From: an uncultured Pseudomonadota bacterium
Lineage (GTDB): Bacteria; Pseudomonadota; Gammaproteobacteria; Steroidobacterales; Steroidobacteraceae
Length of the DNA: 34,482 bases
Direction: 5' to 3'
NCBI GenBank assembly: GCA_903908265.1
Contig: CAIVRI010000030.1
Span: forward strand, 1-34,482
Shown here: piece by piece, positions 1 through 34,482 of the stretch
Layout of the letters: each line of letters begins with the position of its first letter
Position numbering within the stretch: position 1 is the first letter of the stretch
Position numbers and translations under genes: made by a program
Notes under the pieces: generated by a model
The model's input: the letters and a program-made list of their open reading frames with translations, nothing else
Told to the model about the DNA's origin: nothing
Databases searched by the model: none

Positions 1-261
1 CGTCCGCGACTTAACGACGATGTCCTTGAGGACTTTATTCACCGCATGGCCGATATGAATCGAGCCATTCGCATACGGCGGGCCATCCGCAAGAATGAAG
101 GTCGGTCGACCTTTCGCTGCAGTACGCAACTTGCCGTAGATATCTTTTGATTTCCAGAACTCAAGCCACCGCGGTTCGCGGTTAGCGAGATCCGCCTTCA
201 TCGGGAAGGCTGTCTGGGGCAAATTGATTGTGTTCTTGTAGTCCAAGGGTATCCCACTCAC
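1..261 (-). CDS. ileS: Isoleucyl-tRNA synthetase, N-terminal part (runs off the window)
   Basis: Charges tRNA-Ile with isoleucine in the cytoplasm. Only the first 87 codons are present. The translation contains the class I synthetase HIGH signature (SIHIGHA, followed by NKVLKDIV) and the family's usual N-terminal segment ([16 protein letters not shown]). The chosen start is GTG at 261, which overlaps the TGA of ribF in a GTGA tetranucleotide and so suggests translational coupling. A TTG eight residues from the edge of that overlap (at 246) is an alternative start. The order murJ-ribF-ileS is conserved in gammaproteobacteria. Confidence 0.93.
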
Positions 262-1196
262 GCGGCGCGAACCGCAAGTATCTGACGGGCGCGTAATGCG
301 TCCGCGTGCATCTGGGTGACCAGCGCGGGCAGTGAATCGAAGCGTTCTTCGTCACGCAAGCGCGCGATGAACTCCACCTCAATCCGCTGTCCGTACAGGT
401 TACCGCTGAAATCGAAGACGTGTACCTCGAGCAAGGGCTCCACACCACCGACCGTTGGCCGCGTACCGAGCGAGGCGACCGCGGCGGCCGCACCGGCTAC
501 GCCGGGCAGGCCACGGACGCGAACGGCATATATGCCGGACAGACTAATCGCACGCGGATGCAAGCGCAGGTTGGCCGTCGGAAATCCCAGTTCCCGCCCT
601 AGCCGCTGGCCATGGCCCACCCGACCCGATAACGAATAGGGTCTACCGAGTAAGCGCTCCGCCCCGGTCAAATCACCGGACGCGACAGCGGTGCGCACAC
701 GCGTACTCGACACTCGCTCGCCTTCCACGCCGATCGCCGAGACCTCGGTGACGGCGAAGCCCAACGCCGCGCCAGAGGCCCGCAGGGTCGTGACATCGCC
801 TGTACGGCGTACGCCATAGCGAAACCCCTCACCGACCACGAGATGGCGGATGCCCAATCCCTCTCGCAACACATCCCGCGCAAAAGTCTCGGGACTCATG
901 GCCGACAGGCCCACATGAAACTGCAGCACGATCAACTCCTGGACGCCAAGGCGACCTAGAGCGATAGCCTTGTCCGTGACCCGCATCAGGCGCCGCGGCG
1001 CCCCGACCGGATCGAACAGTTCCCGGGGATGCGGCTCAAAGGTCAGCACAGCGATGGACTGCCCAGGCGCGGCCACGCCACAGGCGGCAGCCACGAGCGC
1101 TTGATGCCCGAGGTGTACCCCGTCAAAGTTGCCAATAGCCGCAACCCGACCCGCTTCACCGTGTCGTCCCGCGTACTGTCCTCGCCTGATCTGCAT
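258..1196 (-). CDS. ribF: Bifunctional riboflavin kinase / FAD synthetase
   Basis: Converts riboflavin to FMN and FMN to FAD. At 312 aa it has the normal family length. The N-terminal adenylyltransferase domain shows [11 protein letters not shown] at residues 22-32. The C-terminal flavokinase domain shows the [15 protein letters not shown] motif. The start was placed at the internal ATG at 1196, where family similarity begins (MQIRRG); an in-frame ATG at 1223 would add nine residues that look unlike the family. Its 3' end overlaps the ileS start by 4 bp. It is the middle gene of a murJ-ribF-ileS operon. Confidence 0.95.
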
Positions 1197-1230
1197 CCGC
1201 TTTATTGCTCCGCTGTACCGCAAGGCTGGA

Positions 1231-2787
1231 TTATACGGGGCGCAGGTGACGAGGCCGGAGCCCCATTATCCAAAGCACCGCGCCATAGACGGTCGCGCCG
1301 CCGACCACACAGGCGGTCAAACGACCCACCCGCAGCCAACCCGACCACGCTGTCCACGGCTCCCAGGCCCCCGCTGCCCACCACAGGAACAGCGCCATGA
1401 CCACGTTAGCAACGAGCAACTGTGCCCCGAGCCGTTTCCAGCCCGGCGTCGGCCGGTAGATCCCGGCCTCGCGCAGGCCCCGATAGAGGAGCCAACAGTT
1501 CACATAAGCGCCGATTCCGGACGACAAGGCCAAAATGGCATGCGGGACCGGTGCGCCAAAATAGGCGGCGGGAATCACCACCAGCAGGTCAAAGCCGATC
1601 GCGACGGACAGCGCCGTGATCCCAATCCGCACCGGTGTACGGGTGTCCTGGCGGGCCGTGTAGCCCGGCAGCAGCACCTTGACCAAGCTCAGCCCCATCA
1701 GGCCCGCGGCATTCGACATCAGCGCATACGCGCTCATGAGCACGTCGTGGCTACCAAACTTGCCATAGCCGTTAATCGTTGCGATCAGCGGCCCGGCCAG
1801 GACAAATAGAGCCACCGAAGCCGGCAATGAGATGACCGATGTCAGACGCAAAGCCCAATCGAGGGTTCCATTAAACCGCTCCGGCGACTCTTCCGAGTGG
1901 TGTACCGAAAGGCCCGGCAGGATGACCGTCGCCAGCGCAATGGAGAACACCCCCATCGGAAACTCCGCGAGGCGGACCGCGTAATACATCCAAGTCAGGC
2001 TACCGGTGACAAAAAACGATGCGATCCAGGTATCCAACAGTTGCGCAATCTGCGCCACCGACGACCCGAAAATACCCGGCAGCATCAGGCGCGCGATGCG
2101 CCGCACGCCGGGATCGGCATAGCGCCAGCGTGGCCAACTGAGCAAGCCTAGCCGCTGCAAACCCCTAAATTGGGCCGCCAGTTGCACAACGCCGGCCACA
2201 AAGACGCCGATGGCGAGCGTAACGCCGGGATTCGATGAATGCGGCGCGATCCAAGCCGCAAACAGAATCATGACCACATTGAGGATCACGGGGTTGAAGG
2301 CCGCCGTACCGAACTTGCCGTAACTGTTCAGAACGCCGGATCCCAGCGCAGTCAGGGAAATAAAGAAGATGTAAGGGAAGGTCCAGCGCAGCATCTCGCC
2401 AGCCAGATCGGATCGGCCGCCCGCCCCCGCAAACCCGGGCGCGAACAGCACCACGAGAAAGGGCGAGGCCACCACGCCGACCAAGGTGATGGCAAATAAC
2501 GCCCAACCCAGCGTGCCCATGACCCCAGCCACGAGGGCGTCCACGTCCTCATGGGGCCGCTTGATCCGGTATTCGTTGATGACCGGCACAAAGGCCTGGG
2601 AAAAGGCCCCTTCCCCGGTAATGCGCCGCAGGAAATTAGGGATTTTGAACGCCACAATAAAGGCGTCCATGAGCGGTCCTGCGCCGAACATCCGCGCATA
2701 GACCATATCGCGGAGCATTCCGGTGACCCGGGACAGGAGGGTCATGGCGCCCACGATCGACGTATTTCGAAGGAAATTGCCCTTCAT
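1231..2787 (-). CDS. murJ: Lipid II flippase MurJ (MviN family)
   Basis: Flips the peptidoglycan precursor lipid II across the inner membrane. The 518-residue product is strongly hydrophobic, with about 14 predicted membrane segments. It opens with the family's typical N-terminus (ATSIVGAMTLLSRVTG-like, then RDMVYARMFG) and contains the GAFSQAFVPV motif. The start was set at the ATG at 2787; the frame stays open to 2877, but that extension is unlike the family. It diverges from rpsT and leads into ribF 35 bp downstream. Confidence 0.95.
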   Translation of the reverse strand: MKGNFLRNTSIVGAMTLLSRVTGMLRDMVYARMFGAGPLMDAFIVAFKIPNFLRRITGEGAFSQAFVPVINEYRIKRPHEDVDALVAGVMGTLGWALFAITLVGVVASPFLVVLFAPGFAGAGGRSDLAGEMLRWTFPYIFFISLTALGSGVLNSYGKFGTAAFNPVILNVVMILFAAWIAPHSSNPGVTLAIGVFVAGVVQLAAQFRGLQRLGLLSWPRWRYADPGVRRIARLMLPGIFGSSVAQIAQLLDTWIASFFVTGSLTWMYYAVRLAEFPMGVFSIALATVILPGLSVHHSEESPERFNGTLDWALRLTSVISLPASVALFVLAGPLIATINGYGKFGSHDVLMSAYALMSNAAGLMGLSLVKVLLPGYTARQDTRTPVRIGITALSVAIGFDLLVVIPAAYFGAPVPHAILALSSGIGAYVNCWLLYRGLREAGIYRPTPGWKRLGAQLLVANVVMALFLWWAAGAWEPWTAWSGWLRVGRLTACVVGGATVYGAVLWIMGLRPRHLRPV

Positions 2788-2862
2788 CGGTCGTTTTCCG
2801 GGGGTGGAGACCCGAACTATACCGGCCGGAGCCTCTTTCTGCCGTCTAAAACGCAGGAAAAA

Positions 2863-2891
2863 TTGACACAAAAACAAAGGTTCCGCAAAAT
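2863..2891 (+). promoter_or_regulatory. Sigma70-type promoter of rpsT
   Basis: A consensus -35 box TTGACA (2863-2868) is followed after 17 bp by CAAAAT (2886-2891), which matches the -10 consensus at four of six positions. It lies 44 bp upstream of the rpsT start in the murJ/rpsT divergent gap. Confidence 0.7.
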
Positions 2892-2934
2892 AGCGGGCTC
2901 AGTCATTCAAACTCTTTCTTCCGGAGCTCGCCCC

Positions 2935-3201
2935 TTGGCCAATATCAAGTCCGCAGAGAAGCGCGCAGCGCAAGATGTCGCACGCCGCGCGCACAACAAT
3001 ACCCTGCGTTCGAAGATGCGCACCGCCATCAAGAAGGCACGGGTTGCCATCGCTACCGGTCAGAAAGACACGGCCGCAGCGGCGCTCAAGGCGGCAACGC
3101 CCGTCATCGACGCAATGGTGAACAAGGGCATCGTGCACAGCAACACGGCGGCCCGTCACAAGAGCCGGCTGTCGGCGCTGGTCAAGGGCCTCAGCGCCTA
3201 A
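2935..3201 (+). CDS. rpsT: 30S ribosomal protein S20
   Basis: Primary 16S rRNA-binding protein of the small subunit. The product is 88 aa, lysine- and arginine-rich, and begins (M)ANIKSAEKRA as S20 proteins do. The start is TTG at 2935, preceded by GGAG at 2923-2926. The same frame is open back to 2551 without resembling any protein. E. coli rpsT is also known to start with UUG, which contributes to its autoregulation, so the weak start is probably functional here. A strong hairpin follows the stop codon. Confidence 0.95.
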   Translation: MANIKSAEKRAAQDVARRAHNNTLRSKMRTAIKKARVAIATGQKDTAAAALKAATPVIDAMVNKGIVHSNTAARHKSRLSALVKGLSA

Positions 3202-3228
3202 GCGACCAACCCCGCGGGGGGTTCGACG

Positions 3229-3260
3229 AAACGGGCCGGCCTAGACCGGCCCGTTTGCAT
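3229..3260. terminator. Bidirectional terminator between rpsT and obgE
   Basis: A perfect 11-bp inverted repeat (AAACGGGCCGG at 3229-3239 and CCGGCCCGTTT at 3246-3256) with a 6-nt loop sits between the convergent ends of rpsT and obgE. It is followed by T-rich sequence on the plus side and TTTC on the minus side, so it probably ends transcripts from both directions. Confidence 0.85.
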
Positions 3261-3261
3261 T

Positions 3262-4317
<1,056 letters not shown>

Positions 4318-4360
4318 TTACGCCTTCCTACAACCGGTGGCTCCCACAGAAGCCAGAAAC

Positions 4361-4386
4361 GAAAACCCCGGCCAGCGCCGGGGTTT
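4361..4386 (-). terminator. Hairpin terminator after rpmA
   Basis: A perfect 10-bp stem (AAACCCCGGC at 4363-4372, GCCGGGGTTT at 4377-4386) with a 4-nt loop, followed on the minus strand by TTCGTTTCT. It lies 25 bp past the rpmA stop and before obgE, so it probably attenuates ribosomal-protein transcripts before the GTPase gene. Confidence 0.75.
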
Positions 4387-4410
4387 CCAGTACATCGTCA
4401 GGGCGTCTGG

Positions 4411-4668
4411 TTAGGCCGAAACGACAGTAACAAAGGTGCGGCGTTCAGGACCCTTCTTGCCGAACTCGACCTTACCGGTCACCAACGCAAACAAGGTGTG
4501 GTCCGTGCCGATACCGACATTCTCGCCGGCCTTGAACAGCGTGCCACGCTGACGGACCAGGATATTGCCAGCAAGCACCTGCTCGCCACCGAACTTCTTC
4601 ACACCCAAACGTTTTGAGTGCGAATCGCGGCCGTTCTTAGTAGAGCCGCCAGCTTTCTTATGTGCCAT
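4411..4668 (-). CDS. rpmA: 50S ribosomal protein L27
   Basis: Structural protein whose N-terminus reaches the peptidyl transferase centre. The product is 85 aa and begins [16 protein letters not shown], the near-invariant L27 start, followed by [11 protein letters not shown] and GNILVRQRG. It is the second gene of rplU-rpmA, with a 28-bp gap to rplU. Confidence 0.98.
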
Positions 4669-4696
4669 TCCGAATGACTCCTAAACCGAATTCAAA

Positions 4697-5008
4697 TCAG
4701 CCGCTGATCGCCGTCACCTTGATCTCGGTGTACGGCTGGCGGTGTGTGCCCTGACGCAGGTAATGCTTACGGCGGCGGAACTTCACGATACGGACCTTAT
4801 CGGCCTTACCGTGAGACTGCACCGTCGCAGTGACTTTCGCGCCCGTAACCATCGGCTTGCCGATTTTCACGTCAGCACCTTCGCCCATGATCAAAATATC
4901 GCTAAATTCGACCGTCGCACCCGCGTCGGCCAGAAGTTTTTCAATGCGAAGGACCGAGCCTTCGATCACGCGGTACTGCTTACCGCCGGTTTGGATGACC
5001 GCGAACAT
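4697..5008 (-). CDS. rplU: 50S ribosomal protein L21
   Basis: Large-subunit protein binding 23S rRNA. The product is 103 aa, the standard length, beginning [14 protein letters not shown] and carrying the C-terminal KFRRRKHY segment followed by [11 protein letters not shown]-type sequence. It is the first gene of the rplU-rpmA(-obgE) unit, transcribed away from ispB, an arrangement conserved in many gammaproteobacteria. Confidence 0.98.
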
Positions 5009-5082
5009 GTTCCGTTACACCTCGAAAGGGGGTCTCTCGACCCCATGAGACCTAGCCATACGGCCGGTCCAAGGAACCTCGA

Positions 5083-5111
5083 ATTCTAAAGATTGCGGAG
5101 GGTTGCGTCAA
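5083..5111 (-). promoter_or_regulatory. Strong sigma70-type promoter of rplU-rpmA
   Basis: On the minus strand TTGACG (5111-5106) and TAGAAT (5088-5083) are separated by exactly 17 bp, each matching the consensus at five of six positions. The transcript would carry a leader of about 70 nt. That leader includes the inverted repeat GGTCTC-N10-GAGACC (5031-5052), which could form a regulatory hairpin near the start codon. Confidence 0.8.
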
Positions 5112-5180
5112 ACCCCATCTGCGGGCGGGCCTGAATCCCCTCTCAGAGGGCCGGCCGATTCAGGTACCATCCGCTCGCGC

Positions 5181-6167
5181 ATGAGCACCCATCCGCAAGA
5201 ACTACCTGCAATACGCAGCCCCGTAGACGACGACCTCGTCGCCGCGGATGCCGTAATTCGCCGTGAATTGACCAGCGACGTCGTCCTGGTCAACCAGATT
5301 TCCGAATACATCATCGGGGCCGGCGGCAAGCGCCTGCGCCCCCTGCTGGCCCTTTTGGCCGCCCGGGCGGCGGGGGCACCCGCTGGCGGGGACCACGTCC
5401 TCGGCGCCATTGTGATCGAATTCATCCATACCGCCACCCTGCTCCACGACGACGTGGTCGACGGATCCGGCCAGCGCCGCGGGCGGTCGACCGCCAACGC
5501 CGTCTTCGGCAATGCCGCGAGCGTCCTAGTTGGGGACTTCCTCTATTCGCGCGCCTTCCAAATGATGGTTCGGCTCGGCAACCCGCGAATCATGTCGATC
5601 ATGGCCGATGCCACCAACGTCATTGCAGAGGGCGAAGTCCTGCAGCTGATGAATGCGGGCGACCCGGACACAACCGAAGCACAGTACCTCGACGTCATCT
5701 ATCGCAAAACGGCGCGGCTATTTGAAGCAGGCGCGCAAATCGCTGCGGTCATTGCCGGCGCTAGCGCCGAGATCGAAAGAGCGCTTGCGGCGTACGGGCG
5801 CCACTTGGGCAACGCATTTCAGCTGGTGGATGATTCGTTGGATTACTTGGGCGATCCGCAAACACGCGGCAAAAATGTCGGTGATGATCTCGCCGAGGGC
5901 AAACCGACCTTGCCGGTCATTCATGCCCTAAAACATGGATCGGAGACACAGCGCACGCTTTTACGGCACGCCATCAGCGGAGGTGGTCTCGAAGACCTCC
6001 ATGAGGTCATCGTAGCGATTGAAACGTCAGGCGGGCTTGAGTACACTGCTCGACTCGCTCAGGGCGAGGCTGATCAGGCTCTTGCAGCGCTAGAACCACT
6101 ACCCGAGTCGGTTCATAAAACGGCGTTACAGCAGCTGGCGGCATTTGCGGTGAAGCGGTCCTTCTGA
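5181..6167 (+). CDS. ispB: Polyprenyl diphosphate synthase (octaprenyl type)
   Basis: Builds the all-trans isoprenoid side chain of ubiquinone from FPP and IPP. The product is 328 aa. The first aspartate-rich motif is LLHDDVVD at residues 87-94 and the second is LVDDSLDY (DDxxD at 217-221), with GGKRLRP at 48-54. The start is the ATG at 5181, where similarity begins; the frame is open back to 5103 but that extension is unlike the family. No clear Shine-Dalgarno sequence is visible. The position opposite rplU is the standard ispB location. Chain length cannot be read from the sequence. Confidence 0.93.
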   Translation: MSTHPQELPAIRSPVDDDLVAADAVIRRELTSDVVLVNQISEYIIGAGGKRLRPLLALLAARAAGAPAGGDHVLGAIVIEFIHTATLLHDDVVDGSGQRRGRSTANAVFGNAASVLVGDFLYSRAFQMMVRLGNPRIMSIMADATNVIAEGEVLQLMNAGDPDTTEAQYLDVIYRKTARLFEAGAQIAAVIAGASAEIERALAAYGRHLGNAFQLVDDSLDYLGDPQTRGKNVGDDLAEGKPTLPVIHALKHGSETQRTLLRHAISGGGLEDLHEVIVAIETSGGLEYTARLAQGEADQALAALEPLPESVHKTALQQLAAFAVKRSF

Positions 6168-6182
6168 TGGATTCACCGGCAT

Positions 6183-6259
<77 letters not shown>

Positions 6260-6579
6260 TTGATTTCAAAAGAGTTTTTCTACTCCGATTTGCCTGGGTG
6301 TGAGGCTCATCAAGAGCTGGGTGCAGATTGGGTGCAGTTTCGATTTCCAAGTATTTCTTCGTTTCCAACTCAATCTCACGACGGAGATTGAGTTGCAAAC
6401 TGTCGCCTTCCGAATCGATGCGTAACTTTTTCGAGTATTCAATCGGCATCCCATTTCACTAGTCGACTCCAGCACCGACTAAACGTGCGGGCGAGTTTCG
6501 TCAATGCGTAGCACCACCGTGTCTCGGTGCTTGAGTGACCCCTCTTCCTGTGCCAGCTTTCTGTCGCCCCCCTCGCGGA
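6260..6579. other. Gene-poor att-proximal stretch with tandem 11-bp-spaced repeats
   Basis: No convincing gene. It holds two copies of TGGGTGCAG (6318-6326 and 6329-6337), repeating every 11 bp. A matching pair TGGGTCCAA occurs just beyond attR (33055-33063, 33066-33074). Direct repeats at this distance from a tRNA att core resemble arm-type integrase sites; this is inference. Reading frames across the tRNA here give the familiar spurious peptide GVTGFEPATYTSRT. Confidence 0.5.
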
Positions 6580-7131
6580 TCAACCGACCGTCTTCTCGTA
6601 TCCGTCCCTCCAACTGTTCAGGTTGGCAGCGAGCACCGCTTTGATTTGATCCTTGAGATTGGTCAGTCCTCGAATCAGAGTCTGAATGTCCGCGCGTGTG
6701 GGACCGTTCGGAATCTGTCCTTGATTCAGCGCTCGGGCAATTTGATTCAGGTTGCGCCCGATCGCTCCAACTTCTGCAATGCTGCGTCGTAGCGCCTCCA
6801 ACTCCGCCGTCGGCAACGGCGCCACATGCCGCAGATGAGACCTGACGAGCAGCGTCACGTATCGGCTGCTTGGCAGGCCGCGCGCTCTGGCGCGCTCTCG
6901 CAACAGCAGAACATCCTCAACCTGGAGCCTGACCGACAAGCGCTCGTTGGCCGACACAGGCGCCAAGATCTCGGCGGGCTTGTTCTCGTGGAACCCGGCG
7001 CCCGCGAGCGCAACCTCGATCAACTGTTTAAGAAGCGCGGATTCGGACAATTCTCGATTCCGAGCAAAGGTCGCGAAGCGGTCCTTCGTCTCTCGAGTCA
7101 CCCAGGCCATCAAATGCGTGCTGTCGTTCAT
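6580..7131 (-). CDS. MobC-like plasmid mobilization relaxosome protein
   Basis: Likely accessory protein that helps a relaxase nick oriT in mobilizable plasmids and islands. About 183 aa from the ATG at 7131; ATGs at 7161 and 7206 are alternatives. The N-terminal half has a ribbon-helix-helix-like region (MAWVTRETKDRFATFARNRE, then SESALLKQLIEVAL). The C-terminal half has the MobC-type signature IGRNLNQIARALNQG followed by a helical tail. No relaxase gene follows, so it is an orphan remnant. It marks the island's mobile backbone, next to a DUF932 pseudogene. Confidence 0.72.
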   Translation of the reverse strand: MNDSTHLMAWVTRETKDRFATFARNRELSESALLKQLIEVALAGAGFHENKPAEILAPVSANERLSVRLQVEDVLLLRERARARGLPSSRYVTLLVRSHLRHVAPLPTAELEALRRSIAEVGAIGRNLNQIARALNQGQIPNGPTRADIQTLIRGLTNLKDQIKAVLAANLNSWRDGYEKTVG

Positions 7132-7261
7132 GGGACGCACTTTGAAGCAAGTGGCTGCCATGCAGCTATCCGGCAAATGACCTGAGATAGCGGCCAAACC
7201 CTGCACCTGTCACTCCCCAGGCCGCTCCCCCAGACCTCCACTCCCTCCCCACGCCGACCAT

Positions 7262-7296
7262 AAAAAAAGGGGAGAAGCGCCGAAGCACCTCTCCCC
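7262..7296 (-). terminator. Intrinsic terminator after the DUF932 pseudogene
   Basis: On the minus strand GGGGAGAGGTGC (7296-7285), loop TTCG, GCGCTTCTCCCC (7280-7269), then a run of seven T (7268-7262). It ends transcription just downstream of the pseudogene stop at 7313 and before the MobC-like gene. Confidence 0.85.
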
Positions 7297-7312
7297 TCGA
7301 TGACCTACCAGG

Positions 7313-7944
7313 TTAGCTGACGAGTCCAACCGCAATCTGCCACAACCCCGTGTTGATCTCCACATCTCGAGCAATGGCCGGGATAGGACGAGACCGAAGC
7401 TGCCGACCTGAAGCCGACTGCCGAGACTTATTGCCCTGGATCACGTTCTCCTAGATGGTGTTGTAAGCCCGCCATACAACATCCCCCGCGTCGTCATGGC
7501 ACCGCGCCTCCAGCAGCTGTCCTGACTCTCGCCTGCATGCTGACCAGAAGGGCGTCGAAACAACAAGGCTCGAGATCCAAAGGACAGCCGCTGCGAAGTG
7601 TCCAACCGCGTCTGCCTTATCTGCTCCACCAAGCGCCGCTCCCCGAAAAGCGCTCGGCCTGCTGGAACTCGGCCCAATGCCTGCTCGAACACATATCCCC
7701 GATGCGTCACCCTCCGGACCGGCAAGGCCCCACTACAGAGATGGAGATGGAGGGTGCACGTGGGACGAACGCGCCGACAAAAGGCGAGCACCTCGAGAAT
7801 CTCCGCCAGCAACCCCGCCGCGGCTAAGGCGTCTGGAACTCCACGGCGCCTGTCCAGGAACTCGTACGGACGAAGGTCCACGGCACCAATCAGTGGATCG
7901 CCACAATCAGCCCTGAACATCCCCAGATGCGCAAGAACCGCCAT
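7313..7944 (-). pseudogene. Broken DUF932-family (plasmid/phage-type) gene
   Basis: The C-terminus reads DDAGDVVWRAYNTI, stop, ENVIQGNKS, then RSRPIPAIARDVEINTGLWQ, ending in a stop at 7313. This is the usual DUF932 ending (YNxxQENxIxG, then R-x-I/V and LNxALW). The in-frame TAG at 7451-7453 occupies the position where the family has Q, consistent with a CAG to TAG change. Further upstream, family-like segments (VTHRGYVFEQ and LDTSQRLSFGSRALLF) lie in another frame, so at least one frameshift is also present. The 5' limit is uncertain. The function of the family is unknown; members are common on plasmids and integrative elements. Confidence 0.7.
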
Positions 7945-7958
7945 AAGCGATCAGAGCG

Positions 7959-7986
7959 GAGCGCCTACGATTAACCGTAGGCGCTC
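7959..7986 (-). terminator. Hairpin after the TonB-dependent receptor gene
   Basis: A perfect 11-bp inverted repeat (GAGCGCCTACG at 7959-7969, CGTAGGCGCTC at 7976-7986) with a 6-nt loop, 24 bp past the receptor stop codon. It lacks a T-run, so it may be a transcript-stabilising or factor-assisted terminator. Confidence 0.6.
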
Positions 7987-8010
7987 GCCCCACTTGACGT
8001 CAAACGCTGT

Positions 8011-10290
8011 TTAGAACTTTACCGAAGCGCGGATGCCATAGGTCCGAGGCGGAAGTGCCGCAACAAACGTGTTGCCGCTGGTCGGACTCTGCAAGCCATA
8101 CTGCATGATGAATCGGTCGGTAGCGTTGTTTACGTATGCCCCAACCGTGAACCTGTCACCCGACGAAAGGAAGGTCAACGATGCGTTCACAATCCCGTAA
8201 CCGCTCGTCGTGAATCCATCGGGCAGCGGAAAGGCAAGGTTATTCAACTGCGACGACTGGAAGTGTGCATTGGCGTTGAAAACCAGGTTTGCGGAATTGG
8301 GCAGCCGGAACGTGTGTTCATAGTCAGCGTTACCGGACCATTTGGGTGAGTACGGCCGCACCGAACCAGAGTAGTCATGGCTCACGATTCCGAGCAGCGG
8401 AATGGCCAAGGTCGAATAATCGACATACTCGGCATGCTCATACAATGCGCTGAGCGATAACAGGTCGTTGCGGCTGAATTTCCACGCCAACTCGCCCTCA
8501 GCTCCGTAGATGTGCGAGCGGCCCGGAACAACGATGAATGCAAAGCCGATCGGGTTGATCGGACCGAGGCCGGGATTCGCCTCGTTGACGTAATTCCAAT
8601 AGAACGCCGACCCGTTCAAGGTCACCTTTCCATCGGCCAGCCGGTTCTTCGAACCGATCTCATATGCAGTCAGCTTTTCCGGCGGGAACGTATTGGGCGG
8701 AGAACCGGGATTGAAGCCACCGGCCTTGAACCCCGTGCTCACGTTGGCGTACAGCAGCGAATTGTCCGAGACATCGAACTCAAGACCGGCCTTGTAGTTG
8801 GTTGAATTGAAATCGAGGTCTCCGGAGTTCGGAACAGCGCAACGATCAGTCACACCGACCCCCTGACCCGTCGCAGGCAGATACTGCCCGGCTGGACACA
8901 GGAAGGCAGGGATGCCGGGCGTGATGGTATTGCCGTCAACGCTCTTTTTCTCTTTGGTGTACCGAAGCCCGGCGGTTAAACGCAGGCGGTCGGTGACGGA
9001 AAAGGTGACCTGCCCAAACGGTGCGTAGCTCTTATCCGTCAAATGCGGCGTATCAAGCGTGATGAAGCCGAGAAACTCCTGGAAGAACGTCTGACTGGAG
9101 TCATTCGATTGGTCGAAGTAGTACAGGCCTGCCAGCCACTTGAGGCGCGAGCTGTTATCCGACGCCAACCGAACCTCACCCGTGAACTGCCGCGCGCTGA
9201 TGTCAACCGCAGAGGTGTAACCATAGTTATACAGGTGGTCATTCACCTTGGTGCTGACATAGGCAGGGATTACGCTCAGGGTTGCAAAACCCAAGTCGGC
9301 CTCAAGATCAGCACTGACGATGGTCTGCTTGTGGTCGATTGATGATGGCCCCTGCAACGGAATCACCGGAAGAGTGCTGCCAAACAGACCGGTGGGGTAT
9401 ACAACCGTCGGCGAAATCGACTGCCAAGGATTGGATGGGTTGATAAACCGCGTGGTGACGCCTGGCAGGATCGGTCCAAACACTCCAACCGGCGCCCCCG
9501 GGTTCAGTGGCGTATCGCCAGTGCCCTGCCCTTGCTCCTTAAAGAAATCTCCATGCAGTAGAACCGACCATTTGTCATTGGGCTTGAACAACAACTGCAA
9601 CCGTCCAGACTTGCTGTCCGCGTCACTCTTACCATTGGTGAAATAGCCGTTGTGCTTGACCGTGCTGATGGCAAGCCTCCCGCCCACCGTATCGCTCAGC
9701 GGAAGGTTGAGCATCGCCTGCGTCTCGAAATCGCTGTAGTTGCCCACTTGCAAGGTTGCCGCCGCGCTCATCCCCGACAGGTCCGGCTGGTTCGGAATGA
9801 TGTTGATGGCACCCGCCGTCGAATTGCGGCCGTACAGGGTCCCCTGAGGCCCCTTGAGAACCTCGATGCGGTTGATGTCGTAGTAGGCAGCGTTGCCAGC
9901 GTAGGCTTGCGCTATGTAAACGCCCGCTATGTTGTACCCGACACCAGGCTCGCCGTAAGCGTTGACCACGCCGCCACCGACGCCACGGATATGGATCTGC
10001 TGAAACCCGCCTGCCGAAGCCACCTCCACACCCGGAACCTGTTGACTCAGTCCCAGAGCGTTCACGGTGCCCATTTTCGCCAGATTGTCGGCGGACAGCG
10101 CGGTGAGCGACAGCGCCGTCTTCTGCAAGTCGCTGGAGCGACGCTCCGCGGTGACGACAATTTCAGCTAGTCCGTCGTCTTGCGGTGCGGCAACCGCACC
10201 TTCCGCCAAGACCTGCGGAGATATGGTCAAAAGGCTCAGTTGGCCGATCACCCAAGCACCAGCCAAAAGCGGTCTAGTAAAGTAGTTCAA
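8011..10290 (-). CDS. TonB-dependent outer-membrane receptor
   Basis: Probably imports the pathway substrate across the outer membrane using TonB energy. The product is 759 aa from TTG at 10290, which has a strong GGGGAGAA at 10303-10296. An ATG at 10347 or 10422 would lengthen the N-terminus. The order is signal peptide (about residues 1-30, cleavage near VLAEG), TonB-box-like EIVVTAERR (43-51), plug domain with HIRGVGG and VLKGPQGTLYGRNSTAGAINI, then a 22-strand-type barrel ending in a C-terminal phenylalanine. It resembles sphingomonad and gammaproteobacterial receptors for hydrophobic or aromatic compounds; the ligand is unknown. It diverges from a LysR gene, with an ATC-N9-GAT box between them. 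Confidence 0.92.
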   Translation of the reverse strand: MNYFTRPLLAGAWVIGQLSLLTISPQVLAEGAVAAPQDDGLAEIVVTAERRSSDLQKTALSLTALSADNLAKMGTVNALGLSQQVPGVEVASAGGFQQIHIRGVGGGVVNAYGEPGVGYNIAGVYIAQAYAGNAAYYDINRIEVLKGPQGTLYGRNSTAGAINIIPNQPDLSGMSAAATLQVGNYSDFETQAMLNLPLSDTVGGRLAISTVKHNGYFTNGKSDADSKSGRLQLLFKPNDKWSVLLHGDFFKEQGQGTGDTPLNPGAPVGVFGPILPGVTTRFINPSNPWQSISPTVVYPTGLFGSTLPVIPLQGPSSIDHKQTIVSADLEADLGFATLSVIPAYVSTKVNDHLYNYGYTSAVDISARQFTGEVRLASDNSSRLKWLAGLYYFDQSNDSSQTFFQEFLGFITLDTPHLTDKSYAPFGQVTFSVTDRLRLTAGLRYTKEKKSVDGNTITPGIPAFLCPAGQYLPATGQGVGVTDRCAVPNSGDLDFNSTNYKAGLEFDVSDNSLLYANVSTGFKAGGFNPGSPPNTFPPEKLTAYEIGSKNRLADGKVTLNGSAFYWNYVNEANPGLGPINPIGFAFIVVPGRSHIYGAEGELAWKFSRNDLLSLSALYEHAEYVDYSTLAIPLLGIVSHDYSGSVRPYSPKWSGNADYEHTFRLPNSANLVFNANAHFQSSQLNNLAFPLPDGFTTSGYGIVNASLTFLSSGDRFTVGAYVNNATDRFIMQYGLQSPTSGNTFVAALPPRTYGIRASVKF

Positions 10291-10429
10291 GCAGCTTCTC
10301 CCCGAGTCAATGCTGTAGTGATTCAAACGAAAGCATTTGCGAGTCATACCTTGCGTCGTGGCGCTGTACCGACGGACGGAAGGTCTCAAGTCTGGGGATG
10401 GATTCTCCCTGTCTACATCCATTTCACAA

Positions 10430-10444
10430 ATCGCATCTTTGGAT
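10430..10444 (-). promoter_or_regulatory. ATC-N9-GAT LysR box upstream of the TonB receptor
   Basis: On the minus strand ATC-CAAAGATGC-GAT followed by TTG, about 140 bp upstream of the receptor start. It fits the nod-box type LysR half-site pair (ATC-N9-GAT, which contains T-N11-A). Similar boxes occur in four other island promoters. A second, GC-richer ATC-N9-GAT at 10511-10525 in the same gap may serve the LysR gene or be chance. Confidence 0.65.
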
Positions 10445-10613
10445 CACATTCATCAAATAATCATATTGAGAAGCACTCTAATTCCTCCGATGGCGGCTTG
10501 GCCGGCACTGATCCAGGCGCTCGATGCCACCAGCTCCGTCCCTTAGCCCGGCTTCATACCCCGCTGAAATTCCCACTTTTTCGGAAAATGAGGGCCCCGG
10601 AAACACCCGTTTC

Positions 10614-10641
10614 TTGACAAGAGCGGCCCTTGGATCAAAAT
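10614..10641 (+). promoter_or_regulatory. Promoter of the first LysR gene
   Basis: TTGACA (10614-10619) and CAAAAT (10636-10641), 16 bp apart, 30 bp upstream of the start codon. The same -10 hexamer occurs in the rpsT promoter. Confidence 0.55.
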
Positions 10642-10670
10642 CCTGCGCACATCAGGCGGAATACCTTTTT

Positions 10671-11585
10671 ATGGTCATGCGCTTTGGAGGCCTCGACCTC
10701 AATCTCATGGTGGCGCTCAATGCGCTCTTGGAAGAGTGTTCGGTCACCAAGGCCGCCGACCGCCTGAATACCACGCAGCCAGCCATGAGCGCGGCCTTAG
10801 GGAAGTTGCGGGAGTACTTCGACGACGAACTTCTCACGCGTGTGGGGCGCGACATGGTCCCCACCGCGCAGGCGGAGTGCTTGAAACGGCCGATCGCAGA
10901 GGTGCTGGCAGCCATTCAACATGCCATGCGAACCAAAGCGGGGTTCGACCCGGGCCTTTCAGACCGGGTTTTTCGAATCATGATGTCGGACTACATGGCA
11001 TCGATCACCATGCCGCCGCTCATTGAGGTCCTGCGCCGGACGGCACCCTCGGTGCAGGTGGATATCGTTCCATCGGACGATTCAATGCTGACTAAACTCG
11101 AACGCGGAGACATCGACCTGACCGTGGCGCCAGAAAAATTCCTCAGCCCCGAACATCCCTCCTCGGTTGTCAGCGAGGACGAATATGTCGTGGTCGTCGA
11201 CAAAAATCAGGACAAAATCGGCGATTCCATTTCCTTGGATCAATACCTGGAAATGGAGCATGTGGTCGTCAACCTGTCGATCGATCGGGCGACGATGTTC
11301 GAGGACTGGTTCCTGGAGCACTTCGGCATCAGCCGAAAGTATGTGGTCAGCGTCCCAACGTTTTCGATCGTGCCGGCGTTGATCGTAAACACGAAACTCA
11401 TTGCCACCATGCATAAAAAGCTTGCCACGCGGCTGTCCCGACATTTCGACATCCGCCTGGTCGCTGTTCCAGATGTCTTCCCGACGTTTCGGGAACACAT
11501 GCAGTGGCATCGCCTGCGTGACCACGACCCGGGCCTCGCGTGGTTGCGTGAACAGCTCACGCGCGCCGCCCACACCCCCGGGTAG
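10671..11585 (+). CDS. LysR-family regulator, NodD-like (copy 1)
   Basis: Probable activator of the island's catabolic operons. The product is 304 aa from ATG at 10671. The N-terminal winged helix-turn-helix (MRFGGLDLNLMVALNALLEE, then SVTKAADRLNTTQPAMSAAL) belongs to the subgroup that includes NodD, LinR and PcpR, as does the segment LLTRVGRDMVPTAQ. The C-terminal part is the periplasmic-binding-fold effector domain. Upstream frame extension to 10524 was rejected because it has no family similarity. It diverges from the TonB receptor and converges on the FAD monooxygenase with a 44-bp gap. It is paralogous to the gene at 29251-30165. Confidence 0.92.
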   Translation: MVMRFGGLDLNLMVALNALLEECSVTKAADRLNTTQPAMSAALGKLREYFDDELLTRVGRDMVPTAQAECLKRPIAEVLAAIQHAMRTKAGFDPGLSDRVFRIMMSDYMASITMPPLIEVLRRTAPSVQVDIVPSDDSMLTKLERGDIDLTVAPEKFLSPEHPSSVVSEDEYVVVVDKNQDKIGDSISLDQYLEMEHVVVNLSIDRATMFEDWFLEHFGISRKYVVSVPTFSIVPALIVNTKLIATMHKKLATRLSRHFDIRLVAVPDVFPTFREHMQWHRLRDHDPGLAWLREQLTRAAHTPG

Positions 11586-11629
11586 CCGAGTCAGCCGCCG
11601 GGTACGCACCGCGCGATATTCGAGCTATA

Positions 11630-12751
11630 TCAGATGTCCTGACTGAGACTCTGCAGAACGGCCCTCGAGATCGCCGGAACGTCCGCGTCCGGATCATCAT
11701 CGATTTCCCACCGACCGATCTGTAACGAGCTCTCCCAAATGAGCTTACAGCGCGCATACCGGCGTTCCATGAACTGCCGAACGATATCCGCGACAGCAAG
11801 GTCGCCCGCCGCTATGGCACCCAGAACGACCGCGTCCTCCACGGCCTGCGCAGCGCCCTGGCCGAGATGGGGCGTGGTGCCATGAGCTGCATCGCCAATG
11901 AGCAACACACCGCCTCGATACCACGGAGCGGGCACCAGGATCGCTTCCAGCGGGCGGTAGACGATCTTGTCGGGATCGAACTCCACCGTGTCGCGGATGT
12001 GGGCAATGCGACCGCCGAATTGCTTGAGCCGATCCGTGAATGCGGCCGCCAGTTGATTCCTGGGAATCCAAGGATTTCCCGGCTCACGCATCACCAGAAG
12101 CAAATACATGGTGTCGTCATTGAGCGGGCAATATCCCGCCTTGCCACCCGACGCGCCTTGAAAGAGCGCAGTTCGAACTACGTCCGCCGGTCGCGGAAGG
12201 TTGTATCGCCAGACCGCCTGACCCGTATATTGGGGCAGCAGAGCCGCGTCAAACACCGTCGTGCGCGTTTTGGAATACAGGCCGTCTGCACCCACGACCA
12301 TGTCATAGCAGTCATTTGTGCCATCGGTGAACGATAGGTTGACCTTGTCCCCGACTTGCTCGATCTTGTTGAAGGTGACGTTATACCGGGGTGTGACGTC
12401 CCATTTCGTGGCAGCACCCATAAGAATGTCATGCAACGCGGGTCGCGTGAGTCCAAGATCAGTCGGGTGCCCTTTGCGCGAAAGCTCGACCCCCGGAATA
12501 TAGGCATCTAAGCTGCCATCCAACGCACACAGATCAAAACCCGCATACGGATACCCGCGCGCGATGGCCTCTTCCGCAACACCCAGTCGATCGAGGGCGC
12601 GAAGAAAATTGGACTGCACGATGATACCCACGTGATAAACATCGCGAGTGCGGTTGATCTCCACGACATCGACGCTCCAGCCGCCCTGCCGTAGGGAAAT
12701 CGCCGAACTCAGTCCCGCAATCCCGCCCCCGATTACCAAGGCTTTACGCAA
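11630..12751 (-). CDS. FAD-dependent aromatic-ring-type monooxygenase (copy 1)
   Basis: Class A flavoprotein monooxygenase of the salicylate hydroxylase/UbiH type, using NAD(P)H and O2 to hydroxylate an aromatic or enolic substrate. The product is 373 aa. It shows GGGIAG at residues 8-13 for FAD, the DG motif GADG at 154-157 and GDAAHGTTPHLGQGA at 286-300 (GD at 286-287). It is the last gene of a minus-strand unit with an FAH gene, 29 bp downstream. The substrate is not identifiable. It is paralogous over its full length to the gene at 27716-28834, and both share the unusual segment VYHVGIIVQSNF. Confidence 0.9.
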   Translation of the reverse strand: MRKALVIGGGIAGLSSAISLRQGGWSVDVVEINRTRDVYHVGIIVQSNFLRALDRLGVAEEAIARGYPYAGFDLCALDGSLDAYIPGVELSRKGHPTDLGLTRPALHDILMGAATKWDVTPRYNVTFNKIEQVGDKVNLSFTDGTNDCYDMVVGADGLYSKTRTTVFDAALLPQYTGQAVWRYNLPRPADVVRTALFQGASGGKAGYCPLNDDTMYLLLVMREPGNPWIPRNQLAAAFTDRLKQFGGRIAHIRDTVEFDPDKIVYRPLEAILVPAPWYRGGVLLIGDAAHGTTPHLGQGAAQAVEDAVVLGAIAAGDLAVADIVRQFMERRYARCKLIWESSLQIGRWEIDDDPDADVPAISRAVLQSLSQDI

Positions 12752-12780
12752 ACTCCGTCTCCTTCAAACCACATCAAGCA

Positions 12781-13812
12781 TCAAACACAGGCAAATCGTT
12801 GCGTTCCCAGCCCCGAAATGGTCCCCTCGAGCCGGTCATTGGGGGCCATGAAAACGCCATGATGCGAACCATTCCCCGCGGGGGATCCCGTGGCGATGAT
12901 GTCCCCGGGATGCAGCGTCAGGATCGAGGCGAGGTACTCAATTTGGCGTTCAATGCTGATGACCATATCTGCGGTGCTTTCGTCCTGCATGAGCCTGCCG
13001 TTGAGCGAGAGCTGAATCTTCAGGGCGTAGGGATCGGCAACGAAGCACGCGGGGACAAAATACGGGCCACAGGGCGCTGAGCCTCGCCAATTCTTACCCT
13101 GCAACCAGTCCGTCCCCATCCCCGGCATGTCTTTACGAAAGATCCGCTCTCGCGCGGTGAGATCATTCAGGATGGTGTAGCCAGCGACGCACGACCTTGC
13201 CTCGGCGGCGGATACATCACAGGCTGTGGATCCGATAACCACTGCCAATTCCAGTTCCCAATCGGGCTTGGTGAAATGTCGCGGGAGGTAGACCGGATCA
13301 TTTGCACCAGACAACGTCTCGGGCGAACGCAGGAATACGTAGGGGACCCCGTTCGCCGCGCGCTCATCCATGATTGCTTCCGCGCGTCGCCGCAATTCGA
13401 CGGGATCCGTGACATCCTCATTGCCCAGGCCCCGCATATCCGGATCGCCGAGCATCAATCCGATCACATGCTGACGATAATTTGCACCCGTGCAGAACAC
13501 CTGACGCGGCGAGTCCACGGGCGGGTAAAATCGCACAGCGGACTCTGGTATTGATAAAGACTTCAAGTGCGCGGAATGCAGGCCGTCCTCATAGGCAGCG
13601 CGGGCCAAGTGCAATATCGGAAGGAGATCCTGCCACCGCTCTAAGATCATGCGGATCGACTGACACTCATGCGCGGGCAGAGAAAATCCCGGAACACCCT
13701 CGAATGCAGACATCGCGATGACCCGATCATCGACGACCATGGCGGCAAAGGGGGGGCAGCCAGAGATCGACACTCTGGCGAGCGCAAACGGAAGATGGAT
13801 TCGATCGCTCAT
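12781..13812 (-). CDS. Fumarylacetoacetate hydrolase (FAH) family protein 1
   Basis: Mg-dependent hydrolase or decarboxylase acting on beta-diketo or acylpyruvate products of ring cleavage. The product is 343 aa. The metal ligands of the FAH fold are visible as E186 and E188 in DWELELAVVIG and D217 in LNDLTARE. The loop ATGSPAG and the WLQGKNW segment are also typical. It is larger than the compact FAH2 and has an inserted, charged stretch around residues 128-152. A LysR box lies 103 bp upstream of its ATG, so it may begin its own transcript with the FAD monooxygenase. The precise reaction is unknown. Confidence 0.88.
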   Translation of the reverse strand: MSDRIHLPFALARVSISGCPPFAAMVVDDRVIAMSAFEGVPGFSLPAHECQSIRMILERWQDLLPILHLARAAYEDGLHSAHLKSLSIPESAVRFYPPVDSPRQVFCTGANYRQHVIGLMLGDPDMRGLGNEDVTDPVELRRRAEAIMDERAANGVPYVFLRSPETLSGANDPVYLPRHFTKPDWELELAVVIGSTACDVSAAEARSCVAGYTILNDLTARERIFRKDMPGMGTDWLQGKNWRGSAPCGPYFVPACFVADPYALKIQLSLNGRLMQDESTADMVISIERQIEYLASILTLHPGDIIATGSPAGNGSHHGVFMAPNDRLEGTISGLGTQRFACV

Positions 13813-13914
13813 AGATACGACGAGTTGGCGACACCGGCTTTGCTCGGCGCCACAAGATCCCAGTGCAGGTAACTAATTGTCAGTCACGTTACCGTCGCAC
13901 CCGATCAATGGAAA

Positions 13915-13929
13915 ATCGAATAATCTGAT
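13915..13929 (-). promoter_or_regulatory. ATC-N9-GAT LysR box upstream of FAH1
   Basis: On the minus strand ATC-AGATTATTC-GAT followed by TTT, in the 174-bp gap between the Rieske and FAH1 genes. It overlaps a second palindrome, AATCTG-N6-CAGATT (13922-13939). This suggests a separate regulated promoter for FAH1 and the monooxygenase. Confidence 0.62.
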
Positions 13930-13986
13930 TGGGCAGATTCGTAATTCGTATTGACGAACGGCAGGACTACTGGAGTAACAGGTGCC

Positions 13987-15024
13987 TCACGGGGTGGGCG
14001 ACTCTAATGCTATCAATTCCTCCAAAACGCGCCTCGCCAGAACACCGCCGCCGTCGCTTCTGAGGATCAAGGGGTTTTCTGCCCAAAACTCCTGCACCAT
14101 GTTGTCTTGCACGGCCTCCAACAGCGGTTTGTCTTCATTTTGGAAGGCCGCCATCAGCGCCCCGCGCATCGTGTCCGCACCAAACCCGGCCGTTAAATCC
14201 GTCGTTTGCGTTGCGCTCCAGAAGTAGTGCGTGGTGGATTCAGTCTCCGGCGTGAGGATGTGCGTTTGGAACCCGTCATTGGCGTTCACACGTGTCTTGG
14301 GGTCGACCCGACCCGGCAATCCATATCCGACTTGAAGTCTCATGGCCGACGGCGCCATCCACAGCATGTCGAGCCAATGATCCACCATTCCATCGCCCTC
14401 GACGTCAACCCCCGGCAACGGGCACTTCACCCCGGGCATCCACCAGTTCGCTTCGACCTGAGCGCCCGCCTTACGAAATTCAAATTTTCCCTGCTGAATG
14501 ACTCCTTGTCCCCCGAACGTGCCGCGATGGACGAGTTCAATGTGGCTGAGGTCGAGAAGATTATCCGTCTCAATCTGGTAGTTCGTTTTCACGTATGTAT
14601 AGCCGTAGAGCACCCATCGCCCGTCCGCCCTCGCGCGATCAATGTGGGACAAATTGGGTATCAGATCCGGGGTTGCCTGTCGCGGATCTCCCGGCCATAT
14701 CCATATGAGCCCGTAACGCTCGACGACCGGAAAGCTTCGAACGGTCACCCCGGCCGGAAACGGCGGTATCAACGCTGATATGCACTTTCCTTGTGTACTG
14801 AACCCTAAACCATGGTATCCGCAACGAATGGTCTCCCCGACAATGTCGCCGCGACTCAAAGGCGCCATCCGGTGTGGACACCGATCCACCAGCGCTCCGA
14901 CCTCCCCGCTTTCGGTCCTAAACAGGACGATCTTCGTTTCCAGCAGGGTGCGGCACAGGGGTTTCCCGCCCACTTCCTCGCTATTGGCCGCGATGTACCA
15001 CGCGTTCATCAAATAGTTAGCCAC
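13987..15024 (-). CDS. Rieske non-heme iron oxygenase, alpha subunit (O-demethylase type)
   Basis: Oxygenase component of a Rieske monooxygenase, of the VanA/dicamba-demethylase type (single subunit, no beta gene). The product is 345 aa. The Rieske [2Fe-2S] ligands are C49, H51, C68 and H71 (CPH-x16-CxxH). The mononuclear iron site is NLLDLSHIELVH with H161 and H166, and D298 in the QNEDKPLLEAVQ segment. Known relatives demethylate methoxy-aromatics or hydroxylate; which applies here is unknown. No ferredoxin or reductase gene is present in the window, so electrons must come from elsewhere. It diverges from the VOC gene. Confidence 0.92.
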   Translation of the reverse strand: MANYLMNAWYIAANSEEVGGKPLCRTLLETKIVLFRTESGEVGALVDRCPHRMAPLSRGDIVGETIRCGYHGLGFSTQGKCISALIPPFPAGVTVRSFPVVERYGLIWIWPGDPRQATPDLIPNLSHIDRARADGRWVLYGYTYVKTNYQIETDNLLDLSHIELVHRGTFGGQGVIQQGKFEFRKAGAQVEANWWMPGVKCPLPGVDVEGDGMVDHWLDMLWMAPSAMRLQVGYGLPGRVDPKTRVNANDGFQTHILTPETESTTHYFWSATQTTDLTAGFGADTMRGALMAAFQNEDKPLLEAVQDNMVQEFWAENPLILRSDGGGVLARRVLEELIALESPTP

Positions 15025-15215
15025 CTGAGCTTTCCCTCCGCTAAAAACCCTGAATCGAGCGTCGCCGGTCGGAATATGGCTGGCAAGCTGCTTGCACGAC
15101 GTTACCGCCGCCCTGCATCGCTGTGAAATTGCGGGATCTGATCGATCCCATCCAACAAGTCGATCTCCAAGCCCACCGTGAATTCCAGATTTATCCGACT
15201 TTCGTATATTTCACA

Positions 15216-15230
15216 TCAAAACTGGGGATT
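15216..15230 (+). promoter_or_regulatory. ATC-N9-GAT LysR box between the Rieske and VOC1 genes
   Basis: ATC-AAAACTGGG-GAT followed by TTC, 53 bp upstream of the VOC1 ATG and 191 bp upstream of the divergent Rieske start. It shares the pattern ATC-R-AAAC-N4-GATTTC with the box at 26590. It could drive the long plus-strand operon and possibly the Rieske gene too. Confidence 0.68.
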
Positions 15231-15283
15231 TCTCTTATGGAACTGGTACCCCTATAACTGCCGCTCCGACTACGAGGAAGCGA

Positions 15284-16279
15284 ATGATGGCGATTAACGG
15301 TATCGAGACAATCATCTACGGCGTTGAGGACCTGGAGCTGTGCACGCGCTACTTCGTTGACTTCGGACTTAACCTTACTGCATCGACCAACCGTGAAAGT
15401 CATTTTGAGCTCGCAGAGGGCTCCAATGTCATCGTTCGGCCTCTCGAAGACGCACGTGTCGAAGGTCAGAAGCTGGTGGGGTACGGCGTCCAACAGGTCG
15501 TTTATGGGCTGACGTCAAGCCGGCACCTGGAAAAGTTGGTGGAGAACGTTTCCACGGATCGCACGGTCCGCCGCGACGCGGATGGCTCCGCCTTCTTTTT
15601 TGACGATGACGGCATCGCCATCGGGCTTCGAGTATTCAATCGGCAGCCCGTGATCGGTGCTCCCGACCCGGTCAATTCGTTCGATACGCTCAAGCGCATC
15701 AATGTTCACCGCAAATGGCGAACACGGGCGAAACCCAAGACAATTCAGCATGTCGTGTTCATGTCACCCAGTCCTGAGCGCGGCTTCGCCTTCTATCGCG
15801 ACCGACTCGGATTCCGGCTGTCCGACATTCAGCCCGAATTTGGCATTTTTGCTCGTGCCGACGGCTGTACGAGCCATCACACCATGTATTGGTTTCGCGC
15901 CGACCTGCCCTTCCCGGGACTCGATGGTCAATTGCGGTTCAACCACGCGAACTTCGGCGTCGAGGATATCGATGAAATGATGGTGGGCGCCAATTACATG
16001 CAGCGCCAAGGCTGGCCCAAGTCAAACTGGGGCGTCGGCCGTCACCGGATTTCCAGCTCACTGTTCCTCTACCTCCCCTGCCCCGCGGGCGGGGAAGCAG
16101 AGTATGGAACCGATTCGGACGCCATTGATGACAACTGGATTCCGCGCTCTTGGAACGCACGGTTTGGCACGGCAACGTGGATCAGCAATATTCCAGAATT
16201 TCTGATCAACGAGGCACCTTGGGAAATGGAGTTCATCGAGGGATCGGTTCCCGTGGGAACCCCGCACCCAAAGGGCTGA
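15284..16279 (+). CDS. Two-domain VOC protein, type I extradiol dioxygenase-like (copy 1)
   Basis: Probable ring-cleaving dioxygenase. The product is 331 aa with two vicinal-oxygen-chelate domains (about 1-145 and 150-300). The C-terminal domain keeps the residues known from BphC-type enzymes: metal ligands H156 (TIQHVVF), H221 (FNHANFG) and E273 (EAEYG), plus second-shell H198/H199, H254 (GRHR) and Y263. The fingerprint GRH...LYLPCPAGGEAEYG is close to the extradiol signature. First gene of the long plus-strand operon, with a LysR box upstream; ATG at 15287 is an alternative start. It is paralogous to 26678-27691. The substrate is unknown. Confidence 0.85.
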   Translation: MMAINGIETIIYGVEDLELCTRYFVDFGLNLTASTNRESHFELAEGSNVIVRPLEDARVEGQKLVGYGVQQVVYGLTSSRHLEKLVENVSTDRTVRRDADGSAFFFDDDGIAIGLRVFNRQPVIGAPDPVNSFDTLKRINVHRKWRTRAKPKTIQHVVFMSPSPERGFAFYRDRLGFRLSDIQPEFGIFARADGCTSHHTMYWFRADLPFPGLDGQLRFNHANFGVEDIDEMMVGANYMQRQGWPKSNWGVGRHRISSSLFLYLPCPAGGEAEYGTDSDAIDDNWIPRSWNARFGTATWISNIPEFLINEAPWEMEFIEGSVPVGTPHPKG

Positions 16280-16315
16280 GGAACCGCCCGGCATCCATTG
16301 TTAGGGGAGACGAAC

Positions 16316-17341
16316 ATTACCAAGAAAAGCGCACCGCGCCGCCGGCCCGATGGTGGCCCTATTGTCGACATCCACTGTCACCTTGGAGTACCGGCCGCTG
16401 GCATGTGGAATGTGCCGCAGTCGCCCCAAACGGGCGCATCCTGCCCCACCCTCACCGATATCGTGACCGGCGAGATGATGAAGGAAGTGGGCGCACGATT
16501 GAATGGAATCGACTTGCGCATTCAAGATATGGATCGTCTAGGCATCGATATCCAAGCGATATCGCCCAATCCCGGACAGTACTATTACGACGCGCCCGCC
16601 GACGTCGCCCGCGATGCGGCGCGCAAAATCAATGACGCCATCGCCGAAGCGGTGGCCTCCAAACCGGACCGCTTGGTGGGCATGGGTTCCTTGCCCATGC
16701 AGAATCCCGAACTGGCCCTGATCGAGATGCGACGGTGCAAACAGGAACTGGGCCTTCGCGGGATCGAAATCGGCACGAATATCGCTGGACGGGATCTGGA
16801 CAGCCCAGAATTTCTGGATTTCTTCGCCGGTGCGCAAGAGTTGGACCTGCTGATCTTTCTGCACCCGATGGGATTTACCGAACCGCGGCGGCTCAAAGAT
16901 CATCACTTGAACAATCTAATCGGCAATCCGCTCGACACCACCATTGCGCTGTCTCACCTGATTTTTGGCGGTGTCCTCGACCGATACCCGGGGCTCAAGA
17001 TCTGCGCTGCCCACGGTGGAGGGTTTCTAGCCGCCTACGCTGCTCGGATGGATCACGGATACCACGCCCGGCGCGATTGCCGGCAACACATTTCACGGCC
17101 ACCGAGCACGTATCTGGCGCAGTGTCACTTTGATACCTTGGTCTTCGACCCCCTTCAACTGGATGCGTTAATCAAGCGTTGGGGACCCGAAAGACTGTGC
17201 CTGGGGAGCGATTATCCGTTTGATATGGCGGAAGCCGACCCCGTAGGCTTTCACCGTCATTTGGACGATGCCGCGCTGAATCAGATTCTTGGTGGCAACG
17301 CCGAACGACTTCTGTGCATTACGCCGCGCGGTGTCGATTGA
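16316..17341 (+). CDS. Amidohydrolase-2 / ACMSD-family decarboxylase or hydrolase
   Basis: Metal-dependent TIM-barrel enzyme of the ACMSD, gamma-resorcylate decarboxylase and LigW group, which decarboxylates aromatic acids or cleavage products. About 341 aa. Metal and catalytic residues visible: HCH at 20-22, H183 (FLHPMGF), H233 (AAHGGG) and D299 (GSDYPFD). The start is unusual. The only strong Shine-Dalgarno sequence (AGGGGAG, 16303-16309) sits 6 nt before an ATT codon at 16316, and the nearest in-frame canonical alternative is TTG at 16298 without a ribosome-binding site. The stop codon overlaps the MFS start by one base. Confidence 0.85.
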   Translation: MTKKSAPRRRPDGGPIVDIHCHLGVPAAGMWNVPQSPQTGASCPTLTDIVTGEMMKEVGARLNGIDLRIQDMDRLGIDIQAISPNPGQYYYDAPADVARDAARKINDAIAEAVASKPDRLVGMGSLPMQNPELALIEMRRCKQELGLRGIEIGTNIAGRDLDSPEFLDFFAGAQELDLLIFLHPMGFTEPRRLKDHHLNNLIGNPLDTTIALSHLIFGGVLDRYPGLKICAAHGGGFLAAYAARMDHGYHARRDCRQHISRPPSTYLAQCHFDTLVFDPLQLDALIKRWGPERLCLGSDYPFDMAEADPVGFHRHLDDAALNQILGGNAERLLCITPRGVD

Positions 17342-18624
17342 TGGACGCTCCGGTGCGATCCCACAAGTCCGCCCTGGCGGACCCCTCGGAGTGGAGTACT
17401 CCTGCCCTGTTGACGGTCGTCGGTGCCACCGTCGGAATGCTGATTGGGCCAACGTCGATCATCGCACCGCCGATTGGTCTGTTCATGCCCGCGGTGAGTC
17501 AGGAGTTTGGTCTAGGACGCGCCGGGTTCCCACTGCTGATGCTCATGGTCAGCATTTTCGCCGGACTATGTTCCCCTTTGGCGGGCCGATTGATTGACCG
17601 GGTCGGCGTGCGCCGGGTCATATTGCCGGCGGTGACGCTGTTTGGCCTGGCGGAGATCGCCTTGTCCCAGACAAAGGGAAGCTTTGCGGCGTTCCTTTTT
17701 GTATTCGCGCTCACCGGAATCCTGGCCGGCATCCAAAACCCGACCGCCTATACGAAGCTTTTGGCCCTGTGGTTCGAGCGCCGGCGGGGACTGATGGTCT
17801 CGATCGCGTGCGCCGTCGGCAGCGGCGGTGGCGGCATCCTCATTCCACAGTTGACTCAGAGACTGATTTCGGCCGGCGGTTGGCAGTGGGGGTATGCGGG
17901 GCTTGGCATTTTCATTCTGCTGGGCGCACCAATCGTGTACTTGCTGCTGAAGGAGCCTCGCGCGAGCGTTCGTAAGACCGCCTCTGCTCCGGTCGCTACC
18001 GATACGGAGCTCCCGGGCTTGTCCCGCGGCCAGGCCATGAAAACCCGCCCGTTCTGGACGATCTTGATCGCCATGGCCGGCGTCTCCGCATCACTCGTCG
18101 CGCTGTCGGTTCATGTTCCCGCATGGATTGCCGACGCCGGCGGTTCCACCTCAAAGGCCGCCGCATTCCTGTCGTTGTTCGCAGCCGGCAGCGTCGTCAG
18201 CCAGGTGAGTTCCGGGATACTGCTGGATCGTATCAACTCACCCAAAGTCGGCGCACTCTTTTTTGGACTCGCCTTCGTGGGCGCCTTCTTGCTTCGAGGT
18301 GCGACCCCGGACTCCAACGCTCTGTTGCTCTACGCGTTCCTGATTGGAACGGGACTTGGCGCAGAACTGGGCATGGCCTGCTACTTCATCTCGCGCTATT
18401 TCGGATTTCGCTCCTACGGTGAGATTTACGGCAGCGTCTACGGGACATTGGTCATGGCCTCGGGACTAGGTCCTGTATTGATGGGACTCGCGTTCGAGCA
18501 TTTCCATGTCTACCTGCCGACATTCAATGTCGCCGCTGGCATTCTCTTGGTCAGTACCATTCTGATTTTCCTGCTTCCACCGTACGTCTTCGCGGTCAAG
18601 CGATCGCCATTACTGGTGGATTGA
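17341..18624 (+). CDS. Major facilitator superfamily transporter
   Basis: Inner-membrane transporter, probably importing the pathway substrate or an intermediate acid. The product is 427 aa with about 12 hydrophobic segments and the MFS motif A (GRLIDRVGVRR, residues 82-92) between helices 2 and 3. It resembles oxalate/formate-antiporter-like (OFA) and monocarboxylate-type MFS proteins. The ATG at 17341 shares its A with the TGA of the preceding gene, indicating translational coupling; the in-frame upstream ATG at 17314 lies inside that gene. FAH2 follows after 3 bp. Confidence 0.92.
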   Translation: MDAPVRSHKSALADPSEWSTPALLTVVGATVGMLIGPTSIIAPPIGLFMPAVSQEFGLGRAGFPLLMLMVSIFAGLCSPLAGRLIDRVGVRRVILPAVTLFGLAEIALSQTKGSFAAFLFVFALTGILAGIQNPTAYTKLLALWFERRRGLMVSIACAVGSGGGGILIPQLTQRLISAGGWQWGYAGLGIFILLGAPIVYLLLKEPRASVRKTASAPVATDTELPGLSRGQAMKTRPFWTILIAMAGVSASLVALSVHVPAWIADAGGSTSKAAAFLSLFAAGSVVSQVSSGILLDRINSPKVGALFFGLAFVGAFLLRGATPDSNALLLYAFLIGTGLGAELGMACYFISRYFGFRSYGEIYGSVYGTLVMASGLGPVLMGLAFEHFHVYLPTFNVAAGILLVSTILIFLLPPYVFAVKRSPLLVD

Positions 18625-18627
18625 CCC

Positions 18628-19494
18628 ATGCGACTCATTCAATTCCGACACAACGAACAGACGAAATTCGGCCAGGTGGTCGATGACTCCATTCGAGTGC
18701 TTCATCCGTCCAAGAACCTGGGTTTGCGAGAATTCTTGAGCGCCGACGCGCGCGCGGCGGCGGTACACGGGGCGCACGACAATCCGGAGCAGTTAAAGGT
18801 GCAGGACGTTGACCTGCTGCCGCCTATCACCGATTCATCAAAGATCGTGTGCGTGGGGCTCAACTACCACGAGCACGTGGCCGAGACCGGTCGTCAGCCG
18901 AACGGCTACCCCACCGTCTTTATTCGGTTTGCGGACACTCAGATTGGACATCGGGCACCGATCCTCCTGCCCACGGCGTCGCACCAGCTCGATTTTGAGG
19001 GAGAGTTGGCGGTCGTCATCGGGCAGCGCGCCTACCAAGTCGATGAACAGCAGGCACTGAAGTACGTCGGTGGGTACGCGTGCTACAACGATGTCAGCGT
19101 ACGGGACTGGCAAAAGCACGGTACGCAGTGGACGCCGGGTAAGAATTTTCCGGGCACTGGTCCGTTTGGTCCGTGGATCGTAACCGCCGACGAAATTCCA
19201 GATCCGTCGGCGCTTACGATCCAAACGCGCCTGAATGGCATTACGGTCCAATCGGCATCCACTCGCCAGCTGATTTTCTCGATTCCTCGACTGATCGCCT
19301 ACATCTCGAGCTTTACAGCGCTCTCACCGGGCGATGTCATTTGCACCGGCACTCCGGGCGGGGTGGGATTCACCCGTAGTCCACCCCTGTTTATGAAAGC
19401 CGGCGACACCGTTGAGGTGGAAATCGAGCGCATCGGTACGTTGAGCAATCCAGTTACTTCATCCGGGGCGGCATCATCGCCTCATCGGTCTTAA
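18628..19494 (+). CDS. Fumarylacetoacetate hydrolase (FAH) family protein 2
   Basis: Compact single-domain FAH enzyme (288 aa), similar to acylpyruvases, 2-hydroxyhepta-2,4-dienedioate isomerases and ureidoglycolate-lyase-like proteins. Metal ligands are E124 and E126 in LDFEGELAVVIG and D155 in YNDVSVRD. The sequences GLNYHEHVAE and CTGTPGGVGFTRSPP are family hallmarks. It probably hydrolyses or isomerises a ring-cleavage product. Starts 3 bp after the MFS stop in the same operon. Confidence 0.92.
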   Translation: MRLIQFRHNEQTKFGQVVDDSIRVLHPSKNLGLREFLSADARAAAVHGAHDNPEQLKVQDVDLLPPITDSSKIVCVGLNYHEHVAETGRQPNGYPTVFIRFADTQIGHRAPILLPTASHQLDFEGELAVVIGQRAYQVDEQQALKYVGGYACYNDVSVRDWQKHGTQWTPGKNFPGTGPFGPWIVTADEIPDPSALTIQTRLNGITVQSASTRQLIFSIPRLIAYISSFTALSPGDVICTGTPGGVGFTRSPPLFMKAGDTVEVEIERIGTLSNPVTSSGAASSPHRS

Positions 19495-19505
19495 GGAGTA
19501 TTCCA

Positions 19506-20609
19506 GTGCCTTCCATCCTCTCCCCCTACCAGCTCGGCGGCATCACCTTGAGCAGCCGCATCGTCATGGCACCGATGACGCGCGCCCGCGCTCGAGACCT
19601 CAAACCGGACACGGACACGGCCACTTACTACAGCCAGCGCGCTGGCGCGGGATTGATCATCTCCGAGGGCATCTCCATCTCGGAGGAGGCCCGGGGCGCT
19701 GTTTTCATTCCGGGCCTTTACACCGACGAGCAAATTCGAGGATGGCAGGCCGTGACGGCGGGCGTTCACGCACGCGGCGGTCACATCTTTGCCCAACTCT
19801 GGCACGTCGGCCGCGCCGGCCACGTGTCTCACAACAAAGGCAAGGCGCCGGTCACTTCCTCGGCCACCCGTGGCAACACCATGACGTTTGCCCTGGACGA
19901 GAACGGAGTTCCCGCCCGACTGCCTCAAAGCGAACCGCGCGCCTTGGACATCAGTGAAATGCCGCGACTTGTCGAGGAATACGCCACTGCTGCCCGCAAT
20001 GCCATGAAGGCCGGCTTTGACGGCGTGGAGATCCATGGGGCAAACGGGTATCTGCCGGAACAGTTCATCAACGGCGCTCTCAACAAGCGCACCGATGCCT
20101 ATGGTGGTTCCATTGAAAACAGGCTGCGACTGCCCCTTGAGATCGTCGATGCCGTCGCCAAGGCCGTCGGTTCCACGCGAACTGGCCTCCGAGTGGCACC
20201 GTTTGGCCGGTTCAACGACATGCACGCTTACGATGACGAAGAGGCCACCTGGTGCACGCTCGCATCGGCACTGTCCAAACGACAGCTAGCCTACCTGCAC
20301 TTGTCGGACCAGGAATCCCTGGGGCAGACCGCCCTCTCCAAAGACATCGCCCTCAAGATGCGCAAGCTGTTCGGCGGCACGATGGTGATCGCCGGGGGCT
20401 TTGGCTTCGAAAGTGGGCAGAAGGCCATCGATGATGATCGCTGCGATCTGGTGGCCATCGGCAGACCGTTCATCGCCAATCCTGACTTGGTCGAGCGCTA
20501 TCGCAATGGCTGGCCGGTGGTTCCCAACGACCCATCGAAGTTCTACGGTGGACAGGGGCCGGCCGGATACATCGACTATCCCACCTATCCTGAAAGCCTG
20601 AAGCAATGA
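19506..20609 (+). CDS. Old Yellow Enzyme family ene-reductase
   Basis: FMN-dependent NAD(P)H oxidoreductase that reduces activated C=C bonds such as enones and quinoid rings. The product is 367 aa. T25 in APMTR, QLWHVGRAGH at 97-106, H177 and N180 in IHGANGY (with Y182), and YGGSIENR at 199-206 are the FMN and substrate-binding residues of the family. The GTG start has AAGGAG 8 nt upstream. It ends in an ATGA overlap with the SDR gene, so the two are probably coupled and may act in sequence on one intermediate. Confidence 0.93.
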   Translation: MPSILSPYQLGGITLSSRIVMAPMTRARARDLKPDTDTATYYSQRAGAGLIISEGISISEEARGAVFIPGLYTDEQIRGWQAVTAGVHARGGHIFAQLWHVGRAGHVSHNKGKAPVTSSATRGNTMTFALDENGVPARLPQSEPRALDISEMPRLVEEYATAARNAMKAGFDGVEIHGANGYLPEQFINGALNKRTDAYGGSIENRLRLPLEIVDAVAKAVGSTRTGLRVAPFGRFNDMHAYDDEEATWCTLASALSKRQLAYLHLSDQESLGQTALSKDIALKMRKLFGGTMVIAGGFGFESGQKAIDDDRCDLVAIGRPFIANPDLVERYRNGWPVVPNDPSKFYGGQGPAGYIDYPTYPESLKQ

Positions 20610-21412
20610 TGATTCCGGATCGCTCCATGCGCCTGGATGGACGCGTCGCGGTCGTCACGGGGGCCGCGGGCGGGATTGGCGCGGCCATCGCCCGCCAACT
20701 ATCCGCCCAGGGCGCCCAACTCACGCTCATGGACCGCACTGCCGAGATGCTCGAGCCGCTGGCGAGCGAAATAAGGTCTGCGGGCGGTCGCTCTCCCCTC
20801 GTGCTGGGGTGTGAACTGACGGATGAGAAGGCCATTCGTGACGCCGCCGAAAGCGCCGTCAACGCATTCGGTCAAATCGACATCCTGATCGCCAATGCAG
20901 GCCTGCTGCTGCCCAACGCGACGCTGGAGCAGACTCAAACGGCCGAATGGGATCTCACGATGAATGTGAATCTGAGGGCGCCGTTTCTCTGTGCGCGCTA
21001 CTTCGGCGCACCCATGCTGAAGGCAGGGAAAGGCGCAATCGTCGTCACCACCTCCATCGCTGCGCACGCTCCCAATACCACCGCCAGCTACGGCCCGAGC
21101 AAGGCAGGGCTGCTGGCATTGATGCGACAGATTTCCGTTGAGTGGGGCCCGCGCGGAGTGCGCGCCAATGCCATCAGTCCAGGCCTCGTCAGGACCCCGT
21201 TGTCGGCTCGGTTCTACGCGGACCCTGCGAGCGTCGCCCGCCGCATGGAAAGGGTTCCGCTGCGGCGCCCGTCAGAGCCGGAAGAGATCGCCTCAGTGAT
21301 CGGCTTCCTGGTGAGTGACGCAGCGTCCTACGTCAACGGCCAGGAATTCATCGTCGATGGCGGAATTCTCAACACCACGCTCAGTAGCTCCGCGCCCGTT
21401 CCCGCTCCATAG
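20606..21412 (+). CDS. Short-chain dehydrogenase/reductase 1
   Basis: NAD(P)-dependent alcohol/ketone oxidoreductase. The product is 268 aa with cofactor motif TGAAGGIG (18-25), NAG (97-99) and catalytic S150, Y162 and K166 (YGPSK). The C-terminus has the usual NAISPG and DGG segments. Its ATG overlaps the OYE stop (ATGA). The substrate is unknown. Confidence 0.93.
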   Translation: MMIPDRSMRLDGRVAVVTGAAGGIGAAIARQLSAQGAQLTLMDRTAEMLEPLASEIRSAGGRSPLVLGCELTDEKAIRDAAESAVNAFGQIDILIANAGLLLPNATLEQTQTAEWDLTMNVNLRAPFLCARYFGAPMLKAGKGAIVVTTSIAAHAPNTTASYGPSKAGLLALMRQISVEWGPRGVRANAISPGLVRTPLSARFYADPASVARRMERVPLRRPSEPEEIASVIGFLVSDAASYVNGQEFIVDGGILNTTLSSSAPVPAP

Positions 21413-21428
21413 CGCGATCGATCCCCCG

Positions 21429-23186
21429 ATGACTATCGCTGCCAACTCAGAAACTCCAACCGTCGATGTCATCGTCGTCGGGTCCGGCGCCGGCGGACTG
21501 GCAACCGCCGTTACGGCAGCGGCAAAGGGTCTGTCGGTCGTTGTGTTGGAGAAGGCAGCAGTCTTCGGCGGGACAACCGCTCGTTCGGGCGGTGTGTTGT
21601 GGGTACCCGGCAATGGGCATTTTCCCGACGGTCCGAGTCCCGCGGACGCCGACCCCGAGACCTACCTTCGTCACGAGGCCGGCAATGCATTCGACGCCGA
21701 CCGCGTGCGCGCCTTTCTGTCAGCAGCACCCCGGATGCTGGCGTTCATGGAAAGTGGCACCAGTGCGGTCCGGTTCATCCCCGCTCACGGATTCTCCGAC
21801 TATCACCCGCACGCCCCCGGTGCAGTGACAACGGGCCGGTCGATTGCCGCGGAACCCTACGACGGGACGTCGCTGGGCCGCGAAGTACAACGATTGCGGC
21901 CACCGCTCGCCGAGATCACCTTGCTGGGAATGATGCTCAATGCGAGCCAGGACGTGAAGCATTTGTTCAATGCGACACGCTCGGTCAAATCCTTCTGGCA
22001 TGTGGTCAAACTGGTGGGGCGCTACGGACGCGACCTGCTGATTCATCGCCGCGCCATGCGACTGACCAACGGCAATGCGCTGATCGCACGATTGGCCCGG
22101 TCGGCATTCGACCTGGGCGTGGAGATCCGCACAAGCGCATCCGTGACGCAGCTGACGCGGGCCGCGGATGGGCGGGTGACCGGCGTCGTTGTGAACCAGG
22201 CACAGCAGATCATCGCGCGCCGTGGCGTCGTGCTCGCTGCGGGAGGCTTCCCGCTGGACCAGAAGCGTCGGCGGTCCTTGTTTCCGCACGAGATTCAGGG
22301 CGGAGAGCATCTGAGCCCGGCAGCCGAGGGCAATACCGGGGACGGCATCGCGCTGGGTGAAGCTGCTGGAGCGAGTTTCCGTACTGACATCAGTAACGCA
22401 GCAGCGTGGATTCCGGTGTCCGTGATTCCCGACGCAAGGCAGCGTCGCGTGTTCCCTCACCTGATCGATCGTTACAAGCCCGGTGTCATCATGGTGAATC
22501 GGCTGGGGAATCGATTCACCAACGAGGCGGACTCCTACCACGATGTCGGTCAGGCCATGATCCGAGACCGTAAGCCGGGTGAGGAAGTCTTCGCATGGCT
22601 GGTGAGTGATCACCGCGCGATTCGAAAATACGGCCTTGGCTTTGCAAAACCGGCGCCGTTTCCGCTAAGCCCCTATGTCCGATCCGGCTATCTCAAAATG
22701 GGACGAACCATCCGCGAGCTCGCGACCACCATAGGCGTCGACGCGGACACCCTCGAGCGAACCCTCGAACATTTCAATACCGACGCCGCCCAGGGACAGG
22801 ACTCACAGTTTCATCGCGGTCAAAGCGCCTACAACCGATACTTGGGCGACGCCGAACACCGCCCCAATCCCTGCGTGGCCCCCCTGGCGACCGCACCCTT
22901 CTATGCCATCCGCCTGGTGCTCGGCGATCTGGGCACGTTTGCCGGGATGGCGACCGACCAACATGCACGCGTTCTGAAAGCAGATCGCTCGGTCATCCCA
23001 GGACTTTTCGCCGTCGGCAACGATGCCCTGAGCATCATGGGCGGCGGATATCCGGGCGGGGGCATTACCCTCGGGCCGGCCATGACCTTTGGCTTTCTGG
23101 CGGCCGAATACCTTGCCAACTCTTCCCCGGGCAATCACGTTGCCGGCCAACCCGCCCATCAGGAGTCTGAACATGTCGATCATTGA
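21429..23186 (+). CDS. FAD-dependent dehydrogenase, 3-ketosteroid-dehydrogenase (KstD)-like
   Basis: Flavoprotein of the FAD_binding_2 (fumarate reductase / KstD) family; relatives introduce or reduce double bonds in cyclic ketones. The product is 585 aa from ATG at 21429; the frame opens upstream inside the SDR gene. FAD motif GSGAGG at 18-23, FGGTTARSGG at 46-55, a KstD-type segment DYHPHAPGAVTTGRS and a C-terminal flavin-binding stretch YPGGGITLGPAMTFG. The resemblance to steroid dehydrogenases does not prove a steroid substrate. Gap of 16 bp to the SDR gene; the NIPSNAP gene overlaps its end by 14 bp. Confidence 0.88.
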   Translation: MTIAANSETPTVDVIVVGSGAGGLATAVTAAAKGLSVVVLEKAAVFGGTTARSGGVLWVPGNGHFPDGPSPADADPETYLRHEAGNAFDADRVRAFLSAAPRMLAFMESGTSAVRFIPAHGFSDYHPHAPGAVTTGRSIAAEPYDGTSLGREVQRLRPPLAEITLLGMMLNASQDVKHLFNATRSVKSFWHVVKLVGRYGRDLLIHRRAMRLTNGNALIARLARSAFDLGVEIRTSASVTQLTRAADGRVTGVVVNQAQQIIARRGVVLAAGGFPLDQKRRRSLFPHEIQGGEHLSPAAEGNTGDGIALGEAAGASFRTDISNAAAWIPVSVIPDARQRRVFPHLIDRYKPGVIMVNRLGNRFTNEADSYHDVGQAMIRDRKPGEEVFAWLVSDHRAIRKYGLGFAKPAPFPLSPYVRSGYLKMGRTIRELATTIGVDADTLERTLEHFNTDAAQGQDSQFHRGQSAYNRYLGDAEHRPNPCVAPLATAPFYAIRLVLGDLGTFAGMATDQHARVLKADRSVIPGLFAVGNDALSIMGGGYPGGGITLGPAMTFGFLAAEYLANSSPGNHVAGQPAHQESEHVDH

Positions 23187-23493
23187 ACAACGCATTTACA
23201 CGCTGAAGCCCGAATACGGGCCGGCCGACTACTTCACGCTCTACGACAAGGAGGCCCGTCAACTCCAGGTCGAGACATTGAAGGGCTTTGTCGGTTATTT
23301 CTCCAGCGAAGTCGGCACGCTCAATGCAGTCATCAGTCTGTGGAGCTATCCGGACTTTGAGACTCGACAGCAGCGCCGGGCCGCGTTGTCGAAGGAACCT
23401 CGGTGGCAGGCTTTTCTCACTCAAGTGCGTCCCATGCTGCAGAACATGGAAAACCGCCTATTAACTCCTGCCCCCTTCTCCCCCATTCAATAG
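23173..23493 (+). CDS. NIPSNAP-family small protein
   Basis: A 106-residue ferredoxin-like alpha/beta-barrel protein of the NIPSNAP family (MSIIEQRIYTLKPEYGPADY, then YFSSEVGTLNAVISLWSY). Family members often sit beside catabolic oxidoreductases, but no general reaction is established. The start ATG at 23173 lies inside the KstD-like gene, with AGGAG at 23161-23165 just upstream. Confidence 0.82.
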   Translation: MSIIEQRIYTLKPEYGPADYFTLYDKEARQLQVETLKGFVGYFSSEVGTLNAVISLWSYPDFETRQQRRAALSKEPRWQAFLTQVRPMLQNMENRLLTPAPFSPIQ

Positions 23494-23501
23494 GACGCCA
23501 C

Positions 23502-24350
23502 ATGTCGGCTCATCATGAACCACGAGTGATTCCATACGCGGGCGGGCGCATGTTGATTTTTGACTCTGCCACCTATGTGCAGGGTTATGTCCACGCGCAC
23601 CCGGATACCCACGGTGACTTGGTGATCAACGCCTCCTATTCGGGCGTGTTGTGCGCCAAGATGGTCATCGCGGCGAAGCCTCGATGCGTCATCGGGCTGG
23701 ACTGCGCGATCGGCAAGGACGGAGCCGGCGTTGCGGGACTCGCCTTTTATGAGGCGCTCGGAATACCCGCGGCAGCTGCCGACGTGATGACGGCGGAGAT
23801 GGGGAACGGCAACGATCTTTATGAAGAGGGCGTCATCAGTCGCGTCAATGAAGCGGCCGAACGCCTGGGGATCAAGCCGGGTCTTACCGTTAAAAACGCA
23901 GCGGCCGCCCTGCTGGATGGATCCCGTCAAGCGACTACATGGGACCCGGCTCGCCGTGAGGTGATCGAAACGGATCCGGCCACGGGCCGATCGATCGTCG
24001 CCACCGATTCAATCGCATTCGCCTTGCCGGAGGACCGGGACCGCAATGTCCTCTGCACGGCCGGTCACACCGGCCGGAGCGTGGTCGGATATTTCCGCGA
24101 CTATCGCCCCTGGGCCTTCATCTGCTCCGACGGCGGCGTCGGCAAGAACAACAGCGGCATCAGCGCGCTCGATGATGTCACTGGGGATGGCATTCCAGGT
24201 GCCTCGGTGGACGCGCTGACCGCGCGCATGGGCGATGGCCATAGCACCTACTTCGACGGCGTGATCAGCGCCGTCAACGCTCCAGCGGCCGCCAAGGGAG
24301 TGAAGGTGGGCCAAAGGGCTCGCGATGCCGCGAAGTTGCTCCTCAAGTAA
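23502..24350 (+). CDS. Unrecognised protein made of two internal repeats
   Basis: A 282-aa protein I cannot assign. It consists of two clearly related halves, residues about 39-138 and 181-281. They share the pattern GK-x3-G ... GIP-x-A-x2-D-x2-TA-x-MG-x-G-x3-Y-x2-GVIS-x-VN ... AA-x2-LL. Each half begins with a hydrophobic strand pair. Conserved acidic positions (D67 and D210; D94 and D237) and a histidine in GHTGRS could form an active site at the repeat interface. No signal peptide or membrane segment is visible. AGGA precedes the ATG, and it lies 8 bp after the NIPSNAP stop and 9 bp before a cupin gene, so it belongs to the catabolic operon. Confidence 0.8.
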   Translation: MSAHHEPRVIPYAGGRMLIFDSATYVQGYVHAHPDTHGDLVINASYSGVLCAKMVIAAKPRCVIGLDCAIGKDGAGVAGLAFYEALGIPAAAADVMTAEMGNGNDLYEEGVISRVNEAAERLGIKPGLTVKNAAAALLDGSRQATTWDPARREVIETDPATGRSIVATDSIAFALPEDRDRNVLCTAGHTGRSVVGYFRDYRPWAFICSDGGVGKNNSGISALDDVTGDGIPGASVDALTARMGDGHSTYFDGVISAVNAPAAAKGVKVGQRARDAAKLLLK

Positions 24351-24359
24351 GGAATCCAA

Positions 24360-24758
24360 ATGGCCAACACCCCCCACCTATCGCATGAACCCACGCTCGG
24401 CCCCCAGGAATCGCGCTATGTGAATCCGGACGATCTTCCGTGGAAGCCAACGCCTTCGCCCGGCATCGACATGAAAATTCTCATGCAGGACAAGGAGTCC
24501 GGACTGCTCACGGCCTTGTTTCGCTGGCAGCCAGGCGCCGTGCTTGCGCGCCATGAACACGTCGAGATCGAGCAGACCTGGGTGCTGGAGGGATCCATCG
24601 TCGATGAGGAAGGCGAAGCACTCGCTGGTCGTTACGTGTGGCGCCCCAAAGGCAATCAGCACCTGGCTCGATCGCCGCAAGGGGCCCTCGTGTTGTCGTT
24701 TTTCTTGAAGCCCAATCGGTTTCTGGACGGCGATCTCGCCGGCCGCGCCCTTGAATGA
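24360..24758 (+). CDS. Single-domain cupin, putative dioxygenase (copy 1)
   Basis: A 132-aa metal-binding cupin. Motif 1 supplies H65, H67 and E71 (RHEHVEIEQTWVLEG) and motif 2 supplies H101 (WRPKGNQH), so a full 3-His-1-Glu site is present. It resembles 2,4'-dihydroxyacetophenone-dioxygenase-like and ChrR-like cupins. Dioxygenolytic C-C cleavage is possible but unproven. AAGGA lies upstream. Its paralogue at 28853-29254 shares the DLPWKPTP/ELPWKPTP start and the FFLKPNRF segment. Confidence 0.85.
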   Translation: MANTPHLSHEPTLGPQESRYVNPDDLPWKPTPSPGIDMKILMQDKESGLLTALFRWQPGAVLARHEHVEIEQTWVLEGSIVDEEGEALAGRYVWRPKGNQHLARSPQGALVLSFFLKPNRFLDGDLAGRALE

Positions 24759-24810
24759 TGACTGCCAAGACCATGCCGCCCGTTCCGAGGCGAATTGAAG
24801 GAGATTTGAA

Positions 24811-25386
24811 GTGAATGAGAAAGCCTCGACCAATGCCCCTGTGGGCGTACGGCGCGTCGTCACCGGCCACAATGCGCAAGGCCAGGCGGTAATACAGTCC
24901 GATGGACCCACGCCGACCCTGATCGTCAACCAAGCGTTGCCAGGTCTGATCTATCATGAGTTGTGGGAAATGAGCGCCGTGCCAGCACCCATTCCGCCCG
25001 AGGAAAAGGAACCCACGGATCACCCTCTCGTCCTCGCACCGCCGCGCGGCGGAGTGAGGATTCGCTTCAACGACATCCCACCGGAAGGGGAACACACCTC
25101 CCCAGAAACGGCCAAGAAGGTCTTTGAAAGCATCGGCGCCAAATCGGCTCATCACGGCGATGGCAAGCACGTCTTCATGCACAAGACCGAGACCGTCGAT
25201 TTCGCGATCGTCATGGAAGGCGAGATCTATCTCATCGTCGATGAAGGTGAGACATTGATCAAAACCGGAGAAGTCGTCATTCAGCGCGGGACCAACCATT
25301 CCTGGGCGAATCGCAGCGGCAAGAACTGTCGGCTGGCGTTCATCCTGGTCGACGGACAATTCGAAGGTCCGCTGGCGCACCGATAA
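24811..25386 (+). CDS. Cupin-domain protein (larger, distinct family)
   Basis: A 191-aa cupin that starts with GTG at 24811 after AAGGAG. The cupin core lies in the C-terminal half: FMHKTETVDFAIVMEG and GEVVIQRGTNHSWANRS. These keep two histidines and an acidic residue but not the canonical HxH, so metal binding may differ. Members of this group are often found near aromatic-compound degradation genes. It is not closely related to the other two island cupins. The exact role is unknown. Confidence 0.85.
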   Translation: MNEKASTNAPVGVRRVVTGHNAQGQAVIQSDGPTPTLIVNQALPGLIYHELWEMSAVPAPIPPEEKEPTDHPLVLAPPRGGVRIRFNDIPPEGEHTSPETAKKVFESIGAKSAHHGDGKHVFMHKTETVDFAIVMEGEIYLIVDEGETLIKTGEVVIQRGTNHSWANRSGKNCRLAFILVDGQFEGPLAHR

Positions 25387-25418
25387 GCCGGCGACGCCAT
25401 GCTTCCGAGGATAATGCT

Positions 25419-26417
25419 ATGAAACTATCGACAGTGCCCAACGGGACGCCCGACGGCGAACTTTTCATCGTCGCGCGCGACAACGCCACGATGGTGTCCG
25501 CGACGGGTATCGCTCCAACGCTCCAGTCTGCGCTGGATCGCTGGAACGATGTGGCCCCCGCCTTGGCCCAACGCGCCGCTCAACTCAATGAGGGCAGTGC
25601 AAAAGGAGCGCTCGCGTTCCCACCTCCCGCGCTAAGCGCCCCGCTGCCGCGCGCCTGGCAGTGGCTCGATGGCTCTGCATTTCACAGTCATGGAGAACTC
25701 GCATCGCGGGTTTACGGCATCAATCCCCCTTCGCGCGTCCGTCCTCTGATGTATCAGGGATTGTCGAATCCCTTTCTGGGTCCCAATGACGACGTCGAAT
25801 TCACCACCGAAGATGACGGTATCGATTTCGAGGGCGAATTCGGTGTGATCGTCGATGAGGTTCCCATGGGCATCTCGGCGGCCGACGCAGCCCAGCATAT
25901 TCGGCTCGTCGTGCAGATCAATGACTGGTCGTTGCGCTTTATCGGTCCCGAAGAGATGAAGACGGGTTTTGGGTTCGTGCAAACCAAGCCCGCCTGCAGC
26001 ATGGCGCCCATTGCCGTCACTCCGGACGAACTCGGAACGGCATGGGAGAACTGTCGAATCGGGCTTGACCTTCACGTTGTGTGGAATGGCGCCTTGTTCG
26101 GCAAACCCAACGGACGAGAGATGGGCTTCGGCTTTCACGAATTGGTCGCGCATGCCGCGCGCACCCGGCGCCTGTGCGCCGGCACCATCATCGGTTCGGG
26201 GACGGTGGCGAATGCGACGTTTCGCGAAGTCGGATCTGCCTGTATTGCAGAACGTCGTGGCATGGAAAAGGGCGATCACGGCAACGAGCGGACGCCCTAT
26301 ATGAAGTTCGGCGATACCATCCGGATGGAAGCGCGCACCGCTGAGGGGCGGGCATTGCTGGGAGCCATCGACCAGAAAGTCGTGCGCGTCCGGACTGCGC
26401 GGGCTCCGTTCGTTTAA
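25419..26417 (+). CDS. Fumarylacetoacetate hydrolase (FAH) family protein 3
   Basis: A 332-aa FAH-fold enzyme and last gene of the long operon. Metal ligands are E138 and E140 in IDFEGEFGVIVDE and D169 in INDWSLR. The stretch EMKTGFGFVQTKPACSMAP and the GSGTVAN loop place it in the longer, fumarylacetoacetase-like branch, different from FAH1 and FAH2. It is likely a C-C hydrolase for a ring-fission product. GAGGA lies 8 nt upstream of the ATG. A 260-bp gap with a LysR box follows. Confidence 0.9.
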   Translation: MKLSTVPNGTPDGELFIVARDNATMVSATGIAPTLQSALDRWNDVAPALAQRAAQLNEGSAKGALAFPPPALSAPLPRAWQWLDGSAFHSHGELASRVYGINPPSRVRPLMYQGLSNPFLGPNDDVEFTTEDDGIDFEGEFGVIVDEVPMGISAADAAQHIRLVVQINDWSLRFIGPEEMKTGFGFVQTKPACSMAPIAVTPDELGTAWENCRIGLDLHVVWNGALFGKPNGREMGFGFHELVAHAARTRRLCAGTIIGSGTVANATFREVGSACIAERRGMEKGDHGNERTPYMKFGDTIRMEARTAEGRALLGAIDQKVVRVRTARAPFV

Positions 26418-26589
26418 TCACGCGGCGAGGCTCCAGCCACGTGTGGGTCCAAACACCGCTGTAGAACGTGCCATGGCTCCCCCTGGCGTATGCGCAATAC
26501 GTGATTTCCGGTCCTTGCTCCGCACCCTCCCTCATCGGCAGACGGCGGTCAGCGCCTTCGCGAAATTATATGAAATTCCCATTGATTCG

Positions 26590-26604
26590 ATCGAAACACA
26601 CGAT
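26590..26604 (+). promoter_or_regulatory. ATC-N9-GAT LysR box upstream of VOC2
   Basis: ATC-GAAACACAC-GAT followed by TTC, 73 bp before the VOC2 start in the otherwise gene-free gap 26418-26677. It is the box most similar to the one at 15216, which precedes the paralogous VOC1. Confidence 0.68.
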
Positions 26605-26677
26605 TTCACAGGACCGGTGATCGCGTTCTATTGTTGACCCATCGATGCGAGCAATCGCGAGATGAAGAGGCACTGAA

Positions 26678-27691
26678 ATGGCTATCCTGGGAATTCGCAG
26701 ACTCACCTACGGCGTCGATGCACTCGACCAATGCATCCAATTCTTTTCCGATTACGGTCTGGCAAAGTTGGAAGCCGATGAGCGGTCGGCATTGTTTGAA
26801 ACCCGCAACGGCGCTCAAGTTGAGCTTCTGACGCTGGATCACCCCTCTCTGCCGGTCTCGGCGTTGGCCGGAATCGGTGTTCATCAGTGCACTTGGGCCG
26901 TCGACAGCGATGAATCGCTGGAACGCCTGGTCAAGAACCTGAAGCGGGATCATGAGATCAGTGACAATCCGTCCGGCGGGGTGCGCTTCGTCACCCACTT
27001 CGGGCAATCCATTGGCCTGGAGGTGTTCACACCTCGGCGCATGTCATGCGCCCCCTCCCCCTTCAACGCGCCCGGCCTGATCAACCGGCTCAACGAGCCG
27101 CGCAAGTGGATCGACAGACCCGTGCCCAAGACGATCAATCACACCGTCTGGGTCTATCCGGATGTGAACCAGGCGTTCGATTTCTATCGGGACCGATTGA
27201 ACTTCCGATTGACCGATGTGCAGAAGGGATTTGGTGTGTACGTCCGCGCCGACGGCGCCTACGAGCACCACAACATCTTCATCGCCGACGGTCACGCCAT
27301 CTTTCCGCAATACGACGGCAAATTACGGTTTCAGCACGCAAACTTCGGCCTCGAGGATATCGACGAGATCATGGTCGGGAAGAATTATCTCGAACGGCGC
27401 GGATACAACCTGGAGGGCTGGGGCCTCGGTCGTCACCGGATCAGCTCCGAGGCCTTCCTTTATGTTCCATGCCCGGCCGGTGGGGATGCCGAGTACGGCG
27501 CGGACGGCGATGCCCTGGATGACTGCTGGCGCCCCCGCATCTGGGAAGCGGCATTCGGAACGGCCATCTACGTTCACAATCTCCCCGATTGGCTGAGTCA
27601 CCAGCCTTCCTGGGACGTGGGTTACGTCACGCCCCAAACTGCACGTCACTTCAGCAAAAGCGAGCTGCGTGACGGACAACCAATCCTCTAA
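26678..27691 (+). CDS. Two-domain VOC protein, type I extradiol dioxygenase-like (copy 2)
   Basis: A 337-aa paralogue of the gene at 15284. Again the C-terminal VOC domain carries the full extradiol set: H155 (TINHTVW), H220 (FQHANFG) and E272 (DAEYG) as iron ligands, plus H197/H198, H253 (GRHR) and Y262. The N-terminal domain has diverged much more than the C-terminal one, which suggests a different substrate pocket. First gene of a three-gene unit with an FAD monooxygenase and a cupin, preceded by a LysR box. A ring-cleavage role is inferred, not shown. Confidence 0.86.
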   Translation: MAILGIRRLTYGVDALDQCIQFFSDYGLAKLEADERSALFETRNGAQVELLTLDHPSLPVSALAGIGVHQCTWAVDSDESLERLVKNLKRDHEISDNPSGGVRFVTHFGQSIGLEVFTPRRMSCAPSPFNAPGLINRLNEPRKWIDRPVPKTINHTVWVYPDVNQAFDFYRDRLNFRLTDVQKGFGVYVRADGAYEHHNIFIADGHAIFPQYDGKLRFQHANFGLEDIDEIMVGKNYLERRGYNLEGWGLGRHRISSEAFLYVPCPAGGDAEYGADGDALDDCWRPRIWEAAFGTAIYVHNLPDWLSHQPSWDVGYVTPQTARHFSKSELRDGQPIL

Positions 27692-27715
27692 CTCCCTGAG
27701 ACCAACACAACAACC

Positions 27716-28834
27716 ATGAAACCCATACTGATCATTGGCGGCGGCATCGGCGGATTGTCGGCGGCAATCGCGCTGCATGGCAAAGGCTTCGATGTGGAGA
27801 TCATCGAGCGATCGAAGGATTGGACCGTCTACCATGTCGGCATCATCGTGCAGTCGAATTTCGTGCGCGCGCTCGCAACCCTCGGGCTGGCGGATGCCGC
27901 GGTGAAAGCAGGGTTTCCCTATCGTGGGGCACGTTTTCGTGACCTACACGGCGCACTGGTCGCGGAATTGCCCGGTGAACCGAGCGCCATGGGCTACCCG
28001 GCCGATCTAGGTTTGACGCGACCTGCCCTGCATCGAGTCCTGACAGATAGAGTTGGCGAGCTGGGCATCAAAGTGCGTCTCGGCGTTACCTTGAACACCA
28101 TGACGGATACCGGCGAGCAGGTCGATGCGAGCTTCAGCGACGGCAGTTCCGGTTCCTATAGTCTGGTCATTGGCGCCGATGGGGCCTATTCCGGGATGCG
28201 CAAGACGCTGTTTCCGGACACTCCGCCACCCAAGTACACCGGTCAAGGTGTCTGGCGCTACAACCTTCCCCGTCCCCCCGACCTGCATTGGGCGGAAATC
28301 TACATGGGCAAACACGGAGGTAAGGCCGGGTACGTCCCCCTGACGCAGGACACGATGTACGTATTGGCCGTGTTTGAAGAGCCTGGGAATCCTCGCTTCC
28401 CTCCAGATACCCTGGCGGCGGAGTTTCGCAAGCGACTGGAGGGCTACGGAGGCTTGCTGGCGAAGTTCCGTGAGCAGATCACCGATCCGGCGCTGGTCGT
28501 CTATCGGCCGCTGGAAGTCTGCATCATGCCCGACCCCTGGTACAAAGGTCGCGCCGTGTTGATCGGCGATGCAGCCCACAGCGCCACGCCTCACCTCGGC
28601 CAGGGCGCCGCCATGGCGGTCGAAGATTCCGTGGTGCTGGCGGAGGAAGCCGCGAAGTCTCCAGCAGATCTGCAGCATGCGCTGCGAGGTTTCATGGATC
28701 GCCGCTACGAACGGGCGAAGCTCGTGGGACTCAGCTCCATCAAATTGGGGCACCTTGAGATGCATCCGGAGGAAGAAGGCGACCCCGTGGAGATCACCGA
28801 CTTCATCCGCAAGAAACTCGCCGAAGCCATTTGA
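27716..28834 (+). CDS. FAD-dependent aromatic-ring-type monooxygenase (copy 2)
   Basis: A 372-aa class A flavoprotein monooxygenase, paralogue of 11630-12751 (shared VYHVGIIVQSNF, ADLGLTRPALH and VWRYNLPRP segments). GGGIGG at 8-13, GADG at 153-156 and GDAAHSATPHLGQGA at 284-298 are the FAD and NAD(P)H motifs. It lies between VOC2 and a cupin, suggesting hydroxylation followed by ring cleavage. The Shine-Dalgarno sequence is weak; the gap to VOC2 is 24 bp. Confidence 0.9.
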   Translation: MKPILIIGGGIGGLSAAIALHGKGFDVEIIERSKDWTVYHVGIIVQSNFVRALATLGLADAAVKAGFPYRGARFRDLHGALVAELPGEPSAMGYPADLGLTRPALHRVLTDRVGELGIKVRLGVTLNTMTDTGEQVDASFSDGSSGSYSLVIGADGAYSGMRKTLFPDTPPPKYTGQGVWRYNLPRPPDLHWAEIYMGKHGGKAGYVPLTQDTMYVLAVFEEPGNPRFPPDTLAAEFRKRLEGYGGLLAKFREQITDPALVVYRPLEVCIMPDPWYKGRAVLIGDAAHSATPHLGQGAAMAVEDSVVLAEEAAKSPADLQHALRGFMDRRYERAKLVGLSSIKLGHLEMHPEEEGDPVEITDFIRKKLAEAI

Positions 28835-28852
28835 CATCGGAGGCTACTCACC

Positions 28853-29254
28853 ATGAACGCCGTTACACCGAACAATCCCAAGCATGCCGGACTGCCGCCA
28901 CTATTGAGTCGCTATAGCGTTGTGGACGAGCTCCCCTGGAAGCCGACGCCCGTCAAGGGCGTCGATATGAAAGTGCTGGTCGAGGACAAGCAGACGGGCA
29001 TGATGACTGCCCTGTTTCGCTGGGCGCCGGGCACATCGCTACCCATGCACGAGCACGTTGAAATCGAACAAAGCTGGGTGCTCGAAGGCGAATTCGAAGA
29101 CGACGAAGGTGTATATACCCAGGGGAATTTCGTTTGGCGGCCTGCCGGTCACCGGCACATTGCGCGATCACCCAAAGGAGCGCTGGTCCTGTGCTTCTTC
29201 CTTAAGCCAAATCGATTCGTCGGTGGGGAATTCGACGGCAAACTCCTCGATTAG
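28853..29254 (+). CDS. Single-domain cupin, putative dioxygenase (copy 2)
   Basis: A 133-aa paralogue of the cupin at 24360. The metal site is complete: H66, H68 and E72 in MHEHVEIEQSWVLEG and H102 in WRPAGHRH. A good GGAGG lies 11 nt upstream of the ATG. Its stop codon overlaps the convergent LysR gene by 4 bp. Confidence 0.86.
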   Translation: MNAVTPNNPKHAGLPPLLSRYSVVDELPWKPTPVKGVDMKVLVEDKQTGMMTALFRWAPGTSLPMHEHVEIEQSWVLEGEFEDDEGVYTQGNFVWRPAGHRHIARSPKGALVLCFFLKPNRFVGGEFDGKLLD

Positions 29255-30165
29255 GCTCCCGCCTGCGCAATGGCCTGAAACTTGGCCCGCAGCCACGTCA
29301 GACCCAAATCCTGAACGCTCAGCCGATGGAACTGTGCAGACTGACAGAGCTGTGGGAAGGTTTCAGGCACCTTCACGGTTCTGATGTTGTAGAACTTGGA
29401 CATGGAAGCCGCCAATCGAGAATGCATGGTTCCGATGAACTCGGTATCCACCACGAATTCTGGGATCAGGGAAAACATCGGAACGGTGAGAATCGCCTTG
29501 CGGCGAACGTTGAAGTGTTCAAGAAACCAGTCCTCGAATGAAGCCTGACGGTTGCCGGAATTGTTCGCCACGACGTGTTCTGCCTTTACGTATTGCTCCA
29601 GCGAGATCGATTCGCCGATGTAGCTGTTGAACTTGTCGACCACGACGACGTAGCCGTCTTGCAGCAATGGTTCCGACGGGTGATCCGGACTTAAGAATTT
29701 GTCAGGGATGATGGCCAGATCGATCTCTCGTCGCTCTAGCTTGACCGCCATGGTCGCATCAGACGCGAACACTTCGATCCGGATATTCGGCGCCTCCAGG
29801 CGAAGAGTCTTCAATAGACTGGGGAGGAGCACGCTGGCGGTATAGTCCGAGAGCATCACTTTGAACACCCGATCAGCCGTGGCAGGATCAAAGGTGGGTT
29901 TGGTCGCCACCGCATGTTGGACGGCGGTCAGCACATTGGTCACCGGCCCCATCAGAAATGCGCCCTGGGCCGTCGGCACCATCTCCCGGCCGCTTCGAAT
30001 CAATAAATCGTCTTCAAAGAACTCCCTCAACTTGGCCAGCGCGGCACTCATCGCCGGTTGACTCGTGTTGAGTCGGGTGGCGGCTTTGGATACGGATTTC
30101 TCCTCGAGCAGGGCGTGCAGCGCGACGAGCAGGTTGAGATCCAAACGCTCAAAACGCATGACCAT
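29251..30165 (-). CDS. LysR-family regulator, NodD-like (copy 2)
   Basis: A 304-aa paralogue of the regulator at 10671, the same length. The helix-turn-helix region (MRFERLDLNLLVALHALLEE, then SVSKAATRLNTSQPAMSAAL) is nearly identical in the recognition helix, so both proteins should bind the same DNA motif. The effector domain is more diverged, so they may sense different inducers. ATG at 30159 is an alternative start. It diverges from the SDR2-ADC-cyclase unit across a gap that holds an ATC-N9-GAT box. Confidence 0.92.
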   Translation of the reverse strand: MVMRFERLDLNLLVALHALLEEKSVSKAATRLNTSQPAMSAALAKLREFFEDDLLIRSGREMVPTAQGAFLMGPVTNVLTAVQHAVATKPTFDPATADRVFKVMLSDYTASVLLPSLLKTLRLEAPNIRIEVFASDATMAVKLERREIDLAIIPDKFLSPDHPSEPLLQDGYVVVVDKFNSYIGESISLEQYVKAEHVVANNSGNRQASFEDWFLEHFNVRRKAILTVPMFSLIPEFVVDTEFIGTMHSRLAASMSKFYNIRTVKVPETFPQLCQSAQFHRLSVQDLGLTWLRAKFQAIAQAGA

Positions 30166-30176
30166 GGGATCTAGTT

Positions 30177-30191
30177 ATCCGCTTTTCTGAT
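30177..30191. promoter_or_regulatory. ATC-N9-GAT LysR box between LysR2 and SDR2
   Basis: ATC-CGCTTTTCT-GAT, 11 bp from the LysR2 start and 121 bp before SDR2. Its position suggests autoregulation of LysR2 together with activation of the divergent SDR2 unit. It is the only one of the five boxes lacking the GAT-TT extension. Confidence 0.58.
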
Positions 30192-30312
30192 GATATTTAG
30201 AATTATACGTGATTTTCCTAATGAGCTGGCGCCACCTATCATTCACCTAAGTCATCGCCGCGAAGAACGAGAAGAGACGCGCGGTCCCCGTTATCCCCGG
30301 ATGGGAGGCAAC

Positions 30313-31059
30313 ATGCTGAAGGGTAAAGTGGCCTTGATCACCGGCGCGGGCGGGGAAATCGGTCGCGCCTCAGCGCTTCTGTTTGCCGCTGAAGGGGCCG
30401 ACATCGTGGTCTGTGACCTTTCAACGTCCGCCGCTGAGGAAACTGCTCACCAGGTTGAACGAACAGGCCGCCGCGCCATCGCGTTCACCATGGACATTGG
30501 GGATCGCTCGCAGGTCAATGCCGCTGTCGCGCAGGCTCTAAGTCACTTCAAGGTCATCGATTGCGCCTTCAATAATGCCGGCGTGAACCTCCCAGCCGAC
30601 GCCGATTGGAACATGGATGCGTTTGACACGACGATGAGCATCAATGCCACCGGCACCATGAACTGCCTGACGGCGCAGATCGAGTTCATGACGCGCGCCG
30701 GTCATGGGTCCATCGTCAACAATGCTTCGGTGATGGGAGTCGTAGGGTCATCCCGGCAGCCTGGTTATGCCGCGAGTAAACACGCGGTGATTGGTCTGAC
30801 CAGAACCGCCGCAATTCGCTATGCCAAGACAGGGGTCCGCGTGAATGCGATATGCCCGGGATCCGTGAGGACAGCGATGACTGAGAAGGCTATGAACATC
30901 AGCGAAGAAGTGCGCCAACGGATCCTGTCCATGTCCCCCATGGGCCGATTGGTGGAAACACGCGAAGTGGCCGAGGCTGCATTGTGGCTCTGCTCGGATC
31001 GATCCAGTTTCGTCAACGGGGTGGCCCTTCCCGTGGACGGCGGATTTACGGCCTCATGA
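30313..31059 (+). CDS. Short-chain dehydrogenase/reductase 2
   Basis: A 248-aa NAD(P)-dependent oxidoreductase. The cofactor loop is TGAGGEIGR (E replaces the usual second glycine, a variant seen in some SDRs), with NNAG at 87-90 and catalytic S139, Y152 and K156 (GYAASK). The start is the ATG at 30313, preceded by GGGAGG; ATGs at 30301 and 30190 are in frame but less likely. D35 after the second strand favours NAD over NADP. First gene of the last island operon. Confidence 0.9.
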   Translation: MLKGKVALITGAGGEIGRASALLFAAEGADIVVCDLSTSAAEETAHQVERTGRRAIAFTMDIGDRSQVNAAVAQALSHFKVIDCAFNNAGVNLPADADWNMDAFDTTMSINATGTMNCLTAQIEFMTRAGHGSIVNNASVMGVVGSSRQPGYAASKHAVIGLTRTAAIRYAKTGVRVNAICPGSVRTAMTEKAMNISEEVRQRILSMSPMGRLVETREVAEAALWLCSDRSSFVNGVALPVDGGFTAS

Positions 31060-31078
31060 CCAGAGACCCCACCACACG

Positions 31079-31891
31079 ATGAGCATCATCTTCAAAGCGG
31101 GCGTCCGGTATCGGATGCCGGTTATGTTTGGGCCTATGCCCGGGCCGCGCCAGCGAATCGACGGCACGCGGTATGACAATCCGATCGCGCGGATCGACAG
31201 CGCATCGGTCAGCTTTCTCACGCGCGCGGCGGCGCTTGAGAATCTGCTCCCGCCGGGCTTTTCCCTGGCAGACGAGCCCGTCGTCACGGTCGAGTTCATG
31301 TTCATCACTGAACTGCAATGGCTCGCAGGCCGCGGCTACAACACACTCGGTGTTCGCTTTCCCGTTCGATACCACGGCATCCGGGATCACGTCAGCGGAC
31401 CACTGCTGGCCGTGCTTTGGGAAAACAAGGCTGATCCCATCATCACAGGTCGAGAGGAATTGGGATTCTCCAAGCTGTTTTGCGATATCCCCGCCCCTCG
31501 CGTGCTCGATCGCGAACGCTCCTACGCGGCGTCATGGGAGGGCCATCGCTTCCTGGACATGAACATCACCGGGCTCTCGGAAGCGCCGGTCCCAGCAACC
31601 GCGCCCGCCGATGGACTCCTGCACTACAAGTACATGCCGAGGACGGGTGAGCCCGGTGTTGCGGATGTGAGCGCCGCCGCGATTTCACCAACAGGCACGA
31701 GCGTAGAAGTCTTGCACCACGCCATCGGCACAGGGACCGTGTCATTTCACCATTCCTCCTGGGAGCAGCTCCCCACACTGTTTCACATCGTGAATAGCCT
31801 TGCGGACCTCCCGATTCTCGAATCTCGTGGAGCCATTGCCATGTCTTATCGCGCCAATACTGAACTTCAGAATCAGCAATTGCTGGCGTGA
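31079..31891 (+). CDS. Acetoacetate decarboxylase-like protein
   Basis: A 270-aa member of the acetoacetate decarboxylase fold. The segment GREELGFSKLF places K132 where the Schiff-base lysine of the family lies, followed by one rather than two lysines. It may decarboxylate or hydrolyse a beta-keto acid formed after ring cleavage. Many members of this superfamily have other activities (aldolase-dehydratase, hydrolase), so the reaction is uncertain. It follows SDR2 by 19 bp. Confidence 0.85.
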   Translation: MSIIFKAGVRYRMPVMFGPMPGPRQRIDGTRYDNPIARIDSASVSFLTRAAALENLLPPGFSLADEPVVTVEFMFITELQWLAGRGYNTLGVRFPVRYHGIRDHVSGPLLAVLWENKADPIITGREELGFSKLFCDIPAPRVLDRERSYAASWEGHRFLDMNITGLSEAPVPATAPADGLLHYKYMPRTGEPGVADVSAAAISPTGTSVEVLHHAIGTGTVSFHHSSWEQLPTLFHIVNSLADLPILESRGAIAMSYRANTELQNQQLLA

Positions 31892-31934
31892 GCACGGGCT
31901 TGCCTCCGTGTCGCTCGCAGCTCAAGGACCAATC

Positions 31935-32906
31935 GTGACTGACCCATCAAAAACCCGCTCGTCTTACACCATTGACGATTTACATGCCTCCGCCGACCGG
32001 AACAAGCAATGGGGTCGTTGGGGGCCCGATGACGAAATTGGCACATTGAATCATGTCAAACCCGAGATGGTGACAGCCGCCGCCGCACTGGTCCGCTCGG
32101 GAAAGACGTTTGGATTGGCGATGAACTATGACATCAACGGTCCACAGCGAACCATCAAGGACAGCAAGCGATTCAACCCCGTGCTGACATTCTTTGGGAC
32201 GGGGACCGATTGCTGCAGCGACATGTCCGAGTTCCGGGATATTAGAGGCGCCGATGACATGGTGACCATGCCGCTTCAATGCGGCACACAGTGGGACGCC
32301 CTCTCACACATTTTCTACTACGACAAAATGTGGAACGGCTACGACGCGCGCCTGGTGACCACCACAGGCGCCAAGAAAAACGGGATCGAAAAGACGCGAA
32401 ATCGGATGGTGGGCCGTGGCGTACTCCTGGACATTCCCCGCCATCTCGGATTGCCGTGGTTGCCCGATGGTTATGGAATCGGCGTTGATCTGCTAGAGGA
32501 GTGCGCGAAGGCACAAGGTGTTCACATCGGAATGGGAGATTTCGTCCTGCTCCGCACGGGTCAAATGGAGCGATGCCTGCTCGAGGGGTGGGGAACTTTC
32601 GCCGGCGGTGATGCCCCCGGCATGAAGTTTGACACCGCCGACTGGTGCCGCGAGAAGTGCATTGCCGCCATTGCCTCCGATACCTGGGGCGTGGAAGTCC
32701 GCCCCAACGAAGTGGAGCGAATCTTCCAACCCTGGCATTGGATCGTGATACCGATGATTGGTTTGACGCTCGGAGAGATGTTCTACCTGAAAGAACTGGC
32801 CGATGATTGCGCGATCGATGGGATTTATGAGTTTATGTTCTGTGGTGCGTCGCTGCCCTTCACGGGAGCGGTGGGATGCCCGCTGAATCCGATGGCAGTT
32901 AAGTGA
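31935..32906 (+). CDS. Cyclase-family (PF04199) metal-dependent hydrolase
   Basis: About 323 aa from GTG at 31935 (AAGGA 6 nt upstream); the frame is open back into the ADC-like gene. It belongs to the long branch of the family that includes kynurenine formamidase-like and isatin hydrolase-like enzymes. The usual HxGTHxDxPxH metal motif appears as QCGTQWDALSH at 115-125: the first two histidines are glutamines and the D and last H remain. A hydrolytic or lactone-opening role is inferred. Last gene of the island. Confidence 0.85.
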   Translation: MTDPSKTRSSYTIDDLHASADRNKQWGRWGPDDEIGTLNHVKPEMVTAAAALVRSGKTFGLAMNYDINGPQRTIKDSKRFNPVLTFFGTGTDCCSDMSEFRDIRGADDMVTMPLQCGTQWDALSHIFYYDKMWNGYDARLVTTTGAKKNGIEKTRNRMVGRGVLLDIPRHLGLPWLPDGYGIGVDLLEECAKAQGVHIGMGDFVLLRTGQMERCLLEGWGTFAGGDAPGMKFDTADWCREKCIAAIASDTWGVEVRPNEVERIFQPWHWIVIPMIGLTLGEMFYLKELADDCAIDGIYEFMFCGASLPFTGAVGCPLNPMAVK

Positions 32907-32973
32907 CTGGTCCGCGAGATCCATCATTGGATCCAGTTGCAAGACAGGCTATAACGGCATTCGATAGGCCAGC

Positions 32974-33018
32974 TTCGGGACGTATAGGTCGCAGGTTCGA
33001 TTCCTGTCACCCCGACCA
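32974..33018 (+). repeat. attR: duplicated tRNA-Pro 3' end
   Basis: Matches 43 of 45 positions of 6215-6259, from the anticodon loop through CCA. No tRNA 5' half precedes it, so it is not a functional tRNA. The reverse frame gives the common spurious peptide GDRNRTCDLYVPKLAY. Confidence 0.82.
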
Positions 33019-33054
33019 CTGATTATATTGATATTTTTGAACGCGCAGAGCCCC

Positions 33055-33074
33055 TGGGTCCAAATTGGGTCCAA
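33055..33074 (+). repeat. Tandem TGGGTCCAA pair beyond attR
   Basis: Two copies (33055-33063 and 33066-33074) with the same 11-bp period as the TGGGTGCAG pair near attL. The distance from the tRNA tail is similar (36 bp here, 58 bp at the left). It may be an arm-type integrase site of a related, older element. Confidence 0.5.
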
Positions 33075-33189
33075 TCGCGGCGCACGGTTTGCGATCGCTA
33101 TCGCAGGCATCACTGCAAATTTGCACCGCTCCGATAGCACCAATTTTTGCTAGCGTTCGGCGAACGGAAAAGTTTCGTAGGCTGAATAT

Positions 33190-33384
33190 ATGGCCATGAA
33201 CCGCGTGGAAATTGCGAAGGAATTGGTTGACCCGCCACGACTTCAGCGATTCGCACTAGTGAGGTTGCTCCTCGGTATGGATCTGCCACGATCTGACGGA
33301 GAAATCGAAGATGCGTGGGACACAGAAATTAGAGCCCGCGTGAAGGCCGTCGACGAAGGGCGCGTGTCCACCCTTCCGGGCTGA
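33190..33384 (+). CDS. Short addiction-module antitoxin-like protein (possibly truncated)
   Basis: A 64-aa ORF (MAMNRVEIAKELVDPPRLQR...) whose C-terminal part, AWDTEIRARVKAVDEGRVSTLPG, resembles the 'putative addiction module component' antitoxins (TIGR02574 type: AW-x2-EI-x-RR-x3-D-x-G). It stops where relatives continue with a short EV-x3-helix. No toxin gene follows in the next 260 bp. It is therefore probably a decayed toxin-antitoxin remnant. Confidence 0.5.
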   Translation: MAMNRVEIAKELVDPPRLQRFALVRLLLGMDLPRSDGEIEDAWDTEIRARVKAVDEGRVSTLPG

Positions 33385-33501
33385 CATCCTATTCCAATCT
33401 TAGACTCCGCCGGTTCACAGCGCTTCCGACTTGAAACCGCCCTGCCTAACGACGACATCGTTGGCGTGCATCACTCGACGACCCGCATGGGCAGGACCAA
33501 C

Positions 33502-33530
33502 AGGTCGCAGGTTGATTGCTTTCATCCGAC
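33502..33530 (+). repeat. Third, degenerate tRNA-Pro tail fragment
   Basis: AGGTCGCAGGTTGATT followed by a diverged TCA-CC-GAC pattern matches the variable loop and T-arm of the tRNA-Pro tail, with a one-base deletion and several substitutions. It may be an older attachment site. The similarity is short, so chance is not excluded. Confidence 0.4.
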
Positions 33531-33550
33531 GCGCCCCCCCGCTAATGCGT

Positions 33551-33577
33551 TTAATACGTATGCGTATGCCGTATTAA
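33551..33577. promoter_or_regulatory. Palindromic operator candidate upstream of the FNR-type regulator
   Basis: A perfect 8-bp inverted repeat TTAATACG-N11-CGTATTAA, 69 bp before the proposed start codon. It is AT-rich against a GC-rich background. It does not match an FNR box (TTGAT-N4-ATCAA), so another factor may bind. Confidence 0.45.
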
Positions 33578-33646
33578 CGTCAGTCGCACAGTCGTGAGTC
33601 CGCACACTCTCTGTACCGGGAGCCCCCCCTGCCGCTATGCGAAGAA

Positions 33647-34345
33647 TTGGCGTTGTGCAACCGAACCATCGATAGCTGCGACCGCTGCTCCCTAGCAACC
33701 CTATGTCGGAGCGCCGCCCCCACCGACCGCATCGCAACAGTCCGCACCGTGGTTGCTCCAGGTAGAGCGCTCTACATCGAGGGACGCCCGACCGACGCGA
33801 TCTATGCCCTGCGCAGCGGATCCATTAAAGAAGTAGTGACTAGGCCCAGCGGCACAGAGTCGGTCCTACAAGTAGCGCTCGCGGGGGAAGTGATCGGTCT
33901 TGCGGGCTTATTTGGAGCGGACAGCAAGACCTCAGCGATTGCGCTGACTGAGACCCACCTCTGCCGTCTGTCACGCACTTCGCTGGAGCGACTCGCTACA
34001 GAAGCCCCTCGGGTTGGCATGGAGCTATTGCGGTTGCTTGCGGCCCGGGTCAACGCCACCCAGGAAATACTCAGCGCACTGTTTGAACAAACCGCATTGG
34101 CACGGGTCGCCACATTCGTATTAGACATATCCTCTCGGCTGCAACGGGCAGGTCTCGACGGTTCGCGCTTCCGTTTAGCGGTCAGTAGACGCGACATTGC
34201 GAGCTACTTAGGCCTCACTATCGAAACTGTCAGTCGCTGCATGACCGAACTGGGTCGACTGGGTGCGATCGACGTCAGTGCAAAAAATCTACACGTGCTG
34301 GATAGCACCGATCTGCGACTGATTGCAGACTCGGTCACCGGCTAG
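33647..34345 (+). CDS. Crp/Fnr-family regulator with FNR-type iron-sulfur cysteines
   Basis: Probable oxygen-responsive transcription factor. The product is 232 aa from TTG at 33647; no ATG or GTG start fits, and the frame is open back to 33578. The N-terminal C11-x2-C14-x5-C20 spacing equals that of FNR, and C106 in the cNMP-binding-type domain corresponds to the fourth [4Fe-4S] ligand. The C-terminal helix-turn-helix has E193-x2-S196-R197, the FNR DNA-contact triad. It lies outside the island and appears to be host chromosomal DNA. FNR or ANR identity is likely but not certain. Confidence 0.88.
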   Translation: MALCNRTIDSCDRCSLATLCRSAAPTDRIATVRTVVAPGRALYIEGRPTDAIYALRSGSIKEVVTRPSGTESVLQVALAGEVIGLAGLFGADSKTSAIALTETHLCRLSRTSLERLATEAPRVGMELLRLLAARVNATQEILSALFEQTALARVATFVLDISSRLQRAGLDGSRFRLAVSRRDIASYLGLTIETVSRCMTELGRLGAIDVSAKNLHVLDSTDLRLIADSVTG

Positions 34346-34371
34346 CGCCTAGACGCGCCCGGGTTACCAAC

Positions 34372-34482
34372 CTAAGCCATAACGAATGCAGGAACCGCCT
34401 CTCCCAGTAGGTGACTGAGTAACTCGGCGACACTCCTGATTTGCTCTCCAAACGGCAGTGATTCGCTGCCACGAAAGAATAG
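34372..34482 (-). CDS. C-terminal end of an unidentified gene (runs off the window)
   Basis: An open minus-strand frame from the window edge to a TAG at 34374-34372. It encodes 36 residues that look protein-like (FRGSESLPFGEQIRSVAELL, then SHLLGEAVPAFVMA). It converges on the FNR-type gene. Too short to assign. Confidence 0.35.
   Translation of the reverse strand, partial: LFFRGSESLPFGEQIRSVAELLSHLLGEAVPAFVMA

What the first reader, a model, noticed from the sequence alone, without database searches (positions are those of the whole stretch)
23502..24350. Unrecognised two-repeat protein embedded in the catabolic operon
Residues about 39-138 and 181-281 align with each other, sharing GK-x3-G, GIP-x-A-x2-D, TA-x-MG-x-G and GVIS-x-VN. 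The gene is tightly spaced between NIPSNAP and cupin genes, so it is probably co-translated with the pathway. An internally duplicated fold with conserved aspartates could be a new enzyme class.
Basis: partly seen in the sequence, partly recalled or inferred. Interest (0 to 1): 0.6.

Follow-up and report, generated by a model that had tools for sequence, protein, structure and literature searches.

The report
Tandem-repeat protein in bacterial catabolic operons
This gene encodes a member of a widespread, unnamed and uncharacterised protein family, built from two copies of one small domain and found in gene clusters that break down organic compounds; it is probably an enzyme, but what it does is not known.

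Summary
The 282-residue protein at 23502-24350 is an internal duplication: 32 of 80 core residues are identical at a shift of 143; score 146 against a shuffled maximum of 57. The repeats are longer than described (about 16-139 and 163-281). NCBIfam has no match; Pfam gives sub-threshold DUF1805 and a short polymerase-type motif. The predicted fold resembles the DUF1805 structure 1qw2 best (Z 8.2 whole, 7.6 repeat 2 alone), so it is probably a distant DUF1805-like protein, a family without known function. Relatives occur in proteobacteria, actinobacteria and haloarchaea, as tandem and single-repeat forms. In the window's subfamily repeat 1 has lost the conserved His that repeat 2 keeps. The single form lies within 15 kb of a salicylyl-CoA 5-hydroxylase/oxidoreductase gene in 10 of 25 genomes, 0.14 expected. 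Best guess: an accessory tautomerase or isomerase of 1,3-dicarbonyl intermediates with one surviving site. Duplication and family are well supported; the DUF1805 link is likely; the activity is inference.

The parts
23502..24350 (+). gene of the two-repeat protein (282 aa, stop included)
23547..23918 (+). repeat 1 (residues 16-139); signature partly lost: Y46 for His, E99 for Arg, N102 for Asp
23988..24344 (+). repeat 2 (residues 163-281); signature kept; residues 159-282 fold alone with pLDDT 93.6, pTM 0.89
24006..24011 (+). D169-S170, just after strand 1 of repeat 2 (DS motif)
24063..24077 (+). G188-H189-T190-G191-R192, end of strand 2 (equivalent of SHGG)
24129..24158 (+). D210-GGVGKNNS-G219 loop after strand 3 (equivalent of NDAGxGKDxAG)
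24222..24236 (+). A241-R242-M243-G244-D245 loop after strand 4 (equivalent of ARIGD)
24258..24278 (+). G253-VISAV-N259, strand 5 motif
23173..23493 (+). NIPSNAP gene directly upstream (ATG start inferred inside ORF 23089-23493)
24360..24758 (+). Cupin_7 (ChrR-like cupin) gene directly downstream; homologue within the fetched stretch in 12 of 21 loci
21315..23186 (+). FAD_binding_2 gene, nearest solved relative 3-oxosteroid 1-dehydrogenase 7p18; homologue in 15 of 21 loci
25419..26417 (+). fumarylacetoacetate-hydrolase-type gene of the same cluster

Best explanation
The protein is a fused, pseudo-symmetric pair of a DUF1805-like alpha/beta domain. It belongs to an unnamed superfamily recognisable by the motifs DS, SHGG, NDAGxG, (A)RIGD and GVISxxN. 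Shown by computation: duplication, confident model, fold resemblance, motif conservation, loss of the motif in repeat 1, and presence in catabolic clusters. Inferred: the conserved residues follow the C-terminal ends of the strands, where alpha/beta enzymes usually carry their active site, so repeat 2 (H189 and D210 above all, with D169/S170, R242, D245 and S256/N259) carries a catalytic site, while repeat 1 has become structural or substrate-binding. Inferred further: the site enolises or isomerises a 1,3-dicarbonyl (beta-keto) intermediate so that the C-C cleaving or decarboxylating enzyme of the pathway can act on it; here the partners would be the FAH-type hydrolases and cupins.
For: Duplication. 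Confident models, pLDDT 89.3 whole and 93.6 for repeat 2. 1qw2 is the top VIA-align match of both: Z 8.2, rmsd 3.8, 93 aligned, next row 5.1; Z 7.6, rmsd 3.0, 76 aligned, next row 4.8. DUF1805 is matched by 16 of the 20 proteins of A1 at E <= 0.01, and one distant relative (L026) passes its cut-off, 31.7 against 29.5. H189 22/22 and 14/14, D210 22/22 and 14/14, R242 21/22 and 12/14 (window's subfamily, distant tandem set), while at the repeat 1 positions the window's subfamily has Y46 22/22 and E99 20/22 but the distant set H 11/14 and R 13/14. Single form: S13 and H31 17/17, D52 16/17, N101 17/17. Contexts in which a beta-keto or 1,3-dicarbonyl intermediate is plausible: a RuBisCO-like gene and a four-carbon acid sugar kinase directly downstream in the 3 haloarchaeal plasmid loci viewed (of 5 records), and OiaK/OiaX-like genes 1 to 5 kb away in L038 and L103; the ACMR-type enzyme within 15 kb in 10 of 25 single-form genomes; FAH, cupin or thiolase genes elsewhere. 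None of the 20 neighbouring proteins scanned hit a Pfam family named as tautomerase or isomerase.
Against: No enzyme activity is known to me for any member or for DUF1805. Foldseek gave no E below 0.001; 1qw2 was rank 25 for the whole model and not among the 50 rows shown for repeat 2. IMS is matched by more A1 members (18 of 20) than DUF1805. Similarity to two real DUF1805 proteins covers only the last 28-36 columns, hhalign probability 65% and 24%, and by eye they lack the His/Asp signature. In the single forms the Arg and Asp of ARIGD are kept in only 10 and 9 of 17 (counted by eye), so those two cannot be essential everywhere. Genomes with a full ACMR gene mostly lack the linkage (87 of 150 have it, 10 show it), and none of the 5 tandem-form genomes of that family shows ACMR or an OiaX-like gene within 15 kb. 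FAH-family members are themselves isomerases in some pathways (recalled), and the VOC, cupin or NIPSNAP proteins could equally be the isomerase.
Confidence: 0.28

Rival explanations
1. It is a hydrolase: it cleaves a C-C, thioester, lactone or enamine bond of a ring-opening intermediate, with H189/D210 activating water.
For: Same conserved residues. [quoted passage not shown] the single form lies within 15 kb of ACMR in 10 of 25 genomes.
Against: The cluster already has two FAH-type proteins and an amidohydrolase; no catalytic geometry could be tested; the kinase plus RuBisCO-like contexts need no obvious hydrolase.
Confidence: 0.25
2. It is a non-catalytic small-molecule-binding or scaffold protein of catabolic clusters (sensor, carrier or stabiliser).
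For: DUF1805 is listed without function in the passages seen; one of the two sites is degenerate, and the ARIGD Arg/Asp vary in single forms; single forms lie directly beside a Bug/TctC solute-binding-protein gene in 8 of 17 loci.
Against: H, D, S and N positions stay nearly invariant over very distant members, which is more typical of catalysis.
Confidence: 0.26
3. The DUF1805 resemblance is a coincidence of a common arrangement, and this is an unrelated family.
For: Z values near 8 can be reached by common arrangements (notes); sequence similarity is local; Foldseek does not list 1qw2 in its top 50 for repeat 2; Y-family polymerase palms match the same C-terminal piece.
Against: 1qw2 leads both VIA-align lists by about 3 Z units, and the same family appears independently in Pfam scans of 16 of 20 proteins and, weakly, over 56 positions of the 64-position profile in L024 and L027.
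Confidence: 0.25

Closest known systems
DUF1805 / PF08827 / COG3377 (YunC, Thermoplasma TA1206, PDB 1qw2)
   Same: Best VIA-align match; shared C-terminal beta-alpha-alpha motif; one distant tandem relative passes the Pfam cut-off.
   Different: Two domains in one chain; each repeat is about 120 aa against 64 profile positions; carries DS, SHGG and NDAGxG type motifs that the two DUF1805 proteins read here lack by eye; the window protein scores 26 against a cut-off of 29.5.
Unnamed single-repeat family (about 130 aa) in genomes of family f20 (unnamed in the tool)
   Same: Same core motifs; the tandem model mostly aligns its second repeat to it.
   Different: One domain per chain; different clusters (ACMR, enoyl-CoA hydratase, acyl-CoA dehydrogenase, Bug); ARIGD Arg and Asp kept in only 10 and 9 of 17.
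Unnamed tandem family near RuBisCO-like and acid-sugar-kinase genes in haloarchaea (L025, L028, L029) and L038
   Same: Two repeats of the same domain; haloarchaeal records 31-34% identical to the window protein.
   Different: Most members of the distant tandem set keep His and Arg in both repeats; kinase plus RuBisCO-like context.
Y-family DNA polymerase palm (PF00817 IMS)
   Same: A piece of about 30 residues matches in sequence and structure.
   Different: 28 of 148 profile positions only; no polymerase domain.

Membership tests
DUF1805 (PF08827) | Score over the Pfam gathering cut-off (29.5 bits) | tested here: not met
   Window protein 26 bits; relative L026 31.7; the others scanned below or without a match.
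DUF1805 (PF08827) | Fold of TA1206 (1qw2) | tested here: met
   Top VIA-align match of both models, Z 8.2 (93 of 102 aligned) and 7.6 (76 aligned), about 3 above the next row; near the level where common arrangements occur, and Foldseek E values are not significant.
DUF1805 (PF08827) | Sequence similarity along the whole domain | tested here: inconclusive
   hhalign covers 28-36 columns, probability 65% and 24%; L024 and L027 match 56 of 64 profile positions weakly.
Y-family polymerase (IMS, PF00817) | Complete palm domain | tested here: not met
   Only positions 31-58 of 148, although the score is 0.8 bits over the cut-off; Foldseek 30-49 columns.
Known tautomerase/isomerase families (such as 4-oxalocrotonate tautomerase or PrpF/GalD type) | Match to a Pfam or NCBIfam model | tested here: not met
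   No such model among hits up to E 5; functional analogy only.
Superfamily of this report (SHGG/NDAG) | DS, His of HGG type, D-x-G-x-G, R-x-G-D, S-x-x-N positions | tested here: met
   Repeat 2 carries D169 S170 H189 D210 G212 G214 R242 D245 S256 N259.
Superfamily of this report (SHGG/NDAG) | Enzyme activity | not testable with these tools
   No biochemical data seen; literature searches (30 of 96 papers listed).

The most novel reading that the evidence does not exclude
An undescribed enzyme superfamily with its own Asp-Ser/His/Asp signature acts on 1,3-dicarbonyl intermediates in ring-compound and acid-sugar catabolism of bacteria and haloarchaea. The window's branch is a fused pseudo-heterodimer in which one of two ancestral active sites was silenced, while single-domain and two-site versions survive elsewhere.
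Probability: 0.28. Interest if true: 0.62.

Novelty: new variant of a known kind. Interest (0 to 1): 0.42.

Why it matters
If the inference holds, a recurrent 'hypothetical protein' of several kinds of degradation cluster (ring compounds, salicylate or anthranilate, acid sugars) would receive a function, and the DUF1805 fold, whose structure was released in 2004 and which has no role in the papers seen here, would get a first testable activity. The single form beside ACMR gives a small test case with a partly known pathway.

Tried and rejected
Sequence search of solved structures with the protein and with alignments A1 and A2 gave nothing significant (best E 0.65, 0.053, 0.2). Foldseek with the whole model ranked NadN, SteA and IMPDH entries first, but at TM-scores of about 0.2 or less, so these were rejected. 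A type VII CRISPR chain (Z 5.1), SteA, asparaginase, response regulators and Rossmann dehydrogenases (Z 4-5) were taken as common arrangement. The viral library gave no match with E below 0.1. The IMS Pfam hit was rejected as a local motif. A reading as the three-repeat cyanuric-acid-hydrolase ('Toblerone') fold, recalled from memory, was dropped because there are two repeats and no Pfam hit. The single form used as a query found only 4 plasmid records, all tandem forms already seen.

I considered SDR association as a functional clue (one SDR cluster present in 12 of 17 locus groups), but SDRs are common and no background was computed, so it carries little weight. The repeat tree places the two repeats of the window's subfamily together, hinting at a separate duplication, but it has 120 columns for 89 rows and flagged long branches, so I draw no conclusion. 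Neighbours in high-GC loci came from a home-made ORF picker and from BLAST against a small reference set, so absent neighbours are not proven absent; only some were named by Pfam or NCBIfam. OiaK/OiaX matches are below the NCBIfam cut-offs, so they are relatives, not proven orthologues; in the 150 genomes none passes the OiaX cut-off. The single-form/OiaX linkage rests on 1 of 25 genomes. A base-composition test for horizontal transfer was planned and not done.

The co-location statistic treats the 25 genomes as independent and uses rounded genome sizes and places copied by hand; several genomes are related, so the P value (3e-17) is not to be taken literally. The 25 single forms leave out 5 tandem genomes and 4 fragment-like rows (G530, G560, G619 and G536:C11). 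Alignment A1 used 19 of the 21 loci (L010 and L011, near copies of L008, left out); A2 used 31 of the 40 repeats of A1's proteins. One search used 36 tandem proteins and 17 of the 25 single ones (those whose neighbourhoods were fetched).

Full report
THE OBSERVATION. The gene at 23502-24350 encodes 282 residues. Local alignment of its halves scores 146, against a mean of 29.4 and a maximum of 57 in 2000 shuffles. At a fixed shift of 143, 32 of 80 core positions are identical. The gene starts 8 nt behind the NIPSNAP ORF and ends 9 nt before a Cupin_7 gene; AGGA precedes each start.

SURROUNDINGS. Pfam names the neighbours as VOC, amidohydrolase 2, MFS, FAH, old-yellow-enzyme type, SDR, FAD_binding_2, NIPSNAP, [target], Cupin_7, Cupin_2, FAH, VOC, FAD_binding_3, Cupin_7 and a LysR regulator. 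The FAD_binding_2 protein is closest among solved structures to a 3-oxosteroid 1-dehydrogenase, E 2.6e-98. The cluster looks like degradation of a cyclic compound; the substrate is not identified.

IS IT KNOWN? NCBIfam has no match up to E 5. Pfam gives DUF1805 at 26 bits (cut-off 29.5) and IMS at 24 (cut-off 23.2), the best stretches being short C-terminal pieces of a repeat. Over the 20 proteins of A1, DUF1805 is matched by 16 and IMS by 18 at E <= 0.01. Of 8 further relatives, L024 and L027 match 56 positions of DUF1805 weakly, L026 passes the cut-off, and three (the two single forms and L025) match nothing up to E 1. Papers: DUF1805 occurs in 2 papers of the library. In the passages read, one lists YunC as uncharacterised and one lists COG3377/DUF1805 with PDB 1QW2 and no function. 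A search with PF08827, TA1206, 1QW2 and YunC found 96 papers, of which 30 were listed, mostly author initials or unrelated by title; COG3377 is in 2. No functional study was seen in these listings. Of 13 plasmid records with relatives, 12 annotate them as 'hypothetical protein' and one has no annotation.

FOLD. AlphaFold2 gave pLDDT 89.3 and pTM 0.61 for the whole protein, and 93.6 and 0.89 for repeat 2 with 31 repeats in its alignment. Foldseek found no E below 0.001 for either; 1qw2 stood at rank 25 with probability 0.90 and rmsd 1.7 over 58 columns for the whole model and was not among the 50 rows shown for repeat 2. VIA-align put 1qw2 first both times: Z 8.2, rmsd 3.8, 93 aligned, next 5.1; Z 7.6, rmsd 3.0, 76 aligned, next 4.8. 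Together with the independent Pfam hint I take a distant relation to DUF1805 as likely (about 0.7). Against it: comparison with two real DUF1805 proteins of the same phylum covers only 28-36 C-terminal columns.

FAMILY. 21 loci were found in one genome scan, in Comamonadaceae, Paraburkholderia xenovorans LB400, Hyphomicrobiales and Actinobacteria, 50-71% identical. 13 plasmid records were found by tblastn, the 5 haloarchaeal ones at 31-34%. Among 98 genomes of the own genus, family and order only the own one has it; in 398 genomes drawn from the phylum 6 match, the own one included. In 150 genomes of family f20, 33 matched the single-repeat query and 30 the tandem alignment; five carry the tandem form, one an orthologue at E 1.5e-143. 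The own genome has no other copy.

SIGNATURE. 36 tandem and 17 single proteins were aligned. Repeat 2 in the window's subfamily (22 proteins): D169 19 (N in 3), S170 22, H189 22, D210 22, R242 21, D245 22, S256 21, N259 22. In the distant set (14): H 14, D210 14, R 12, D245 11. Repeat 1 of the window's subfamily has Y46 in 22, E99 in 20 and N102 in 20 of 22, where the distant set has H 11, R 13, D 11 of 14. Single forms: S13, H31, H80 and N101 17/17, D52 16/17, D12 15/17; but the Arg and Asp of ARIGD are kept in only 10 and 9 of 17 (by eye). The simplest reading is a two-site tandem ancestor with the second site kept and the first lost in the window's branch; the repeat tree does not settle it.

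CONTEXT OF RELATIVES. Cupin_7 homologues lie in 12 of 21 loci and the FAD_binding_2 homologue in 15 of 21; G593 repeats NIPSNAP, target, Cupin_7, FAD_binding_2, OYE and SDR. In the 3 haloarchaeal plasmid loci viewed the target precedes a RuBisCO-like gene and a four-carbon acid sugar kinase; a similar pair lies about 1 kb from the target in L038 and 4 to 5 kb from the single-form gene in L103, matching OiaK and OiaX models well below the curated cut-offs. The single form of L040 sits with a bifunctional salicylyl-CoA 5-hydroxylase/oxidoreductase, the type called ACMR here (1342.8 bits, cut-off 1078). Of 25 single-form genomes 19 have this enzyme over the cut-off and 10 have it within 15 kb, 0.14 expected; 87 of all 150 genomes have the enzyme. 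The 5 tandem genomes show neither linkage.

MECHANISM. A beta-keto or 1,3-dicarbonyl intermediate is plausible in these contexts (pathway knowledge, recalled: ACMR products, decarboxylation of a 3-oxo acid by OiaX, FAH substrates). [quoted passage not shown] I therefore propose an accessory tautomerase or isomerase using H189 and D210, with hydrolase and binding-protein readings close behind. Steps shown: duplication, model, fold resemblance, signature, asymmetry, linkage of the single form. Steps inferred: catalysis, substrate class, role of repeat 1.

VERDICT. A real, unnamed, widespread family with a likely distant relation to a known fold and no known function: a new variant of a known kind.

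Noticed in passing
window 24249-24344 (residues 250-281) and 23829-23915: The C-terminal beta-alpha-alpha piece of each repeat resembles the palm of Y-family DNA polymerases (repeat 2: 43% identity over 30 columns, rmsd 1.6 to human pol eta; Pfam IMS hit in 18 of 20 proteins).
   Followed up: partly
window 24360-24758 and 28853-29254: Two Cupin_7 (ChrR-like) paralogues flank the FAH/VOC/FAD_binding_3 part of the cluster; a Cupin_2 protein lies at 24811-25386.
   Followed up: no
window 21315-23186: The FAD_binding_2 protein is a 3-ketosteroid-1-dehydrogenase relative (7p18, E 2.6e-98), suggesting an alicyclic or steroid-like ketone in the pathway.
   Followed up: partly
L040, L090, L091, L092, L097, L098, L100, L102: Single-repeat genes lie directly beside a Bug/TctC-type solute-binding protein gene in 8 of 17 loci, some overlapping by a few bases.
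   Followed up: partly
L019 around 12566: A second, opposite-strand copy of the target (47% identity) lies about 2 kb from the first in Conexibacter.
   Followed up: no
L014 and L018-L020: No Cupin_7 homologue was found near these tandem forms; L018-L020 sit among acyl-CoA dehydrogenase and SDR homologues and L014 beside two SDR genes, so the family is not tied to one pathway.
   Followed up: no
L018: The contig is labelled as a Bifidobacterium breve MAG although its neighbours are acyl-CoA catabolism genes; the label may be wrong and was not checked.
   Followed up: no
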